A stretch of DNA of 64,000 nt from Selenomonas sputigena ATCC 35185 (lineage in GTDB: Bacteria > Bacillota > Negativicutes > Selenomonadales > Selenomonadaceae). The stretch is taken from positions 62,001-126,000 of the forward strand of contig NC_015437.1 of assembly GCF_000208405.1 (NCBI RefSeq), written 5' to 3'. A program made the translations under genes and the position numbers. Shown here one piece after another: positions 1 to 64,000 of this stretch (position 1 is the first letter of the stretch; each line of letters opens with the position of its first letter). The notes below the pieces were generated by a model, which had not been told where the DNA came from, made no database searches, and saw only the letters and a program-made list of their open reading frames with translations.

Positions 1-12
1 TGGAGTGATGAG

Positions 13-1326
13 ATGCAAATCGTTTTACTGTCCGGCGGAGCGGGCAAACGCTTGTGGCCGCTTTCCAATGATCTTTACTCTAAGCAATTTCTCCGCATCT
101 TGAGACGCGAAGATGGGACGCTGGAATCGATGATTCAGCGTGTCTGCCGTCAGGTGCAAAGTGTTGCGTCCGATGTGCCGATTACCGTTGCAACGGGGCG
201 GGAACAAGTCTCGTTGATTCGCCGCCAACTTGGTTCTGGCGTGAACATCTCGGTGGAGCCATGCCGGCGCGATACGTTTCCGGCGATTGCCTTGGTTTCT
301 GCCTATTTGCATGAGGTGCGCGGTATTCCTCTCGATGAGGCTGTGGCGATTTGTCCTGCTGATCCTTATGTCGATGAGGGATATTTTCGTGCCGTTGTGC
401 AGTTGCTTCAGGAAGCTGAGAGGGAAGGTTCTGCGAATCTCATTTTGATGGGGATCGAGCCGACGTATCCGAGCGAGAAGTATGGCTATATCATGCCTGT
501 TTCGCAGGAATCGCAGAGTATGGTGCAGTCGTTCAAAGAGAAGCCGGATAAGGAGAAAGCTGCAGAATACATTGAGCAGGGCGCGTTGTGGAACAGCGGC
601 GTATTCGCGTTCAAGCTTGGCTATGCGCTTGATAAGGCTCGTGAGTTGCTGGATTATACAGACTACGAGGATTTGTTTAATCGCTATGAAGAGCTTTCCA
701 AGATCAGCTTTGATTATGCTGTAGTTGAGAAAGAGAAAAATATTGCAGTTCAGCGTTACAGTGGCACTTGGCTTGATATAGGCACATGGAATACGCTCGC
801 CGAGGTGATGCCGGAGCATACGATCGGTCGCGTCACGATGGACGAGACTTGCAGGAATGCTCATGTCGTGAATACATTGCCGATACCCATCCTTTGCATG
901 GGGGTGAAGGATGTTGTGGTGGCAGCGAGCCCGGAAGGTATCATCGTTTCGGACAAGGAGCGATCCAGCGCAATGAAGCCCTATGCAGAGCGGCTTCATA
1001 CGCCGGTGATGTATACGGAAAAGTCATGGGGCGAGTTTCAGATCGTCGATGCGGAGACGGAGAGCCTGACCATCAAGATCACGCTGAGTCCGGGGCGAGC
1101 GCTCACCTATCATTTGCACGAGCGCCGCGATGAAACGTGGACGGTGATTGAAGGCCGCGGTTGGGTGAAACTCGATGGCAATGAATTCGCCGTCGCCGAG
1201 GGACAGACGGTGCGGATTCCGAGGGGGGCTTTCCATACGATACGCGCGGAGACGCTACTGAAGGTGATGGAGATCCAGACGGGCGAGGATATCGATGCGG
1301 AGGATAAGATCGTGTGGGGAGGGTGA
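13..1326 (+). CDS. manC: Mannose-1-phosphate guanylyltransferase with C-terminal cupin domain
   Basis: Makes GDP-mannose from mannose-1-phosphate and GTP in the cytoplasm, feeding polysaccharide or LPS synthesis. The N-terminus carries the nucleotidyltransferase signature LSGGAGKRLWPLS (residues 5-17). YPSEKYGYI and ALWNSGVFAFK, typical of the sugar-phosphate binding region, follow in the first half. Residues ~335-430 form a mannose-6-phosphate isomerase type II cupin (GRALTYHLHERRDE, IPRGAFHTI). At 437 residues it is slightly shorter than the usual ~470-residue two-domain enzyme. A GGAG-like site precedes the ATG. No partner gene is visible because the window begins here, and the downstream side is an insertion-sequence remnant. 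Whether the cupin half keeps isomerase activity cannot be told from sequence. Confidence 0.9.
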   Translation: MQIVLLSGGAGKRLWPLSNDLYSKQFLRILRREDGTLESMIQRVCRQVQSVASDVPITVATGREQVSLIRRQLGSGVNISVEPCRRDTFPAIALVSAYLHEVRGIPLDEAVAICPADPYVDEGYFRAVVQLLQEAEREGSANLILMGIEPTYPSEKYGYIMPVSQESQSMVQSFKEKPDKEKAAEYIEQGALWNSGVFAFKLGYALDKARELLDYTDYEDLFNRYEELSKISFDYAVVEKEKNIAVQRYSGTWLDIGTWNTLAEVMPEHTIGRVTMDETCRNAHVVNTLPIPILCMGVKDVVVAASPEGIIVSDKERSSAMKPYAERLHTPVMYTEKSWGEFQIVDAETESLTIKITLSPGRALTYHLHERRDETWTVIEGRGWVKLDGNEFAVAEGQTVRIPRGAFHTIRAETLLKVMEIQTGEDIDAEDKIVWGG

Positions 1327-1445
1327 CGGAATGGTACGGTATATGCAGGAAAATGGAGTTGGTTTATAGAAATAAAGAGAAGAGGAGTACGCAGTAGTTT
1401 CTAGAATTGGAAGAAGAGCATTGAAAGTCCATCGGAACAGAAGAT

Positions 1446-1850
1446 ATGGATTTATGGAATGATGAGCTGATTGCACATTCGTTTTCGTCCAAGCGCGGCG
1501 ATCGTATGACCTATCTCAATGGTTTGCAGGATGTCATCGAGTTCAAGAAGCAATATCCAAAGCAGGAGCTTGTTCTTCATAGTGACCGAGGCTCTGTATA
1601 TGCTTCCAAGAGCTACAACGAACTCCTGCCCATGTATAACATCACTAGATCCATGTCCAGAGCCAGCACGCCAACGGACAATGCCGCCATGGAAGCCATC
1701 AACGGATGGGTAAAGGCCGAGTTGTTTACGGATCTGCATATCACATCTGCAGACGATGTCCCTGGGCAGGTCACCGAATATATTCGATTCTTCAACGAAG
1801 AGCGTCCCGCATACGCCCTTGGATACCTTACTCCAAATCAGTATAGGTAA
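1446..1850 (+). pseudogene. IS3-family transposase, C-terminal remnant
   Basis: Encodes the last ~134 residues of an IS3-type OrfB integrase core. VLHSDRGSVY holds the second catalytic Asp, and DNAAMEAINGWVKAE holds the catalytic Glu. The C-terminal IRFFNEERPAYALGYLTPNQYR-like ending (quoted here only as family style: FNEERP and LGYLTPNQY) is typical. The first Asp and the N-terminal half (about 150 residues) are missing and no OrfA is present, so it cannot be active. The apparent ATG is an internal codon. It marks the left edge of the low-GC accessory block and suggests that this block arrived or was rearranged with IS activity. Confidence 0.85.
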
Positions 1851-2082
1851 CGCTTCGCGCCCAAGTGCGGAAGAGCCGACACTTGATAAACGGTCATTGT
1901 GAATAGATTCCGTAGACATCCAAACCAGTATAAAAATCTCGGTCTTCAACGGTTGTCTAACACTTCGATAAGATTTGTCTGACATACAGGTTTCCATGAC
2001 TATTTTTGGAATTTTTGTGTCCAGTTTTTGTTGATAAGTGCAACATGCAGGAATTTTGAGCTACTTCATAGGGGGGGCTTAA
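1851..2082. other. Non-coding right flank of the IS remnant
   Basis: No credible gene. Base composition falls sharply towards AT here, which marks the junction between the IS3 remnant and the AT-rich block. A GGGGGG ribosome binding site for the next gene lies at ~2071-2077. No clear terminal inverted repeat could be paired with the left side. Confidence 0.5.
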
Positions 2083-2697
2083 ATGGAATTATCTGAATAT
2101 ACATTTCGATTAATGTTATTGTTCCTTCCAGGGATAATTGCTTTTATTATTATTGATAATTTAACGATACATAAAGAGACGAAACTTCATCATTGGGTAA
2201 TCTATTCATTTCTTTTAGGTTTTGCAAGTTATTTTCCGTGGACACTTCTATGTGAAGTTCATGCTGTCGTTTATGGTGGAAATTCTTTTTCAAAGTTTTT
2301 GTCACTTCTGGTGAACTATGATGCAACCATAAATTTTTATGAAGTTTTCATTGCCACGATGTTTTCTGTTGTCTTAGGGCTTTGTATTACAAAAATAATA
2401 AATCGCAGACTGTTATTTAAGGCCGCATCCGTATTACGAGTTTCAGATAAGTTTCCTGAGGTGGATGCATGGGTAAATTGTCTTGCATGTTATAATCCTG
2501 TGTGGGTTCGTGTGAGAGATATTGAACATAACCGAATCTATCAGGGACGGTTGGCGTCTACGTCTGATCCGACAGAACGGGATGGGATTGTCTTGGAAGA
2601 GACGGTGATATATAATGAGCAAGGAATGAAATTGTATCAGGTTCCAGTTGTTTATATTCCTAAAAAGATGGAAGATGTGATCATTGAATTTATTTGA
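2083..2697 (+). CDS. DUF6338-like membrane protein
   Basis: A 204-residue protein with three N-terminal hydrophobic segments (about residues 9-27, 38-60 and 80-107), followed by a soluble C-terminal half. The arrangement and phrases such as VRDIEHNRIYQGRLAS and a terminal VVYIPKK resemble the DUF6338 family of small membrane proteins, whose function is unknown. A strong GGGGGG ribosome binding site lies 5-6 bases before the ATG. GC content is far below that of the housekeeping genes, as in the neighbouring SLATT and RT genes, which suggests joint acquisition. A 58-codon ORF follows after 12 bases and is probably co-transcribed. Family assignment is from recollection of the pattern and is moderate. 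Confidence 0.6.
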   Translation: MELSEYTFRLMLLFLPGIIAFIIIDNLTIHKETKLHHWVIYSFLLGFASYFPWTLLCEVHAVVYGGNSFSKFLSLLVNYDATINFYEVFIATMFSVVLGLCITKIINRRLLFKAASVLRVSDKFPEVDAWVNCLACYNPVWVRVRDIEHNRIYQGRLASTSDPTERDGIVLEETVIYNEQGMKLYQVPVVYIPKKMEDVIIEFI

Positions 2698-2709
2698 AGG
2701 AGAATCCAT

Positions 2710-2886
2710 ATGAACGATAAAGATGTCATCCTTACAGAAGGTAGGCAGATTCAAAAAAATCAAGATAGTCAATTTGATCAGATTCGTGGAGTCCAGATCT
2801 CATCTACGAATCAGCCTAGTGTGCATCTAACGCCAGGGAATGTGAAACCTCCTCCTCCGGCACCGATTTCGCCTAATAATAGATGA
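2710..2886 (+). CDS. Small hydrophilic protein downstream of DUF6338
   Basis: A 58-residue ORF (MNDKDVILTEGRQIQKNQ at the start, PPPPAPISPNNR at the end) that begins 12 bases after the DUF6338-like gene with an AAGGAGAA ribosome binding site. Gln/Asn-rich with a proline-rich tail and no membrane segment. I do not recognise it. Its tight spacing and good ribosome binding site are the only support for it being real. Confidence 0.5.
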   Translation: MNDKDVILTEGRQIQKNQDSQFDQIRGVQISSTNQPSVHLTPGNVKPPPPAPISPNNR

Positions 2887-2980
2887 TGGGGTGCATAGTG
2901 TTTTGTTCGCTGTATTGTGACATTGCACCTTGTCTATGGCGTCTAAAGAAACGACAAGGTGCTGACCTGACCGCATTTTC

Positions 2981-3280
2981 GTGGAGGGGATTGATGCGTC
3001 ACAGAGGTCGCTGAAAAAGCAGGCGCGGGCTTATCGGTTTGCCCTGTTGAATAAAATCAGCGAGAAATATAACTGCAGTCCTTAGTATCAGATCGAACAT
3101 GCACCAGCGGAGAAGCATATTCCGATTGAGGCGGACGCGGGAACAGGAAAGAAGTTTTCCATGGTTTCCTGCGTCGCTTTTTTGTACCTCGTGAAGGAGC
3201 GAGCGGGCAGCGAGTTCTATCAGCTGGAATTGACGCTCGATTTTTACAAACTGCTTTTTGCAGAACGATGCGACAATTAA
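2981..3280 (+). pseudogene. Degenerate fragment, possibly helicase-like
   Basis: One reading frame runs from GTG 2981 to TAA 3280, interrupted by an in-frame TAG at 3083-3085. The second part contains IEADAGTGKKFSMV, which looks like a decayed Walker A of the AGTGTGKT type seen in DEAD/DinG-like helicases, followed by VAFLYLVKE. Local GC is higher than in the flanking AT-rich genes. Too short and broken to be functional. The helicase link is weak. Confidence 0.3.
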
Positions 3281-3425
3281 ACTTGTAATCTTCCGCTATG
3301 ATACGGCATACTGAAAAATCGTTTACACAAAACTCTTGATACACCCCTAGAGAGTGGTGATTTGCCGATAGAGAAAGATTGAGGACGGGGATGTTCTTAG
3401 AAAGATATTGAGGGGAAATGGTGGA

Positions 3426-3992
3426 ATGAATATGACGTATAATGTACATAGGCATATTGTTAGGCAAAAGATTATTGAAGCTGCAGCGAGAATTGTATAC
3501 ACCTATACAGCACATTGGAAAATTGTAAATCGACTCCAAAGCAGATACGAAGAATTCAAAATAGCACAGATTGCTCTAACAGCAAGTGCTTCGTGCGGAT
3601 TTTTAACAGCTTTGATTAAAGGGAGCTCTTGTGTTACCGAAATAGGAGGAATGTTAGGCGGAGCTTGTTCTTTTTTATCTTTGTGTTTGAATCTTTATAT
3701 GCTAAATTTTGATTTGCCGAATCAAATTAAACAACATACAGAGGCTGCAAATGAACTTTGGGAGATACGCGAATGTTATGTTGCTTTTATTACTGATTTT
3801 GATATGTTATCTGATGAAGAAGTGCGATCGAGGAGAGATGATCTTACGAGAGTAGTAGCACAGGTGAATAAAAAATATCCTGGCACAGACAGAAGGAGTT
3901 ATGCAGAAGCGAGAGTAGCACTTAAAGAAAAAGAAGAACAAACATTCAATAAAGGAGAGGCAGAGAGATTACTCAATTTGATGGATGATTAA
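3426..3992 (+). CDS. SLATT-domain 2TM effector protein
   Basis: A 188-residue protein with two adjacent hydrophobic segments (about residues 46-66 and 74-93) and long polar helices before and after: an amphipathic N-terminal stretch and a C-terminal EEVRSRRDDL..NKKYPGTDRRSYAEARVAL tract in pieces. This matches SLATT (SMODS and SLOG-associating 2TM effector) proteins, particularly the family paired with reverse transcriptases. SLATT proteins are predicted membrane-damaging effectors of defence systems. ATG 3426 was chosen over the upstream TTG 3408 because GAGGGG lies ~10 bases ahead. Its only plausible partner is the RT gene 215 bases downstream. It shares the low GC of the island. The role is inferred from family and neighbourhood. 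Confidence 0.72.
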   Translation: MNMTYNVHRHIVRQKIIEAAARIVYTYTAHWKIVNRLQSRYEEFKIAQIALTASASCGFLTALIKGSSCVTEIGGMLGGACSFLSLCLNLYMLNFDLPNQIKQHTEAANELWEIRECYVAFITDFDMLSDEEVRSRRDDLTRVVAQVNKKYPGTDRRSYAEARVALKEKEEQTFNKGEAERLLNLMDD

Positions 3993-4207
3993 CCCGAACA
4001 GATTGAATGCTACAACGAGTATTTTATATCGAACAGGTCAATAGTCAAATCTATATTCATAGTGACACTCAGTCAATGAACTATCTTAGGAAAATCTTAT
4101 ATATGTGTAAAATTTAATAATACTGACAGTCGGTGTTATGGCGATGCACATTGTACAATCGTGTGACTGGAGTAAAGCTGGCGTTAATTTGTGGGGGAGG
4201 TAACTTG
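3993..4207 (+). other. 215-nt spacer between SLATT and RT genes; possible ncRNA
   Basis: The spacer is long for a two-gene system and has no convincing ORF. Defence reverse transcriptases often act on a non-coding RNA encoded beside the RT. The segment contains short self-complementary patches, but no fold is decisive by eye. It ends in a GGGGGAGG ribosome binding site at ~4193-4201 for the RT. Confidence 0.2.
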
Positions 4208-6115
4208 ATGTTTGATATCAGCTATACCGATTGGAAAAGTGTATGTGAGATGTGCTTTAATTTAAAACAGAATACATGTAAAGCTTATTTGCAGTGGTTT
4301 CCCTTTGGTGAGCTTCCTTATCAAGATAAAAAATATATATGTAGTGAAAAGTTTTATAGGAAATATATTCAAAATCCAGCAGTATTTTTGTATTCGAAAA
4401 CTATGTATCAAACAGAAAATTTCTTGCAGAAAACAGATGGAAGTTTTAGGGAGTCTTTTTTAGTTAGCCCTTTGCTATATTTACTTTTACAAGGAATAGG
4501 AAAGGTGATTCATGATCAATATAGCTCACAACGTTCTTCAGAAATTTCTGTTTATTATGCAGGGAGTTATGAGGATAAGAATATGTGTGCTAGTTACAAA
4601 CCGTCTTATGATAGATTTTTTAAAATATTGAATATTTATGCTAAAGAATATAAATATTTCATTAAAACAGATATTGCGAATTTCTTTTCTAATATAAAAA
4701 TAAATAAGCTAATCTCCCATGTTGACGCAATATGCAATCGTGAGAAAATAGCATTTTCTCAAATGCAACTGACTCTTTTTAAGGAAATTCTTAATTATTG
4801 CGGAAATGGACAGTTTCCGCTTATTGAAAATAGTGTAGCCTCGTCTTTTTTATCGACAATTGTTTATCTTGATGATATTGATGCTGCACTTTATAAATAT
4901 ATTTCGACTAAAGTGAAGTGCATCTGTAGCTTTCGTATGGTTCGATATGTAGATGATATGTATATCTTATTTTCATCAGAAAGTGCTTTCGAAGAGTTAC
5001 ATGAAACGTATAATATAATTAAAAATGAATACTCTTCTATCTTAAAGGGGAAAGGTTTGGCACTCAATATGAAAAAGTGTTGTTTGAAAGAAACGACAAA
5101 ACTTAAGGGCGAGTTGAAAAAATCGCTTTATGATAGAAGCTTTCAAGAGGAGAAATGGCGTATAAAAAATACTTTTGTAAGTGAAATAGGGAGTTTTTTG
5201 GATGCATTGCTAGAGGAGTTATCGAATGATAGCCTTGATACAGAACGGTACAATGAAATAATAGATAAATATTTTAGCTTAAATGATATGGAGGTTACTC
5301 CGGATGAAATTTTCAATTCTGTAATATACGAAAGCAGAAATAATCTAATGTGGCGGAATCCATTTATTGTGGATAAAATTATGCGTTTGATTAAAAAGAA
5401 TATAGCATTTATTACTCTCGATCCAAAACGCTTAACATCAATGATTCTAAAGACAAGGGAAGAGAAAGTAATAAAGGCATTTTTGGCACAGCTATTTAAG
5501 AAGGATAAAAATGATACTTGGAATGCGTATGATACAACTATTACAATCTCTTATCTAGTACAGCGTCGGTTTCGGCATGGCGATTTATTGCATGTGCTCA
5601 ATCGCCGACACCCACATCTTTTTCAGTATTATGAGAACTATTGCAGAAAGAGCTTTATTGCCGATTTGCGAAAGGGAGAGAATTGGAGGCTTATAACAGC
5701 ACTGGTTCAAGATCAAATTGCATATTATTTATATTTTATGTATTTATGTGAATATAAAAAAGGAAATTTTATGACATCATTCGCTTACTATAAAAGTTAT
5801 TTTGATCGAGTGACAGCAGACCTAGCGTTTCTTCGCAATCCAAAAGGTGAGAATAAACCTAAATATCGCAAGTTTTATAAGAAAAAGCGACTATGTGAGT
5901 TCTATGAAGAGTTTGATGATAGTGCATATAATATCATTGATAAGGCTCAGGCTTTAAGATATGCCAATCCCTTGACACATTCTTCAAGTGAATTATTGAG
6001 CGATGAAAACACTTCAGAAAGACTAAAACAAAGCATAAGAGAATTATCGACACTTCTAGATAGATATATTGCCCAATATGATACAAGAGTAAATTCTAGC
6101 AAATTATTTTGCTAA
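4208..6115 (+). CDS. Reverse transcriptase, UG/Abi-like, putative phage defence
   Basis: A 635-residue RT. Motif A is FIKTDIANFF (catalytic Asp155). The motif B region is FPLIENSVASSFLS, which lacks the PQG of intron and retroviral RTs, as in the UG/Abi group. Motif C is YVDD (residues 247-250). The RT core ends near residue ~290 and is followed by ~345 mostly helical residues with no maturase or endonuclease domain, again like Abi-type RTs. ATG 4208 is preferred over ATG 4133 because GGGGGAGG sits 6 bases upstream and the extra 25 residues look unlike coding sequence. Very low GC. Expected to make cDNA, templated or not, when phage infects and to trigger the SLATT protein. I cannot assign the exact UG group. 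Confidence 0.85.
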   Translation: MFDISYTDWKSVCEMCFNLKQNTCKAYLQWFPFGELPYQDKKYICSEKFYRKYIQNPAVFLYSKTMYQTENFLQKTDGSFRESFLVSPLLYLLLQGIGKVIHDQYSSQRSSEISVYYAGSYEDKNMCASYKPSYDRFFKILNIYAKEYKYFIKTDIANFFSNIKINKLISHVDAICNREKIAFSQMQLTLFKEILNYCGNGQFPLIENSVASSFLSTIVYLDDIDAALYKYISTKVKCICSFRMVRYVDDMYILFSSESAFEELHETYNIIKNEYSSILKGKGLALNMKKCCLKETTKLKGELKKSLYDRSFQEEKWRIKNTFVSEIGSFLDALLEELSNDSLDTERYNEIIDKYFSLNDMEVTPDEIFNSVIYESRNNLMWRNPFIVDKIMRLIKKNIAFITLDPKRLTSMILKTREEKVIKAFLAQLFKKDKNDTWNAYDTTITISYLVQRRFRHGDLLHVLNRRHPHLFQYYENYCRKSFIADLRKGENWRLITALVQDQIAYYLYFMYLCEYKKGNFMTSFAYYKSYFDRVTADLAFLRNPKGENKPKYRKFYKKKRLCEFYEEFDDSAYNIIDKAQALRYANPLTHSSSELLSDENTSERLKQSIRELSTLLDRYIAQYDTRVNSSKLFC

Positions 6116-6481
6116 AACTGTATATCTAGAGTGTACTCTACACATCACAGTATCACGAATAAATGCGAATGCTCCAATTATAGTATGATAAAGCATATGC
6201 TACAAGGTTCGAATGATGCCGGATCTGCATCAGTGTGTAGATGGAACATGTTGGAACACCGTGCGGAAACTAACAGGAAGATGTTGAAAATAGGGCTGCA
6301 GCAAAGCTTGTACGGTCCATGCAGGAAAATGAAGACATCTTATAGCAGGAGAGACGTATCGATAGCGATAGTCATAGATGGTACTGTCAATGAAGATGAG
6401 CCGCGTATTTGTCAGGAGAAAAGGGAATTTTGCAAAGGATCAAAAAGGAGGCAGGTTGGCCTATAGGAAGAAACGGAGGCG
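6116..6481. other. Intergenic region, no gene recognised
   Basis: 365 bases between the RT and the TPR protein gene. A GTG-started frame spans most of it, but it lacks a ribosome binding site, has odd composition (many Cys, Ser and Lys) and matches nothing I know. GC rises back to the genome level over this stretch, so it holds the right boundary of the AT-rich block. Confidence 0.5.
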
Positions 6482-7423
6482 ATGACAGTGGCGAAGAGCA
6501 ATAGTGAGAGGTTCTACGAGGGGTTTCAGAGGTTTTTGACACAGTCGGGACATGAGCAGCCGACGGATGACGAGATGGATGCGTTGCTGCAGGAGTATGT
6601 GAAGCTGATGAATGAAGGCTCGCCGCTTCTCGCGTCGATGGCGGAAGAGGAGTCGGCGGATGTGTTTTTGGATCGTGCGCAGGAGGCAAAGAGTCGGAGG
6701 GAGCGTCTGAAGTGGATCCGGAAGGCGCGCGAGATTGAACCCGATCATGTGGATGCGGCATTGGCGGAAATCGAGATGACGGCCAAGAATCCGTACGAGG
6801 AAGAGATGCTTCTTTTTGAATTGCAGCAAAAGGCTGAGAAGCAGCTGCGTGAGCAAGGGGATTTTGGCAAGGAGGCCATCGGCGACTTCTGGCTCATTGT
6901 AGGAACGCGCCCGTATATGCGGGTTTGTCATGCGTATGTGGAAACCTTGCTGGTGAATCGCAAGATGCGCCTTGCCGCTAAGGAGTGCGAGTCGATGCTT
7001 CGCCTTTGTTCGAGGGACAATCTCGGTATTCGCTATACGCTCATTCATATTTATGCGTATCTTGAGGAGGAAAAAGCGGCGCAGAAGATCTTCAAAAAGT
7101 ATCATGGGGCGGAGGAGACGCGCCTTCCGTTGTCCATGGCGCTTCTTTCTTACAAGCTGGGGAAAGAGGAGGCGGCGCGGCGGTATCTGCAGATGCTGCT
7201 TGATAATACTGCGGATGTGAAGAAGTTCTTTTCCGCTTATGGTACGAAAAAGATGGAGACGTATACAGAGACCTTGAGCCCGTATAGTTATCGGCCGCAT
7301 ACGATGGAGGAGCTTTTCTTGATTTTTACCGATCATCTCTATGCTTATGGAGATTCGCCTGCTTTCTTCTTTTGGGCTAAGATGGCGCTTCGCGGCATGA
7401 AGAGGTCGGCGGGCAAGGGGTGA
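6482..7423 (+). CDS. TPR/ST7-like protein
   Basis: A 313-residue, all-helical cytoplasmic protein. The central part (WLIVGTRPYMRVCHAYVE, then LRLCSRDNLGIRYTLI) matches the pattern of bacterial ST7-like tetratricopeptide proteins, in which TRPYMRA and NDNQGIRY are hallmarks. The helices at ~60-90 (DRAQEAKSRRERLKWIRKAR) and 180-240 form TPR-like pairs. No signal peptide, no catalytic motif. A GGAGGC site precedes the ATG. Molecular function unknown, probably protein-protein interaction. It has normal GC, so it seems to belong to the chromosome backbone rather than to the AT-rich block. Confidence 0.65.
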   Translation: MTVAKSNSERFYEGFQRFLTQSGHEQPTDDEMDALLQEYVKLMNEGSPLLASMAEEESADVFLDRAQEAKSRRERLKWIRKAREIEPDHVDAALAEIEMTAKNPYEEEMLLFELQQKAEKQLREQGDFGKEAIGDFWLIVGTRPYMRVCHAYVETLLVNRKMRLAAKECESMLRLCSRDNLGIRYTLIHIYAYLEEEKAAQKIFKKYHGAEETRLPLSMALLSYKLGKEEAARRYLQMLLDNTADVKKFFSAYGTKKMETYTETLSPYSYRPHTMEELFLIFTDHLYAYGDSPAFFFWAKMALRGMKRSAGKG

Positions 7424-7431
7424 AGGGTCTA

Positions 7432-7530
7432 TCAGCGCCTCGAACGCACGGAGGGATTTTCCGACATAGGCGAGGCGTTCATGCCCGTCTTCGATGCGCT
7501 CGGCGTCGACCTCGTGTTGACGGTTCGCGG
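7432..7530 (+). pseudogene. Phosphoesterase gene fragment
   Basis: About 100 bases that resemble, at roughly 80% identity by eye, positions 10911-11010 inside the Tat-exported phosphoesterase gene (the stretch encoding FGEVFMPVFDALGIDLVLT in the intact copy). It breaks off at GTTGACGG and is joined directly to a YafQ toxin fragment. It is a remnant of a second copy of that locus. Confidence 0.75.
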
Positions 7531-7694
7531 AAGTCCTTCATATTTCCGCCAAGTGTATGATCTCGATACTGCTCCGGCATGGCAGAGCATTTTTGCAGTA
7601 ACTGTAATGTCTTGATGAGTTTGGAGATGTCTTTGCCTCGTTTTTTCTCGCGGCGGACATCTCTTTTCATACGATTCGTATAGACGATCTCGTA
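7529..7694 (-). pseudogene. YafQ toxin gene fragment
   Basis: Minus-strand remnant matching 11423-11590 of the intact yafQ-like toxin almost base for base (MKRDVRR, KKRGKDISKLIKT, LGGN-KDFRE remain). The start codon is lost at the junction with a repeat element at 7695, and the C-terminal catalytic part is lost at the junction with the phosphoesterase fragment at ~7529. The antitoxin gene is absent altogether. Confidence 0.8.
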
Positions 7695-7798
7695 CTATAC
7701 GCAAAAATGTCCACTTTGTGGACAAAAGTGCGCCGCCCTTACAGAAGCCTAGCCAATCGGTCTGCGCCTGCGGCTTGACTTCTTGGGGCTTCATAGTA
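7695..7798 (+). repeat. Two-hairpin dispersed repeat, copy R1
   Basis: Contains the perfect hairpin GTCCACTTTGTGGAC and then a second imperfect hairpin bounded by GAAGCC/GGCTTC, with CCAA/TTGG inside (read on the minus strand). Same family as copies near 11903, 15831, 18401, 18508 and 43591. It lies between the YafQ fragment and the promoter region of the RloA gene. Confidence 0.85.
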
Positions 7799-7914
7799 GA
7801 ATTATACTAAGTGGATGTCGTTCATGCTATTTTATTTTCCAAAGAGATGGACATTTCAAAGATTACAGTAGATTATTAGTCTGCGAAGTTCGAGTTAATA
7901 AGGGGAGGGATAGA

Positions 7915-9192
7915 GTGTTATTACAGTTTAGTGTATCTAATTTTCGATCCATCAAAGATGAAGTTGTATTGAGCATGCTGGCGAACGAAAATGATGATGA
8001 ACATACAGAATGGTTATGCAGCGTTGGCGCAGAGCGCTTGATACCCGTTGCTGCAATATATGGAGCGAATGCAGCAGGGAAAAGCAATATATTGATTGCG
8101 ATGGCTGTGGCAATCAAGCTCATCCGCTACTCGGATTTGCGGGGAATCAATAATACTTTGCCGGATGTTGTTCCGTTTCTGTTTGATGAAGAAATGCATA
8201 CGCAGCCAACACGGTTTGATTTCATTTTTGTCTATAAGGGGAAGAAGTATCAATATGGCTTTTCGGCCGATAAATACAGGATTATGGAAGAATATTTGTA
8301 TGCATACGAATCGTCGGAGGCGACAAAGATATTTGAGCGAAAAGGTATGAATCAATATTCTTTTCCCGAAGACGATGAGAAAAGGTTCAATGAATATGCA
8401 GAAAAAAATACGGCCAATAAATTGTTCCTTGCAACGGCGACCTCGTGGAATTGCGCGGAAACGAAAGAGCCGTATATGTGGTTTGCAGAGGCGATTGATG
8501 TATATAATTTTGAGCGCATTCGCTCGGAAGGGCTTAATATTATCGAAGAGGCAGATCAATCACTGAGAGATTTTCTTATGAAGACGTTAAAAGATTCTGA
8601 TTTCAACATTTCGGATTACACCTTTGAGGATGTACCTTGGACGCTAGCGGAGTTTAGGCAGAGCGGTATGTCTGATGTGGCCGCAGAATCGCTTCAAAGA
8701 CAGATGTTGGAGGACGGAGGGAAAAGATATAGGATTACGGCGAGGCATGCGATAAGAACAAAAGCTGGAAACCAGTATTTTGATTTGCCTTTACAAGAAG
8801 AATCTTCTGGAACAGAGCAGATGTTTTTTGGAGCCGCATTGATCAAGCGGGCGATGGAATCGGAAAAAACAATCATCGTTGATGAGCTTTCTGCAGGCTT
8901 GCATCCGCTTCTGCTGCAGGCAATCATAAAAATGTTTTATGACAAGGAACTCAATCAAACAAATGCTCAACTCATTTTTAGTACGCACGACATCAGTCTG
9001 TTCAACTTAGATTTGTTCCGTCGAGATCAAATCTATTTTGTGGAGAAAGAGAATTCCACAGGCATATCTACGCTGTATTCTCTGGATGAGTTCTCTCCTG
9101 CACCTGTACGAGAAGATAATGTTCAGGAAAGTTATCTCCAAGGACGATATGGAGCGATCCCTATTATTTCATTGGAGGACACAATATGGTGA
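7915..9192 (+). CDS. rloA: RloA-like AAA/ABC-type ATPase (AbiL-like system)
   Basis: A 425-residue ATPase. FSVSNFRSIKDEVVLSM is the usual start of OLD/RloA-type SMC-like ATPases. Walker A is GANAAGKSN (residues ~50-58), the signature-like segment is EESSGTEQMFFGA (~300), Walker B is IIVDELSAGLHP (~320) and the H-loop is IFSTHDISL (~353). GTG 7915 is chosen because GGGGAGGG lies 7 bases upstream and the family N-terminus begins exactly there; the in-frame ATG at 7783 lies inside a repeat. The next gene overlaps by 7 bases (ATGGTGA), so translation is coupled. ATPase plus RloB corresponds to the RloAB/AbiL abortive-infection pair. The trigger and target are unknown. Confidence 0.83.
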   Translation: MLLQFSVSNFRSIKDEVVLSMLANENDDEHTEWLCSVGAERLIPVAAIYGANAAGKSNILIAMAVAIKLIRYSDLRGINNTLPDVVPFLFDEEMHTQPTRFDFIFVYKGKKYQYGFSADKYRIMEEYLYAYESSEATKIFERKGMNQYSFPEDDEKRFNEYAEKNTANKLFLATATSWNCAETKEPYMWFAEAIDVYNFERIRSEGLNIIEEADQSLRDFLMKTLKDSDFNISDYTFEDVPWTLAEFRQSGMSDVAAESLQRQMLEDGGKRYRITARHAIRTKAGNQYFDLPLQEESSGTEQMFFGAALIKRAMESEKTIIVDELSAGLHPLLLQAIIKMFYDKELNQTNAQLIFSTHDISLFNLDLFRRDQIYFVEKENSTGISTLYSLDEFSPAPVREDNVQESYLQGRYGAIPIISLEDTIW

Positions 9193-9845
9193 GGCGCAGT
9201 GCACAAAGACAGCGAGGGGAAAGGACGCTTCCGGTAAAGCGCATGGTATTGATTGGGACAGAAGGAAGGAATAAGACTGAAGAAAGTTATTTTAAAAACT
9301 TCAATCAAATACAGAATCAGTTCATCGTCAAATTTTCTTCAGGCAATTCCACGGATGCTGTGGGGATAGTGGAAGACGTAAAGAAGAGCCGTGATAAGAA
9401 AAGAAATTTTCGACACGATGATCTGGCCTTTGCTGTCTTTGATGCCGATCTTTGGCGAACGCAAGGCAATCAAATCCAGGAGGCACTTCACTATGCCAAG
9501 AGGCAAAATATAGAGGTAATCTTATCCAATCCATGTTTTGAGGTTTGGTTCGTCTTGCATTTTGAAGATGGCAAGTCACCGTATAATTCTAGCAATGGGG
9601 TCATCGACAGATTGAAACAGCATATTCCTGATTATCAAAAGAACAAGGACATCTTCGGACTATTACGAGAAAGGATGAACGAGGCGATTTACCATGCCGA
9701 ACAGTTACGTGAATACCATGAAGGGAAGAAAACATCAGAGCAGAACCCCATGACCGATGTGGATCGAGTGGTGAAGCTGCTGTGCGGTACTGGAAGGGGA
9801 AATTCTCGCTCCGGAGGAGTGCATGTGGGAAGTCTGGGCAAATAA
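9186..9845 (+). CDS. rloB: RloB-domain protein (AbiL-like system)
   Basis: A 219-residue RloB-like protein. Family landmarks in order are VLIGTEGRNKTEESYF (residues ~19-34), the acidic FAVFDADLW (~80), SNPCFEVWFVLHFED (~117) and NPMTDVDRVVKLL near the C-terminus. The TEG..TE and DxD pattern resembles TOPRIM-like nuclease folds, so a nucleic-acid-cleaving effector role is plausible but not proven. It overlaps the ATPase gene by 7 bases and almost certainly works with it in one complex or pathway. The C-terminal ~25 residues are Gly/Ser/Arg-rich. GC is intermediate. Confidence 0.83.
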   Translation: MVRRSAQRQRGERTLPVKRMVLIGTEGRNKTEESYFKNFNQIQNQFIVKFSSGNSTDAVGIVEDVKKSRDKKRNFRHDDLAFAVFDADLWRTQGNQIQEALHYAKRQNIEVILSNPCFEVWFVLHFEDGKSPYNSSNGVIDRLKQHIPDYQKNKDIFGLLRERMNEAIYHAEQLREYHEGKKTSEQNPMTDVDRVVKLLCGTGRGNSRSGGVHVGSLGK

Positions 9846-9967
9846 AATGTGCAGATGGATGCGTTGTTGCGATTTTTCGATAATGACAGTGCGAATGTAG
9901 GAAGATGAGGAAATGAATTTATCGGTGACGATTTAAAAAAGTGCATCGACGTTTTAAGGAGCGGGAC

Positions 9968-11269
9968 ATGGCAACGGAACATCAATTCAACCGCCGCACA
10001 TTCCTCAAGCTTGCGGGCGGTGCGGCGGTTCTTGCGGGCGGCGGCTTTTTGGCGCAGAGGTTCGATGTCTTCGGACAGGCGGCGAAGCGGCTCGACAAGA
10101 TGGCGAATCCTCGAAAGATCGAGGCGGACTTCGTCCGGCAGATCATCACGCGCGATTCTTCCGTCTCGCGCACGATCATGTGGCAGTCGGAGGCGGCGGA
10201 GAGTGCGGCGGCGGTCGAGTGGCGCGAGGTGGAGACGACCCTGGTGCAGCGCGCGGCGGCGACGAACGAGGATTTCACGGACGATGGACGCGCGGCGGTG
10301 CTGCATGCGGCGGGTATTGAGGGGCTGATGCCGGGACGGCGCTACGAGTATCGGCTGGTGAACGGCGAGGAGGCGAGCGAGTGGCGGCCTTTGACGACGC
10401 CGGCGGAGAGCGATAACTTCAAGGCGCTGATCTTCCCCGATTCGCAGTCGAGCGATTATTCGGTCTGGCGAGACGTCGCGCAGGGAGCATGGCAGCGCAA
10501 TCGGGATGCAGGCTTCTTCGTCAACATGGGAGATCTCGTCGATAACGGCGAAGATCATACACAGTGGGATGCATGGCTCTCGGCGGTCGCGCCCATGATC
10601 GAGCAGATTCCCTTTGCGCCCGTCATGGGCAATCATGAGACGTACGACAGGAATTGGCAAGTGCGCCTGCCCGAAGCGTACTTGCAGGAGTTCGCTGTGC
10701 CGGACAACGGCAGTGAGGCGTTCTCGCGCTATTATTATTCGTTTGATTACGGGACTTGCCATTTCGCTGTGCTCAATTCGCAGATGGACGAGGTGGCGGA
10801 TTTCAAGCAGGGGCTTTTGGAAGAGCAGCTCGCGTGGCTGCCCAAGGATATGGAGAAGAGCCGCAAGCGGTGGAAGATCGCGCTCCTGCACAAGGATGTG
10901 CTGCAGTATCGCATCCATGACCGCCCCGAGCGAAAGGAGGGATTTTCCTACTTCGGTGAGGTCTTCATGCCTGTCTTCGACGCGCTCGGCATCGACCTCG
11001 TATTGACGGCGCACCTGCACACCTATCACAATCGCGGTCATATCGAGGCATTCCGCCGTTCGCCGAAAGGCCCCACCTACATCTTGACGGGCGTCGCGGG
11101 CGATGTGCGCTATCCGAATCTCTGGGTCGATCATGCGCTCGATGAGGTAGTCGCGCCGCAGCCCGAGACGGACAATTATCTCGTATTGGAAGCGAAAGAC
11201 GCGCAGCTCGTGGTCGAATGCTTCCTGCCCGACGGCACGAGGATCGACCGCGTGGAAATGGTGAAATAA
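9968..11269 (+). CDS. Tat-exported purple-acid-phosphatase-like metallophosphoesterase
   Basis: 433 residues. A Tat signal (RRTFLKLAGGAAVLAGG, residues ~8-24) directs folded export. An N-terminal fibronectin-like domain (SRTIMWQSE.. YEYRLVNGEE) precedes a calcineurin-like phosphoesterase core with NMGDLVDNGED, MGNHETY, LLHKDV and LVLTAHLHTYHNRGH. The first metal motif reads FPDSQ rather than the usual DxH/GDxG, and the GHxH motif is AHLH, so metal binding may be unusual. ATG 9968 has AAGGAG 6 bases upstream; the in-frame codon at 9941 lacks one. Substrate unknown. A fragment of a second copy is at 7432-7530. Confidence 0.82.
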   Translation: MATEHQFNRRTFLKLAGGAAVLAGGGFLAQRFDVFGQAAKRLDKMANPRKIEADFVRQIITRDSSVSRTIMWQSEAAESAAAVEWREVETTLVQRAAATNEDFTDDGRAAVLHAAGIEGLMPGRRYEYRLVNGEEASEWRPLTTPAESDNFKALIFPDSQSSDYSVWRDVAQGAWQRNRDAGFFVNMGDLVDNGEDHTQWDAWLSAVAPMIEQIPFAPVMGNHETYDRNWQVRLPEAYLQEFAVPDNGSEAFSRYYYSFDYGTCHFAVLNSQMDEVADFKQGLLEEQLAWLPKDMEKSRKRWKIALLHKDVLQYRIHDRPERKEGFSYFGEVFMPVFDALGIDLVLTAHLHTYHNRGHIEAFRRSPKGPTYILTGVAGDVRYPNLWVDHALDEVVAPQPETDNYLVLEAKDAQLVVECFLPDGTRIDRVEMVK

Positions 11270-11313
11270 TTGACGAGAGCATATGGCCTGAAAAAAGTGG
11301 CTAGGAAAGCAGT

Positions 11314-11592
11314 TTATTCGCCGAATAAATCAGCATGTGTTCCTGTGGCGGTTGCTAAAAGAATGAGCATGTCCTCATGAATTTGGTATATCAGCAGCCA
11401 ATCCGGTTCGATGTGACATTCGCGGAAGTCCTTCAGATTTCCGCCAAGTGCATGATCTCGATACTGCTCCGGTATGTCAGAGCCTTTTTGCAGTAACTGT
11501 AATGTCTTGATGAGTTTGGAGATGTCTTTGCCTCGCTTTTTCGCGCGGCGGACATCTCTTTTCATGCGATTCGTATAGACGATCTCGTACAT
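11314..11592 (-). CDS. YafQ-family mRNA interferase toxin
   Basis: A 92-residue RelE/YafQ toxin that should cleave mRNA in the ribosome A site. The family core is complete: DHALGGNLKDFRECHIEPDW with the conserved His and Asp, LLIYQI, and the C-terminal TGTHADLFG with the catalytic His. The start codon is one base from the antitoxin stop, so both genes share one mRNA (antitoxin first). A 5'- and 3'-truncated copy sits at 7529-7694. Confidence 0.88.
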   Translation of the reverse strand: MYEIVYTNRMKRDVRRAKKRGKDISKLIKTLQLLQKGSDIPEQYRDHALGGNLKDFRECHIEPDWLLIYQIHEDMLILLATATGTHADLFGE

Positions 11593-11593
11593 G

Positions 11594-11863
11594 CTAATCC
11601 TCCAGCATGGATGCTACGGCTTCGTCGGCTGAATCGAAGGGACCGTGCAAGTTGCGGCGTTGGCGGCTGTCCTCGACGGCTTCTTTCAGATCCGCAGGGA
11701 GTCCGGTATGCGGGTGTGCGATGGGGAAGGGGATTCCCTCATGTGCGATGGCGGCTTTGAGGAAGATCTGTATGGCCGTGGACGTATCAAGGCCGAGGCT
11801 GAAGAACAGCCGATCGGCATTTTCCTTGACGGCATCGTCTACGTTGATTTGGAGAGTCGTCAT
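11594..11863 (-). CDS. DinJ/RelB-family antitoxin
   Basis: An 89-residue antitoxin. MTTLQINVDDAVKENADRL is the ribbon-helix-helix N-terminus, LGLDTSTAIQIFLKAAIAH is the second helix pair, and IPFPI begins the toxin-binding C-terminus. ATG 11863 has AAAGGATGG upstream, so the ATG 30 bases earlier is less likely. Presumably neutralises YafQ and represses its own promoter. The promoter region abuts a two-hairpin repeat whose edge supplies TATAGT, a plausible -10. Confidence 0.88.
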   Translation of the reverse strand: MTTLQINVDDAVKENADRLFFSLGLDTSTAIQIFLKAAIAHEGIPFPIAHPHTGLPADLKEAVEDSRQRRNLHGPFDSADEAVASMLED

Positions 11864-11902
11864 GATAGTACCATCCTTTCTTTCATTTATCATCTATCAT
11901 CG

Positions 11903-12010
11903 TAAACTATACGCAAAAACGTCCACTTTGTGGACAAAATTGCATCGCCCTTACAGAAGCCTAGCCAATCGGTCTGCGCCTGCGGCTTGACCTCTTGGGG
12001 CTTCATCGTA
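11903..12010 (+). repeat. Two-hairpin dispersed repeat, copy R2
   Basis: GTCCACTTTGTGGAC hairpin followed by the longer CCAA/TTGG hairpin. Nearly identical to R1 at 7695. Both lie directly upstream of a YafQ gene (intact here, broken there), which shows that the repeat was part of the duplicated locus. Confidence 0.85.
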
Positions 12011-12121
12011 ATGTTTGCGAAGGTTCTTTATGTCAATCATACGCGTCTCCTGCGGAAATCCATGTAGATAGAAAAGACTCTTTTACCATTATAGCAAAAA
12101 ACGTCATCATGGAAAATCCTC

Positions 12122-12150
12122 TTGACGAAAGCGGGGGCTTTCCTTATACT
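12122..12150 (+). promoter_or_regulatory. Sigma-A-type promoter for eptA-like/TSUP operon
   Basis: TTGACG (12122-12127), a 17-base spacer and TATACT (12145-12150). Transcription should start near 12157, which rules out any start codon upstream of it. Confidence 0.75.
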
Positions 12151-12277
12151 TAGAAGAACGTGGGGGAGTCCGTTTCGACCTTTGACAATGCGGTGCGGCG
12201 GCTCTTTTTCCAAATTACAACATAGACAAAGGATGCGGTTTTCCATGCGGTTTTCCATAGAGGAGAAGAACGAGGGC

Positions 12278-14074
12278 ATGCGGTATGTTGTAGCGGCTTT
12301 CGTTTTTTATTTTGCGCTCGTTTCTTTCTACATCAATATCGGCGAGGACATGACGCCGGCCAATTATCTGCCGTGGCTTCTGCCTGTGATCGGTGCGCTC
12401 GCGCTCTTCCAGTACGGCGCACGAAAGCGGCTGTTTTCGCTGAATCACGCGCCGCATCTTTTCGCAGGCGTCTTGTGGTGCGTGACGTTCCCGCTGCTTT
12501 ACTCGTGGTCGTACGCTACGCCGTGGTACGTCTCGCTCATACGGCTCGACTTTCTGTGCGGCACGGGAATCTTTCTCTTGCTCGCTTCTTGGCAGTCGCT
12601 GGCATTTTCGTACGGAAAGCTCTCGCGCCCTGTCGCCGCGCTCTTCGCCGCGCTCGACTTCGTGTGCCTTGCGATTCCCTTCGTGCAGATCGTCTACTTC
12701 TCGATTTACCAGCACTGCCTGACGCCCGCGTCGCTCATGGCGCTCTATCTGACGAATCCCGACGAGAGCGTCGATTTTCTTGAGGCGATGCTCGGCATCC
12801 CCGCACTGATTGGTATCGTCATCGCTTTTCTCGCATTCCTGTGGCTCTGCTATCGCGGCAACATGCGCCAAGCGCGTCATCTGGCGGCGCATCCGCTGAC
12901 GGCGGGCAAGCGGGCGGCGCTCTTCCTGCTCGGCTGCGTCCTCGGCGTCTACATCCCGTTCTTTGTCTTGCCGGAGACGTCGATCGCGCTGAGCTGGAAG
13001 GAGGTCTCCGACTACGTCGCCGAGACGCAGGAGTACAGCGCCTACTATGACGAGCGCTTCGCCGGACTCAAGCTCGATACGCCCGAGGACACGCTTGCCG
13101 CCAAGGCGCCAGGCACGGTGATCGTCGTCATCGGCGAGTCGGCGTCGCGCACGTTCATGAAGGCGTACACGCCGACGTTCCCCTACGATGATACGCCGTG
13201 GCTCGCCGCACGCATGGAAGATCCCGATTTCGTCGTCTTCCGCCACGCCTATTCGTGCTGGTCGCAGACGGTGCCTGTCTTGCAGCGCGCGCTGACGGAG
13301 CAGAGCCAGTACAATGACAAGGAATTCTACGACTCGACTTCGCTCATCGACGTGGCGAAGAAAGCGGGCTACAATACGTACTGGTTCAGCAATCAAGGGC
13401 GCTACGGGCAGTACGACAGCGCCATCACGCTCGTCGCGAAGACGGCGGACCGTGCGGAGTGGGTCGATGATTCGTACCTCTTCACGGAGAAATATGACGA
13501 GAATCTTCTGCAGTATCTGACCGAAATCGACGGCTCGAAGAACAACTTCATCGTGCTGCACATCATGGGCAGCCACATCTACTACAACAACCGCTATCCC
13601 GCCTCGTTCGAGCGCTGGGTCAATGCGGCGGGCGGCGCGGGAACGAATGCCGAGTCGTATGCGAACAGCATCCTTTACACGGACGACAATTTGCGGCGCA
13701 TCTTCGAGTACGCACGCGACAATCTGAACCTGCAGGCGATGGTCTATTTCTCCGACCATGGCGAGGACTTGGAGATTTCGCACAATCCCGACGTATTCAA
13801 CTTCCACATGGTGCGCATCCCGATGTTCGTCTACATGTCTCCCGCCTGCCAGGCGGCGGAGCCTGCGGTCGCGGCAGCCTTGAGGGGTCACGAGAGCCAG
13901 TACTTCACGAACGACATGATCTACGACACGGTCGCCGGCATCTTGCACGCGCAGTCGAACCATTACGATGCGACGCAGGACTTCTCTTCGAGCGCCTATC
14001 GCTTCACGCGCGACAATCTGACAACGATGCTCGGGCAGCACGCGCTGACGGAGGATGTGGAGGAAGAAAAATGA
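12278..14074 (+). CDS. Phosphoethanolamine transferase-like sulfatase-family membrane enzyme
   Basis: About 598 residues. Four or five membrane helices fill the first ~240 residues, followed by a large extracytoplasmic sulfatase-type domain. VIVVIGESASRTFMKAY carries the nucleophile site (Ser in GESASR, where EptA proteins have Thr), and YFSDHGEDLE is the metal-binding DHG motif. LHIMGSHIYYNNRYP is typical of EptA/CptA enzymes that transfer phosphoethanolamine to lipid A or core. ATG 12278 begins the hydrophobic N-terminus; ATG 12245, 11 residues longer, is possible. The stop overlaps the next start (ATGA). Product identity (lipid A versus other glycan) is not determined. Confidence 0.8.
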   Translation: MRYVVAAFVFYFALVSFYINIGEDMTPANYLPWLLPVIGALALFQYGARKRLFSLNHAPHLFAGVLWCVTFPLLYSWSYATPWYVSLIRLDFLCGTGIFLLLASWQSLAFSYGKLSRPVAALFAALDFVCLAIPFVQIVYFSIYQHCLTPASLMALYLTNPDESVDFLEAMLGIPALIGIVIAFLAFLWLCYRGNMRQARHLAAHPLTAGKRAALFLLGCVLGVYIPFFVLPETSIALSWKEVSDYVAETQEYSAYYDERFAGLKLDTPEDTLAAKAPGTVIVVIGESASRTFMKAYTPTFPYDDTPWLAARMEDPDFVVFRHAYSCWSQTVPVLQRALTEQSQYNDKEFYDSTSLIDVAKKAGYNTYWFSNQGRYGQYDSAITLVAKTADRAEWVDDSYLFTEKYDENLLQYLTEIDGSKNNFIVLHIMGSHIYYNNRYPASFERWVNAAGGAGTNAESYANSILYTDDNLRRIFEYARDNLNLQAMVYFSDHGEDLEISHNPDVFNFHMVRIPMFVYMSPACQAAEPAVAAALRGHESQYFTNDMIYDTVAGILHAQSNHYDATQDFSSSAYRFTRDNLTTMLGQHALTEDVEEEK

Positions 14075-14829
14075 TTTTCTTCTCGATGCTGATCTTGGGA
14101 GCGCTCATCGGCTTCGTCGGTGCGGGCGGCGCGGGCGTCGTCATCACGCTCCTGACCGTCGGCTTCGGCGTGCCGATCCATACGGCGCTCGGCGTCGCGC
14201 TCGCCTCGATGCTCTTCACGATGCTCTCGGGCGCCGTCAGCCACTTCCGCGAGGGCGAGGTCGTCGTCAAGACGGGCGCGGTGCTCGGCGCGGGCGGCGT
14301 CCTCGGCGCACTCTTGGGCGCGGAGGTGTCGAACGTGATGCCGTCGGAGGAGCTTGGCTTTCTGACGGCGCTGATGCTGCTCCTGTCGGCATTCACGCTC
14401 TACATGAAGGTCTATCGCGCCGATCTCCTCGACCGCATCTTCCATGTGCGCGGCGAGCTTCTTGCAGGCAGGAAGCTCGTCGTCTACGGACTGACACTCG
14501 GTTTCGTCAACGGCTTTCTGTCGGGCGCGTTCGGCATCGGGGCGGCGGCCTTCATCCAGCTCACGCTGCTCTGCGTCTTCGGCGTGCCGCTCCTGCAGTC
14601 GATCGGCACGTGCATGATGGTCATTCTGCCGATTTCGGCGGCGGGCGGGCTCGGCTACATGATGAACGGGCGGCTCGATCTCGCCATCTTCGTGCAGACA
14701 CTCTTTGGGCTGATGATTGGGGCTTTCGTCGGAGCAAAATGCACACATCTCGCTCCACGCCCTTTATTGAAAGCCGCTATCGTTGGAATGCCGACGATCG
14801 GCGGTTTCATCATGCTCTTCTTCCGTTGA
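14071..14829 (+). CDS. TSUP-family (TauE/SafE) anion transporter
   Basis: 252 residues with about eight hydrophobic segments. The two repeated halves each contain the family glycine-rich element: GALIGFVGAGGAGVVITLL near the N-terminus and GFVNGFLSGAFGIGAA near residue 150. These permeases move sulfite, sulfonates or other organic anions across the inner membrane. Overlaps the phosphoethanolamine transferase-like gene by 4 bases and is followed by a strong terminator, so the two form an operon. Substrate unknown. Confidence 0.85.
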   Translation: MIFFSMLILGALIGFVGAGGAGVVITLLTVGFGVPIHTALGVALASMLFTMLSGAVSHFREGEVVVKTGAVLGAGGVLGALLGAEVSNVMPSEELGFLTALMLLLSAFTLYMKVYRADLLDRIFHVRGELLAGRKLVVYGLTLGFVNGFLSGAFGIGAAAFIQLTLLCVFGVPLLQSIGTCMMVILPISAAGGLGYMMNGRLDLAIFVQTLFGLMIGAFVGAKCTHLAPRPLLKAAIVGMPTIGGFIMLFFR

Positions 14830-14833
14830 AATA

Positions 14834-14873
14834 CCGCTGTTTTTCCATCGTGCAGGAAAAATAGCGGCTTTTT
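14834..14873 (+). terminator. Intrinsic terminator after TSUP gene
   Basis: CCGCT-G-TTTTTCC pairs with GGAAAAA-T-AGCGG across an 8-base loop and is followed by CTTTTT. Confidence 0.8.
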
Positions 14874-14895
14874 ACTATTTTCTCCTAAATCATTC

Positions 14896-14924
14896 TGGAC
14901 TAGGGAGAAAAGTCGTGGTATAAT
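14896..14924 (+). promoter_or_regulatory. Promoter of the coiled-coil gene
   Basis: TATAAT at 14919-14924 with a weak -35 (TGGACT, 14896-14901) at 17 bases. GGAGGG follows as ribosome binding site before ATG 14943. Confidence 0.6.
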
Positions 14925-14942
14925 AAAATTGGAGGGAAAGCA

Positions 14943-15359
14943 ATGGAAGATAGCACAAATTTGCGCGAATGGACGCGCCATGATATAGAAAACTTAGATG
15001 AAAATGTCCGCCGTGTGAGCGAGCGCTTGGCGAGCGGCGAGGCGAAGCTGGCAGCGATCGACGAGAAGCTGGCGGAGTTCGATGCACATTTCGCGGCGCT
15101 CGACCGCCGCTTCGCCGAGCTGAACGCACGCTTTGAGGCGTTCAATGCGCGTTACGAGGCGGCGAGCGGGCAGATTTCGGAACTCGAAAAAGAGACGCAG
15201 GAAGCGTGCCGCATGACGCAGGAGGTACGTCGCAGCACGGCCTACATCAACGCGCGTCTGGAAGCCCTGGAAATGGCGGCGATGGCGGTAGACCTCGCGC
15301 CGCACCGCGAGGCGCTCAAGGTGCTGCAGGTGACGGGTGGCAAGGAAACGATGCATTGA
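14943..15359 (+). CDS. Small coiled-coil protein, function unknown
   Basis: 138 residues, almost wholly heptad-patterned. Repeats of the type EKLAEFDAHFAALDRRFAEL run through residues ~35-75, and a second coil follows to the end. No signal peptide or membrane segment. Own promoter and own hairpin terminator, so it is monocistronic. It resembles the many short coiled-coil proteins annotated only as hypothetical. Rich in Ala, Glu and Arg, so low-complexity matches would mislead a search. Confidence 0.7.
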   Translation: MEDSTNLREWTRHDIENLDENVRRVSERLASGEAKLAAIDEKLAEFDAHFAALDRRFAELNARFEAFNARYEAASGQISELEKETQEACRMTQEVRRSTAYINARLEALEMAAMAVDLAPHREALKVLQVTGGKETMH

Positions 15360-15365
15360 GGGAGG

Positions 15366-15409
15366 GCTGTGCATGAACCGGATCCGGCTTGTGCACAGCT
15401 TCTCTTTTT
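15366..15409 (+). terminator. Intrinsic terminator (GCTGTGCA hairpin)
   Basis: GCTGTGCA/TGCACAGC stem with an inner CCGG/CCGG stem, followed by TTCTCTTTTT. The same outer stem recurs at 49531-49563 with a different inner stem. Confidence 0.75.
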
Positions 15410-15552
15410 GTGTGCGAAGAAAGTCGCCGCATACACGATTCGTATGCGGCAGCTTCGTATACTGCGGCTGCGTAAGCTGCCAATGGTTTGGCGGGACGAT
15501 GCGACAATGAAACTTGCAATCTTCCCATGAAATAATTTCCGTAAAAAAACAC

Positions 15553-15581
15553 TTGCATTTTCCTCCGGCTTTCTGTATAAT
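15553..15581 (+). promoter_or_regulatory. Promoter of tRNA-Val
   Basis: TTGCAT (15553-15558), 17-base spacer, TATAAT (15576-15581), placing transcription start about 30 bases before the tRNA. Confidence 0.8.
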
Positions 15582-15617
15582 ACATTTTGTTCGCAGGTAC
15601 GAGCCTGCACAACATAC

Positions 15618-15694
15618 GCTCGGTTAGCTCAGTTGGTTAGAGTATCACATTGACATTGTGGGGGTCACTGGTTCGAATCCAGTACCGAGCACCA
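15618..15694 (+). tRNA. tRNA-Val (anticodon GAC)
   Basis: 77 nt including an encoded CCA. Acceptor GCTCGGT pairs with ACCGAGC, the D stem is GCTC/GAGT, the anticodon stem TCACA/TGTGG encloses TTGACAT with anticodon GAC, and the T arm is ACTGG-TTCGAAT-CCAGT. Reads GUC and GUU valine codons. Confidence 0.95.
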
Positions 15695-15830
15695 TTCGCT
15701 TATCAAGCAGTCATCTTCGGATGGCTGCTCCTTTGTTATATAGGAAGTTAAAAGGCATCCTCGATTTCATGAGGAAACGCTGATAGACGCAACGCCGATC
15801 CGGCGGAACTCAGATGACTTGTGACAGTGA

Positions 15831-15937
15831 AAACTACACGCACAAACGTCCACTTTGTGGACATTGTGCGCCGCCCTTACATGAAAGAGCCAATCAGTCT
15901 GCGCCTACGGCTTGACTTCTTGGACTTTCATGGTAAA
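15831..15937 (+). repeat. Two-hairpin dispersed repeat, copy R3
   Basis: Same element as R1/R2. Outer stem of the large hairpin is ATGAAAG/CTTTCAT. It sits between the tRNA gene and the M48 protease gene. A 12-base motif GAAACGCTGATA just upstream (15773-15784) also occurs at 28898. Confidence 0.85.
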
Positions 15938-15994
15938 TTCGTCGCTTCGTCAAGAAAATGTTGAATGAAGCAACTTTCTGAGGAGGAATCAACC

Positions 15995-17827
15995 ATGAAG
16001 ATCGGGAAAAAACTTTGCGCCGCCATTCTTGCCGGCCTCTTGAGCATCGCACCGCTCGCGCCGCACTTTCCCCTTGCGGCGCAAGCTGAGGCGGCGGCGC
16101 TCAATCCCGTGATGATCGGCATGTCTGCCATCGGCGGCTTCCTCGCCTACCAGGGCACGCTCAAGGAAATGCTTGCCATCGGCAACAACGTCGACTACCA
16201 GATCAGCGGGCTCAAACAGGACATGGAGGAAAACGGCGAGGACAAGGACGCCCTCGACCGCGAGGTCGTCGACTGCGTGCTCGGCCGGATCACGGAACAC
16301 GGCGAATACGCGCTCTCCATCAACTCCCTGCCCTTCCTGTGGCGCGTGAACGCGGGCGCGGCCTTCAACGCCGCCTGCTATCCGACCGACTACATCACGG
16401 TGAACCGCGGTCTCGTGCGTGCGCTGCACCACGACGAAGACGAGCTTGCCGCCGTCCTCGGCCACGAGATGACGCACGGCCTTCGGCAGCACAGCGCGAA
16501 GAACTACGCCAAGGCCGTCGCCGAATCGTATGCGGGAATCGCCATCGGCTCGGCGGCGGACAACCTCGACTGGCAGAAGCTCAATGCCGTCGTCGGCTAC
16601 GCCATCGCCAAGGACGTGACATTGCCGAGCGAGCTTGAGGCGGACGAGGGAGGCTTCCACCTCATGACGACGGCGGGCTTCAACCCCGGCGGCGGCGCGG
16701 CCGCCATGGCACGCATGGCCTACTACCTGACATACGAAACGCAGGACATCGGCGAGTACCAAGATCCCTTCGAGAATCCCGACGCACCGAACTACAACGA
16801 TCACCCCGCCATGTACGAGCGCGTCGAGCGCCTTGCCGCCATGATGACGAATTACGGCATGGGGCATGTGACCGTCGAAAACGGCGCGGACGTCCTCATC
16901 GACGGCGAAAAGCTCCTCTCGGCCGACTGGGACGCCGACTACAACAACACGACGGAGAACGCCTACCTCATCGCGGGCGGCATCGCCAAGGCGTTCCACG
17001 ACCACGCCTCCTTCGACGGCTGGCACTTTTCTGCCGCGCCCGGCGCACGCATCGCCTACCTCGACGACAGCCGCGTCTACGAAAAGCTCAAGAAATTCGT
17101 CATGCGCAATCATGCGGAAGAGCGCCTCGAAGAACTCGTGCGCAATGCCTATGCGAGCAGCAAGGACAAGGAAATGCGTGAAAAGGTCGCCGCCGAGGAA
17201 AAGAAGCGCACGGACGCGTGGCAGAAGATTCGCGAGAATGCGCTCGACGCCAAGGGCGACTACGTCAAGCAGCTGCGCTACAACGCCGACCGCTACAGCG
17301 ACAACGGCATGGCGAAGGAAGCGCTCTTCCTCATGGAACGCGCCTTCGCCGCGAGAAATCCCGACAACGTCGCCGAAAACTACGCGATCCGCGGCAGAGC
17401 CAAAGCCGTCGCAGGCGACTACGAAGCCGCACTCGCCGACTCCAATCATGCCGTCGAGCTCGACGCGGCGAACATCTACAACTTCCTCAACCGCGCCGAC
17501 GTCTATCGCATGATGGGCGACCGCGAAAAAGCCCTCGCCGACCTCGAAAAATCGCAGGAGATCGACGCGAAGAATCCCTACATCTACAAGATGCGCGGCG
17601 AAATTTATAGCGAAATGGGCGAGAAGGAAGCGGCGCTAGCCGCCTACAAGGAATACTGGAAGCAAGCGCCGAATGCGAGCGACATCCCCGATGAGTACAT
17701 GCAGGAAGTCGATGCCGCAGCCTACGACAAGATCGTCAAGGAGCGCGAGAAGAAGGAACAGGAGAAAAAAGAGAAGGAAGCGGCAAAAAAAGGCACACCT
17801 GAAAATAAAATGGGCGAAAAGCCTTAA
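15995..17827 (+). CDS. Secreted M48-family metalloprotease with TPR repeats (BepA-like)
   Basis: 610 residues. Signal peptide (MKIGKKLCAAILAGLLSIAP, cleaved near residue 30). The zinc protease motif HEMTH is at residues 157-161 and the third ligand is in ELEADEGGFH (~213). TPR-like helices occupy residues ~430-580 (AENYAIRGRAKAVAGDYEAA and two similar units). A Lys/Glu-rich tail ends the protein. The layout resembles periplasmic BepA/YfgC, which edits outer-membrane proteins, fitting a diderm with porins. ATG 15995 has GAGGAGG upstream; the ATG 30 bases earlier does not. The exact substrate is unknown. Confidence 0.85.
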   Translation: MKIGKKLCAAILAGLLSIAPLAPHFPLAAQAEAAALNPVMIGMSAIGGFLAYQGTLKEMLAIGNNVDYQISGLKQDMEENGEDKDALDREVVDCVLGRITEHGEYALSINSLPFLWRVNAGAAFNAACYPTDYITVNRGLVRALHHDEDELAAVLGHEMTHGLRQHSAKNYAKAVAESYAGIAIGSAADNLDWQKLNAVVGYAIAKDVTLPSELEADEGGFHLMTTAGFNPGGGAAAMARMAYYLTYETQDIGEYQDPFENPDAPNYNDHPAMYERVERLAAMMTNYGMGHVTVENGADVLIDGEKLLSADWDADYNNTTENAYLIAGGIAKAFHDHASFDGWHFSAAPGARIAYLDDSRVYEKLKKFVMRNHAEERLEELVRNAYASSKDKEMREKVAAEEKKRTDAWQKIRENALDAKGDYVKQLRYNADRYSDNGMAKEALFLMERAFAARNPDNVAENYAIRGRAKAVAGDYEAALADSNHAVELDAANIYNFLNRADVYRMMGDREKALADLEKSQEIDAKNPYIYKMRGEIYSEMGEKEAALAAYKEYWKQAPNASDIPDEYMQEVDAAAYDKIVKEREKKEQEKKEKEAAKKGTPENKMGEKP

Positions 17828-17917
17828 TTTTCTCCTCGAAAGTTTCGATAAAGAAGGAAAGAAGCGTGCAAGCGCTGTATTCATCGTTTCTTCTCTATCG
17901 GAAAGGAGATGTAGAAA

Positions 17918-18136
17918 ATGGGCATATTGGCCGCAGTTCTCGTTATCCTGCTTGCTATCCTCTTCCTCGACGACATGGAATTGACGGCGGTATCGCTCAT
18001 CATCGCCATTCCTCTCGCCGTGACGTACCAACTGACGGACTCCGCTGTTTTGGCGGCCTTCACGACCTTCGGCATTCTCATGCTCTTGGGACTGCTCTAC
18101 CGCTATCGCGCCGCAGCCCTGCAGATGCGCAAATAG
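17918..18136 (+). CDS. Small three-segment membrane protein
   Basis: 72 residues, three hydrophobic stretches (about 2-17, 22-37 and 43-62) and a short basic C-terminus (YRYRAAALQMRK). Strong AAAGGAGAT ribosome binding site, and an intrinsic terminator right behind the stop. Not recognised. Probably its own short transcript or the end of the M48 message. Confidence 0.65.
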   Translation: MGILAAVLVILLAILFLDDMELTAVSLIIAIPLAVTYQLTDSAVLAAFTTFGILMLLGLLYRYRAAALQMRK

Positions 18137-18161
18137 CTTGATCTTGTTCCCTTGCTGCCGG

Positions 18162-18200
18162 AGCCCTGCCGGACGCTGCATCCGGCAGGGCTTTTCTTTT
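18162..18200 (+). terminator. Intrinsic terminator
   Basis: AGCCCTGCCGGA pairs perfectly with TCCGGCAGGGCT across a 7-base loop, followed by TTTCTTTT. Confidence 0.9.
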
Positions 18201-18296
18201 GCAGGAGCAGTTCTTGAAGCAGCGTATTTCCAAAGATTAGAAGATTCTTTTTTCCGATTTTCGATTTATTTCGTGCAATTCTGTCGACAATGTGCT

Positions 18297-18400
18297 ATAC
18301 TATGTCTGCGGCAAGTAGACAATCAAGATCTACACGCCTATTCTGCCGTGTTTCACCAAACACGGGGGAGGTAGGCCAGCCACTGATTCTCTCCCCGTGT
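18297..18400 (+). ncRNA. Candidate small RNA with alternative hairpins
   Basis: Extended -10 TGCTATACT (18294-18302) is followed by a region in which CCGTGTTT can pair either with the adjacent AAACACGG (4-base loop) or leave AAACACGGGGGAG free to pair with CTCTCCCCGTGTTT. The two structures exclude each other. A 35-codon frame overlaps it but has no ribosome binding site. It runs directly into the tandem repeat at 18401. Confidence 0.35.
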
Positions 18401-18655
18401 TTACTATGAAAGTCCAAGAAGTCAAGCCCGAAGGGCGCAGACTGATTGGGTAACTTTCATTAAGGGCGGCGCACAATGTCCACAAAGTGGACGTTTGTGC
18501 GTGTAGTTTACTATGAAGCCCCAAGAGGTCAAGCCGAAGGTGCAGACCGATTGGCTAGGCTTCTGTAAGGGCGGCGCACAATGTCCATAAAGTGGACGTT
18601 TGTGCGTGTAGTTTACTATGAAGCCGCAAGAACTGGACATTTGTATATGCAGTCT
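18401..18655 (-). repeat. Tandem two-hairpin repeats, copies R4, R5 and partial R6
   Basis: Units begin at 18401, 18508 and 18613 with TTACTATGAA. The first two are 107 and 105 bases and complete, and the third stops after ~40 bases. R4 and R5 differ in the outer stem (GAAAGT/ACTTTC versus GAAGCC/GGCTTC) and in an inner stem (AGTC/GACT versus GGTC/GACC), changing both strands together. Confidence 0.88.
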
Positions 18656-18670
18656 GCATGAAAATCAGCA

Positions 18671-18716
18671 GGGGTCTGCCCGTAAGTCGAATCCGACTGT
18701 GGGCAGACCCCTTTTT
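18671..18716 (+). terminator. Intrinsic terminator
   Basis: GGGGTCTGCCC pairs with GGGCAGACCCC, with an inner AGTCG/CGACT stem, followed by TTTTT on the plus strand. It insulates the minus-strand MBL gene from plus-strand transcription of the repeat region. Confidence 0.88.
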
Positions 18717-18751
18717 CGTTGTTGTCCTGAAGTTTTGCCTGCGACGATGCA

Positions 18752-19642
18752 TCAAGTCAAGGTGAAGCAGGTCGGCACGTCCTGTGCCGCGAGCACGATG
18801 TTTTCCTGCCGGACGTTCTGCTGCGCAAGGATCGTGCGCACGGTCTCCTCAACGAGTTCGGGACGGTTGTTCTCCTGGCTCATGTGCGCGAGGAAGACGG
18901 CGCGCGGACGCTTCTTGAGGCGCACGAGCGCCCAGGCCGCCGCGCTGTTCGACAGGTGGCCGCGGTTCGAGAGGATGCGCTGTTTCAAGTGCCACGGATA
19001 GGAGCCGCGCTGCAACAGCTCGCGGTCGTGGTTGGCTTCTAAGATCAGTGCGTCCGCGCCTTCGATGGCGGTCATGACGTCGTTTGTCAAAAAGCCGAGA
19101 TCGGTCGCGAGCGCACACTTCTCGCTGCCGCAGACGGCGTAGCCGACGGGCGAGACGGCGTCGTGCAGCGTGGAAAAGCTCTTGACCGAGACCGCGCCGA
19201 GCATGACATTGCCGGTGAGCGGCGTGAACGTGTCCTCGGGCACGGCAAGGCTCTCCCTTATGGCGCGGAGCGTCGCGGGCGGCGCGAAGAGCGGCAGGTG
19301 ATACTGCTTCAAGAGCGTCGGCAGTCCCTTGATGTGGTCGCTGTGCTCGTGCGTGATGAAGACACCGTCGAGGGAGGCGGCGTCGACGCCGAGGTCGGCG
19401 AGCGAGCGCGTGATGCGGCGTGCGCTGATGCCGGCGTCGATGAGGAGGCGTGTGCCGTCCAGCTCGATGTACGCGGCGTTTCCCTTGCTGCCGCTCGCGA
19501 GCATGGCGACGCGCAGGCCGCGCTCGGCGCTTTTTGGCACAGTCGCCTGCTGCTGCACAGGCTGCGCTGCCATCGCACAGGCGCGCGCCGCGAGAGACTC
19601 GGCGGCACGCAGGAAGCCGCCGCTCGTCATGGCGCCGCTCAA
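18752..19642 (-). CDS. WalJ/YycJ-like metallo-beta-lactamase-fold hydrolase
   Basis: 296 residues. The conserved domain starts near residue 42 (LRVAMLASGSKGNAAYIE). The metal site THEHSDHIKGL, ATDLGFLTN and the late SNRGHLSN and LAHMSQENN segments match the WalJ/VicX branch, linked in Firmicutes to cell-wall homeostasis and DNA repair. The first ~40 residues are a non-conserved extension. The ATG overlaps the stop of the upstream minus-strand gene (ATGA), which supports the long start through coupling. Usually found beside walRK; here it is not. Confidence 0.82.
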   Translation of the reverse strand: MSGAMTSGGFLRAAESLAARACAMAAQPVQQQATVPKSAERGLRVAMLASGSKGNAAYIELDGTRLLIDAGISARRITRSLADLGVDAASLDGVFITHEHSDHIKGLPTLLKQYHLPLFAPPATLRAIRESLAVPEDTFTPLTGNVMLGAVSVKSFSTLHDAVSPVGYAVCGSEKCALATDLGFLTNDVMTAIEGADALILEANHDRELLQRGSYPWHLKQRILSNRGHLSNSAAAWALVRLKKRPRAVFLAHMSQENNRPELVEETVRTILAQQNVRQENIVLAAQDVPTCFTLT

Positions 19643-20496
19643 GGGCGCTTGACCCCGTTCGGCAGGATGAGGAAGGAGGCGCTTTTCTTTTCAGCGAGGA
19701 GCGAGGGCGGTTCCTTTTGCGCATCTTCCTCGGCGTCCTCGATCATGCCCTGCGTTCGCTGGCTTGCTTCCTGCAGGCGCAGCAGCCCTTCCATGAGGCC
19801 GATGTCCTGCTTCTTTGCGAGTGTTTCCAAGGCGGTCGCCGCGTGCTGCAGGAACTTTTGCAGCTGGTGCGTCTGCTCGTCCTGCTTGCGCTCGCGCTCC
19901 TTCGCCGCCTCGCCGTTGTCGCGCTGCGCCGTATCCAAGGAAGCGATGCGTCCCGAAAGCGCCTCGTGCTCGCGCTCGATGTCCTCGGCGATCTGTCCGG
20001 CTGTCTCCACGAGGCCGATCTCGATGGCGGAGTGACGCTTCAAAAGGTCGGCGAATCCCTGCTCCTGCGTGCTCGCCACATACTGCAGGGTGAGCGCGAG
20101 GGAGTCCTTGAGATCCTGCGTGCCCTTTTCCTGCGCCGTGTGCAGTGCGGCCATCTGACGCGCGATCTCCTTCTGCATCATCGTGCCGAGTGCGCTCGTG
20201 TCGATGCCGGAACCGCTGCGGAAGGCGGAGAGGTCGCGCGGCAGGCTGCGGGCGAGGGCGTTGATCTCGCGCACGAGTCCCGCCTGCATCGCGTCGAGAC
20301 GTTCGGCGACCGAGCGCTCCACCTCGTCGATGCGGCTGAGGATGGAGCGCTCGCGCCGGATCGAGTCGCGATCCTGCTGGCGGCGCGCGTCGTGCATGTC
20401 GTCGATCGCCTGCTCAAGCTCTTCGAGCCGCTTTTCCAAGTCCTTCTTGTCCTCCGCGGTGATCAGCCCTGCCCGCGAAAATATGCTCTTGCCCAT
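19639..20496 (-). CDS. Long coiled-coil protein, function unknown
   Basis: 285 residues, heavily charged and coiled-coil for most of the length (KKDLEKRLEELEQAIDDM near the N-terminus, AKERERKQDEQTHQLQKFL near 200). No signal peptide or membrane segment. ATG 20496 has GGAGGG at the right distance; the ATG 72 bases upstream lacks one. Translationally coupled to the WalJ-like gene by a 4-base overlap. Not recognised. Confidence 0.7.
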   Translation of the reverse strand: MGKSIFSRAGLITAEDKKDLEKRLEELEQAIDDMHDARRQQDRDSIRRERSILSRIDEVERSVAERLDAMQAGLVREINALARSLPRDLSAFRSGSGIDTSALGTMMQKEIARQMAALHTAQEKGTQDLKDSLALTLQYVASTQEQGFADLLKRHSAIEIGLVETAGQIAEDIEREHEALSGRIASLDTAQRDNGEAAKERERKQDEQTHQLQKFLQHAATALETLAKKQDIGLMEGLLRLQEASQRTQGMIEDAEEDAQKEPPSLLAEKKSASFLILPNGVKRP

Positions 20497-20730
20497 CGAA
20501 ATGCCCTCCAAAACGAAATAAACGGGACAGGTGAACCCGCTCTGTGAGAATGTCCGACACGCAGGCATTCCCTAGTGGATAATACGATACTATTTTGATG
20601 CCTATTACCAAGTGTAACAAAATGTCGCTTTATGTGCAATAAAGTTTTGCAAATGTGCCGAATCGCAGCGTGAATGAACGATATGCATCGCTTGCGCTGC
20701 TCTTTGGTTGATCTCTATAGCTTCTACAGA

Positions 20731-21405
20731 TCAAACATCGGGCAGCTGCCAGTCGATCGGCGTCTGCCCCGTGCTTTCGAGGAACGCGTTGGCGCGGGAG
20801 AAGGGGCGGCTGCCGAAGAAGCCGCGGAAGGCGGACAGGGGACTCGGGTGCGCCGATTCGATGACGGCGTGCGGCGGGGCGGCGATCATCGCCTTCTTGC
20901 GGCGTGCGGGCGCACCCCAGAGGATGAAGACGAGGGGCTTTTCGCGTGCTGAGAGCAGCTCTATGATGCGGTCGGTGAACTGTTCCCATCCGTGCCCATG
21001 GTGCGAGGCGGCGGCGTGGGCGCGTACGGTCAGCACGGTGTTCAAAAGCAGCACGCCCTGCTTCGCCCACGGCGCGAGGCAGCCGTTGTTCGGCGTCCTG
21101 CAGCCGAGATCGCTGGAAAGCTCCTCGAAGATGTTCTTGAGCGACGGCGGCGGCTCGACGCCCGCCTGCACAGAGAAGGAAAGTCCATGCGCCTGCCCCT
21201 CGCCGTGATAGGGATCCTGGCCGAGGATCACGACCTTCGTTTCGGCGTAGGATGTGTAGTGGAGCGCATTGAAAATCGCATACATATCGGGAAAGATGCG
21301 GCGCGTGCGGTACTCTTCGATGAGGAAGCGGCGCAGTTCCTGATAGTAGGGCTTTTTCATCTCGTCGGTGAGCAGGCCCTCCCAATCGTTTTGAAAAATT
21401 TTCAT
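20731..21405 (-). CDS. ung: Uracil-DNA glycosylase, family 1
   Basis: 224 residues, the usual length for family 1. Removes uracil from DNA to start base excision repair. Catalytic water-activating motif GQDPYHG (Asp64, His67), the uracil-binding LLLNTVLTV, and the DNA-intercalation loop HPSPLSA near residue 187 are all present. ATG 21405 follows AAGGAGAG by six bases; an in-frame ATG seven codons upstream is less likely. An extended -10 (TGCTATAAT) on the minus strand lies about 50 bases upstream. Confidence 0.95.
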   Translation of the reverse strand: MKIFQNDWEGLLTDEMKKPYYQELRRFLIEEYRTRRIFPDMYAIFNALHYTSYAETKVVILGQDPYHGEGQAHGLSFSVQAGVEPPPSLKNIFEELSSDLGCRTPNNGCLAPWAKQGVLLLNTVLTVRAHAAASHHGHGWEQFTDRIIELLSAREKPLVFILWGAPARRKKAMIAAPPHAVIESAHPSPLSAFRGFFGSRPFSRANAFLESTGQTPIDWQLPDV

Positions 21406-21559
21406 GGCAGTCTCTCCTTCGTCCATACTTCTTTTCCATCATTATAGCAAAGTCTGGAATTTTATGTAGTGAAAATTCAGGAAAAATCTGCTATACTATA
21501 GTCAGTGTCAAACTGTACATTGGGCGGTTCGTCCGAGAACTGCAGGAGAGGTGTTGGAA

Positions 21560-23773
21560 ATGAATCCCGTCATGCGCTGCGGCATCATCTTTTTTTTCGT
21601 CCTGCTCATGCTGCTTGCGCCGCAGCGTCTGCTCCATGCGATGGATTCTGCGCCCGTGCTGCGCGTCGGCTGCCTCGATGTCTCGTCCTTTCCCGACGGA
21701 TCGCCCGAGCGGCTGCTGTTCAACTACGCGAAGCGCTACCTCAACGAGGTGGCGCGCAGCACGGGCTGGCAGTACGAATATGTGGAGATGGACGAGTGGA
21801 CGGCGCGCGAGATGCTGCGCGAGGGGCGCATCGACATGTACTTCCCTGCGCGCGAGATGCCCGGTGACGAAGGAGCGTTCTCCTTCAGCGTGGACAGCGC
21901 GGCGTATTCGATCCTCTCCCTCTATGTGCGCGAGGATTCCTCCCTTGAGACGAACAATCCCGCCGTGCTCGCCAACATGCGGATCGGCGTGCTCCAAGAC
22001 GGCCTGTATTCCTATGCGCTGATGCCGCTCGTGCGCGAGCAGGGCGTGCGCGTCGACGTCGTCGAGCATCAGACCGCCGAGGCGCTGCACGGGGCGCTTG
22101 CGCGGGGCGAAGTCGACGCCATCTTGGACAGCGCGAGCCGTCGAAAGGACGGAGAGAAGCTGCTCCTGCGCGTGGCGCTCATGCCCGCGAAGTTCATCGC
22201 GGCGAAGAAGCGGGAAGGTCTGCTGAAGAACCTCAGCGATACGATCCTTTATACGGAAAGGGTCAATCCGAGCTTCGAGACGTATCTGGGCAAGGCCTTT
22301 CTCGATCGGGCGCAGAACCAGCTCGTGCGCTTCAATGCGTCGGAAAATACCTACCTGGCATCCGCGCCCGACCTGCGCGTCGTCTACGTCGGCGGACATG
22401 AGCCGTTCTTCGGCGACCGTTTGGAAAAGGGCGTGCCCGAGGGCATTTATCCGAGCCTTCTGCAGGCGCTCGGCGAGACGCTCGGCCTGCGCTTTCGCTT
22501 CGTGCGCGCCGAGGACAACGAACATGCGCTGAAGATGCTGCGCGAGGGCGAGGCAGACATCTTCTTCTGCGTCTACAACAACCTGCCGTCGATGCGGGAT
22601 CTCTTCTTCACGGCGACCTTTGCGACGGAAGATTTCTCCTACGTTGTGCGGCGCGGCGCGGGCGACGTGCCGACGGGAACGGCGCGGGTCGCGCTGCCGC
22701 GCTGGTTTCATGGCATGCGCACCTACCTGAATATGCAGCATCCGAACTGGCAGATCGTGCCGGTTGACGAGCCTGTCGACTGCCTGCGCATGATCGAGGA
22801 GGACGGCTGTGATTTCGCGCTTCTGCCCTCGCTCTTCCTGCAGCAGAGCAGCCTCCTGTCGATGCATCCGAGCCTTGTCGTGCTCGCGAGTCATTCGGCG
22901 GAGATCCCCGTGAGCATCGCGATTTCGGGCGAGCAGCCGCGCGTCCTGCAGTCCGTCATGACGAAGGGCATCTTGAAGATGGATCCGCGCCGCGTGCAGG
23001 AGATCGTCAACGAGCACATGACGGGGCGTCTGACGCTGACCGCCATCGTCGCACGCTATCCGATGCAGACGGTGGCGCTCGCCGTCGTCTTCCTTCTCTC
23101 CGTGTTCATCGCCGTGTTCCTCATCGAGCGCTCTCGTGTGCAGAGACGCCAGTCGGAGGTGCTGCTCGCGAAGAACGAGGAGCTGGAAAAGGCGGTCGAG
23201 GAGCAGAAGAAGCTGATGCGTGCGCGCGACATCTACAAGCAGGAGGCGGAAATCGACCCTCTGACGGGGCTTTTGAACAAGAAGGCGATCCAGTCCGCTT
23301 GCGAGGAGATGCTGGGAGGAACATTGAAGGAAGGGGCGGTTCATGCGTTCTTCGTCATGGATCTCGACCACTTCAAGGAGATGAACGACACCTACGGCCA
23401 TCAGGCGGGCGACGACGTCCTGCGCCGCTTTGCACAGGAGGTGCGCTCGATCTTCCGCCAGTCGGATCACATCGGGCGCTTCGGCGGCGACGAATTCACC
23501 GTGCTCATGCCGAACGTGACGACCCTCGTCGCCGTCGAGCACCACGCGCGTCGGCTCATGACGGCGGCGCAGGAGCTTGAGGTGCGCGACGACCGCTCGC
23601 TGCTCTCCGTGAGCATCGGCATAGCGCTCGCGCCCCTGCACGGCACGAACTACGACGATCTCTTCATGGCGGCGGACGCGGCGCTCTACGATGTGAAGCG
23701 TGCGGGACGCAACGGCTGGAAGATTTACGACGTGAAAGAAGATGGAGGAACTTTATGCCCGAAGGAAAAATGA
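21560..23773 (+). CDS. Membrane diguanylate cyclase with two periplasmic solute-binding-type sensor domains
   Basis: 737 residues. Signal/anchor (residues 3-20), then two SBP_bac_3-like domains outside the membrane (about 30-260 and 270-490; VLRVGCLDVSSFP and LRVVYVGGHEPFFG are their starts), a transmembrane helix (~505-525), a short coiled coil and a GGDEF domain. The active site GGDEF (642-646) is intact and RQSD five residues earlier is a complete inhibitory I-site, so it should make c-di-GMP with product inhibition. AGGAGAGG precedes ATG 21560. It overlaps the next gene by 19 bases. The ligand, perhaps an amino acid, is unknown. Confidence 0.9.
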   Translation: MNPVMRCGIIFFFVLLMLLAPQRLLHAMDSAPVLRVGCLDVSSFPDGSPERLLFNYAKRYLNEVARSTGWQYEYVEMDEWTAREMLREGRIDMYFPAREMPGDEGAFSFSVDSAAYSILSLYVREDSSLETNNPAVLANMRIGVLQDGLYSYALMPLVREQGVRVDVVEHQTAEALHGALARGEVDAILDSASRRKDGEKLLLRVALMPAKFIAAKKREGLLKNLSDTILYTERVNPSFETYLGKAFLDRAQNQLVRFNASENTYLASAPDLRVVYVGGHEPFFGDRLEKGVPEGIYPSLLQALGETLGLRFRFVRAEDNEHALKMLREGEADIFFCVYNNLPSMRDLFFTATFATEDFSYVVRRGAGDVPTGTARVALPRWFHGMRTYLNMQHPNWQIVPVDEPVDCLRMIEEDGCDFALLPSLFLQQSSLLSMHPSLVVLASHSAEIPVSIAISGEQPRVLQSVMTKGILKMDPRRVQEIVNEHMTGRLTLTAIVARYPMQTVALAVVFLLSVFIAVFLIERSRVQRRQSEVLLAKNEELEKAVEEQKKLMRARDIYKQEAEIDPLTGLLNKKAIQSACEEMLGGTLKEGAVHAFFVMDLDHFKEMNDTYGHQAGDDVLRRFAQEVRSIFRQSDHIGRFGGDEFTVLMPNVTTLVAVEHHARRLMTAAQELEVRDDRSLLSVSIGIALAPLHGTNYDDLFMAADAALYDVKRAGRNGWKIYDVKEDGGTLCPKEK

Positions 23774-25101
23774 CGGGGACGATGCGGCGTCTTCTGGCGA
23801 GAGCCGCCCTGGCGGCGCTCCTCGCCGCGTGCGCGGGAGCGCCACTGCCGTCCGTGGCGCAGGCCGCGCAAGGGACGCCCGACTCCGCCGTGCAGGGCGC
23901 ACAGGCGGCGACAGACACGGGCGCGAAGAAGGATGCTGCCGTGCCCGTGTTCGTCGCCCGTCCGCATTTTGCGGCAGATCTTCCCGCCGAGGTCAACGAG
24001 AAGGCGGCGGCAGAGGTACGCTTCTTCATTGCCGAGCCGCTGACCGAGCCGATCTTGGAGGAGGAGGCGCCGCCCGAGAGCATCGAGATCCTAGGAGCGG
24101 CGGAGGCGACGCAGGCGCAGATGGCGGCTTTCATCCGGCGGCGCAATCCGCAGCCGAAGCTCGCCTGCTCCGTCGAGGAGATTGTGCGGCTCTACTACGA
24201 GGAGGCAGGGGCGGAAGGCGTGCGTGCTGACATCGCCCTTTGCCAGGCATTGAAGGAGACGGGATTCTTCGCCTACGGCGGCGACGTCCTGCCCGCTCAG
24301 AACAACTACTGCGGTCTCGGCGCGACGGGCAACAAGGCCAAGGGCGCGTACTTCGCCACGCCGCAAGAAGGCGTGCGCGCTCACATTCAGCACCTCATGG
24401 CATACGCGACGACCGAGAGACCGCACGCGCCGCTCGTCGATCCGCGCTACGATCTCGTGCGCCTCTACCGCACCGACATCTACGGCAAGATCAAGCACTG
24501 GACGGGACTCAACGGCGTCTGGGCCGTGCCGGGCACCTCTTATGGGCAGGACATCCTGCTGCTCTGCCGCGAAGCGACGACGCCCGACGCGAGCGACGCC
24601 TCGCTCGCCTTCGCCGAGAAGAAGCTCGCCGAAAAGAAAAATGCCGCCGCTTACGTCTATCGCGCCATCGTCTTTGCGAAGCGCGGCGAGAGCGAGAGGG
24701 CGGCAGCTGACTTGGAGGCGGCTCTTCGGCTCTCACCGAAGAGCGCGGCAGCGCTCTATGATCGTGCACTCTTCTTTACGGCAGCGGGCGATGAAAAACG
24801 TGCGAAGGCCGACCTCGAAGCACTGATCAAGGCGCAGCCCGACTTCGTCTACGCATGGTACAACCTCGGCGTCATGAATCTCAAGGCGGGCAGGAACAAT
24901 GCTGCGATGAGAGACTTCGAGCGCGTGCTCGCCCTCGTGCCGCAGTCGGCGAACGCCCAGAGCAACATCGGCATCGCCCTCGTGCGCGAGAAGAAATACC
25001 GAGAAGCGTGGCGAGCCTTCGCGCAAGCCGCTGAGATCAACACGACGAACCCGACGGTGCTGATGAATCAGATCGTTTTCGCCGCGTGCCTGAAAGAATA
25101 G
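23755..25101 (+). CDS. Glucosaminidase-domain lipoprotein with TPR repeats
   Basis: 448 residues. The N-terminus RRLLARAALAALLAAC ends in a lipobox (LAAC), suggesting a lipoprotein. Residues ~140-275 form a Glucosaminidase domain that cleaves peptidoglycan glycan strands (CQALKETGFFAYGGDVLP with the catalytic Glu, NNYCGLGATG, ATPQEGVRAHIQHL). Residues ~290-440 are TPR units. It starts inside the end of the GGDEF gene with its own GGAGG, so c-di-GMP sensor and wall hydrolase are co-translated. That link is an inference about coordination, not proof. Confidence 0.85.
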   Translation: MPEGKMTGTMRRLLARAALAALLAACAGAPLPSVAQAAQGTPDSAVQGAQAATDTGAKKDAAVPVFVARPHFAADLPAEVNEKAAAEVRFFIAEPLTEPILEEEAPPESIEILGAAEATQAQMAAFIRRRNPQPKLACSVEEIVRLYYEEAGAEGVRADIALCQALKETGFFAYGGDVLPAQNNYCGLGATGNKAKGAYFATPQEGVRAHIQHLMAYATTERPHAPLVDPRYDLVRLYRTDIYGKIKHWTGLNGVWAVPGTSYGQDILLLCREATTPDASDASLAFAEKKLAEKKNAAAYVYRAIVFAKRGESERAAADLEAALRLSPKSAAALYDRALFFTAAGDEKRAKADLEALIKAQPDFVYAWYNLGVMNLKAGRNNAAMRDFERVLALVPQSANAQSNIGIALVREKKYREAWRAFAQAAEINTTNPTVLMNQIVFAACLKE

Positions 25102-25104
25102 CGG

Positions 25105-25267
25105 ACGGAGAAGGCACGGATCCCGCTGTGGGAAAACGGGTTTCCCAGGAAAGCTCAGGAAATCGGGCCGAAGGCTGCAGACGAATCGGTCAGCTTCTGC
25201 AAGACATGGGAAACCATGACCTGAAAGCTCAGGGGTTGGCGTGGACGCATCTTGTCCACGCCTTTTT
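25105..25267 (+). ncRNA. Candidate structured RNA ending in a terminator
   Basis: Between the lipoprotein stop and a strong terminator lies a GC-rich, non-coding stretch with several hairpins: CATGG-GAAA-CCATG (GNRA-type tetraloop), GCAGA/TCTGC, and TGGGAAA/GTTTCCCA. The 11-mer GAAAGCTCAGG occurs twice. Parts (ACGGATCCCGCTGTGG) recall cobalamin-riboswitch conserved segments, but the rest does not fit and the next gene is a nuclease. Unassigned. Confidence 0.3.
25238..25267 (+). terminator. Intrinsic terminator
   Basis: GGCGTGGAC pairs with GTCCACGCC across a 7-base loop, followed by TTTTT. Confidence 0.88.
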
Positions 25268-25431
25268 GCTATACAGGAGAAGATGTCGAAGTTCGAGCAT
25301 ATCGGCGGTGGGACTGCGTGGCGTTGAAGCCGACGCATCGCAGCTCTTTTTGCCACCTGCCTGTTTGTGCGCGATGATATATGATATAATGGGAGACAGA
25401 AGAACAACGCTTGCAAAACGGAGAAGCAGCC

Positions 25432-26322
25432 ATGGAAAAAGAAGCGAAAGGCAGACAGTATCAAGATACGGTATTCCGCCTCTACTTCAATGATGAACAA
25501 CGCCTGAAAGAAGTGGCGGGCGCTTTGCATGGACGTTCCTATGCCCGAGATCCGCTGAAGATCGTGACGCTTGACGGAACCTTCTTGTCACAGATCAAGA
25601 ATGACATATCCTTCTTGCTGGCACAGCAGCATCTGATCTTCATGGAGCATCAGAGCACGGCGAACAAGAACATGGCATTGCGTTGCCTTTACTATGTCTG
25701 TGAACAATGGCGTCAATACGTACCAGCGAAGAAGCTGTATCAGAACACGCGGATCGAACTTCCCGCGCCGGAATTCCATGTATTCTATTCGGGAGACGGC
25801 GATATGCCTGAAACGTATCAGATGAAGCTGTCCGATGCGTATAGGAAGCCGGAGTCGGATGAAAATATCAACCTGGAATTGAAGGTATGCTTCCACAATA
25901 TCAGCTACGACGAGGCGAAAATACTCCTCCAGAAAAGCCGAACGCTTCATGACTATAGCTTCTTCATCGATCGAATCAAAAAGAATATGACGAGCGGCAT
26001 GGCAAGGGCGCAAGCCATTCGCGAGGCCATGCGATATTGCGAAGAACATGATATCATGGCAGAATTTTTGCAGCAACACGAAAGGGAGGTTGTCGATATG
26101 GTGAATTTTGAATGGAATCAAAAAGACTTTGAAGAAGCCATCCTTGAAGAAGGCATCGAGCGCGGCATGAAACGTGGGCGTGCCGAGGGATGCGAGGAAG
26201 GGAAGGTCGCTATTGTCTTGGAGATGCTGCGTGACAAGCTGCCGCTGGAAACCATCGCGCGCCTTTCAAAGTTCTCCATGGAGCGCGTGCAGGAGCTTGG
26301 CAGGAGGCATAGTCTGCTTTGA
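25432..26322 (+). CDS. Rpn-family PD-(D/E)XK nuclease / recombination-promoting protein, copy 1
   Basis: 296 residues. The N-terminal half is a PD-(D/E)XK nuclease of the Rpn/YhgA type: KNDISFLL supplies the Asp and FMEHQST the ExQ that replaces ExK. The C-terminus (EEGIERGMKRGRAEGCEEGK then a helical ETIARLSKFSMERVQELG) is the charged regulatory tail typical of these proteins. Copies lie at 57026 (about two-thirds identical by eye) and, more divergent, at 40486 (minus). Family members promote RecA-independent recombination or act in defence. ATG 25432 is chosen for its GGAG site. Confidence 0.83.
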   Translation: MEKEAKGRQYQDTVFRLYFNDEQRLKEVAGALHGRSYARDPLKIVTLDGTFLSQIKNDISFLLAQQHLIFMEHQSTANKNMALRCLYYVCEQWRQYVPAKKLYQNTRIELPAPEFHVFYSGDGDMPETYQMKLSDAYRKPESDENINLELKVCFHNISYDEAKILLQKSRTLHDYSFFIDRIKKNMTSGMARAQAIREAMRYCEEHDIMAEFLQQHEREVVDMVNFEWNQKDFEEAILEEGIERGMKRGRAEGCEEGKVAIVLEMLRDKLPLETIARLSKFSMERVQELGRRHSLL

Positions 26323-26371
26323 GTGCATCTTGTGCATATCGGAGGAATCTCACATTCGCGATAGAGCGATA

Positions 26372-26412
26372 AGGAGGAGCCGCACATCGCGTGCGAGACT
26401 CCTCCTTTTTTT
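26372..26412 (+). terminator. Intrinsic terminator after Rpn copy 1
   Basis: AGGAGGAGC... pairs with ...GACTCCTCCT and is followed by seven T. Confidence 0.8.
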
Positions 26413-26443
26413 ACCCGTCGGAAGCATGCGAGGGGTAGGCGAG

Positions 26444-26486
26444 CACAGATGTGTGAAGGTGGGCGGCTGAATTTATCAGTGATTCC
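26444..26486 (+). repeat. 41-bp repeat shared with the TpsB-TpsA spacer
   Basis: CAGATGTGTGAAG..GGG.GGCTGAATTTATCAGTGATTCC (written in parts) recurs at 28923-28963 with two differences. It ends one base before the -35 of the sRNA promoter at 26487. Confidence 0.75.
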
Positions 26487-26515
26487 TTGACGCAAGGCGC
26501 AGCGTGTCGTATAAT
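26487..26515 (+). promoter_or_regulatory. Strong promoter of a small antisense RNA
   Basis: TTGACG (26487-26492), 17-base spacer, TATAAT (26510-26515). The first gene-like element downstream is a short RNA ending in a terminator at ~26612. Confidence 0.8.
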
Positions 26516-26521
26516 GAACCT

Positions 26522-26612
26522 GAAAAGGGTGTTGCTGGTAAACGGTCAGCCCCACTCGCGTTTGGATTTAGAAAACCCGCCTACGTCTGGAAACTGAAGG
26601 CGGGTTTTCTTA
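26522..26612 (+). ncRNA. Candidate antisense RNA antitoxin (type I)
   Basis: A ~90-nt RNA defined by the promoter at 26487-26515 and the terminator AAAACCCGCCT/AGGCGGGTTTT (26572-26612). It converges on, and overlaps at its 3' end, the minus-strand message of a 23-residue hydrophobic peptide. This tail-to-tail layout is that of TxpA/RatA and BsrG/SR4 type I systems. A 22-codon GTG frame inside it is probably not translated. Confidence 0.5.
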
Positions 26613-26681
26613 TTTTGCCTTTAAGGTAACGATACAAATCGTTACGAGGAAAACGAACGACAAAAAATCGTACAGTTCCAT
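26610..26681 (-). CDS. Hydrophobic peptide, candidate type I toxin (holin-like)
   Basis: 23 residues: MELYDFLSFVFLVTICIVTL followed by KAK. One membrane helix with a short acidic/aromatic N-terminus and a basic tail, like Hol_Tox/BsrG-type toxins (YEALxLMIxF... pattern). AGGGGGA lies 7-8 bases before the ATG. An extended -10 (TGCTATACT, minus strand, TATACT = 26863-26868) would give a 5' leader of ~175 nt holding two hairpins. Too short for homology to decide. The architecture is the support. Confidence 0.5.
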   Translation of the reverse strand: MELYDFLSFVFLVTICIVTLKAK

Positions 26682-26697
26682 GGGCTATCCCCCTGCT

Positions 26698-26804
26698 GAG
26701 CCGTCCAAGAAGCAAGCCCGTGGGCGTAGCTGATTGGCAAACGGCTCGTATGCGAAAACGTCCCAAGAGCGTGAGCCGAAGGCGAGACGCGATTGGCTGA
26801 CGTT
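26698..26804 (-). repeat. Two diverged CCAAGA/GATTGG hairpins in the toxin leader
   Basis: Hairpin 26698-26747 has outer stem GAGCCGT/ACGGCTC. Hairpin 26757-26804 has AACGTC/GACGTT and inner GCGT/ACGC. Both keep CCAAGA on the left and GATTGG on the right, as in the large hairpin of the dispersed repeat, while the stems differ in both strands together. Confidence 0.7.
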
Positions 26805-26876
26805 GACCGCCATTCAGGGGCTAAGAATCGACCGCCTACCGATTAGAAGCAACACCGTCTATAGTATAGCACATTC

Positions 26877-26901
26877 AGGCAGCTGTCGCCTGCCTTTTTT
26901 T
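26877..26901 (+). terminator. Intrinsic terminator
   Basis: AGGCAG and CTGCCT stem with a short loop, then seven T. Blocks plus-strand transcription before the TpsB gene. Confidence 0.7.
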
Positions 26902-26995
26902 GTACGAAAAACCCCGTTCTCGCATAGGTCAAAAATCCCTATTTCTGCAAGACCGCAAAGAAATAGCTAATATCCGCTAGGAAAAAAGCCCGAAT

Positions 26996-27014
26996 TATGC
27001 TAATATATAGCATA
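26996..27014. promoter_or_regulatory. Palindrome upstream of TpsB gene
   Basis: TATGCTAATATATAGCATA is a 19-base inverted repeat ~70 bases before the TpsB start, in the position of an operator. No matching regulator is recognised in the window. Confidence 0.4.
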
Positions 27015-27082
27015 CAAGTGCGGTTGATACTTTTGGAAGCCGTCGTGAAGAACGATGGCAAGTCATGGAAGGAACGATGCGA

Positions 27083-28897
27083 ATGAAGATGCAGGATGCA
27101 GAGAAAATGCGGCACAGGCCTTTTGCTGTAAAGCGATGCAGGCGTCTGTCCTTTGCCGTCACGCTCGCTTTGTTCAGCGCTGTGCTCACCCCCTTTTGCG
27201 CTGAAGCGGGAACGGTTTCAGATGCGGCGGGCGATGCGCAGCGTGCCATGGTGCGTGCGGCGGCGGGCGAAGCGCCGATGATGGGTGCGAGCGCCGTCGA
27301 CGTGCCGAAGACCGAGGGAGCGGAGGCAGCCGCCTCGCCGGACGTGACGCGGGTGGGCGTGGAAGCCCCTGCGCTGCGGCAGGCGGAGCAGCAGGCTGCG
27401 GAGAGCGCGATCCTCGTGCGCCGCTACACGTTCTCGGGCGAGAACCCCGTGACGGACGAGGAGCTTCGTGCGCTCTTAAAGCCGCACAAGCTCAAGTACG
27501 CGCGTCTCGCCGACCTCGAAGAGCAGGCGGCGGAGGTCACGAAATACCTGCGTTCCAAAGGATACTTCGTTGCCTTCGCCTACCTCGCGCCGCAGGACTT
27601 CGCAGACGGCACGGTCGACTTCACGATCGTGCCCGGCCGCTACGACAAGGTCGTCGTGAACAACAATTCGTATTTGACAGAAAATGCCATTCGGCGCGAG
27701 ATGGGGCTTTCCTCGGGCGAACTCGTGAAGAAAGCGCCGCTCAACCGCGGCGTCTGGCTGACGAACGACCTTTCGCGCGTCGAGGCGCGCACACAGATCA
27801 AGGCGGGCAGCCGCCAGGGCACGTCGGACATCGTCATTGACGTCAAGAACAAAGGCAACCGCATGTGGGGCTACGTCGGCGTCGACAACGGCGGCTACCG
27901 CTACACGGGACGCTACCAGTACAGCGCCTTCTTCAACTACGCGAGTCCGTTCCGCGAGGGCGACCTCTTCTCCGTCGGCGGCGTCGTGTCGAACGGCGGC
28001 ATGTGGTCGGGATCGGCGTCCTATTCGACGCCGCTCGCCAAGCAGGGCGAGCGCGTCGGCGTCAGCTACGCGCGCTCGCACTACACGCTGGGCGGCGCGT
28101 TCTCTGCGCTTGACTACACGGGCACGTCGGAGACCGTGAGCCTTTGGTGGCAGCACAACTTCCAGCGCAGCCGCGACTTCAACCTCTACGGCACGCTGCG
28201 CTTCGACTGGAAGGATCTTGAGGACGAAGCGAAGGGCATGGCGTACAAGAATCCCAAGGGAGCGAAAAACTGGGTCATCGGCATCAACGGCGACAACCTC
28301 GACCATATCTGGACGGGCGGCCGCAACACCTTCGCGCTCAATTACACGTATGGCGACCTCTCCATCGACGATGAAGTGCAGCGCCGCTACGATGCCGCTA
28401 CCGCGCGGACGGCAGGTCATTTCGGCAAGTGGAATTTGAACTTGACGCGCCTGCAGCACATAGACGATCGTCTCTCGCTCTACCTCTCGTACAGCCGCCA
28501 GTGGGCGAACAAGAACCTCGATTCCTCGGAGAAATTCTCGCTCGGCGGGCCTTACGGCGTACGCGCCTACCCTGTCGGCGAAGCGTCGGGCGACGACGGC
28601 TGGCGCTGGACTTCGGAGCTTCGCTGGAACTTGCCGACGCGCGAGGGCGACGAGAATATCTGGCAGCTCATTGCCTTCGTCGACGGCGGTCATGTAGGGC
28701 TCTACCACGACGGCTGGTCGGGCTATACAGGGCCGCAGAGCCGCAGCCTCTACGGCGCGGGCGTCGGTGTGAATTGGAGCAATCAGGCGAACTGGGTCGC
28801 GCATCTGCACTACGCTTGGAAGATCGGCCGTGAAGAGGCGACTTCCGACACGGATCGCAGCGGCAGGTTCTGGTTCCAACTGTATAAATTCTTCTAA
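27083..28897 (+). CDS. TpsB outer-membrane transporter (ShlB/FhaC family)
   Basis: 604 residues. Signal peptide (hydrophobic core LSFAVTLALFSAVLTPF, residues ~22-38), a linker, two POTRA domains (about 115-270; RRYTFSGENPVTDEELRALL starts the first, VNNNSYLTENAIRREMGL the second) and a C-terminal 16-strand barrel ending in the outer-membrane signature aromatic (FQLYKFF). It should export the TpsA protein encoded 102 bases downstream. ATG 27083 is favoured because AAGGA lies 9 bases upstream. Two ATGs upstream and one downstream are in frame, so the start is uncertain by a few residues. Confidence 0.9.
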   Translation: MKMQDAEKMRHRPFAVKRCRRLSFAVTLALFSAVLTPFCAEAGTVSDAAGDAQRAMVRAAAGEAPMMGASAVDVPKTEGAEAAASPDVTRVGVEAPALRQAEQQAAESAILVRRYTFSGENPVTDEELRALLKPHKLKYARLADLEEQAAEVTKYLRSKGYFVAFAYLAPQDFADGTVDFTIVPGRYDKVVVNNNSYLTENAIRREMGLSSGELVKKAPLNRGVWLTNDLSRVEARTQIKAGSRQGTSDIVIDVKNKGNRMWGYVGVDNGGYRYTGRYQYSAFFNYASPFREGDLFSVGGVVSNGGMWSGSASYSTPLAKQGERVGVSYARSHYTLGGAFSALDYTGTSETVSLWWQHNFQRSRDFNLYGTLRFDWKDLEDEAKGMAYKNPKGAKNWVIGINGDNLDHIWTGGRNTFALNYTYGDLSIDDEVQRRYDAATARTAGHFGKWNLNLTRLQHIDDRLSLYLSYSRQWANKNLDSSEKFSLGGPYGVRAYPVGEASGDDGWRWTSELRWNLPTREGDENIWQLIAFVDGGHVGLYHDGWSGYTGPQSRSLYGAGVGVNWSNQANWVAHLHYAWKIGREEATSDTDRSGRFWFQLYKFF

Positions 28898-28963
28898 GAA
28901 ACGCTGATAAAATGAGGTCGCCCAGATGTGTGAAGATGGGTGGCTGAATTTATCAGTGATTCC
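28898..28963. repeat. MITE-like inverted repeat between tpsB and tpsA
   Basis: GAAACGCTGATAAA at the left is an imperfect inverted match to TTTATCAGTGATTCC at the right, with ~35 bases between. The right 41 bases recur at 26446-26486 and the left 12 at 15773. It looks like a small IS-end-derived element. Confidence 0.5.
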
Positions 28964-28999
28964 CCAATATCGGTTTCAGACGAAAAAGGAGAAATACCC

Positions 29000-31003
29000 A
29001 TGCGCTTCATGAAAAAGCAGCGCCGCGCGAGGAAAGAGCGCGGCGAGAGCAATCCCTTCCTGCTGCGCCTGCAGGAGAACGTGCGCCGCGCCCTCTTGGG
29101 CGGCGTCGGCATCGTGGCGGCGGGCGCAGCCCTCGTTGGCACAAGCAGCCCTGCCAGCGCCTTGCCGCAGGGCGGTGAAGTCGCGGCGGGCGCTGCCGAC
29201 ATCGCTAAGAGCCAGGCGGAGATGGCAATTCATCAGGCGACTGAGAACGCCGTCATCAACTGGCAGAGCTTCAACATCGCGGCAAACGAGCGCGTCAATA
29301 TCTTCCAGCCGAATGCTCAGGCTGCACTTTTGAACCGCGTGCTCGGCGGCAGTCCTTCGGAAATCTTCGGCACGCTTACGGCGAACGGGCGCGTCTTCCT
29401 CGTCAACCCGGCGGGCGTCCTTTTTGCGCCCGGCGCACAAGTCGATGCGGGCGCGATCACGGCTGCGGCGATGAACATTACGAACGCCGACTTCATGGCG
29501 GGCAAGTATGCCTTCGTCGGCGCAGCTGAGAGCGGCAAGGTCATCAACCGCGGCACGCTTCGTGCGGCGGATGCGGGCGCAGTCGCGCTTCTCGGCAAGG
29601 ATGTCGTCAATGAAGGCGTCATCGTCGCCAAGAAGGGCGCGGCGGTTCTCGCGGCGGCCGAGGACGTCACGCTCGACTTCACGGGCGACGGCAAGGTCGC
29701 GGTCGTGCCGTCGAAAGCGGCGATGAAAGAGAGCGTCACGAACAAGGGCATCGTCGAAGCGGACGGCGGACTCGTCTTCATGACAGCGGCGACGGGCGAC
29801 GCGCTCGTTTCCTCTGCTGTCAATCAGGAGGGCGTCGTGCGTGCCGCGAGCCTTGACGGCAAGGCGGGGGCAATCCGCATGACGGCGAACGACGTGCGCC
29901 TTGCCGCAGGCAGCGTGACGGACGTGAGCGGCGCGAAAGCCGGCACGGTTGAGATCGGCGGCGGCTGGCAGGGCACGGGCGACCTCGCGCACGCTGAGAA
30001 TGTCACGGTTGAGCGCGGCGCGGCGGTGCGTGCCGATGCGACGGCAGCGGATGCCGCGGGCGGCACGGTCGCCGTCTGGTCGGACGGCAGGACGAAGTTC
30101 GCGGGCGAGATCACGGCACGCGGTGCAGGCACGGGCGCGGGCGGCGCGGTCGAGACCTCGGGCAAGAAGGTGCAGATCACGGGACGCGTCGATGCTTCGT
30201 CAGCGGCGGGCAAGGCGGGCGAGTGGCTGATCGATCCCGGCGATATTGAGGTCAAGACGCGAGGGACGGGGGACCCCGAAGCTGGCTCTCAGGCGGACGT
30301 GCAGACCGTCACCAATTCGCTGAACGGCGGTACATCTGTAACCATCCAGACGGCGAACCTCACGGGAAATGACGATCACTCCATCACCGTGACGGACGCC
30401 ATCAACAAGACGGCGGGCGGCGACGCGACCCTCTCCTTGAAGGCGACGGGAAGCGTCAATATCAACGCTGATATCAGCTCGACGGCGGGCAAGCTCAATG
30501 TGGACATTACATCCGATACGAACCACCGTGCGGGCGGTCGTGTCAGCGTTGCAAGCGGAAAGAATATCAAGACGCTCGGCGGCAATGTCAAGATCGGCGG
30601 CGGTCTCATGGACAGCGGCGTTGGATTTGCCAATTCGCAGAGCGCGGGCGAAGCGGGCATCATGCTCAACGGCGTCACGATTGACACGACGGACGGCACC
30701 ACGGCGAGCGGCAATGTCGAACTCGCGGGCAGCACGACGGCGAACGCGGCGGGCGTATCGCTCGCGGGCACGACGATCACGGCGGGTGCGGGCAAGGTCA
30801 CGCTCGTCGGCAAATCCACGGGCGGCGGCAAGGGTATCGCCCTCGGCGGAAACATCACGACGCGCTCGGTCGAACTGCGCACGGAATTCCCTCGACCTCT
30901 CGGGCACGATCACGGGCGATGGCGACCCCGCAGGCACGGCGAAGGTCTGGACGCTTTCGGACGGGAAGACCATCAACTTTGGCACAGGCACGGGCGGACT
31001 TGA
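29000..31003 (+). CDS. TpsA filamentous haemagglutinin, N-terminal part (before frameshift)
   Basis: Signal peptide of the long TpsA type (a basic stretch, then LLGGVGIVAAGAALVGTSSP to ALPQGG, near residue 55) and the TPS haemagglutination-activity domain (residues ~60-200: VINWQSFNIAANERVNIFQP, NRVLGGSPSEIFGTL, VFLVNPAGVLFAPGAQV), which TpsB recognises. Beta-helix repeats follow. ATG 29000 has AAAAAGGAGA upstream. The original frame is correct to 30883. There an extra G (GG at 30883-30884) shifts translation to a non-homologous tail ending at 31003, while the beta-helix continues in the +1 frame from 30885. As written, only a truncated ~667-residue protein is made. Confidence 0.88.
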   Translation: MRFMKKQRRARKERGESNPFLLRLQENVRRALLGGVGIVAAGAALVGTSSPASALPQGGEVAAGAADIAKSQAEMAIHQATENAVINWQSFNIAANERVNIFQPNAQAALLNRVLGGSPSEIFGTLTANGRVFLVNPAGVLFAPGAQVDAGAITAAAMNITNADFMAGKYAFVGAAESGKVINRGTLRAADAGAVALLGKDVVNEGVIVAKKGAAVLAAAEDVTLDFTGDGKVAVVPSKAAMKESVTNKGIVEADGGLVFMTAATGDALVSSAVNQEGVVRAASLDGKAGAIRMTANDVRLAAGSVTDVSGAKAGTVEIGGGWQGTGDLAHAENVTVERGAAVRADATAADAAGGTVAVWSDGRTKFAGEITARGAGTGAGGAVETSGKKVQITGRVDASSAAGKAGEWLIDPGDIEVKTRGTGDPEAGSQADVQTVTNSLNGGTSVTIQTANLTGNDDHSITVTDAINKTAGGDATLSLKATGSVNINADISSTAGKLNVDITSDTNHRAGGRVSVASGKNIKTLGGNVKIGGGLMDSGVGFANSQSAGEAGIMLNGVTIDTTDGTTASGNVELAGSTTANAAGVSLAGTTITAGAGKVTLVGKSTGGGKGIALGGNITTRSVELRTEFPRPLGHDHGRWRPRRHGEGLDAFGREDHQLWHRHGRT

Positions 31004-34000
31004 TCTCGCAGGCGATACGTTCACGAGCACGGGAAAGATTCAGAACTTCAAGAAGAATACGGTCGGCGACGCCGCGAAAAAGGCGAATATCATCGCAAAC
31101 GGCGTGACGGCGGACGAAGATCTGGAAATGTATACGGGTGCAGGCACGCTGACGGTCAGCGGCGCGGTGAATATCGCTTCGACGCACGCACTGACGCTCG
31201 GCTCGAAGAATGCCATGACGGGCGCGGGCGTCATCACGGCAGACGCACTCAAGCTCGATGCGGCGGATGCAACTGTGAATCTCACGGGCGCGAACGCTGT
31301 CAAGAAGCTCGACGGCAAGGCGAAGGGCTTGACCTTTAAGAACAGCGGCAATCTGACCGTTGGCGGTGAAACGGGGTTGGTGACAGCAGCGGGCGGCGCG
31401 AGTCTCGACGTGACGGGCGATCTCACGGTCGGCGCACACGGCATGACGAACGCGGCGGGCGCGATGAAGCTCAAGGCGAGCGGCACGCTCAAGCTCGATG
31501 CGAATGCCGAGGTCAAGTCGACGGGTGCGGCGGCGACATCGCTCGAAGCAAATACTGTTGAATTTGCTTCGGCGAGCAAGGTATCGACAGCAGGCGGCAC
31601 GATTGATGTCAAGACGGATGCGCTGACGCTCCCCGCAGGAGCGCAGGGCACTCTTTCGAGTGCAAACGGAAAGGTCACGGTTGAGACGAAAACGTCGGGC
31701 AAGACGATGTCCGTCGGTTCTTCGAGTGCCGATGTTCACATGAATGACCTCGATTTCATCAACTCCGGCACGGGCGAAGTCCATCTGGGCAATGCGTCTA
31801 CGGGCAACGTCGAGATCAGCACAGCCGATGTCAAAGCACCGCTGACGGTCGAGTCGGGCGCAACGCTCAAGTTCTCGGGAACGCTCTCGAATACGGCGGG
31901 CAAGAACACGACGTTCAAGGCGAACGCCGTGGACTTTGCTGCGGGCGCAAACCTCGCGGCGGGCGCGGGCACGATGACAATGGTGACGGATGCTGTCACG
32001 AACTGGAGCAATGTCACGTTTGCCGACAGCAATGCGAAGGGCACGTTTGCCCTTCAGCCCAAGACGGTGGGCAATTTCACCGTCGGCGGATCGAGCGCAC
32101 TCGTCTCGGATGCAGGCCTCGGCAAGCTCAAGGCGGGCAATTTCTACAACGTCGCCATCGGCACGAAGGAGAATGTCGGCACGGCGACCATCGCGGGCAT
32201 CGCGAGCGGCAATCTGCCCAAGTATACGAGCATCCTAACGAAGGGCAAGATCAACGTTACGGGCGCGGTCGTCGGCACATCTGCCGATACGCTCGCGCTC
32301 CATGCCGATGCGCCGGGCGCGACGCTCGGCGATGGACTGTCGCAGAGTGCGCCGATCACGGTCGGCAATCTGCTTCTCCTCGGCAAAGGCTCGATGGATC
32401 TCAGCACGCAGGCGAACAAGATTGAAAACATCGCCGCCGATATGGCGGACGGCGATCTCAAGCTCAAGAACCAGACGAACATGAAGGTCGCTGTCGTTGA
32501 GAATCGTACCGTCACGCCGAAGGTGAATGTCGACGGACTCAAGACGAAGTCGACGGACATCAAGATGGATGCCGGCAAGAAGCTCACGGTCGCGGGCAAT
32601 CTGAGATCCACGGACGACACGAAGATCGAAGCCGACGATCTCGACCTCGGGAATAACAAGGTCAACGTCGGCAAGAAGCTCACGCTCGAAAAGGCGACGA
32701 AGTCGCAGGCGATCAACATCGGCACGGGTGCGGGCGATTGGAACATCAACAACAGTGCCTACGGCGAGATCAAGATCGGCGGCGCGACGCAGACGGGCAA
32801 CATCAATATCAAGGGTGCGACCTTCAAGAAGCCGTCGGATATTGAGACTACGGGCGACGTCACACTGACGGGCGCGACGAAGGCGGGCGCGGACGGCAAG
32901 TCCGACATGAAGATCAAGGCGCATGCGGCGACTCTGCCGACGGCGTCCGATACGCTCGCTGTCAAGAATCTCGACCTCGACCTCTCGGGCGGCATCGATC
33001 TCGGTCTTGGCAAGATCAACGGACAGAAGGACGGCAAAGTCACGGCGAAGGGCGCATCGGCGAGTCAGGACATCTATATCAGTGACAATGCCGCAGATGC
33101 TCCTTCCACGGAGTTCCGCATTGCCTACCGTACGATCAACAATACGCTCGATGGCTTCGGCGGCTTCGACGTCGCGGGTGAGAAGCATGTCTACTTCTAC
33201 GGCGGTTCGGTCAAGAAGTCCATCAATGCGGCGGGCAAGCTCGGCGTCGAGGTGCGCGACAATCTAACCATCGAGGGCAAGGGTACGAAGCTCAAGATCG
33301 GTGCAGATCCGACGCAGGCGGGGCATGATCCCGCCTCGGTCATCACGGGCGGCTTTACCGTTAAGCAGGGCAAGACTGTCCATGTGAAAGGCGTCGACGG
33401 GACGAGCAAGGAAAACGGCGCAGAGATCAATATCCAAACGGCGGGCAACATCCATCTCGAGCAGGGAGCTACACTGAAGGTCGAGGGCAACTATGCACAG
33501 GCGACGCTCAATGCACGAAACGGCGACGTCGTGCTGAACGAGGATGCCAAGGTGCAGGTCGCTCCCGGCTCCACACCCGTCTGGGTCGATGTCACGGGCA
33601 AAAAGCTGCAGCTCGACGCACGCGCTCAGCTCGACTCGGGCACCGATACCGTCGGTGCTCTGCGCGTGCATACGGATGAGATCGTCACGCCGACAGCGGA
33701 CGACAATACGACGAACATCGTCGGCAAGAGCGGTCTCGTCATCACGCGCAAGACGGCGGGCGATTTGACGCTCAACAACGCTTCTACGGGCGCAGGGCTT
33801 CATGTCACGAGCGACCAGCTCAACGGCAAGCTCTTTGGCAAAGATTTCAGCGAATTGGTTCTCGGCGACAATCGCAGCCAGACGGTCACGATCGACGGAC
33901 TTGAAGCGAACAACCGCGTCGTCGTCAAGACAGCGGAGACGGGCAAGACGGTCATCGGCGCGGGCGGACTCAAGGTCGGCACGGACGGCTCCGGCAAGGA

Positions 34001-37000
34001 CTACAAAGTGACGCTGACCACGGGTGAGATCGAGAACTCGGGCGGCGCGGGCATCATGAACATCGGCGAGGGCAGCACGCTGAACCTCTATACGAACAAT
34101 ATCACGAATCTCGCAGCGCACGGGAGCAGTCCGTCCGTCACGGGCACGGGCACACTCGGCATCGGAACGTACAACGGCTCGAAGACCATCGGGCTTGGCG
34201 ACGGTGCGACGGGCGACCTGCAGTTGACGAACAATAAGTTCACACAGGTATTCGGCTCGAACTTCTCGCATTACGCCATCGGCAACGGTACGCAGGGTAC
34301 GATCAATGTGAAAAATTCTTCCCTCGGGAAGGACGTGACACTGCAGGCGGATAACATCAACTTCGCAGGGGATATGACGCTTGCGGCGGGCAAGACGCTC
34401 GTTGTCAACGCCAAGACGGCGGCGAACCAGACGGCGGGCAAGATTACGGCGGCGAATCTCGCCGCCGTCGGCGGCAACATCGCGCTCGAACAGGCGAACG
34501 AAATCGGCACGCTCGCCGCCGACGCCCTCTCCGTCAAGGTCAAGTCGAACGCCTTGACGATCGGCGAGATCACGACGCCTGCGGGCGCTCCCGTTCCCTC
34601 GCGCACGATCACGGGCGTCAAGGCGGGCGAGTCCGGCGGCACGGCGGGCGACGTCGTGCTTTCGGCGGACGCCATGACCTTCACCGAAGGCGTCGAGGGC
34701 AAGGGCAATCTCACCGTGCAGCAGGCAAATGCGGCGACGAACCTCAATGTCGGCGCGACGGGTACAGGGCTGAATCTGCCTGCGAGTCTCTTCGGCGGCG
34801 CGAAGATCAAGGACGGCTTCAAGCATGTCTATCTCGGCCGCGAAGATGCGACGGGCGCGACAAAGGTCGGCGGCAATCTGAACTTCGTCGATCCGACAAC
34901 GATCCGCTCAGGGAAAACCGCAGGCTCGATGACGGTCGACGGTTCGGCGAACATTCAGACGAACGGCAACGACTTCGCACTCGAATCGAAGGATTTGACG
35001 ACGGCGGCGGGAAGCTCCATCGATACGGGCACGGGCGCGCTCACGCTCAAGACCGATGCGATGAACTTGAACGGCAAGATGAAGGGCAAAAAGGCGCTCA
35101 ATATCCTGCCGATCTCGCACGATCGCGACATCAAGCTCGGCGGCGAAGTGAACGATCCCGCGAAGCTCTCGCTGCTCGACAAGTATTTCAATGGAAACAA
35201 CCGTCAGTTCTGGGAGTATGAGATCATCAACATCGGCGACCGTGGCGGCGGCGGACGTCTCTATCAGAGCGGCACGATCGACATGCCGTTCACCGTCAAC
35301 ATCCAGCAGGCGATCACGAGCGGCCAAGGCGGCGTCAACCTCTCCGGCTCGATCAAGACGCACGGCAGGGACTATACCGTCGCCAGCCGCGAGGTCAATC
35401 TCGACGATGCGCATATCAATGCCGACGGCGCCGACCGCGATCATGACGGTAACGTCGCCATCCAGGCGGACAAGCTCAACACGGCGAACGGCAGCACGAT
35501 CACGGGTCACGGCGACGTCTCCTTCGACACCTATACGCCGGACAAGACGCTCAACTTCGGCACGCCCGGCGCGGGCGGCTCTGCCTCCGATCCCACACTT
35601 CCGTCCGACATCTTCAGCGGCACGGGACTCCTGCGTAAGAATTCCGACGGCAAGGGCTTCCGCAAAATCCGCATCGGCGGAACGAATGCAGGCGATATCA
35701 AGGTCGGTAATGTCGACCTGCCCGAGGGGCTTGCCGATGCCGTATCCATCAAGACGAACAAAGATGTCACCTCGACGGGTGTCTTGAAATCCGTTCCGAC
35801 GCTCGAAGTAGATGCACATAACGTAAATCTCACGGGGCCGAACGAGATCAAGAATCTCGGTAATATCACGTCCGCGACGGGCGTTTCCGTCGAGACGAAG
35901 GGCGGAACGAACGTCACGGGGGTTATCAAGGGGAATAACGCCGCCATCAATATCAAGAACAAGGACGGCGGCAACGTCACGATTGCGCCCGGCGGGCAGA
36001 TCGTCGGCACGGGCACGTCCGATGTCCTCATCGAGGCGAAGGGCGGCGCCTTCAAGAACAAGGGCGGCGCGAACGCCATCCAGACCGCGCCCGGTCAGCG
36101 CTATGTCGTGCATACGGAGGACTCCGTCGAGAACGAGATCGACGGTCTCGTCTTCGAGTTCCGCCGCTACGGCACGGACTACACGCAGCGCGGATCGGTC
36201 ACGATTCCGCCCGGCAAGAACGCCATGTTCTACAAGTACCAGCCCGAACTCAAGCTCTACTCGACGCGTGCCTACGGCGATGACAACGCGGCCTTCTTCA
36301 ACTCGACGGCGGGCTTCCATATCGAAGACGACGGCAACCTCAAGCGTCGTGCGCTCGACAAGACGGAGGTCGACTATATCCGCAACCATGTGCAGGATTC
36401 GGGCACGCATAACTTCGGCACGACGAAGCTGACAAATGTCAATGCCGACGTCAATACGGCGGACGGCACAGTGACGAATGCGATGACCGATGTCACCAGA
36501 CGTGCGGGCACGCATACCTATGGCTCGAATTCGAGCATTGCCAATGAGAAGATCACCTATCAGGGACATAACGACCTCAACTACAAGATTACGGTCGACT
36601 ACCGCATCGTGCCGCGCGTCGTCACGGTCACGGGCAAGACATCGACCGTAAACTACGATGGCAATCCGCACAGCTATACGGGCAACGCGGGCGTTACATT
36701 CTCGAACTTCGCGAACAGCCAGACGGAAAATACAACGGGACTTCTCTCGGGGGCTGTTTCCTATACCCCGATTGCGGACGCGGCGAAGACATCGGGCTAC
36801 GCGCAGGGCGCTGTCCATGCGGGCGAGTACAGTGTTGACTTGAAAAACAGCACGCTCTCCGCGACGAACTACAAGTTCAAGTACGTTCCGGGCAAGCTCA
36901 CCATTAAGCCCATCGACATTCACTTCACCGCGCCGAGCGGCGAGCGCATTTACGGCACGGCAAACGACAGCGTGACGATTCCCACACCGTCGTATACGGG

Positions 37001-40000
37001 ATCGCTTGTCTCCGGCGACAGCTTCGCCAAGTATACCGTCACAGCGGTTGATGGCGGCGGTAACGCTGTCACCGAGCGCACGGGTGTCGGATCGTACACG
37101 ATGTCGCTCCAAGGCGTTGCTCTTACCACGGGCAGCCGCAGTCTTGCGACGGATTATAACATCACATCCGGCACGGGCACGCTGACCATCAAGAAGCGTG
37201 CGCTGACCATCACAGCGGGCGACAAGAGCCGCGTCTACGGCGATGCGAACACGACGGCGGGTTATGTCAATCACACGGCGAAGGTCAACGTCGCTGCGGC
37301 TACCGCAACGACGGGACTCGTCAACGGCGACGCCATCGACGATGTGACGGAGACGATTGACCCGACAGCGACCGCCACGACGAATGCGGGCACAGCAGGC
37401 CTTTGGACAAAGGCAAGCGCCGCGCACTTCTCGTCAGGCACGGCGGCGAACTATGACATCACCTACGTCAACGGACACTTCAACATCACGAAGCGGCCGC
37501 TGACGCTCGTCGCGGGCGACAAGAGCCGCATCTACGGCACGGCGAACAGCACCGCAAACTATGTGAACGGTACGAATCTCTTCCGCGTCAAGTCGGGCAC
37601 GAACCTCGTCAACGGCGATGCGGTTTCGACCGTCACGGAGACGATTGATGCGCGTGCGACCGTCACGACGGACGCAGGTACGGCAGGACTCAAGACGAAG
37701 ATTGCAAATGCCGTCTTCGGCACGGGAAATGCCAATAACTACGACATCTCCTACGAGGACGGCAGCTTTGCCATCACGCCGCGTGACTTGACGCTCCGTG
37801 CGGGCAGCAAGACGCGCATCTACGGCACGGAGAACTCGACTGCCGTCTACACGGGCGGCACATCGAAGTTCCGCGCCGACGGGGCGACGGCGACGACGGG
37901 ACTCGTGAACGGCGATACTATCGCTGACGTTGATGAATCGACGGATGCCCTCGTTACGACGAACGCCGGTACAGCGGGACTCAAGACGCAGATTGCCAAT
38001 GCACGCTTCGGCGCGGGCAGGGCATCGAATTACAACATTCACTATGTGGACGGCGGCTTCGATATCACGAAGCGCGACCTCTACATCACGGCGGGCGATA
38101 AGAGCCGCATCTACGGCGACGCCAACGAAACGGCGCACTATGTGAACGGCACGAACCGTCTCAACGTGCGTGCGGCAGACGCGACGACGGGGCTTGCGAA
38201 CGGTGATCGGATTTCATCCATTACGGAGACGATTGATCCGTCGGCAACCGTCACGACGAACGCCGGCACGGCAGGTCTTTGGACAAAGGTAAGCGCCGCG
38301 CAGTTCTCGCATGGTACGGCGGCGAACTACAACATCCACTACGCAGACGGCGCGTTCACCATTACGAAGCGTGCATTGACTCTCCTTGCGGGCGATAAGA
38401 GCCGCATCTACGGCACGGCGAACACGACGGCGGGCTATGTCAATGGCACGAATCTCTTCCGCGTCAAGGCGGGCACGAACCTCGTCAACGGCGATACGGT
38501 TTCGACCGTCGCGGAGACGATTGATTCGCGTGCGACCGTCACGACGGATGCAGGAACGGCAGGACTCAAGACGAAGATTGCAAATGCCGTCTTCGGCACG
38601 GGCAATGCCAATAACTACGACATCTCCTACGAGGACGGCAGCTTCGCCGTCACGCCGCGCGACTTGACGCTTCGTGCGGGAAGCAAGACGCGCATCTACG
38701 GCACGGAGAACTCGACCGCCGTCTACACGGGCGGCACATCGAAGTTCCGCGCCGATGCCTCGACCGCCACGACGGGGCTCGTAAACGGCGACGCGGTCGC
38801 TGACGTCGATGAATCGACGGACGCCCTCGTCACGACGAACGCCGGCACGGCGGGACTTAAGACGCAGATTGCCAATGCACGCCTCATGGGCAATCGTAAG
38901 GCATCGAATTACAACATCCACTATGTCGACGGCGGCTTCGACATCACGAAGCGCGACCTCTATATCAAGGGCGGCGATAAGAGCCGCGCTTACGGCGCAG
39001 CGAACAGTCTGGCGCAGTATGTGAACGGCACGAGCCGTATCAACGTGCGCCATGCCGACGCGACGACGGGACTGGTGAACGGCGATCGGATTTCCTCCAT
39101 CACGGAGACGATCGATCCGCTGGCGACCATCACGACGGATGCGGGCACGCCGCACCTCTGGACGCGCGTCTCTGACGTGCAGTTCGGCTCGGGGCTTGCC
39201 TCGAACTACACGATTCACTATGCGGACGGCAGCTTTGCCATCGTGCCGCGCGAGGTTCTCGTCACGGCGGGCAACGCTTCGCGCGACTATGGTGCACCGA
39301 ACCCCGTCGTCACCGAGTACACGGTTGAGCGCGGCGACTATACGTCAGAGCGCGGCCTCTTGGCGGGCGATGATCTCACGGGCGTCGCGACCTACTACGA
39401 TGCTGCCATTACGCCGCAGACGGCGGGCGGGACGTATGCAGGCGTCATTCACGTCGATCCCGCCTCCGTCAATGCAGGCTATCGAGGTGCGACGGCGCTT
39501 TCCAACTATCGCTTCAGCTATGCGCCCGGTGCATTGAAGATCAATCTGCGCGGCTTTGACATGAGCACGCCCGAGGGCAGGGTCGTGACGACGGGCAGCA
39601 TCACAGCGTCCCAGATCATAGCGAACCTCAGCCATGGCCATACGGGCGGTGTCAGCGGCATGACGGGCATCGGCAGCGGCGGCGCGAGCATGCGCGGCGG
39701 TGCAGGAAGCATTGGTGGCACGAGCGCAGGCAGCGCCAACGCTGGAACGAGCAGCGGCAGCAGCGCCGGCACAACCGGCACAGCCGCAGGTGCGCCGTCT
39801 GCCGAGCAGCTGCACGATACATCGTTTGCCGACGGCGTTGCCGTCGACATGCCGAAAGATCTGGCGGCGACGAACTGGCAGAGCCGCGTCGTCGTCACGG
39901 CGGGCGGCGCTTCTGAAGCGCACGACTATGTCGAAGGCGCGGACGGCTCCTTCGGATTCGATCTCGCCAAGACGCGCGGCAACTACGGCATCCACGACGA

Positions 40001-40412
40001 GATTCCGGGTGGCACGTCGGAAGCCATCCCCGTCCTCTTCACGGACGGCGGCTCGCGCGACCTTGACGGCATCTACTCCGTCAACTACGGCCCAGGCAAG
40101 CTCGCCATCAAGCCCGCTTCGAAGAAGGTCGAGATCCCCGACCCCAAGGAGATCCGTCATGCTGCAGAGAAGGCTTTGAGCTTCCTCTACCAGACGAAGA
40201 ACGGAGCCTTCGAAGTCACCTTCGGCAACGGCATCGTCACGCTCTATCCGAAAGACGCGCCGGCGCTCAACATCGTCGTCAGCAAGGACAAGAAGGCCGA
40301 GCGCGCCGTCCTCGCCTCCGGTCTCCTGACCGCCATCGAGGACCTCGGCGTGACTCCCGTGGAGATCCGCGCCGTCTACATCTTCAAGGAACTCGGCGAA
40401 AGCGCAGAATAA
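30885..40412 (+). CDS. TpsA filamentous haemagglutinin, C-terminal part with MBG domains (after frameshift)
   Basis: 3,175 codons continuing the gene begun at 29000; together ~3,800 residues. It opens with NSLDLSGTITGDGD, which completes the VELRT of the first part. Beta-helix repeats rich in Gly/Ala/Thr/Lys extend to ~36.0 kb. YDG/MBG-type domains follow from ~36.6 to 39.5 kb (units with GDKSRIYG and TAGLKTKIANA), then a Gly/Ser-rich linker (~39.6-39.8 kb) and a C-terminal globular region. There is no toxin domain or sorting signal, so a surface adhesin is likely. This part has no start codon or ribosome binding site of its own near 30885. Confidence 0.85.
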   Translation, partial: NSLDLSGTITGDGDPAGTAKVWTLSDGKTINFGTGTGGLDLAGDTFTSTGKIQNFKKNTVGDAAKKANIIANGVTADEDLEMYTGAGTLTVSGAVNIASTHALTLGSKNAMTGAGVITADALKLDAADATVNLTGANAVKKLDGKAKGLTFKNSGNLTVGGETGLVTAAGGASLDVTGDLTVGAHGMTNAAGAMKLKASGTLKLDANAEVKSTGAAATSLEANTVEFASASKVSTAGGTIDVKTDALTLPAGAQGTLSSANGKVTVETKTSGKTMSVGSSSADVHMNDLDFINSGTGEVHLGNASTGNVEISTADVKAPLTVESGATLKFSGTLSNTAGKNTTFKANAVDFAAGANLAAGAGTMTMVTDAVTNWSNVTFADSNAKGTFALQPKTVGNFTVGGSSALVSDAGLGKLKAGNFYNVAIGTKENVGTATIAGIASGNLPKYTSILTKGKINVTGAVVGTSADTLALHADAPGATLGDGLSQSAPITVGNLLLLGKGSMDLSTQANKIENIAADMADGDLKLKNQTNMKVAVVENRTVTPKVNVDGLKTKSTDIKMDAGKKLTVAGNLRSTDDTKIEADDLDLGNNKVNVGKKLTLEKATKSQAINIGTGAGDWNINNSAYGEIKIGGATQTGNINIKGATFKKPSDIETTGDVTLTGATKAGADGKSDMKIKAHAATLPTASDTLAVKNLDLDLSGGIDLGLGKINGQKDGKVTAKGASASQDIYISDNAADAPSTEFRIAYRTINNTLDGFGGFDVAGEKHVYFYGGSVKKSINAAGKLGVEVRDNLTIEGKGTKLKIGADPTQAGHDPASVITGGFTVKQGKTVHVKGVDGTSKENGAEINIQTAGNIHLEQGATLKVEGNYAQATLNARNGDVVLNEDAKVQVAPGSTPVWVDVTGKKLQLDARAQLDSGTDTVGALRVHTDEIVTPTADDNTTNIVGKSGLVITRKTAGDLTLNNASTGAGLHVTSDQLNGKLFGKDFSELVLGDNRSQTVTIDGLEANNRVVVKTAETGKTVIGAGGLKVGTDGSGKDYKVTLTTGEIENSGGAGIMNIGEGSTLNLYTNNITNLAAHGSSPSVTGTGTLGIGTYNGSKTIGLGDGATGDLQLTNNKFTQVFGSNFSHYAIGNGTQGTINVKNSSLGKDVTLQADNINFAGDMTLAAGKTLVVNAKTAANQTAGKITAANLAAVGGNIALEQANEIGTLAADALSVKVKSNALTIGEITTPAGAPVPSRTITGVKAGESGGTAGDVVLSADAMTFTEGVEGKGNLTVQQANAATNLNVGATGTGLNLPASLFGGAKIKDGFKHVYLGREDATGATKVGGNLNFVDPTTIRSGKTAGSMTVDGSANIQTNGNDFALESKDLTTAAGSSIDTGTGALTLKTDAMNLNGKMKGKKALNILPISHDRDIKLGGEVNDPAKLSLLDKYFNGNNRQFWEYEIINIGDRGGGGRLYQSGTIDMPFTVNIQQAITSGQGGVNLSGSIKTHGRDYTVASREVNLDDAHINADGADRDHDGNVAIQADKLNTANGSTITGHGDVSFDTYTPDKTLNFGTPGAGGSASDPTLPSDIFSGTGLLRKNSDGKGFRKIRIGGTNAGDIKVGNVDLPEGLADAVSIKTNKDVTSTGVLKSVPTLEVDAHNVNLTGPNEIKNLGNITSATGVSVETKGGTNVTGVIKGNNAAINIKNKDGGNVTIAPGGQIVGTGTSDVLIEAKGGAFKNKGGANAIQTAPGQRYVVHTEDSVENEIDGLVFEFRRYGTDYTQRGSVTIPPGKNAMFYKYQPELKLYSTRAYGDDNAAFFNSTAGFHIEDDGNLKRRALDKTEVDYIRNHVQDSGTHNFGTTKLTNVNADVNTADGTVTNAMTDVTRRAGTHTYGSNSSIANEKITYQGHNDLNYKITVDYRIVPRVVTVTGKTSTVNYDGNPHSYTGNAGVTFSNFANSQTENTTGLLSGAVSYTPIADAAKTSGYAQGAVHAGEYSVDLKNSTLSATNYKFKYVPGKLTIKPIDIHFTAPSGERIYGTANDSVTIPTPSYTGSLVSGDSFAKYTVTAVDGGGNAVTERTGVGSYTMSLQGVALTTGSRSLATDYNITSGTGTLTIKKRALTITAGDKSRVYGDANTTAGYVNHTAKVNVAAATATTGLVNGDAIDDVTETIDPTATATTNAGTAGLWTKASAAHFSSGTAANYDITYVNGHFNITKRPLTLVAGDKSRIYGTANSTANYVNGTNLFRVKSGTNLVNGDAVSTVTETIDARATVTTDAGTAGLKTKIANAVFGTGNANNYDISYEDGSFAITPRDLTLRAGSKTRIYGTENSTAVYTGGTSKFRADGATATTGLVNGDTIADVDESTDALVTTNAGTAGLKTQIANARFGAGRASNYNIHYVDGGFDITKRDLYITAGDKSRIYGDANETAHYVNGTNRLNVRAADATTGLANGDRISSITETIDPSATVTTNAGTAGLWTKVSAAQFSHGTAANYNIHYADGAFTITKRALTLLAGDKSRIYGTANTTAGYVNGTNLFRVKAGTNLVNGDTVSTVAETIDSRATVTTDAGTAGLKTKIANAVFGTGNANNYDISYEDGSFAVTPRDLTLRAGSKTRIYGTENSTAVYTGGTSKFRADASTATTGLVNGDAVADVDESTDALVTTNAGTAGLKTQIANARLMGNRKASNYNIHYVDGGFDITKRDLYIKGGDKSRAYGAANSLAQYVNGTSRINVRHADATTGLVNGDRISSITETIDPLATITTDAGTPHLWTRVSDVQFGSGLASNYTIHYADGSFAIVPREVLVTAGNASRDYGAPNPVVTEYTVERGDYTSERGLLAGDDLTGVATYYDAAITPQTAGGTYAGVIHVDPASVNAGYRGATALSNYRFSYAPGALKINLRGFDMSTPEGRVVTTGSITASQIIANLSHGHTGGVSGMTGIGSGGASMRGGAGSIGGTSAGSANAGTSSGSSAGTTGTAAGAPSAEQLHDTSFADGVAVDMPKDLAATNWQSRVVVTAGGASEAHDYVEGADGSFGFDLAKTRGNYGIHDEIPGGTSEAIPVLFTDGGSRDLDGIYSVNYGPGKLAIKPASKKVEIPDPKEIRHAAEKALSFLYQTKNGAFEVTFGNGIVTLYPKDAPALNIVVSKDKKAERAVLASGLLTAIEDLGVTPVEIRAVYIFKELGESAE
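37190..39260 (+). repeat. Higher-order MBG-domain repeat array in tpsA
   Basis: Each MBG unit is ~97 codons. Three unit types (starting LTLVAGDKSRIYG, LTLRAGSKTRIYG, LYITAGDKSRIYG) follow in fixed order and the trio is repeated with a period of 876 bases: 37528 corresponds to 38404. DNA identity between the two trios is high, with whole phrases such as AVFGTGNANNYDISYEDGSF unchanged. Confidence 0.85.
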
Positions 40413-40425
40413 GCCGGCCGCAAGC

Positions 40426-40463
40426 CATAGAAAAAAGCCCCGTAATGGGGCTTTTTTCTATGG
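40426..40463. terminator. Bidirectional terminator between tpsA and Rpn copy 2
   Basis: CATAGAAAAAAGCCCC pairs fully with GGGGCTTTTTTCTATG. A-tract and T-tract on either side let it serve both converging genes. Confidence 0.9.
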
Positions 40464-40485
40464 CTGTATGTTTTGTGATGCAAGA

Positions 40486-41349
40486 TCAGCCTTTGACGAG
40501 CTGAGCGTACTTCGCGCGCTCTGCCGTCGGAATCTGAAGCACGTCCATCGCCTTTTCCATCGATACGTTGAAGCTTTTCATGATGTGGCAGATGGAAGCA
40601 GCCGTCGTTTGCATCACGCCTTGAGCCAATCCCTTTTCCATCGCTTCTTCGGCCCGCACTTCCAAAGCGCGTTCTTGATTCCAGGCGAAATTCAGCATAT
40701 CGAAAACCTCCTTCGTATGTTTTTGGCGGAAATAGTCTCTCAGATAGTCATGCGCGATGCAGTATTGTACTGCCTCGCCTATGGCGGACTCCAATGTGCC
40801 GCCCTTTTTGACGTGCTCGCGCACCTGTGCGACGAATACGCTGTAGCTTTTAAGCGAGGGGCATTTTTCTAAAATGGGGCGCTGCGGTTTGTCGTTGATG
40901 TTTAGAACGGTGACGTTTAGATCCATATCGCCTTTGCGCCCACCGAAAGCATCGCTGAGGTGATGTTCCCAACAGTCAGGCATTTCCGTGCTTCCGTTAT
41001 AGAATACATAGAATCTCGGTGCTGGCAGGGCGATGGATTCTCTTTTGTAGACAGCATCTTCATTTACATATTGACGATATATTTCCGCAAGGTACATGAA
41101 GAGTCGCAGGGGCATGTTTGCGTTGATGGTGCTTTGGTGCTCGGCAAGGAGCACATACTCGTTTCGGACGATGAATCCTACATCGTTCTTGATGCCGCTG
41201 AAAAGCGTCTCGTCAATAGTGGCGAGCGTTATGTCCTGGGGCGTTGCTTTGAGCCCCAGAAGGGCTTCGTAGATTTCCGGCAGACGTTCCCTGTTGTTGA
41301 AAATATCTCGGAACAGGGAATCCTTATAGGAACGTTTCGTTCTCCTCAC
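40486..41349 (-). CDS. Rpn-family PD-(D/E)XK nuclease, copy 2 (divergent)
   Basis: 287 residues, GTG start at 41349 with AAGGGGGTGA five bases upstream. Nuclease residues lie in SGIKNDVGFIV and LAEHQSTINANMPLR, matching the other two copies in layout but with low identity overall. The tail is ALEVRAEEAMEKGLAQGV then a C-terminal helical segment with DVLQIPTAERAKYAQL, unlike the MERVQELG ending of the others. Promoter on the minus strand: TTGTTT (41394-41399) and TATAAT (41370-41375), 18-base spacer. Confidence 0.82.
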   Translation of the reverse strand: MRRTKRSYKDSLFRDIFNNRERLPEIYEALLGLKATPQDITLATIDETLFSGIKNDVGFIVRNEYVLLAEHQSTINANMPLRLFMYLAEIYRQYVNEDAVYKRESIALPAPRFYVFYNGSTEMPDCWEHHLSDAFGGRKGDMDLNVTVLNINDKPQRPILEKCPSLKSYSVFVAQVREHVKKGGTLESAIGEAVQYCIAHDYLRDYFRQKHTKEVFDMLNFAWNQERALEVRAEEAMEKGLAQGVMQTTAASICHIMKSFNVSMEKAMDVLQIPTAERAKYAQLVKG

Positions 41350-41369
41350 AGAGTCACCCCCTTGACTGT

Positions 41370-41399
41370 ATTATACTATGAACTTCAAGGAGGAAACAA
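41370..41399 (-). promoter_or_regulatory. Promoter of Rpn copy 2
   Basis: On the minus strand TTGTTT, 18 bases, TATAAT. The transcript would begin ~15 bases before the GTG start, consistent with a very short leader. Confidence 0.55.
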
Positions 41400-41480
41400 G
41401 AAGGAGAGAGAAACAGAGTGGCGCACATTCCACCATTCTTAGGACGAAAACCCCTATTTCACCCTTCATGATTTTTTCAT

Positions 41481-41509
41481 TTGCGTTTTCCTCTGAGCTG
41501 TGCTATTCT
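41481..41509 (+). promoter_or_regulatory. Promoter of SLH porin 1
   Basis: TTGCGT (41481-41486), 17-base spacer, TATTCT (41504-41509). Gives a ~115-nt leader before the porin start, as is common for abundant envelope proteins with stable mRNAs. Confidence 0.65.
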
Positions 41510-41631
41510 AGTTTCACGAACCGAGGATACGGGTGAGGTTGAGCTTGAGGAAACATGGACACTCAGAGGAAGCCTCCTTGGAGCTTTGGTTCACAGCCAA
41601 ATTTCTATCTATCTTAAAGGAGGAGTTTCTC

Positions 41632-42831
41632 ATGAAGAAGACTCTCACAGCAGCGCTCACGACGGCTCTTGTCGTTGGTGCAGCCTCGACGACGTTCGCT
41701 GCGGCGAACCCGTTCAGCGATGTTCCTGCCGACCATTGGGCATACGATGCAGTAGCCCAGCTCGCCGATGACGGCGTCATCGAGGGCTATGGCGACGGCA
41801 CGTACCGCGGCCAGAACGAGATCACGCGTTACGAGATGGCGCAGATGGTCGCGAAGGCCATGGCGAAGGAAGACCAGGTCAATGCACAGCAGAAGGCCAT
41901 GATCGACCGCCTTGCCGCTGAGTTCAGCGAAGAGCTCAACAACCTCGGCGTCCGCGTCTCGAACCTCGAGAGCCGCATCGACAACGTCAAGTGGACGGGC
42001 AAGCTGCAGTACGAGTACACGCGTACGAAGTATGATGGCGTGGATGCGACGACGGAGCACGATCTCAAGTTCCGCCTTGAGCCGACGGCTACGGTCAACG
42101 ATCATTGGAAGGTCAAGGCTCGTCTCGATGCGAAGTGGGATACGAATAATGATACGGGTAAGGATGGCAACGTCAAGCTCAAGCGTGCCTATGTTGCCGG
42201 TCACTACGGCATCACGGATATCAATGCGGGCTTGATTCCCTACTACTCCGAGCAGGGCGTTGTGTTCGATGAGAACCTTTCGGGCGCCAGCGTCACGGTC
42301 GGCGCAGACCAGACGCTTTCCGGCACGTTGGTTGCTGGTCGTAAGCGCGAGGGCGGTGAGGCTTCGAATGTGCAGGGCGTGAACATCACGTGGAGGCCTA
42401 CGGAAGAGTTCACGGGAGCTGCCGAGTATTATCGTGCATCGGTGAGCGGCGAGTACAACAATATCTGGGGTATCGGTGCGACGTACAACATTGCCAAGAC
42501 CGCTGCTCTGAACGGTGGTTATTGGAAGAACACGACGCAGAACGATTCGGATATTAACCGCGCTTGGAATGTACAGCTTTCCTACAAGGGCGCTGAGCAG
42601 GAGAACATGCATAGCTTCGGTCTCTTCGCTGCATACCGCCGTCTCGGTGAGGCTGTCGCTGTAGAGCCGACGTTTGATGCCGTCAAGTCTGGCGAGAAGG
42701 GCTGGGAAGTCGGCGGCGACTACACGTTCGCGAAGAACATCGTCGGCACGCTCAAGTACTTCAACGGTAGGCACATCACGAGCGATACGAAGCTGAATCG
42801 CTTCTACGGCTCGCTTGAGTACTTCTTCTAA
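41632..42831 (+). CDS. OmpM-type porin with N-terminal SLH domain, copy 1
   Basis: 399 residues. Signal peptide (MKKTLTAALTTALVVGAAST, cleaved after FAAA), one SLH domain (residues ~25-75: NPFSDVPADHWAYDAVAQLA, GYGDGTYRGQNEITRYEMA), a coiled-coil spacer (~85-125), then a beta-barrel from WTGKLQYEYTR to the terminal FYGSLEYFF. In Negativicutes such proteins (Mep45/OmpM) bind polyamine-modified peptidoglycan through SLH and tether the outer membrane while acting as porins. AAAGGAGGAG precedes ATG 41632. Terminator at 42868. The second copy is at 59813. Confidence 0.93.
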   Translation: MKKTLTAALTTALVVGAASTTFAAANPFSDVPADHWAYDAVAQLADDGVIEGYGDGTYRGQNEITRYEMAQMVAKAMAKEDQVNAQQKAMIDRLAAEFSEELNNLGVRVSNLESRIDNVKWTGKLQYEYTRTKYDGVDATTEHDLKFRLEPTATVNDHWKVKARLDAKWDTNNDTGKDGNVKLKRAYVAGHYGITDINAGLIPYYSEQGVVFDENLSGASVTVGADQTLSGTLVAGRKREGGEASNVQGVNITWRPTEEFTGAAEYYRASVSGEYNNIWGIGATYNIAKTAALNGGYWKNTTQNDSDINRAWNVQLSYKGAEQENMHSFGLFAAYRRLGEAVAVEPTFDAVKSGEKGWEVGGDYTFAKNIVGTLKYFNGRHITSDTKLNRFYGSLEYFF

Positions 42832-42867
42832 GAAGTCGAAAACATCGTGCTTCGGCGCGGTGATGAA

Positions 42868-42898
42868 AGAACCCCCGCATTCGCGGGGGTTCTTTTTT
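42868..42898 (+). terminator. Intrinsic terminator of SLH porin 1
   Basis: AGAACCCCCGC pairs with GCGGGGGTTCT, followed by TTTTT. Confidence 0.92.
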
Positions 42899-42942
42899 GG
42901 TGCGTTTTTTGCTATAATGGAAACAGGTGGGAGGTGGAATCC

Positions 42943-43155
42943 ATGCGTGATTTCAAGAAATTTATGGAAGAAAATCGAGACAAGCTATATAAAATAGCTT
43001 ATGCAAACTGCAAACATGATGCCGAGGGGCATTGTCTCGTTCCTTCGGATGATCCATGGATGAAAGATGCCGAGGGAACCGCGCGGTCGCGTAACTTCGA
43101 TCCCGAAGGAGCGGAATGCATTAGCATCGCTGAAATCATCTATCGTAAAATCTGA
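42943..43155 (+). CDS. Small protein of unknown function
   Basis: 70 residues (MRDFKKFMEENRDKLYKIAY at the start, with CKHDAEGHC and DPWMKDAEGTARSRNFDPEG further on). Two Cys and two His in CKHDAEGHC could bind a metal, but the spacing is not a standard finger. TATAAT at 42912-42917 and a GGGAGGTGG ribosome binding site make it a convincing gene with its own terminator. Not recognised. Confidence 0.7.
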   Translation: MRDFKKFMEENRDKLYKIAYANCKHDAEGHCLVPSDDPWMKDAEGTARSRNFDPEGAECISIAEIIYRKI

Positions 43156-43156
43156 T

Positions 43157-43194
43157 AGGCTCGCAGTCGAAAATCGACTGTGAGCCTGTTTTTC
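43157..43194 (+). terminator. Intrinsic terminator
   Basis: AGGCTC-G-CAGTCGA pairs with TCGACTG-T-GAGCCT, then GTTTTT. Confidence 0.85.
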
Positions 43195-43315
43195 ATGTGC
43201 GCCGCCCTTACATGAAGTTGGTCCCTAGCATCGAGGGCTGTGGCAAGATATGCTGAAGTATGCTATACTTTATGCGTTGCCGCCCCTATACATGGCAATG
43301 GGAAGGGGGGTGCCG

Positions 43316-43420
43316 ATGTCATTGACTGCCTTTCTGCTCTCTATCATGGCTGGCGTAATTGCCAATTGCATCAGCAAATGGCTCGATGAGAGAGATGACG
43401 GCGACGAGCCTAGGGATTAA
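43316..43420 (+). CDS. Fst-like type I toxin peptide
   Basis: 34 residues: MSLTAFLLSIMAGVIANCI, then SKWLDERDDGDEPRD. A single membrane helix, the conserved WLDE after it and an acidic, disordered tail are the Fst/Ldr toxin pattern. GGGGGG lies five bases before the ATG, and TATACT (43264-43269) is the likely -10. The message ends at the terminator 43444-43477. The first codons contain a 16-base sequence repeated in the antisense RNA gene, so start-codon occlusion is expected. Found only as an unlabelled stretch shorter than usual gene limits. Confidence 0.72.
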   Translation: MSLTAFLLSIMAGVIANCISKWLDERDDGDEPRD

Positions 43421-43443
43421 GCCCACCTGCAATACGGGAATAG

Positions 43444-43477
43444 AAAAGCCCCCAAGATGCTAGCTTGGGGGCTTTTC
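43444..43477. terminator. Bidirectional terminator shared by Fst-like toxin and antitoxin RNA
   Basis: AAAAGCCCCCAAG pairs with CTTGGGGGCTTTT around a short loop. T-tracts appear in both directions. Confidence 0.88.
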
Positions 43478-43510
43478 GTGTGCCGATTAAGTCATTAACT
43501 GCCTTTGCCA
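43446..43510 (-). ncRNA. Antisense RNA antitoxin of the Fst-like module
   Basis: Predicted ~65-nt minus-strand RNA from the promoter at 43516-43545 to the shared terminator, the size known for RNAII of the enterococcal par locus. Its 5' part contains the complement of GTCATTAACTGCCTTT (43491-43506), which differs by one base from the toxin start region 43318-43333. It can therefore pair with the toxin message both at the terminator and at the start codon. Confidence 0.65.
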
Positions 43511-43515
43511 CCCCT

Positions 43516-43545
43516 AGTATAGCATATCTGACTGTTTGTGTGCAA
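43516..43545 (-). promoter_or_regulatory. Promoter of the antitoxin RNA
   Basis: Minus strand TTGCAC (43540-43545), 18-base spacer, TATACT (43516-43521) preceded by TGC (extended -10). The same arrangement occurs at 61396-61425. Confidence 0.7.
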
Positions 43546-43548
43546 GTC

Positions 43549-43703
43549 GTTCTTCTACGCCCTTTGGACTTGACTTCTTGGGCTTTCATAGTAAACTATA
43601 CGCACAAACGTCCACTTTGTGGACATTGTGCGTCGCCCTTACATGAAAGCGGCCAATCAGTCTACGTCCGTTGGGCTTGACTTCTTGGGCTTTCATAGTA
43701 CAA
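43549..43703 (+). repeat. Two-hairpin dispersed repeat, partial R7 and full R8
   Basis: 43549-43592 is the right half only (CTTGACTTCTTGGGCTTTCA at its end). 43591-43703 is a full copy with GTCCACTTTGTGGAC and outer stem GCTTTCAT/ATGAAAGC. A 20-base scrap of the same element is at 43197-43218. It directly precedes the ATPase gene. Confidence 0.82.
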
Positions 43704-43741
43704 TAATATCGGCTGTCTTTATTTTGATGAGGAGAGATTAT

Positions 43742-46378
43742 ATGAAGATTCAAGGTTTGACAGATGAAGAGGTACGCGCGTCGCGCGAGCGGCACGGTAC
43801 GAACGGTATCACGGAGCAGAAGGGCGAGGGCTTCTGGGAGAAGCTCAAGGGGAGCTTTGACGATCCGATCATCAAGATTCTCTGCGTGGCGCTCGCCATC
43901 AACGTCGTTTTCGCGATCCTCGGGCAGGTCGCATGGTACGAGTCTGTGGGCATCGCGCTCGCCGTGATCCTCGCGACGACGGTCGCGACGTATTCGGAGT
44001 ATCAGAACGAGAATGCCTTCCAGAAGCTGCAGGAGGAAGCGTCGCTGATCAAGTGTAAGGTGTACCGCAACGGCACGCTGACGGAAATTCCCATCGACGA
44101 GATCGTCATGGGCGATTTCGTGCTGCTGCAGACGGGCGACAAGATCCCGGCGGACGGCGTGATCTGTGACGGATCGATCCAGGTCGATCAGTCGGTATTG
44201 AACGGCGAGGCGAAGGAAGCGGCGAAGACGCCGGCTCCAGAGGGCGATGAGGAAGCGGAGAAAAGCTCGGACTTCCTCCACCCGCACAAGGTGTTCCGCG
44301 GCTCCGTCGTCTGCGGCGGCAATGCCGTGATGCGCACGACGACGCTCGGCGACAAGACGTTCTACGGCAAGATCGCGGGCGAACTGCAGGCGGACGAGGA
44401 TCGCGACACGCCCTTGAAGGTGAAGCTCTCGAACCTCGCGCATCAGATCAGCAACTTCGGCTACATCGGCGGCGTGGCAATCGCCATCGCCTTCATGTTT
44501 CAGCGCCTCGTCATCCACAACGGCTTCGATATGGCGCGTATCATGGCGTACTGTTCGAACTGGCTCGTCGTCGCGCATGACCTCGTCGACGCCGTCATGC
44601 TCGCCGTCATCATCATCGTCGTCGCCGTGCCCGAGGGTCTGCCTTTGATGATCGCCATCGTCTCGGCGCAGAACATGGGCAAGATGCTCAAGGACAACGT
44701 GCTCGTGCGCAAGATCTCGGGCATCGAGACGGCGGGCAGCTTGAACCTTCTTTTTAGTGACAAGACGGGCACGATCACGAAGGGACAGCTCGAGGCCGTC
44801 GCTTTCGTCGACGGCGCAGGCACGCAGTATGCCGCTTACAGCGAGCTGGGCGCGGGACTCAAGAAGCTCGTGAACCTCAGCGTGCGCTACAATACGAGCG
44901 CCGTCATCAACGGCAAGGAGGTCGTCGGCGGCAATGCGACGGAGCGCGCGATCTTCGGCTTCGTCGCGGCAGACAGCGCGGAGATGGACGAGAAGGTCAA
45001 GAACGCCGTGCCGTTTAACAGCAAGAACAAGTATTCTTTGTCCGAGGTCGCAGGCGAGTACAGCGTGACCTTGGCGAAGGGCGCACCCGAGAAGATCCTC
45101 GCGCTCTGCGACTCGTATTACGATGAAAACGGCGAGAAGAAGCCTCTGACGAATAGGGCGGCGATCACGGACTGCATCGACGCTCTTGCGGCGCGTGCCA
45201 TCCGCGTCCTGGCGCTCGCCGTCTACGAGGGTGCGATTCCTGCGGACGGCACGCTTCCTGCAAGCGGTCTCGTCTTCGTCGGCGCGGTCGGCATCCGCGA
45301 TGAGGTGCGTCCCGAGTCCGTCGAGGCGATCCGCCGCGTGCACAGTGCGGGCGTGCAGGTCGTCATGATCACGGGCGACCGCCAGGACACGGCGAGCGCC
45401 ATCGCGAGGGAAGCGGGTCTTCTCTCGCGCGATGACGATGTCGCGATGACGAGTGACGAGCTTGCCGCGCTCGACGATGCGGCGGTCAAGGCTCTGCTGC
45501 CGCGTCTTCGCGTCGTGGCGCGTGCGCTTCCGACCGACAAGAGCCGCCTCGTGCGCCTCGCGCAGGAGATGAACCTCGTCGTCGGCATGACGGGCGACGG
45601 CGTCAACGACTCGCCCGCCTTGAAGCAGGCGGACGTCGGCTTCGCCATGGGAAGCGGCACGGAAGTCGCGAAGGAGGCGAGCGACATCGTCATCCTCGAC
45701 GACAACTTCAAGTCGCTCGCGCGTGCGATCCTCTACGGGCGCACGATCTACAACAGCATAAGGAAGTTCATCGTGTTCCAGCTGACGATCAACGTCGCGG
45801 CTGTCATGATTTCTTTCGCCGCGCCCCTTCTCGGCATGGAGACGCCGCTTTCCATCACGCAGTTCCTCTGGATCAACCTCGTCATGGATACGCTCGCGGC
45901 GCTCGCCTTCGGCGGCGAGCCGGCTCTGCGCCGCTTCATGGACGAAAAGCCCAAGCAGCGCGATGAAAGCATCATCAGCAAGTACATGGTGTCTTCCATC
46001 GGCGTCGGCTCTCTTTGGTGCTTCGCGCTGAGTCTCTACTTCCTCATGAGCGGCGCGGCGCACGCATACTTCCGCCCCGACGAGGCGAATCACTACCTGC
46101 TGACGGGCTACTTCGCGTTCTTCATCTTCATGGCGGTGTTCAATGCGTTCAACGCACGCACCGACTCGAAGAATCTCTTTGACAATATCTCGCACAATCC
46201 GGGATTCCTGCGCGTCATGGGCTTGATCGTCGTGATCCAGGTCGCCATGACGTACCTCGGCGGCGAGATCCTGCATTGCTATGGCCTGACGCTCACGGAG
46301 TGGGCGTTCGTGCTCGGCATGGCGGTGACGATCGTGCCGATCGATCTGCTGCGCAAGATGGTCGCAGGCAAGGTGTAA
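43742..46378 (+). CDS. P2B/P2A-type calcium-translocating ATPase
   Basis: 878 residues. N-terminal cation-ATPase domain, ten membrane helices, phosphorylation site DKTGTIT with Asp340, actuator loop with LNGEA, and hinge motif TGDGVNDSPALKQADVGFAMG written here in two parts: TGDGVNDSPALK and QADVGFAMG. The membrane site VPEGLPLMIAIV and the C-terminal six-helix block fit PMCA-like Ca pumps exporting Ca from the cytoplasm. GAGGAGAG precedes ATG 43742; the earlier in-frame ATG lies in a repeat. It is followed within 75 bases by the Ca-binding TerD-family genes, which suggests a joint Ca-handling role. Confidence 0.9.
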   Translation: MKIQGLTDEEVRASRERHGTNGITEQKGEGFWEKLKGSFDDPIIKILCVALAINVVFAILGQVAWYESVGIALAVILATTVATYSEYQNENAFQKLQEEASLIKCKVYRNGTLTEIPIDEIVMGDFVLLQTGDKIPADGVICDGSIQVDQSVLNGEAKEAAKTPAPEGDEEAEKSSDFLHPHKVFRGSVVCGGNAVMRTTTLGDKTFYGKIAGELQADEDRDTPLKVKLSNLAHQISNFGYIGGVAIAIAFMFQRLVIHNGFDMARIMAYCSNWLVVAHDLVDAVMLAVIIIVVAVPEGLPLMIAIVSAQNMGKMLKDNVLVRKISGIETAGSLNLLFSDKTGTITKGQLEAVAFVDGAGTQYAAYSELGAGLKKLVNLSVRYNTSAVINGKEVVGGNATERAIFGFVAADSAEMDEKVKNAVPFNSKNKYSLSEVAGEYSVTLAKGAPEKILALCDSYYDENGEKKPLTNRAAITDCIDALAARAIRVLALAVYEGAIPADGTLPASGLVFVGAVGIRDEVRPESVEAIRRVHSAGVQVVMITGDRQDTASAIAREAGLLSRDDDVAMTSDELAALDDAAVKALLPRLRVVARALPTDKSRLVRLAQEMNLVVGMTGDGVNDSPALKQADVGFAMGSGTEVAKEASDIVILDDNFKSLARAILYGRTIYNSIRKFIVFQLTINVAAVMISFAAPLLGMETPLSITQFLWINLVMDTLAALAFGGEPALRRFMDEKPKQRDESIISKYMVSSIGVGSLWCFALSLYFLMSGAAHAYFRPDEANHYLLTGYFAFFIFMAVFNAFNARTDSKNLFDNISHNPGFLRVMGLIVVIQVAMTYLGGEILHCYGLTLTEWAFVLGMAVTIVPIDLLRKMVAGKV

Positions 46379-46450
46379 TTCAATATTTGCAAGGCGGCGT
46401 CGGTGGAGAGCATCGACGCCGCCGCTCTATACTCTACGGGAGGGAAAAGC

Positions 46451-47926
46451 ATGGGTATGAACATCAGCAAGGGACAGAAAGCCGATCTGACGAAGAACAA
46501 CGCGGGGCTTCGGAGCGTGCTCGTCGGCATGGGCTGGCAGGCGAATTCTGCCATCGATCTCGACGCGGCGGCGTTTTTGCTCGGCGCGGGGGGAAAAGTC
46601 GCGGGCGATGCGGACTTCGTGTTCTACGGCAATGCGCGTCACGCTTCGGGTGCGGTCGAGCATATCGCTGCGCCTTCGGGCGGCGACAGGCAGCAGGTGC
46701 GCGTCGATCTCGCCGCCGTTCCCGCGTCCATCGAAAAAATCGCCGTGACGGCGACGATCTACGATGCGGACGCCAGGCGGCAGAATTTCTCCCAGGTCGC
46801 GGGCGCGTACGTCCGCGTCCTCGATGCGGCGAGCGGCGCGGAGCTTCTGCGCTACGATCTCGGGCAAGGCTTCTCCGTGGAGACGGCGATCGTCGTCGGC
46901 GAGCTGTACCGCTACAAGGGCGAGTGGAAGTTCAGCGCCGTCGGCGCGGGATTCAGCGGCGGCTTGGAGGCGCTGTGCAAAAACTTCGGCGTCGAAGTCG
47001 GCGAGGGGCAGGGAGCCGCGCCCGCCGCACCACCCGCGCCGCCGACCGCACAGCCGCGTCCTGCAGCACCACCCGCGCCCGCCGCGCCGCCAACCGCACA
47101 GCCGCGTCCTGCCGCACCGACTGCGCCGCCGGCATCGCCCGCGCCCGCCGCGCCGCCCGCACAGCGTCCGCCGCTGAATCTCGGCAGGCCTGGCGCTGCG
47201 CCCGCCCCTGCGCCGCATGCGCCGCTGAACCTCGGCAGACCCGGCGGCGCACCGCCTGTGCCGCCGGTACCGACCGCCGCGCCGCCCGTGCAGCCGCCGA
47301 CCGCGCCGAAGAAGGTCGAGCTGAAAAAGGGACAGAAGGTCAGCCTCGTCAAGGGCGGCGGCGGACTCGGCGAGATCGCCATCAACCTCAACTGGCATCA
47401 GCAGCCGCAGACGAAGAAGCAGGGGCTTCTCGCCTCCATTTTCGGCGGCGGGGGAGGAGCGGGCGGCATCGACCTCGATCTCGGCTGCCTCTACGAGCTG
47501 CAGGACGGCGAGATAGGCTGCGTACAGGCGCTCGGCAATGACTTCGGCAGCCTTTCGCGCCGCCCCTGGATCGCGCTCGATGGCGACGACCGTACGGGAA
47601 GCAATGCTGCCGGCGAGACGCTTCGCGTCAACGGCAAGATGGCATCGAAGATCAAGCGCATCCTCGTCTACACGTTCATCTACGAGGGCGTCGCCAACTG
47701 GCAGCAGGCGGACGGCGTCGTGACCGTCAAGTGCCCGGGCAGCCCCGACATCATCGTGCGCATGGACGAGTACGGCTCGTCGAAGGCGATGTGCGCGATC
47801 GCCATGCTCGAAAACATCAACGATACCTTCAGCGTCGAAAAGCTCGTGCATTTCTTCAGTGGACATAAGAGCATGGACAAGGCTTATCACTGGGGTCTGC
47901 GCTGGGAGCCGGGCAGCAAGGACTGA
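46451..47926 (+). CDS. TerD-TerA fusion protein with proline/alanine-rich linker
   Basis: 491 residues. The N-terminal TerD-like domain (1-185; MGMNISKGQKADLTKNN start) has lost the acidic Ca loop: HIAAPSGGDRQQ stands where its neighbours have [16 protein letters not shown] linker of ~110 residues consists of PPAPPTAQPRPAAPPAP-like repeats and LNLGRPGGAPP units. The second domain (~300-491: IDLDLGCLYELQDG, ALDGDDRTG, ILVYTFIYEGVANW, HWGLRWEPGSKD) is TerA-like. Both are cytoplasmic parts of the tellurite/stress Ter system. ATG 46451 has GGGAGGG upstream. Confidence 0.87.
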   Translation: MGMNISKGQKADLTKNNAGLRSVLVGMGWQANSAIDLDAAAFLLGAGGKVAGDADFVFYGNARHASGAVEHIAAPSGGDRQQVRVDLAAVPASIEKIAVTATIYDADARRQNFSQVAGAYVRVLDAASGAELLRYDLGQGFSVETAIVVGELYRYKGEWKFSAVGAGFSGGLEALCKNFGVEVGEGQGAAPAAPPAPPTAQPRPAAPPAPAAPPTAQPRPAAPTAPPASPAPAAPPAQRPPLNLGRPGAAPAPAPHAPLNLGRPGGAPPVPPVPTAAPPVQPPTAPKKVELKKGQKVSLVKGGGGLGEIAINLNWHQQPQTKKQGLLASIFGGGGGAGGIDLDLGCLYELQDGEIGCVQALGNDFGSLSRRPWIALDGDDRTGSNAAGETLRVNGKMASKIKRILVYTFIYEGVANWQQADGVVTVKCPGSPDIIVRMDEYGSSKAMCAIAMLENINDTFSVEKLVHFFSGHKSMDKAYHWGLRWEPGSKD

Positions 47927-48137
47927 GCGTGCAGGATTTTGCTGCGGGCAGCCGCTTTGCTTCGACGGAAGGCGCTGGGTGTATGAAAGAAATTTTCATC
48001 AAAGCCATGAAGGGAAAAGGCGGCGGCAGGGCGAATTCTTTTAAATAAGGGAAATTGTTTTCATGGAGCGGCGCTCGCAGAGCGGCTGCTCCGCATGAGA
48101 TATTCTTATCGCAAGGAGAAATCAAGGAGGCAGGCAT

Positions 48138-48743
48138 ATGGGCGTGAATCTGCAAAAAGGACAGAAGGTAAACTTGAAGAAGTCGGACGGTCAGGCGCTC
48201 TCGCGCATCCGCATCGGACTCGGCTGGGATCCCGTCGAGCAGAAGAAAGGCGGACTTTTCGGCTCGATCTTCGGCGGTTCTGCGCCCGACATCGACTGCG
48301 ACGCGAGCGTGATTGTCTGCAAGGGCGGCCGCCTCTCGGGGAAGAAGGACGTCGTTTACTTCGGCAACCTCAAGCATCCGTCTGGTGCGATCGTCCATAC
48401 GGGCGATAACCTCACGGGAGAGGGCGAGGGCGACGATGAGCAGATCCTCGTCGATCTTACCGCTGTGCCCGCAGATTATGACAAGCTCGTCTTCGTCGTC
48501 AACATCTACGACTGCGAGTCGAGAAAGCAGGACTTCGGCATGATCGCGAACGCCTTCATCCGTATATGCGACGAGCGGACAGGCGAGGAGTTTTGCCGCT
48601 ACAACCTCTCGGAGAGCTACGCAGGCATGACGGCGATGATCTTCGGCGAGATCTACCGCTATAACGGCGAGTGGAAGTTCAATGCCATCGGGCAGGGCAC
48701 GAAGGACAAGGGTCTGAACGAGCTGGCGCGGCGCTATCAGTAA
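48138..48743 (+). CDS. TerD-family stress protein 1
   Basis: 201 residues, one TerD domain: [59 protein letters not shown]. Asp/Glu residues in the second and fourth motifs bind Ca in the family. It has a Gly/Phe-rich insertion (GGLFGSIFGGS) after the first motif and Cys in place of Leu in DCDAS, which sets it apart from the other three short TerD proteins here. AAGGAGG upstream of the ATG. Spacers of 150-210 bases separate the genes of this cluster, so internal promoters are possible. Confidence 0.9.
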   Translation: MGVNLQKGQKVNLKKSDGQALSRIRIGLGWDPVEQKKGGLFGSIFGGSAPDIDCDASVIVCKGGRLSGKKDVVYFGNLKHPSGAIVHTGDNLTGEGEGDDEQILVDLTAVPADYDKLVFVVNIYDCESRKQDFGMIANAFIRICDERTGEEFCRYNLSESYAGMTAMIFGEIYRYNGEWKFNAIGQGTKDKGLNELARRYQ

Positions 48744-48899
48744 GACATCATGCCCTTGCGGCTTGATATAGGGAACGGTTCGTTTGTTCCCATGAGGCGG
48801 CACGATATGTGCCTAGGCAGGAAAATCGCCCGCTCTGCCGCGCCTTTCGACCGTGCGGCTGCAGGCGGTTTCCGCATGTACGCATAAGGAGGAATCTTC

Positions 48900-49478
48900 A
48901 TGGCAATCAGTTTGAAAAAGGGACAGAAAGTTGATCTGACGAAGGGCAATCCGGGTCTCTCGAAGCTCCTGATCGGCCTCGGCTGGGACACGAACAAGTA
49001 CGACGGCGGCTCTGACTTCGACCTCGACGCCTCGGCGTTCCTTCTCGGACCGAACGAGAAGGTCACGAGCGATGCGGACTTCGTTTTCTATGGCAACCTC
49101 AAGCACGCATCGGGCGCCGTCGAGCATACGGGCGACAACCTCACGGGCGAGGGCGAGGGCGACGACGAGCAGATCAAGGTCGATCTCTCGAAGGTGCCGG
49201 CTTCCATCGACAAGATCGATTTCACGGTCACGATCTACGAGGCCGATGAGCGCAAGCAGAACTTCGGCCAGGTGTCGAACGCCTTCATTCGCGTTGTCAA
49301 CGAGGCGACGGGAGAGGAACTCATCCGCTTCGACCTCGGCGAGGACTTCTCCATCGAGACGGCGGTCGTCGTCGGCAGGCTCTACCGCCAGGGTGCGGAG
49401 TGGAAGTTCAATGCCATCGGCGCGGGCTACAGCGGCGGCCTCGGCGCACTCGGCAAGGCTTACGGCGTTAACGTATAA
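48900..49478 (+). CDS. TerD-family stress protein 2
   Basis: 192 residues, the canonical TerD length. All family motifs are intact: [83 protein letters not shown]. The DFDLDAS and GEGEGDDE acid clusters should bind two Ca ions. AAGGAGGAAT ribosome binding site. Very close to the protein at 50278, so likely a recent duplication. Function: part of the membrane-associated Ter stress/phage-resistance machinery, exact role unknown. Confidence 0.93.
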
Positions 49479-49530
49479 GCGCATTCTTTTGTTGGGCGAG
49501 CCTTCCCCTCGGGGGAGGTGAGAGAAGGAG

Positions 49531-49567
49531 GCTGTGCATAAGTCTCTCGGACTCGTGCACAGCTTCT
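49531..49567 (+). terminator. Weak terminator-like hairpin inside the ter cluster
   Basis: GCTGTGCA/TGCACAGC with inner AGTC/GACT, followed by only TTCTTA. Outer stem identical to 15366-15409. Probably attenuates rather than stops transcription. Confidence 0.5.
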
Positions 49568-49586
49568 TACCATCGAAAGGGGTGCG

Positions 49587-50276
49587 ATGATGGAATACAA
49601 GATTTTATATCCGGAAGCTTTTCCCGTGGTCGAATGCTCGCTGCGCCACGGCGAGGCGATCAAGGCGGAATCCGATGCGATGATCGCGATGGATGCGACC
49701 GTTGACGTCGAGGGCAAGATGGAGGGCGGCGTGCTCGGCGGCATCATGCGCCGCGTATTCACGGGCGAGAGTTTCTTCCTGCAGCGGCTCGTCGCCTCGC
49801 GCGGCGCGGGAAAGGTGCTCTTCGGACATCCGCTGCCCGGCGGCATCATGGACGTCGCCTTGGACGGCTCCTACGGCATGATTGTGCAGAAGGGCGGCTT
49901 CCTCGCGGCGGAGGAGACGGTCAACATCGACTCGAAGATGCAGGGACTCATGCAGGGCTTCTTCTCACAGGAGGGCTTCTTCCTCTTGAAGCTCACGGGC
50001 AAGGGCATCGCCTTCTTGAGCAGCTACGGCGTCATTCACGTGCTGAACCTCGAAGCGGGCGAGGAGGTCATCGTGGACAATGGCCACCTCGTCGCATGGC
50101 CCGATTACATGAACTACAAGATCGAAAAGGCGTCGAACGGCTGGATTTCGAGCGTCATGTCGGGCGAATGCCTCGTGTGCCGCTTCCGCGGGCCCGGTCC
50201 CGTGCTCATCCAGACGAGGAATCCGTCGGGCTTCGAGACGTGGATTCAGGAGATCGTGAGAAAGGGAGGAAAATGA
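49587..50276 (+). CDS. AIM24/TIGR00266-family protein
   Basis: 229 residues. YKILYPEAFPVVECSLRHGE, KMEGGVLGGIMRR, GESFFLQRL, GKGIAFLSSYGVIHVL and VDNGHLVAWPDYMNY are the hallmarks of TIGR00266/AIM24 double-beta-helix proteins, which often sit among TerD genes. Biochemical role unknown. Next gene starts one base after its stop, so the two are in one message. GAAAGGGG precedes the ATG. Confidence 0.92.
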   Translation: MMEYKILYPEAFPVVECSLRHGEAIKAESDAMIAMDATVDVEGKMEGGVLGGIMRRVFTGESFFLQRLVASRGAGKVLFGHPLPGGIMDVALDGSYGMIVQKGGFLAAEETVNIDSKMQGLMQGFFSQEGFFLLKLTGKGIAFLSSYGVIHVLNLEAGEEVIVDNGHLVAWPDYMNYKIEKASNGWISSVMSGECLVCRFRGPGPVLIQTRNPSGFETWIQEIVRKGGK

Positions 50277-50277
50277 C

Positions 50278-50862
50278 ATGGCGGTGAATCTTTCCAAGGG
50301 ACAGCGCGTGAGTCTTGACAAGGGCATGACGATGGCGCTCGTCGGCCTCGGCTGGGACGTCAACCAGTACGACGGCGGCGCGGACTTCGACCTCGACGCC
50401 TCGGCGTTCCTCTTGGGCGCGAACGGCAAAGTGCGAAAGGACGAGGACTTCATCTTCTACGGCAACCTCGACAGTCAGGACGGCTCGGTGCATCATACGG
50501 GCGACAACCTCACGGGCGAGGGCGAGGGCGACGACGAGGTTCTGACGATCGACTTTACGAAAGTGCCGGCGGACGTCGACAAGATCGCCATCACCGTGAC
50601 GATTTACGAGGCGCAGGTGCGCAAGCAGAACTTCGGACAGGTGTCGAACGCCTACGTGCGCGTCGCGCGCATGGCGAACGCGCAGGATATGCAGGGCACG
50701 GAGGTTCTGCGCTTCGATCTCATGGAGGAGTTCTCCGTCGAGACGGCGCTCGTCGTCTGCGAGATCTATCGGCACAACGGCGAATGGAAGTTCAACGCGG
50801 TCGGCGCGGGCTATCAGGGCGGCTTGGAAGCCCTTTGCCGCGCGTACGGCGTGAATGTCTGA
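50278..50862 (+). CDS. TerD-family stress protein 3
   Basis: 194 residues with intact motifs: [78 protein letters not shown]. It begins one base after the AIM24-type gene with GGGAGG overlapping that gene's end, so it is translationally coupled. An intrinsic terminator 11 bases downstream closes the first ter transcription unit. Confidence 0.93.
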   Translation: MAVNLSKGQRVSLDKGMTMALVGLGWDVNQYDGGADFDLDASAFLLGANGKVRKDEDFIFYGNLDSQDGSVHHTGDNLTGEGEGDDEVLTIDFTKVPADVDKIAITVTIYEAQVRKQNFGQVSNAYVRVARMANAQDMQGTEVLRFDLMEEFSVETALVVCEIYRHNGEWKFNAVGAGYQGGLEALCRAYGVNV

Positions 50863-50872
50863 CAAAGCATTG

Positions 50873-50906
50873 GAAAAAAACGGGAGGCCTTGCGCCTCCC
50901 GTTTTT
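50873..50906. terminator. Terminator dividing the ter cluster
   Basis: AAACGGGAGGC pairs with GCCTCCCGTTT across a 4- to 6-base loop, with A-tract before and T-tract after. Confidence 0.92.
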
Positions 50907-51003
50907 GGGGTGTTCTTTTCGGCAATTTCCGGGCGCGGCTCTGAAGTGGAGTTCCGAGTCGCGTGCGGGAGTCTGCCGAAATCCGACGCAGGAGGCGAAT
51001 GCG

Positions 51004-51885
51004 ATGGAAAGGGAACAGGCGAGGGGCGAAAGTGCAATGAGCACGGCGGGTGGCTCCTTGGCGGCACTGCCGAAGTTCATCGACCTCGGCGCGTTCGCGC
51101 CCGAGTGCGAGAACAGCTTCGCCGTCGCCGCATCGCCTGAGGCGGAGGTGCGCGTGACGGCGGAGATCGCGGATGCACGCGTTTCTCCCGAGGTCTTGCC
51201 GGCGGGGGCGGGCGGCTTTCTTCTGACGCTTCCCGCGGTGCGCGCAGGCTCGGTCGTCTACGGTGCTCTCAGCATGCGCTCGGCGAGTGAGGAGCGGCGC
51301 ATATTCATCGCGGGCGAGGCGCGTGCGGGTGCGCCGGAAAGACGCGCGAGAAGCCCCGAGCCGCCGCTTCCTCAGCTCGTGCGCGGCGAGCGGCTGCGGC
51401 TGGCGGGAAGCGAGAAGCTCGCCTTCCGCTACGAGGACGAGGGGCGCGAGCCGGGCGTCGAGGTCGACGCCTACGTGTTTCGCCTCTATGCGGGCGGGCG
51501 CGTACATGGCGACGAGGATTTGATCTTCTTTGGCAACGCGCGCGCGGACGATGACAGCATTGAAGTGAATGCGGCGGGCGGCGTCGGTGCGAGCGTCGAC
51601 GTCGCCAAGGTCGGCGCGGCCGTCGAGCGCCTCGTCCTGTGCTTCTCGGTCTACGATGACGGCACGGGCAGGGATTTCTCGCATGTGCGTGCGCCGCGCC
51701 TGACGCTCGCGGAGGACGGCGTGCCGAAGTACAGCTTTTATCTCGACGGCCTGCGGCGCGAGAAGACGGTGAACGCGGTGGAGATTTACCGCCATCGCGG
51801 CGCATGGAAGCTCAAGCTCGTCGGCGCAGGCTACGAGGCGGGACTCGCGAGACTCTGCGAGGACTACGGACTCAGCGTGGAATAG
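51004..51885 (+). CDS. Divergent TerD-domain protein with N-terminal extension
   Basis: 293 residues. Residues ~130-293 form a degenerate TerD domain: LVRGERLRLAGSEKLAF, then GVEVDAYVFRLYAGGRVHGDEDLIFFGN in pieces (VEVDAYVFRL; GDEDLIFFGN), and WKLKLVGAGYEAGL. The Ca loop is replaced by DDDSIEVNAAGGVG. The N-terminal ~120 residues are a second, more decayed beta-rich unit (FIDLGAFAPECEN). ATG 51004 has AGGAGG 8 bases upstream; ATG 51037 is an alternative. First gene after the internal terminator. Confidence 0.78.
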   Translation: MEREQARGESAMSTAGGSLAALPKFIDLGAFAPECENSFAVAASPEAEVRVTAEIADARVSPEVLPAGAGGFLLTLPAVRAGSVVYGALSMRSASEERRIFIAGEARAGAPERRARSPEPPLPQLVRGERLRLAGSEKLAFRYEDEGREPGVEVDAYVFRLYAGGRVHGDEDLIFFGNARADDDSIEVNAAGGVGASVDVAKVGAAVERLVLCFSVYDDGTGRDFSHVRAPRLTLAEDGVPKYSFYLDGLRREKTVNAVEIYRHRGAWKLKLVGAGYEAGLARLCEDYGLSVE

Positions 51886-51933
51886 AGAGGGGCACGGGAA
51901 GCCGTGCTTCCTGAAGATGGAGGTTTTACCATA

Positions 51934-52968
51934 GTGGATGTTTGTTCGTGTGACTTATCCCGAAGGGAAGATAGGGAAATCTTGCAGTACAAGGTGGGCG
52001 GGCTTCTCTACATGCCCGCCTACCAAGAGAACATCGTGGAGAAGATTCGTCGGCAGAAAAATGAGCATCTGACGGCCATCTGCTTCTGTCTGGAGGACGC
52101 GATCGGCGATATGGCGGTCGCCGATGCCGAGCGAGTCCTGCGCACGAATCTCGCGGCGCTCAAGGAGGTCTGCAAAGAGGAGGGGCGCGAGACGCCGCTG
52201 CTCTTCGTGCGCGTGCGCACCGCCGATCACATGGAACATTTTCTCGACTTCGTGGGTGCGGCGGGCGACATTTTGACAGGCTACGTTCTGCCCAAGGTGA
52301 ATCTCGGCAATGTAGAAGCCTACATGGAGCTGATGCGATCGGTCAATGACGGTGCGGCGAAGAAGCGCTACCTCATGCCCGTCCTCGAAAGTCCTTCCAT
52401 CGCCGACATCAAGAGCCGCGCCGCCGTCCTCGGCGAGCTCAAGGCGATCTTCGACGCACACAGGGAATACGTGCTGAACATCCGCGTCGGAGGCAACGAT
52501 TTCAGCAATCTCTACGGTGTGCGCCGCTCGATCGCGCACACGATCTACGAGGTCGGCGTCGTGCGCGACATCCTCATCGACATTCTGAACATCTTCGCGC
52601 GTGACTACATCGTCTCCGGCCCCGTCTGGAATTACTTCGGCGACGATCCTGCGGGCGCGTGGGCGGCGGGACTCAAGAGGGAGCTGGAACTCGATCGCTT
52701 GAGCGGCTTCATCGGCAAGACGGTCATCCACCCCGCGCAGCTTCCTTTCGTCTTCGAGAGTCTGAAGGCGGAGCGCGCCGACTACGAGGATGCGAAGATG
52801 ATCTGCGGTTGGCAGGACGAGAAGGCAGGCGTGAAGAAGAGCTGGGACGGCACGCGCATGAACGAGGTCAAGACGCATGCCAAGTGGGCAAAGCGCGTGC
52901 TGACGCTCGCGGAAATCTATGGCGTCAAGGATGATGGGGCGGCAGCCGCCGCCGAGAGCAAAAGGTAA
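51934..52968 (+). CDS. Ter-cluster C-C bond lyase (HpcH/CitE-like TIM barrel)
   Basis: ~344 residues. LLYMPAYQENIVEKI, FCLEDAIGD, PLLFVRVRTADH, YVLPKVN and IRVGGNDFSNLYGVRR are the landmarks of the HpcH/HpaI-citrate lyase-like family that accompanies ter operons. It probably cleaves or forms a C-C bond in synthesis of an unknown small molecule. GTG 51934 with GGAGG 10 bases upstream is preferred; GTG 51904 would add ten residues. Next gene starts 12 bases later. Confidence 0.83.
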   Translation: MDVCSCDLSRREDREILQYKVGGLLYMPAYQENIVEKIRRQKNEHLTAICFCLEDAIGDMAVADAERVLRTNLAALKEVCKEEGRETPLLFVRVRTADHMEHFLDFVGAAGDILTGYVLPKVNLGNVEAYMELMRSVNDGAAKKRYLMPVLESPSIADIKSRAAVLGELKAIFDAHREYVLNIRVGGNDFSNLYGVRRSIAHTIYEVGVVRDILIDILNIFARDYIVSGPVWNYFGDDPAGAWAAGLKRELELDRLSGFIGKTVIHPAQLPFVFESLKAERADYEDAKMICGWQDEKAGVKKSWDGTRMNEVKTHAKWAKRVLTLAEIYGVKDDGAAAAAESKR

Positions 52969-52980
52969 GGGGAAGTCTTT

Positions 52981-53997
52981 ATGCGTATATGGTTCAACCA
53001 ATGGTTCAGCACGGCCTACCATCTGATCGAGCTGATGCGGGCGGGATCGCCCGGAAAGTTCACGTTCGTCGGCTCAAGTGCCAATCCCAATGCACTCTAT
53101 CGTCTCGTTTCCGACGAGTGGTATACGGAGCCTGCGCTTCCCGTCTCCGACGAGTATGTGGAATATTGTCTGGAATTCTGCAAGGCGCATCATATCGACA
53201 TCTTCTTCCCGCGCCGCGCCCTGACGCTGCTCTCGCGCTATCGTGAGGAATTTCTTGCGGCGGGCACGAAGCTCGCCGTCGGCAGCGATTACAAGATCAT
53301 GCGGCTCCTCGACGACAAGGCGGCGACGTACGCCTTCTTCGAGGCGCGTGACGCTTCCCTCGTGCCCGCGCATCTCATCGCCGGCACGTACGAGGAATTC
53401 TGCGCCGCCTACGAGAGCTTGCGCCCCCACTGCGCGCGCGTCTGCTACAAGCTCACGAAGGACGAGGGAGCTGAGACCTTCCGCGTCATCGACGATACGC
53501 TTCTGCGCTCGGGCGACGTGCGCCGCAAGCCCGGCATGAAGCTCACGTGGGACATGGCGCGCACGGTCGTCCGGGGCTACGACTTTTCCGTGCCCTTCAT
53601 GCTCATGCCATACCTCGAAGGGCAGGAAATCAGCGTCGACTGCCTGCGGACGCCCGGCGAGGAGATCATCATCCCGCGCTTCAAGACGAACCACCGCTAT
53701 TCGGAAGTCCGCTTCGATGAGGAGATCGTCGAGAAATGCCGCACGATGATGAACCTCCTGCAGATCGATGTGCCGATCAACATCCAGTTCAAGGGCGACG
53801 GGGAGAAGTACTGCCTGTTGGAAATCAACCCGCGCATGTCGGGCGGCTTGCAGCTCTCGTGCCTCGCGACGGGCATCAACGTGCCCGATATCGCCGTCCA
53901 TCAGCTTCTCGGCGAGGAAAAGCCGTGGCAGTACCCCGATCGCCAAAAGGTCTATCGCGTGGCGAATCTTGAGACGCCGAAGCGGCTCAAGGCGTGA
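52981..53997 (+). CDS. Ter-cluster ATP-grasp ligase
   Basis: 338 residues. N-terminal Rossmann-like pre-ATP-grasp part (IFFPRRALTLLSRYREEF), then the ATP-grasp fold with KLAVGSDYKIMRLLDDKAAT, RVCYKLTKDEGAET, a metal-binding LLEINPRMSGGLQLS near residue 280. ATP-grasp enzymes join a carboxylate to an amine or thiol through an acyl phosphate. Sits in a tight run of five genes, 10-12 bases from each neighbour. Substrate unknown. Confidence 0.87.
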   Translation: MRIWFNQWFSTAYHLIELMRAGSPGKFTFVGSSANPNALYRLVSDEWYTEPALPVSDEYVEYCLEFCKAHHIDIFFPRRALTLLSRYREEFLAAGTKLAVGSDYKIMRLLDDKAATYAFFEARDASLVPAHLIAGTYEEFCAAYESLRPHCARVCYKLTKDEGAETFRVIDDTLLRSGDVRRKPGMKLTWDMARTVVRGYDFSVPFMLMPYLEGQEISVDCLRTPGEEIIIPRFKTNHRYSEVRFDEEIVEKCRTMMNLLQIDVPINIQFKGDGEKYCLLEINPRMSGGLQLSCLATGINVPDIAVHQLLGEEKPWQYPDRQKVYRVANLETPKRLKA

Positions 53998-54007
53998 GGC
54001 GGGCGCG

Positions 54008-55132
54008 ATGAAGTACATGGCAGACGCAGTGCTGCGCGTGGCGAGGCGGCACAGAAATGAAAAGCGCGGCTATCTGCTCGTCAACCCGCTGCAGGGAAAG
54101 CACATACCCGTCGCGCCGCATGAAGCGCTCGACCTCATGGAAGCGCTAGGCGCGAAGGTCAAGGCAGCCGCGCCCGCGACAAGGCTCGTCATCGGCTTCG
54201 CCGAAACGGCGACCGCCATCGGCGCCGTCGTCGCGAAGTCGCTCGCGGACGCGTGCCTCTACGTGCAGACGACGCGCGAGGAATTGCCGTCCGGCGTGCG
54301 CACGATCGAGTTTTTGGAGGAGCACAGCCATGCGCCCGAGCAGCGACTCGCCGTCGATGCGCTCGAAGCGCAGCTCGCTGAAACGGATACGGTCGTCTTC
54401 GTCGACGACGAGATCTCGACGGGCAGGACGCTCTGCAACATCGTCGAGCAGATGAAGGAGGAGCTGCCCGCGCTCTGCGAGAAGAGGCTCGTCGCGGCGT
54501 CCGTCCTGAACCGCCTGACTGCGTCCGATCGCGAGCGGCTCTTGGCGTGCGGCGTCGAGTGCGTCGCGCTCGTAGAGCTTGCGCCCGAAGACTACGAGGC
54601 GCGCGCGGCGGCGTTTCAAACGCGCGGGGCGGCGGACTGCCGCGTGCCGTCGCGACATTATCCCTATCGCACGCTTGCGCTCGGCGAGCACGCGACGCCG
54701 CGCACGGGCGTCGCGATCGGCGACTATACGATCCTCTGGCAGGGTGCCGGGCTCGTCCTCGCCGAGCGCATCGCTTGGGCGAAGCACGAGTCGATCCTCG
54801 TGCTCGGCACGGAGGAATGTATGCTGCCGGGCCTTATGGTCGGCAGGGTCTTGGAGCAGAAGGGCTGGCAGAGCGTCTTCTTCCATGCGACGACGCGAAG
54901 CCCCATCGGCATCTCGGAGGAAGCGGGCTATCCCATCGAAGCGGGCTGGCAGGTCAAGAGCTTCTACGGCGATGAGCGCGCGACGTACATCTACAACTTG
55001 CGGCCCTATCACCATGCCGTCATCGTCTCGGACACGGCGCACGAGGCGCATGAGGCGGTCGAGAGTATCGCCCGCGCCCTGCGCGAGAGCGGCTGCACGG
55101 ACATCGTCTATCTGATGAGCCGCGACGAATGA
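54008..55132 (+). CDS. Ter-cluster phosphoribosyltransferase with TRSP domain
   Basis: 374 residues. N-terminal PRTase (residues ~15-200) with the PRPP-binding loop VVFVDDEISTGRTL (about 132-145) and a C-terminal TRSP-type domain (about 240-370; YTILWQGAGLVLAERIAW, LGTEECMLPG, FFHATTRSPIG). Ter operons encode such fused enzymes, proposed to transfer a ribosyl group in making a nucleoside-like metabolite. ATG 54008 follows the ATP-grasp stop by ten bases; a longer frame upstream overlaps that gene and is rejected. Confidence 0.87.
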   Translation: MKYMADAVLRVARRHRNEKRGYLLVNPLQGKHIPVAPHEALDLMEALGAKVKAAAPATRLVIGFAETATAIGAVVAKSLADACLYVQTTREELPSGVRTIEFLEEHSHAPEQRLAVDALEAQLAETDTVVFVDDEISTGRTLCNIVEQMKEELPALCEKRLVAASVLNRLTASDRERLLACGVECVALVELAPEDYEARAAAFQTRGAADCRVPSRHYPYRTLALGEHATPRTGVAIGDYTILWQGAGLVLAERIAWAKHESILVLGTEECMLPGLMVGRVLEQKGWQSVFFHATTRSPIGISEEAGYPIEAGWQVKSFYGDERATYIYNLRPYHHAVIVSDTAHEAHEAVESIARALRESGCTDIVYLMSRDE

Positions 55133-55149
55133 TGAGGAAGGAGCGGGCG

Positions 55150-56202
55150 ATGTTCAGTACATACAAGAAGGACGACGTGACGATCCTTTTGAAAGACATC
55201 ACGGGAAAGCTCGACCCTCTGCCGACGGCAGAGAGGGAAAAGCTCATTCAGTCGGGCAGGCATTACTCGGAGATGCTGCCCTTGGAATACGAGCCGTCGG
55301 AAAAGTATTTGAAGGCGTACTTCGACGCGCTCTCGCGCTACGCCGAGATCACAGCTCATGCGGCGGCGAGTCTCGCCGAGAAGATTTATGAGGAGAAGGG
55401 CGCATCCGCCGCGCTCGTCTCGCTCGCCCGCGCGGGCACGCCCATCGGCATCTTGCTCAAGCGCTATATCAAGAGGCGCTTTGGCGCGGATGTCGCGCAC
55501 TACACGATTTCCATCATTCGCGGCAGGGGCATCGACAAGAACGCCATGGCGTACATCCTCGCGCGTCACGCGCCCGAGGCTCTGCAGTTTGTCGACGGCT
55601 GGACGGGCAAGGGCGCGATCGCGCGCGAGCTCGCAAACGACGCGGCAGAGTTTCGCGGTGTGAGCGCGGGGCTTGCCGTCCTCTCCGATCCCGCCTATGT
55701 GGCGGAGAAATGCGGCACGCACGAGGACTTCCTCATCGCGAGTTCGTGCCTGAATTCGACGGTGTCGGGGCTTCTGAGCCGCACGGTGCTGCGTGATGAT
55801 TTGATCGGCGAGGCGGACTTTCACGGCGCGGCCTTTTACGAAGAACTGCGCGAGAAGGATCTGACGTATGACTTCATCGAGGCGGTGGAAAGGCGCTTCC
55901 CCGAGGAAGCGCCGCCCGTGCGGGAGGAGGGCGCGGCGCATCGGTCGGGGCTTGCCGAGGTCGAGCGCATCGCGGGCGATTTCGGCATTCGCGACATCAA
56001 CCTCGTGAAGCCCGGCATCGGTGAGGCGACGCGCGTCCTGCTGCGCCGCCTGCCGTGGAAACTTCTCGTCAAGAGCCGCACGGACGAAGCGCGGCTCGGT
56101 CATCTCTATCAACTGGCAAAGGAGAAAGGCGTCGAAATCGTAGAGTATCCGCTGGAAAATTATCTCGCATGCGGACTCATACGCTCGCTCGCCGACAACT
56201 GA
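55150..56202 (+). CDS. StiP-family cysteine-protease-like protein
   Basis: 350 residues. FSTYKKDDVTILLKDI is the typical start. LVSLARAGTPIGILLKRY, HYTISIIRGRGIDKNAM and FVDGWTGKGAI are PRTase-like motifs, and IASSCLNSTVSGLLSRT carries a conserved Cys. The family is annotated as cysteine protease StiP, but the fold also resembles a PRTase, so the reaction is uncertain. ATG 55150 has AAGGAG seven bases upstream. A HAD gene starts one base after the stop region. Confidence 0.85.
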   Translation: MFSTYKKDDVTILLKDITGKLDPLPTAEREKLIQSGRHYSEMLPLEYEPSEKYLKAYFDALSRYAEITAHAAASLAEKIYEEKGASAALVSLARAGTPIGILLKRYIKRRFGADVAHYTISIIRGRGIDKNAMAYILARHAPEALQFVDGWTGKGAIARELANDAAEFRGVSAGLAVLSDPAYVAEKCGTHEDFLIASSCLNSTVSGLLSRTVLRDDLIGEADFHGAAFYEELREKDLTYDFIEAVERRFPEEAPPVREEGAAHRSGLAEVERIAGDFGIRDINLVKPGIGEATRVLLRRLPWKLLVKSRTDEARLGHLYQLAKEKGVEIVEYPLENYLACGLIRSLADN

Positions 56203-56203
56203 A

Positions 56204-56956
56204 ATGAAAGACATCGTATTCGCTTCCGATCTCGACAACACGCTGCTATACTCGCGCAGTCACAAGCGTGAGGGCGATGTTTGCGTCGAGCATATCAAGG
56301 GCGAGGCGCACGGCTTCATGACGCGGCTCGCCGTCGAGCGTCTGCGCGAAGTCTCGCAAAAAGTGCAGCTGATTCCCGTCACGACGCGCTCCGTCGAGCA
56401 GTATCGGCGCATCGAGTGGCCCGAGGGCACAGCGCCCGAATACGCCGTGACGACGAACGGCGCGGTGCTTTTGAAGAACGGCGAGGCCGATGCCGCGTGG
56501 CGCGAGGCGCATGACGCTTTGATCGCTCCTGCACGGGAAGAGATCGCGCGCTGTCACGCGCTTTATCTGGGCGATCGCGCGTTCATCCGCTGCCGCATCG
56601 TCGACGACGCGTACCTCTTCGTCTACTGCGCCGACGGCGTGGACGCGCAGGCGCAGGCGGAAAAGTGCCAAAGAGAGACGAGCCTTCGCGTCGAGCCGTC
56701 GGGCAGGAAGATCTACTTCTTTCCGCCTAAGCTCACGAAGGGCGCGGCGCTCCGTGAGCTTCGCCGCCGCTTCTCGCCGCGCAAGGTCTACGCCGCCGGT
56801 GACACGGCGATTGACGCGCCGCTTCTCGCCGCAGCTGACCGAGCCTTCGCCGCCAAGACACTCGCGATGGAAGATGCCGCGCACATCCGACGGCACACGG
56901 GCGAAGGAGTATTCGCCGAATGGCTGCTCGCAGAGCTTTTGCAGGAGATTGACTGA
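56204..56956 (+). CDS. Ter-cluster HAD-family hydrolase
   Basis: 250 residues. Catalytic DLDNTLL (Asp9 nucleophile, Asp11 acid/base), VTTRSVEQYRRI (motif II Thr/Ser region), KLTKGAALREL (Lys) and AAGDTAIDAPLLAAAD (acidic motif) make a type C2 phosphatase of the sucrose-phosphatase/Cof kind. Last gene of the ter biosynthetic run; it likely dephosphorylates the PRTase product or a related intermediate. No terminator is evident before the Rpn gene. Confidence 0.87.
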   Translation: MKDIVFASDLDNTLLYSRSHKREGDVCVEHIKGEAHGFMTRLAVERLREVSQKVQLIPVTTRSVEQYRRIEWPEGTAPEYAVTTNGAVLLKNGEADAAWREAHDALIAPAREEIARCHALYLGDRAFIRCRIVDDAYLFVYCADGVDAQAQAEKCQRETSLRVEPSGRKIYFFPPKLTKGAALRELRRRFSPRKVYAAGDTAIDAPLLAAADRAFAAKTLAMEDAAHIRRHTGEGVFAEWLLAELLQEID

Positions 56957-57025
56957 AAGAAACTTGGCTGAACGAAGCAGCCTGCATATGGTATAATAGA
57001 AATAACAGGCGAAGGGAGCATGCCC

Positions 57026-57904
57026 ATGGCACAAGGCCGCCAATATCAAGACACGGTGTTCCGCGCGTATATGAATGACGTCGACCGTCTGAGAGATGTC
57101 GCAGGGGCGCTGCATGGAAGGACATATGCTTCTGTCGAGCGCGTGAGAATTGTGACGCTCGACGGAACATTTCTGTCACAAATGAAAAACGACATATCCT
57201 TTCTGCTAGCAGGCCGTCATTTGGTATTTATGGAGCATCAGAGCACGCTGAATCAGAATATGCCGTTGCGTTGCCTCTACTACCTCTGCGAACAGCTTCG
57301 CCAGTATATTCCGGCCAAAAGTTTGTACCAAAACAAGCAGATTCCCTTACCAAGGCCGGAGTTCCATGTGTTCTACACAGGCAGCAAGGATACGTTGGAA
57401 ATGGAGCAAATGAGATTGTCTGATGCCTATATGGAAGGTGAAGGAGACATCCATTTGGAACTCAAGGTCACTTTTCACAACATTGCCTATGGAAGTGAAA
57501 AGATGTTGCTGCGTATGAGCCGGCCGCTTCACGATTACAGCTTTTTCCTAAATTGCATCAAAACCAATATCGCAGGAGGCATGGAGCGCGTGCGGGCGAT
57601 TCGCGAAGCCATGCGATATTGCATGGAGCATGACGTCATGAAGGAGTTTTTGCAAGAGCACGAAAGCGAGGTCATCGACATGGTCAATTTCGAGTGGAAT
57701 CAAAAAGATTTTGAAGAGGCTGTTCGCGAGGAAGGTTGGGAACAAGGTGCTGCTCAAGGTCGCGAGGAAGGTCGCGAGGAAGAAAAATCGGCCTTCATTC
57801 TCGGCATGCTGAAAGAGAAGCTGCCGCTGGAAACGATCGCGCGGGTGTCGAAAATGTCGGTGGAGCGCATTCAGGAGCTTGGCCGCATGCACAGTCTGCT
57901 TTGA
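57026..57904 (+). CDS. Rpn-family PD-(D/E)XK nuclease, copy 3
   Basis: 292 residues, close to copy 1: LDGTFLSQMKNDISFLL and VFMEHQSTLNQNMPLRCLYY hold the nuclease residues, and the end LETIARVSKMSVERIQELG is nearly the same. The tail before it, EQGAAQGREEGREEEKS, has short tandem GREE repeats at DNA level, a likely site of slippage. ATG 57026 is placed seven bases after AAGGGAG. Extended -10 TGGTATAAT at ~56989-56997 gives it its own promoter. Confidence 0.83.
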   Translation: MAQGRQYQDTVFRAYMNDVDRLRDVAGALHGRTYASVERVRIVTLDGTFLSQMKNDISFLLAGRHLVFMEHQSTLNQNMPLRCLYYLCEQLRQYIPAKSLYQNKQIPLPRPEFHVFYTGSKDTLEMEQMRLSDAYMEGEGDIHLELKVTFHNIAYGSEKMLLRMSRPLHDYSFFLNCIKTNIAGGMERVRAIREAMRYCMEHDVMKEFLQEHESEVIDMVNFEWNQKDFEEAVREEGWEQGAAQGREEGREEEKSAFILGMLKEKLPLETIARVSKMSVERIQELGRMHSLL

Positions 57905-57925
57905 CGCGATAGAAAGGAGCATCGT

Positions 57926-58459
57926 ATGCAGGGCATTGTAAAGAAAGGGCCGCGCCTGCAATTTCGACAGGCGGAGGAAAAGGATCTCGACTACATCCTC
58001 GAAGTGGAATTTCGCCCCGAGAACGGAAAATTCGTCATTCCGTGGGAGCGCGAGGTGCATAGCCAGACACTCAACACCGAGGGTGCGATTCATCTCGTCA
58101 TCGAGCGCATAGACACCTTGGAGCCGGTCGGCTTTCTGATGATTGCAGGGCTCAATAATCCGTCGAAGGAGATCGAGTGGACGCGCATCATCCTCGACAA
58201 GAAGGGCGAGGGCTACGGGCATGAAACGCTCAAGCTCTTGAAGTCGTGGGCGTTCGACGACCTCAAGTTCCACCGCGCTTGGCTCGACTGCAAGGACTAC
58301 AACGCGCGCGCGCTGCACGTCTACGAGTCGGAAGGCCTCGTGCGCGAGGGGCTGATCCGCGAGACGATTCTGACGGACGGCGTCTACGAAAATCTCGTGA
58401 TCCTCGGCATCCTCGACCGCGAGTACTTCGCACGCAAGGAAAGGGGCGAAGAGCTTTGA
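57926..58459 (+). CDS. GNAT-family N-acetyltransferase
   Basis: 177 residues of the RimJ/RimL-like type. LQFRQAEEKDLDYILEVE start, IEWTRIILDKKGEGYGHETL with the acetyl-CoA binding loop, and FHRAWLDCKDYNARALHVYESEGLVREG at the end of the fold (as FHRAWLDCKDYNARALHVYE). Transfers acetyl to an amine of unknown substrate. AAAGGAG upstream of the ATG. Its stop overlaps the TTG start of deoB by four bases (TTGA), so the two are translationally coupled. Confidence 0.87.
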   Translation: MQGIVKKGPRLQFRQAEEKDLDYILEVEFRPENGKFVIPWEREVHSQTLNTEGAIHLVIERIDTLEPVGFLMIAGLNNPSKEIEWTRIILDKKGEGYGHETLKLLKSWAFDDLKFHRAWLDCKDYNARALHVYESEGLVREGLIRETILTDGVYENLVILGILDREYFARKERGEEL

Positions 58460-59649
58460 AAAAGATCAAGCGCGTATTCCTCATCGTGCTCGACAGCCTC
58501 GGCGTCGGTGCGGCGCCCGATGCGGCGGACTTCGGCGACGGCGCGTGCAATACGCTGCTGAGCCTCGTGCGGTCGGAAGGATTTTCTGCGCCGCACCTCG
58601 CCTCGCTCGGACTCTTCTCCGTCGATGGCATCAAGGACGCGGCGGAGGCAGTCGCGCTTCGCGTGCCTGCGCCGCGCGGCGCGTTTGCACGCCTGCGGGA
58701 AAGCTCGCGCGGCAAGGACACGACGACGGGGCATTGGGAGCTGGCGGGCGTCGTCGGCGAGCACCCGATGCCGACGTACCCTGCGGGCTTCCCGCCCGAG
58801 ATCATCGCCGCGCTTGAGGCGAGCATCGGCAGGAAGCTGATCTGCAACAAGCCGTATTCGGGCACGCAGGTCATTCATGACTACGGGCGCGAGCACATCG
58901 AGACGGGCGCGCTCATCGTCTACACGTCGGCGGACAGCGTGCTGCAGCTCGCGGCGCACGAGAATGTCGTGCCGCGCGAAGAGCTTTACGAGGCGTGCCG
59001 CAAGGCGCGTGTCATCATGTGCGGCAAGCACGGCGTCGGCAGGGTCATCGCGCGTCCCTTCATCGGCGAGTATCCAAACTACGAGCGCACGGCAGGCAGG
59101 CACGATTTCTCGCTTGAGCCGCCGGCGACCGTGCTCGACGCCTTGAAGGATGCGGGATTCGCCTCCATCGGCGTCGGCAAGATCTCCGACATCTTTGCAG
59201 GAAAAGGGCTCACGAAGAGCCTTGGCACGAACGAGGACAATGCTGACGGCATGAAAAAGACGAGATCGCTCCTCGGCGAGGACTTCACGGGTCTCGCCTT
59301 TGTCAATCTCGTCGACTTCGATATGGTCTTCGGCCATCGCCGCGATACGAGAGGATATGCACGCGCCGTCATGGAGTTCGACGCATGGCTCGGCGATTTC
59401 CTCACGGCGATGAAGGAGGCGGACGTGCTCATGATCACGGCCGATCACGGCTGCGATCCCGGTGCGCCCGGCACCGACCACACGCGCGAATACGTGCCTC
59501 TCCTAGCCTATGGGGTGGCGGTACGCGCGGGCTGCGATCTCGGCACGCGCCCCGCATTCGCCGACGTCGGCGCGACCATTGCCGAGATCTTCGGCGTGGA
59601 GCTTGTGACGCGAGGGCGCAGCTTCTGGCGCGAGATTGCCGCAGGCTGA
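58456..59649 (+). CDS. deoB: Phosphopentomutase
   Basis: 397 residues, standard length. Interconverts (deoxy)ribose-1- and -5-phosphate in nucleoside salvage. FLIVLDSLGVGAAPDAADFG supplies the first metal Asp, GKDTTTGHWE the phosphothreonine, MITADHGCDPG and TDHTREYVPLL the remaining metal ligands. The start is TTG 58456, fixed by the family N-terminus and the TTGA overlap with the GNAT gene; the longer frame upstream overlaps GNAT wholly. The terminator at 59729 probably ends this operon. Confidence 0.93.
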   Translation: MKKIKRVFLIVLDSLGVGAAPDAADFGDGACNTLLSLVRSEGFSAPHLASLGLFSVDGIKDAAEAVALRVPAPRGAFARLRESSRGKDTTTGHWELAGVVGEHPMPTYPAGFPPEIIAALEASIGRKLICNKPYSGTQVIHDYGREHIETGALIVYTSADSVLQLAAHENVVPREELYEACRKARVIMCGKHGVGRVIARPFIGEYPNYERTAGRHDFSLEPPATVLDALKDAGFASIGVGKISDIFAGKGLTKSLGTNEDNADGMKKTRSLLGEDFTGLAFVNLVDFDMVFGHRRDTRGYARAVMEFDAWLGDFLTAMKEADVLMITADHGCDPGAPGTDHTREYVPLLAYGVAVRAGCDLGTRPAFADVGATIAEIFGVELVTRGRSFWREIAAG

Positions 59650-59728
59650 ACGCCGCACGCGAAGGCTCGCGTCCCTGCAACAAGTTTCATCGCATGTACC
59701 CCTTTACGACTTATGTACATAGAGCCTG

Positions 59729-59772
59729 AACGCCTCGAAATCGTTGCATTCGAGGCGTTTTTTTCGTATGAT
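59729..59772 (+). promoter_or_regulatory. Terminator stem overlapping the promoter of SLH porin 2
   Basis: AACGCCTCGAA pairs with TTCGAGGCGTT and is followed by a T run: an intrinsic terminator. Within it TTGCAT (59744-59749, in the loop and start of the 3' stem) and TATGAT (59767-59772) form a promoter with a 17-base spacer made of the 3' stem and T run. Confidence 0.7.
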
Positions 59773-59812
59773 GAAAGAGGAGGATGCATCATACGGAAAG
59801 GAAGGGACAGGG

Positions 59813-61198
59813 ATGAGATTCTACAAGAAGAGGACGGCGCTCCTCGCCTTGGCGTTCGCCGCGCTGAGCGCGACTGCGTTCGCCGCCGACGGCGCGGACA
59901 GCTTCAGCGATGTGCCCAAAGATCATTGGAGCTACGAAGCGCTCGACTACCTCGCGAAAAACGGCGTCATCGAGGGCTACACAGACGGCACGTTCCAGGG
60001 AAACCGCACGATGAGCCGCTACGAGATGGCGGCGATCACCGCACGCGCCATGCAGGCGTCGAACCTCGACATCGGCGCGAGGTCGGTGCTCGAAAAGCTG
60101 GAAAAGGAGTACGGCTCGGAGCTTGCCGCGCTGCGCGCCCAAGTCGAGCAGAACACGGAGGACATCCGCAAGAACCGTGAGGCGATCGAACGCTTCAAGG
60201 TGCACGGCTTCGTGCGCACGCAGTACGACTACGACAAGAACACCGACGCCGATACGCTCGACCGCAGCGCGAACCGTTTCTACATGGATCTGCGCCTCGA
60301 CATGAAGGTCAACGACATCTGGACGGTCAAAGCGCAGAGCGAGACGAACCGCCACTACAACAACGGCCATCTGCGCAGTGAAAATGCCCTGGGCACGGAC
60401 ACTTGGCAGCAGACATGGTCGGGGCACGACGGCAACTTCCAGCGCATCTGGGTCGAAGCGCAGCAGGACGGCAGGTGGCTGAACCTCGGACGCGCGTGGC
60501 GCGGTCTCGGCTTTCAGAACGTGCTCTTCGGCAATGAGTCGGACGGTTTCCAGTTCGGCATTCCCATCAAGGGAACGAATCTCACGGCGAGCGGCTTCTG
60601 GATGGCGTCGACGGGTGCGGGAAATAAGGAGAGTCTTTACGGCGTCGGCCTTTGGGGCGCGGTCGGACACAACTTCGACATCAACGTCGCCTATGCGAGG
60701 AGCAGCCTCGGTAAAAACGAGAGCTATACCTCGGGCCTTATCGACCACTACGAGGCAGATCCGGTGACGCACCGCGTCTTCCCTGTCTACAGGGACAACG
60801 ACAGGACGAATCCCAGGAGCTACGGCTACGTCGTCAGCGCGGCGACGAACGTAGCGAAGAACGTGCGCGTCATCGGCGACTACGTCCAGACCGATGCCGA
60901 CGAGCAGAACAAGAGCGTCGCGCTGCGTCTCAACTACAAGGGCACAAAGCTCGACGACGTCGGCAGCTTCGGCGTATACGCACGCTATGTGCGCTACGGC
61001 GCGAACGGCTGGCTCGCGGGCGACGACGAATGGGGTTCGACGTGGAACGGCACGAAGGGCTGGATCGTCGGCTTCAAGTATGTGCCTTGGAAGAACGTTG
61101 AATGGGAGACGCTCTTTTCCAGGCAGAAGCGCGACTACGGCACGAGCGCGGAGTACAACCGCTCGCTCCTGCGCACCCAGCTCGACTATCACTTCTGA
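59813..61198 (+). CDS. OmpM-type porin with N-terminal SLH domain, copy 2
   Basis: 461 residues. Signal peptide (RTALLALAFAALSATAFAA), SLH domain (~28-78: SFSDVPKDHWSYEALDYLA, GYTDGTFQGNRTMSRYEMA), coiled coil (~90-130) and a larger barrel than copy 1 (FVRTQYDYDKNTD to LLRTQLDYHF, ending in Phe). Same tethering and porin role expected. AAAGGAAGGGA lies ahead of ATG 59813. Its 3' end is directly fused to an Fst-type toxin remnant. Confidence 0.93.
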   Translation: MRFYKKRTALLALAFAALSATAFAADGADSFSDVPKDHWSYEALDYLAKNGVIEGYTDGTFQGNRTMSRYEMAAITARAMQASNLDIGARSVLEKLEKEYGSELAALRAQVEQNTEDIRKNREAIERFKVHGFVRTQYDYDKNTDADTLDRSANRFYMDLRLDMKVNDIWTVKAQSETNRHYNNGHLRSENALGTDTWQQTWSGHDGNFQRIWVEAQQDGRWLNLGRAWRGLGFQNVLFGNESDGFQFGIPIKGTNLTASGFWMASTGAGNKESLYGVGLWGAVGHNFDINVAYARSSLGKNESYTSGLIDHYEADPVTHRVFPVYRDNDRTNPRSYGYVVSAATNVAKNVRVIGDYVQTDADEQNKSVALRLNYKGTKLDDVGSFGVYARYVRYGANGWLAGDDEWGSTWNGTKGWIVGFKYVPWKNVEWETLFSRQKRDYGTSAEYNRSLLRTQLDYHF

Positions 61199-61203
61199 CG
61201 GGT

Positions 61204-61299
61204 GAGGAAAACATCCTCTCCGTCTTGGCTGGTGTAGTTGCCAACTATATCAGCAAATGGTTCGATGAGAGAGACAACGGCAACGAGCCTAGGTGTTAA
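61204..61299 (+). pseudogene. 5'-truncated Fst-like toxin remnant
   Basis: ENILSVLAGVVANYISKW then FDERDNGNEPRC matches the toxin at 43316 from its seventh residue on. It lacks a start codon, ribosome binding site and promoter; the sequence upstream is the end of the porin gene. The terminator (61324-61357) and antitoxin promoter behind it are preserved. Confidence 0.75.
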
Positions 61300-61325
61300 G
61301 CCCTGCCTGCATCATGGGAACAGAA

Positions 61326-61389
61326 AAGCCCCCAAGCTGACACCTTGGGGGCTTTTCGTGTATCGGTTATGACGATTACCTCGTTTGCC
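61326..61389 (-). ncRNA. Orphan Fst-type antisense RNA
   Basis: Minus-strand promoter TTGCAT (61420-61425), 18 bases, TATACT (61396-61401), and terminator AAAAGCCCCCAAG/CTTGGGGGCTTTT define a ~64-nt RNA like the one at 43446. Its 5' recognition part differs from that of the first module, so it should not cross-neutralise that toxin well. Confidence 0.55.
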
Positions 61390-61554
61390 AAGGCCAGTAT
61401 ATCATAATCATCTGTTGGTATGCAAGCCGTATGTTTACGATATGGTTCTGTATCGAGATTAAAATTCATTTCTTAGTAGTGAATAGCAGAATAAAGATGC
61501 ATGATATATCGCGCCTCCTCGCCGCATGTATAGGGGCGAAAGGGGGTGAGAGAT

Positions 61555-61779
61555 ATGGCAGTCAAGAAAACGGGAGCGGCGACGAAGCTGATTCTCAAGG
61601 TTCAGATGGGCACGGACAAAAAGGGTCTGCCGACCTACGGACAGCGCATGGTGCAGAACGTGAACCCGGCGCTCGGCGACGAGGACTTCCTCGCCATTGG
61701 CAAGAGCCTCGGCGGCCTGCAGTCGCACACGCTGAAGGACGTCATGCGCCAGGACGCAGCCGCGCTGACGGAAGAGTAA
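61555..61779 (+). CDS. DUF1659-domain protein
   Basis: 74 residues. KLILKVQMGTDKKGLPTYGQ followed by NVNPALGDEDFLAIGKSLGG is the DUF1659 pattern, found in Firmicutes next to DUF2922 genes. Function unknown. ATG 61555 with AAAGGGGGTGA five bases upstream; the GTG nine bases earlier is part of that site. Confidence 0.85.
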   Translation: MAVKKTGAATKLILKVQMGTDKKGLPTYGQRMVQNVNPALGDEDFLAIGKSLGGLQSHTLKDVMRQDAAALTEE

Positions 61780-61848
61780 AGGCGGCGGTTTCGCGGGCGG
61801 CCTTGCGGTCGCTCCGAAACCATCGCTTGCAGGGAGGAGGTGAAGGAA

Positions 61849-62061
61849 ATGGCAAAGGCGCTGAAGATGGTCTTCAAGCTTTCGGACACGCAGACGGCGA
61901 CCGTGAGCCTCGCCGATCCCAAGGCGGGGCTGACGAAGGCAGAGGCCGAAGCGGTCATGACGGACATGATCGCGAAGAACGCGCTCGTCGTCAAGGGCGT
62001 CAATCCCAAGGCGATCAAGGCGGTCTACATCCGTTCGAGCGAGGATCAGGAGCTTGCCTGA
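61849..62061 (+). CDS. DUF2922-domain protein
   Basis: 70 residues. LKMVFKLSDTQTATVSLADP and the late KAIKAVYIRSSEDQEL match DUF2922, the usual partner of DUF1659. GGAGGAGGTGA six bases before ATG 61849. Forms a two-gene unit with the DUF1659 gene, closed by the terminator at 62070. Confidence 0.87.
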   Translation: MAKALKMVFKLSDTQTATVSLADPKAGLTKAEAEAVMTDMIAKNALVVKGVNPKAIKAVYIRSSEDQELA

Positions 62062-62069
62062 GGAGGGCG

Positions 62070-62107
62070 AAAGGACGCGGAGCGACACGGCTCTGCGTCC
62101 TTTCTTT
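62070..62107 (+). terminator. Intrinsic terminator of the DUF1659-DUF2922 unit
   Basis: AAAGGACGC-G-GAGC pairs with GCTC-T-GCGTCCTTT and is followed by CTTTG. Confidence 0.82.
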
Positions 62108-62211
62108 GTGTTTGTGTCTGACCAATACGCGCATTTAAGAAAAAAGACGATGATTCGATATAAGAACCGAAGGGTTTCGACTAGAATTTCAATTCCAAGG
62201 AGGGAAGCTGC

Positions 62212-63354
62212 ATGAAGATCCAGGGAAACGGCGATGGCTCCATCGGGATGAAGAAAGGCTTGCTGCAGGGTGAGCGGCTTGTTGGAAATAAAGGGCATGA
62301 GTCAACGATTGCCGCATCGCAGAAGCAAAAGGAATATGTGGGCGAGCCGGGAAAATCCGCCGTATCGCCAGCCTATCATGTATCGGTCAGCAAGGAGGGC
62401 AAGGGGCTTGCCGCCTTGCATGGAGCAGCGGCGCAAAACGGCAGCGAGGCTGCTATGCAGGATGCTGCGGCGAAGCAGAGTGTGGAGCAGCTGGACATGT
62501 CCGGCAATGCCCATCTGAAGCCGCTTCGAGCGGAGGATCTTGACTGGGCGACCGAATATGAACGGGCTTCGCTGGCAGAAACCATGAGAGGAGTCGAGAG
62601 CGGCATCGGCGCCGTCTTGCGTGGCGCGGCTGAAAATCCCCTCGCCGTCGGCGCCGACATCCAGATGTATCTCGTTCGTCAGCTCAACGCCTATGGTCAT
62701 CATCAGAAGGCCTTGGGGCACAGCTTGGCAGGCGATCCATATCTGAGCAGCGTTCTTGAGCGCTTGGACGCACTTGACCCTAAAGGCGAAAATCCCCTGG
62801 TAAGCGAGATCCGTTCTCTCGTCAGCACGACGATGAGCGGCAAGAACATCGAGCTTTTTGAAAAAGATGGACACAGCGATCTCGTCCGGCGATATTGCGC
62901 CTACCTTGGCATCCATATGGGCGATGCAATGAAGGTCAAGGACAAGGCGGGCGATTATTTCAACGATAAGACGGCGATATACGCCTTCTTTCAGGAAATG
63001 AGCCGCAAGGCGAAGTGTACGGAAGAGCTGCTTGAAGCCATGCTTGGAGATCGTGCGGGAGAGAAAGTGGAGGAGAGGGAACGTTCTTCAGACCTTTCGC
63101 AGCTGATCGCCGAGAGGAAGAGCGGCCTTGAGGATGGCATGACCGTGTATAAGGAGAGTCTGCGCAAACTGCACCGTGCCGATGGCGACGCAGGCGAGGG
63201 CGAAGACGGCAAACTATCGGAGCGGGAGAGGGCGGAAGAGAAAAAAAGCCTGATTCCGAGCGTCACAGGCTACGATTGGCAGCGCATTTCAGAGAAGTAT
63301 TTGCATGAAAATCCAGAACTTGCCGCCATTTTTGCTGACAACGGCATGGGTTGA
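62212..63354 (+). CDS. Unrecognised 380-residue soluble protein
   Basis: Starts MKIQGNGDGSIGMKKGLLQG with AAGGAGGGA upstream. The N-terminal ~95 residues are polar and low in predicted structure. Residues ~100-290 are helical (VESGIGAVLRGAAENPLAVG, MYLVRQLNAYGHHQKALGHS). Residues ~290-345 are strongly charged (EKVEERERSSDLSQLIAERK, GEGEDGKLSERERAEEKKS). The C-terminus YDWQRISEKYLHENPELAAI may be a small domain. No signal peptide. A sequence resembling a sigma-28-type promoter (around TTCGATAT, 62153-62160) suggests, weakly, flagellar-regulon membership. Function unknown. Confidence 0.7.
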   Translation: MKIQGNGDGSIGMKKGLLQGERLVGNKGHESTIAASQKQKEYVGEPGKSAVSPAYHVSVSKEGKGLAALHGAAAQNGSEAAMQDAAAKQSVEQLDMSGNAHLKPLRAEDLDWATEYERASLAETMRGVESGIGAVLRGAAENPLAVGADIQMYLVRQLNAYGHHQKALGHSLAGDPYLSSVLERLDALDPKGENPLVSEIRSLVSTTMSGKNIELFEKDGHSDLVRRYCAYLGIHMGDAMKVKDKAGDYFNDKTAIYAFFQEMSRKAKCTEELLEAMLGDRAGEKVEERERSSDLSQLIAERKSGLEDGMTVYKESLRKLHRADGDAGEGEDGKLSERERAEEKKSLIPSVTGYDWQRISEKYLHENPELAAIFADNGMG

Positions 63355-63380
63355 GTGAAGGGCGTACATCTGCGCTTGCA

Positions 63381-63421
63381 AGGTGCTGCCTGCTGTAACA
63401 GCGGACAGCGCCTTTTTCTTT
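63381..63421 (+). terminator. Intrinsic terminator
   Basis: AGGTGCTG...GCTG pairs with CAGC...CAGCGCCT around a TAA loop, followed by TTTTTCTT. Confidence 0.75.
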
Positions 63422-63582
63422 GTGAGATTGTTTCAATGATGAAGAGAAACTTCTTGCAAACTTTGCCGTAGAATATTCTCATATAAGAGAAAAATATGCT
63501 ATAATGATAGAAAAGTGGTTTCATGGGAAGCGCCTTCCTGCCCTTTCGGGTGCGGCGGGCGGACTGATGGGAGGCGTTTTGA

Positions 63583-63969
63583 TTGGCAAGAAAGTGCAAG
63601 ATCCTCATTTCCGATGATTCCAAGCTTCTGCGCAAGCAGCTGCGCGAGGAGCTTGAGGCGCTCGATTGTGAGGTCATAGAGACGGAGAACGGCAAGGAGG
63701 CGATCGCCGAGAGTCTTGGCGACCGTCCCGACGGCGTGATCTTGGACATCGTCATGCCCGAGGTCAACGGCGTCGAGGTGCTGCGCGTCATCAAGGAAAT
63801 CGACGACACGATTCCCGTCGTCATGCTGTCATCGGCGGGCACGCCCGAGAAGCTTATGGAGACGCTGAAGCTCGGGGCGCTGGACTTCATCCAGAAGCCC
63901 TATACGCCCGAGCAGATCAAGAATGCCATCACGCGCATTCGAAAGAAAGCAGGGCTGGATGAGCAATGA
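63583..63969 (+). CDS. CheY-like single-domain response regulator
   Basis: 128 residues, a receiver domain only. Acid pair in ILISDDSKLLR, phospho-acceptor Asp in VILDIVMPEVNG (about residue 54), Ser in VVMLSSAGTPE and Lys in DFIQKPYTPEQI complete the phosphorylation site. TTG start at 63583 with GGGAGGCG upstream. Extended -10 TGCTATAAT (63497-63505) gives it its own promoter. No histidine kinase is in the window. It may serve chemotaxis or another pathway. Confidence 0.9.
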   Translation: MARKCKILISDDSKLLRKQLREELEALDCEVIETENGKEAIAESLGDRPDGVILDIVMPEVNGVEVLRVIKEIDDTIPVVMLSSAGTPEKLMETLKLGALDFIQKPYTPEQIKNAITRIRKKAGLDEQ

Positions 63970-64000
63970 TCTGCTTTTCCCACAATTTCTCCTGAATCGC

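What the first reader, a model, noticed from the sequence alone, without database searches (positions are those of the whole stretch)
18401..18655. Dispersed two-hairpin repeat family with compensatory base changes
About six copies (7695, 11903, 15831, 18401, 18508, 43591) plus fragments share a ~105-bp unit: a short perfect hairpin (GTCCAC-TTT-GTGGAC) and a long hairpin. In the long hairpin CCAAGA and GATTGG are constant, whereas the outer stem reads GAAAGT/ACTTTC, GAAGCC/GGCTTC, GAGCCGT/ACGGCTC or AACGTC/GACGTT and an inner stem reads AGTC/GACT, GGTC/GACC or GCGT/ACGC. Both sides change together, so the folded form, as RNA or single-stranded DNA, seems to be selected. No mobilising enzyme is in the window.
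Basis: seen in the sequence. Interest (0 to 1): 0.65.

Follow-up and report, generated by a model that had tools for sequence, protein, structure and literature searches.

The report
Miniature RNA-guided-transposon repeats with hairpins
The repeats are short mobile DNA pieces, found across a whole bacterial family, whose two ends match those of a transposon moved by a guide RNA (IS110 type); between the ends they keep two hairpins whose shape, but not sequence, is conserved, so they look like stripped-down passengers of an RNA-guided transposon.

Summary
The ~105-bp unit occurs in about 70 full or partial copies in this 2.57-Mb genome and at similar density in a congener. A covariance model of the long hairpin finds the family in 61 of 151 genomes sampled from the order (17 of 30 genera). 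Twenty-one distinct outer 5' arms pair 5.71 of 6 bases with their own 3' arm, against 4.06 when arms are swapped (0 of 2,000). Individual pairs did not pass my tree-based null.

Five filled/empty site pairs show mobility: AC(Y)ATG...GTAG(Y)TT inserts after a T-run, before RY, with no duplication beyond the ambiguous TT. RAYT/IS200 and IS91 transposases and reverse transcriptases are absent from most copy-rich genomes. The ends match an IS110-family element of Selenomonas bovis and a relative (20 of 22 terminal bases). Its inferred bridge RNA has an invariant donor guide reading the repeat end, and a target guide that tracks each copy's insertion site. This genome holds only a relic of that IS110.

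Best reading: non-autonomous, IS110-ended elements, mobilised in trans, with tandem arrays from insertion into their own ends. A second architecture with two long hairpins occurs in rRNA operon spacers. The function of the hairpins is unresolved.

The parts
18403..18509 (+). Class I element, complete unit 1 of the tandem array (outer stem GAAAGT/ACTTTC), after the T-run of a terminator-like hairpin (CTCCCCGTGTTT)
   Evidence: boundaries by the rule from empty sites
18510..18614 (+). Class I element, complete unit 2 (outer stem GAAGCC/GGCTTC)
18515..18563 (+). Hairpin A of unit 2: GAAGCC-CCAA-GA-GGTC-aa-GCC-gaa-GGT-gca-GACC-GA-TTGG-cta-GGCTTC
18574..18607 (+). Hairpin B of unit 2: GCGCACAATGTCCAT-AAA-GTGGACGTTTGTGCGT
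18615..18640 (+). Truncated third unit (ACTATGAAGCCGCAAGAACTGGAC...)
15831..15934 (-). Class I element, single copy; empty site in congener G001
7694..7798 (-). Class I element, single copy
11904..12011 (-). Class I element, single copy
43595..43701 (-). Class I element, complete unit of a two-unit array
43554..43594 (-). Truncated second unit of that array
26695..26812 (+). Class II element: two A-type hairpins (AGCCGT/ACGGCT and AACGTC/GACGTT) joined by CGTATGCGAA, ends GCTGA...GACCGC

Best explanation
The ~105-bp repeats (class I) are non-autonomous mobile elements with the ends of one IS110 subfamily. In IS110 orientation the left end is AA(A/G)CTACACGC and the right end is TTTCATAGT|AA. 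Inferred cycle: an IS110 recombinase, with a bridge RNA supplied in trans, excises the element as a circle by recombining its AA cores and reinserts it at an AA core flanked by RY on one side and an A-run on the other (T-run then RY on the repeat strand). This leaves no duplication beyond the shared dinucleotide. Because a bridge RNA whose target loop reads CATAGT|AA also recognises the repeat's own end, head-to-tail arrays form. Shown here: mobility, ends to within 2 nt, absence of a longer duplication, end identity with the IS110, and donor- and target-guide matches in its left end. Inferred: trans-mobilisation, the circle, and the cause of the arrays. Hairpin A, just inside one end, and hairpin B, just inside the other, are kept by shape. 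My best guess, held weakly (about 0.3), is that they are subterminal structures needed by the element, as folded DNA or RNA, rather than host regulatory RNA.
For: Five filled/empty pairs fit one rule with no duplication (one differs by 1 nt in a T-run). In 63 left ends the flank is T-rich, and of 40 right ends the flank is R in 34 and then Y in 39. IS110 copies in G067 (S. bovis DSM 23594, 100% identical record) and G028 have ends TTTCATAATAA and AAAC(T/C)ACA(T/C)GC, against repeat ends TTTCATAGTAA and AAACTACACGC. Ten copies in Lachnospiraceae bacterium 28-4 define the right end independently as TTTCATAGTAA. The family is NF033542, IS110 RNA-guided transposase. In the left ends where the guide motif is readable, 22 of 22 hold the invariant GTATAGTAAAA, and in most a second guide at fixed distance matches the local insertion flank: CATAGT/CATAGT, TTATCT/TTATCT, AAACC/AAACC, CTATA/CTATA, TTCT/TTCT. 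The S. bovis IS110 sits at the end of a repeat array. G000 carries an IS110 relic. IS621 uses a bridge RNA that can be supplied in trans and a short donor around the core (PMC11208160). Random orientation to genes (14/14/10/9) and no clear strand bias against replication fit insertion into double-stranded DNA.
Against: Copy-rich genomes now lack a matching intact IS110: G000 has only a relic, the G001 IS110 is distant (24% identity) and shows no such ends, G069 has a short fragment, and G113, G027, G138 and G140 have none. Draft assemblies lose IS copies, but G000 and G001 are single-contig, so recent mobilisation there is not explained. Target sites share few bases beyond T-run/core/RY, where a bridge RNA should read about 7 bases on the left side. 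Hairpin A is not found in the IS110, and class II elements share hairpin A without the IS110 ends, so the hairpins are not explained by IS110 descent. End similarity alone could be convergence on a recombinase site. Arrays with a (C/G)TAC left junction are mostly truncated on the right, which this model does not explain.
Confidence: 0.7

Rival explanations
1. REP-like elements mobilised as single-stranded DNA by a Y1 (RAYT or IS200/IS605) transposase that reads the hairpins.
For: Two hairpins near the ends, insertion 3' of a T-rich site without duplication, GTAG near one end; G000 has a six-copy IS200-like element.
Against: No Y1 domain in G001, G069, G067, G027, G138, G113, G028 or G096. No RAYT above the curated cut-off in the family members searched. 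The IS200 ends and its TTAT target differ, and it inserts into repeats as a target. No orientation bias to replication (23 leading versus 26 lagging, from coordinates and GC skew).
Confidence: 0.07
2. Structured RNA family: the hairpins act in transcripts (processing, stability or regulation) and spread by an incidental mechanism.
For: Strong RNA fold; shape conserved across genera; class II elements lie in what read as 16S-23S and 23S-5S spacers.
Against: No orientation preference to neighbouring genes; no Rfam match; defined mobile ends and empty sites; hairpin B is wholly replaced between genera.
Confidence: 0.15
3. Ordinary MITE of a DDE insertion sequence.
For: Small, multicopy, mostly intergenic, no coding capacity.
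Against: No target duplication beyond 2 nt in five empty sites and no matching terminal inverted repeats beyond about 4-5 bp; the ends match an IS110 instead. DDE families were not searched.
Confidence: 0.05

Closest known systems
IS110 family (IS621-type bridge-RNA-guided elements)
   Same: Ends, dinucleotide core, no longer target duplication, target requirement on both sides of the core; the inferred bridge RNA donor guide reads the repeat end.
   Different: Repeats are ~105 bp, have no recombinase and no recognisable bridge RNA, and carry two conserved hairpins absent from the IS110.
REP/BIME elements with RAYT transposases
   Same: Short intergenic hairpin repeats with compensated stems, found as singles and arrays; targets of other insertion sequences (PMC1525189).
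   Different: No RAYT; two-hairpin unit of ~105 bp with defined insertion ends; arrays are head to tail.
Pneumococcal BOX elements (boxA-boxB-boxC)
   Same: Modular repeats with strong predicted folds and variable modules (PMC3049150).
   Different: No sequence relation tested; here a constant hairpin A joins exchangeable B or C hairpins and the ends match IS110.
Rickettsia palindromic elements (RPE)
   Same: One related element lies in frame inside an ORF (L015).
   Different: Mostly intergenic; different host group; RPE sequences were not compared here.

Membership tests
IS110 family, non-autonomous member (class I repeats) | Both ends match the donor (RE and LE) of an IS110 element | tested here: met
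   20 of 22 terminal bases against the S. bovis IS110; right end 11 of 11 against the Lachnospiraceae 28-4 IS110
IS110 family, non-autonomous member (class I repeats) | Insertion at a shared dinucleotide core without longer duplication | tested here: met
   Five empty/filled pairs, ambiguity of 2 nt (TT) only; one site has a 1-nt T-run difference
IS110 family, non-autonomous member (class I repeats) | Target sequence matches a bridge RNA target guide | tested here: inconclusive
   T-run and RY are conserved, but no full guide match is known for G000 insertions; S. bovis IS110 guide CATAGT reads repeat ends
IS110 family, non-autonomous member (class I repeats) | Active matching recombinase in the same genome | tested here: not met
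   G000 has only a relic, G001 a distant IS110; an intact matching copy is present in S. bovis (G067) and G028
IS110 family, autonomous element | Encodes a DEDD recombinase and a bridge RNA | tested here: not met
   ~105-bp unit, too short to encode a recombinase; no GTATAGTAAA-type guide seen inside it
REP/RAYT | Y1 RAYT transposase in genomes rich in the repeat | tested here: not met
MITE | Terminal inverted repeats and target duplication | tested here: not met
Known RNA family (Rfam 15) | Covariance-model match at gathering score | tested here: not met
   Only a tRNA in the window

The most novel reading that the evidence does not exclude
A family-wide class of miniature elements that lack both recombinase and bridge RNA and parasitise IS110 bridge-RNA systems through their donor ends, with selected, covarying hairpins as their own functional body. 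One architecture is transposed this way; a sister architecture sharing the hairpin spreads by another route, including into rRNA operons.
Probability: 0.5. Interest if true: 0.75.

Novelty: new variant of a known kind. Interest (0 to 1): 0.62.

Why it matters
IS110 systems are being developed as programmable recombinases. Natural elements that carry only donor ends would show that bridge RNAs act in trans on foreign minimal donors in nature, would supply hundreds of natural donor/target pairs, and would explain a large repeat family of the Selenomonadaceae that has no Rfam entry. The covarying hairpin shared by two mobile architectures poses a testable question: which factor reads it.

Tried and rejected
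RAYT/IS200, reverse transcriptase or group II-type mobilisation (none in G001, G069, G067 or G027) and IS91/Y2 (one of 26 genomes) were tested and dropped. A search for a gene recurring beside the repeats found none. Insertion strictly at terminators: 9 of 45 left flanks against 6.5% of background TTT sites, a weak bias only. A kink-turn reading of the CCAAGA/GATTGG motif was considered and dropped because the bulge is not next to the G-A pairs. Class II ends were sought in the IS110 loci without a convincing match. The tree-based covariation test gave no pair at E<=0.05. No plasmid record holds the repeat. Searches of the open paper library returned nothing for Selenomonas intergenic hairpin repeats, for Selenomonadaceae with REP, or for IS110 with bridge RNA and MITE; three papers hold 'IS110 family', 'non-autonomous' and 'miniature' but I did not read them. 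Subscription papers are not covered.

Full report
WHAT IS THERE. The unit starts TAC(T/C)ATGA and ends GTAG(T/C)TT. It holds hairpin A (outer stem; CCAA/TTGG; a tandem G-A mismatch; inner stem; AA/GCA loop; GCC/GGC tip) and hairpin B (GCGCACAATGTCCAC-AAA-GTGGACGTTTGTGCG). The locus 18401-18655 is a head-to-tail array of two full units with different outer stems plus a truncated third.

HOW MANY AND WHERE. The window lies in a single-contig 2,568,361-bp genome with 45 listed matches. The fetched loci gave 72 full or partial units, with a few counted twice where loci overlap. The congener G001 has a similar number. By blastn, 10 of 60 relatives have matches. There is no match in plasmid records and no Rfam family.

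FOLD. One unit folds with z = -6.6 as RNA and -4.7 as DNA. On the MAFFT alignment 89% of cells pair, against 81% in shuffles and at most 50% when partners are slid by one to three columns; 83 cells changed on both sides against 28.5. RNAalifold on the whole unit recovers both hairpins, with double changes in hairpin B too (GTCCAC/GTGGAC to GTCCGC/GCGGAC in G020). A test that ignores the outer arms when finding elements gave 21 distinct 5' arms pairing 5.71 of 6 bases with their own partner against 4.06 +/- 0.18 when swapped; many of those loci had first been brought in by the covariance model, so the set is not wholly independent of structure. My R-scape-like tree null gave no pair at E<=0.05; one loop class is misaligned there, so the phylogenetically corrected test remains open. 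Across genera hairpin B is replaced by unrelated sequences that still form hairpins, and in a few G000 copies by a longer hairpin C.

MOBILITY. Five copies have empty sites in G001. All fit AC(Y)ATG...GTAG(Y)TT inserted after TTT, with ambiguity only over TT and no longer duplication; one site differs by one T. Over 63 left ends the flank is T-rich, and of 40 right ends the flank begins R in 34 and then Y in 39. Copies are almost all intergenic by crude gene calls, with no orientation preference to genes. From the coordinates and the GC-skew switch near 1.25 Mb, 23 array sites lie on the leading and 26 on the lagging strand.

WHICH ENZYME. Y1 transposases, reverse transcriptases and Y2 transposases are missing from most copy-rich genomes. 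IS110 is patchy too, but one IS110 lies beside a repeat array in G067. Comparing it with a relative in G028 gave the element limits: in IS orientation LE TAAAC(T/C)ACA(T/C)GCC and RE GGTTTCATAATAAA. The repeat, read the same way, has AAACTACACGCAC and GGTTTCATAGTAAA. Ten copies of a 58%-identical IS110 in Lachnospiraceae bacterium 28-4 independently fix the right end as TTTCATAGTAA. The protein is NF033542, IS110 RNA-guided transposase. G067 is Selenomonas bovis DSM 23594 or nearly identical to it.

BRIDGE RNA. In the 22 homologue loci where the motif was read, the left end holds an invariant GTATAGTAAAA, which matches the donor right end and the repeat end, and upstream a variable guide whose last bases equal the flank of that copy in most loci (exceptions include L258 and L271). 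Ten of the 22 are copies in one Lachnospiraceae genome. This is the donor- and target-guide arrangement described for IS621 (PMC11208160), inferred here from sequence only. The S. bovis guide reads CATAGT, the repeat's own end, which would explain why it sits there and why repeats form arrays.

LIMITS. G000 has only a relic of this IS110 and the G001 IS110 is distant, so current mobilisation there is not shown. G000 insertion sites share few bases. The IS110 has no hairpin A. Arrays with a (C/G)TAC left junction are mostly truncated on the right; unexplained.

SECOND ARCHITECTURE. Class II elements have two long hairpins joined by CGTATGCGAA and end GACCGC. There is one in the window (26695-26812) and 17 matches to the joint in G000, including three in tandem at 120-bp spacing. 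From sequence context I read three as lying in rRNA operon spacers, after the 16S 3' end and before 5S. Related elements occur in other genera, once in frame inside an ORF. Their ends did not match the IS110s examined.

VERDICT. A real, family-wide, structure-conserved mobile repeat. Class I is best read as a non-autonomous IS110-ended element; the role of the hairpins is the open question.

Noticed in passing
window 4133-6115 (+): 660-aa ORF with a reverse transcriptase domain and an AbiA C-terminal HEPN domain: an AbiA-type abortive-infection protein.
   Followed up: partly
window 30498-40412 (+): 3304-aa ORF with eight MBG_2 domains and ~291-bp internal repeats, probably a surface adhesin.
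   Followed up: partly
L084-L089 (G000): Six copies of an IS200-like element (tnpA, 168-aa frame) inserting after TTAT; two of them landed in the end of a class I repeat.
   Followed up: partly
L238, L241, L242 (G000): Class II elements in what read as rRNA operon spacers, after the 16S 3' end and just before 5S.
   Followed up: partly
L015 1489-1600 (G003): A hairpin-A element lies in frame inside an ORF that reads like a restriction-type helicase.
   Followed up: no
L047 and L058 (G000): Copies where hairpin A is joined to a longer hairpin C (GAGGACATATGTACAGC...GCTGAACATATGTCCTG) in place of hairpin B.
   Followed up: no
L051 right flank (G000): A ~70-bp sequence beside this copy (GATAGATACAGCGCATCTGCGCAAATCTGGGCGAC...) has many matches in G001 and also follows several class II copies in G000.
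   Followed up: no
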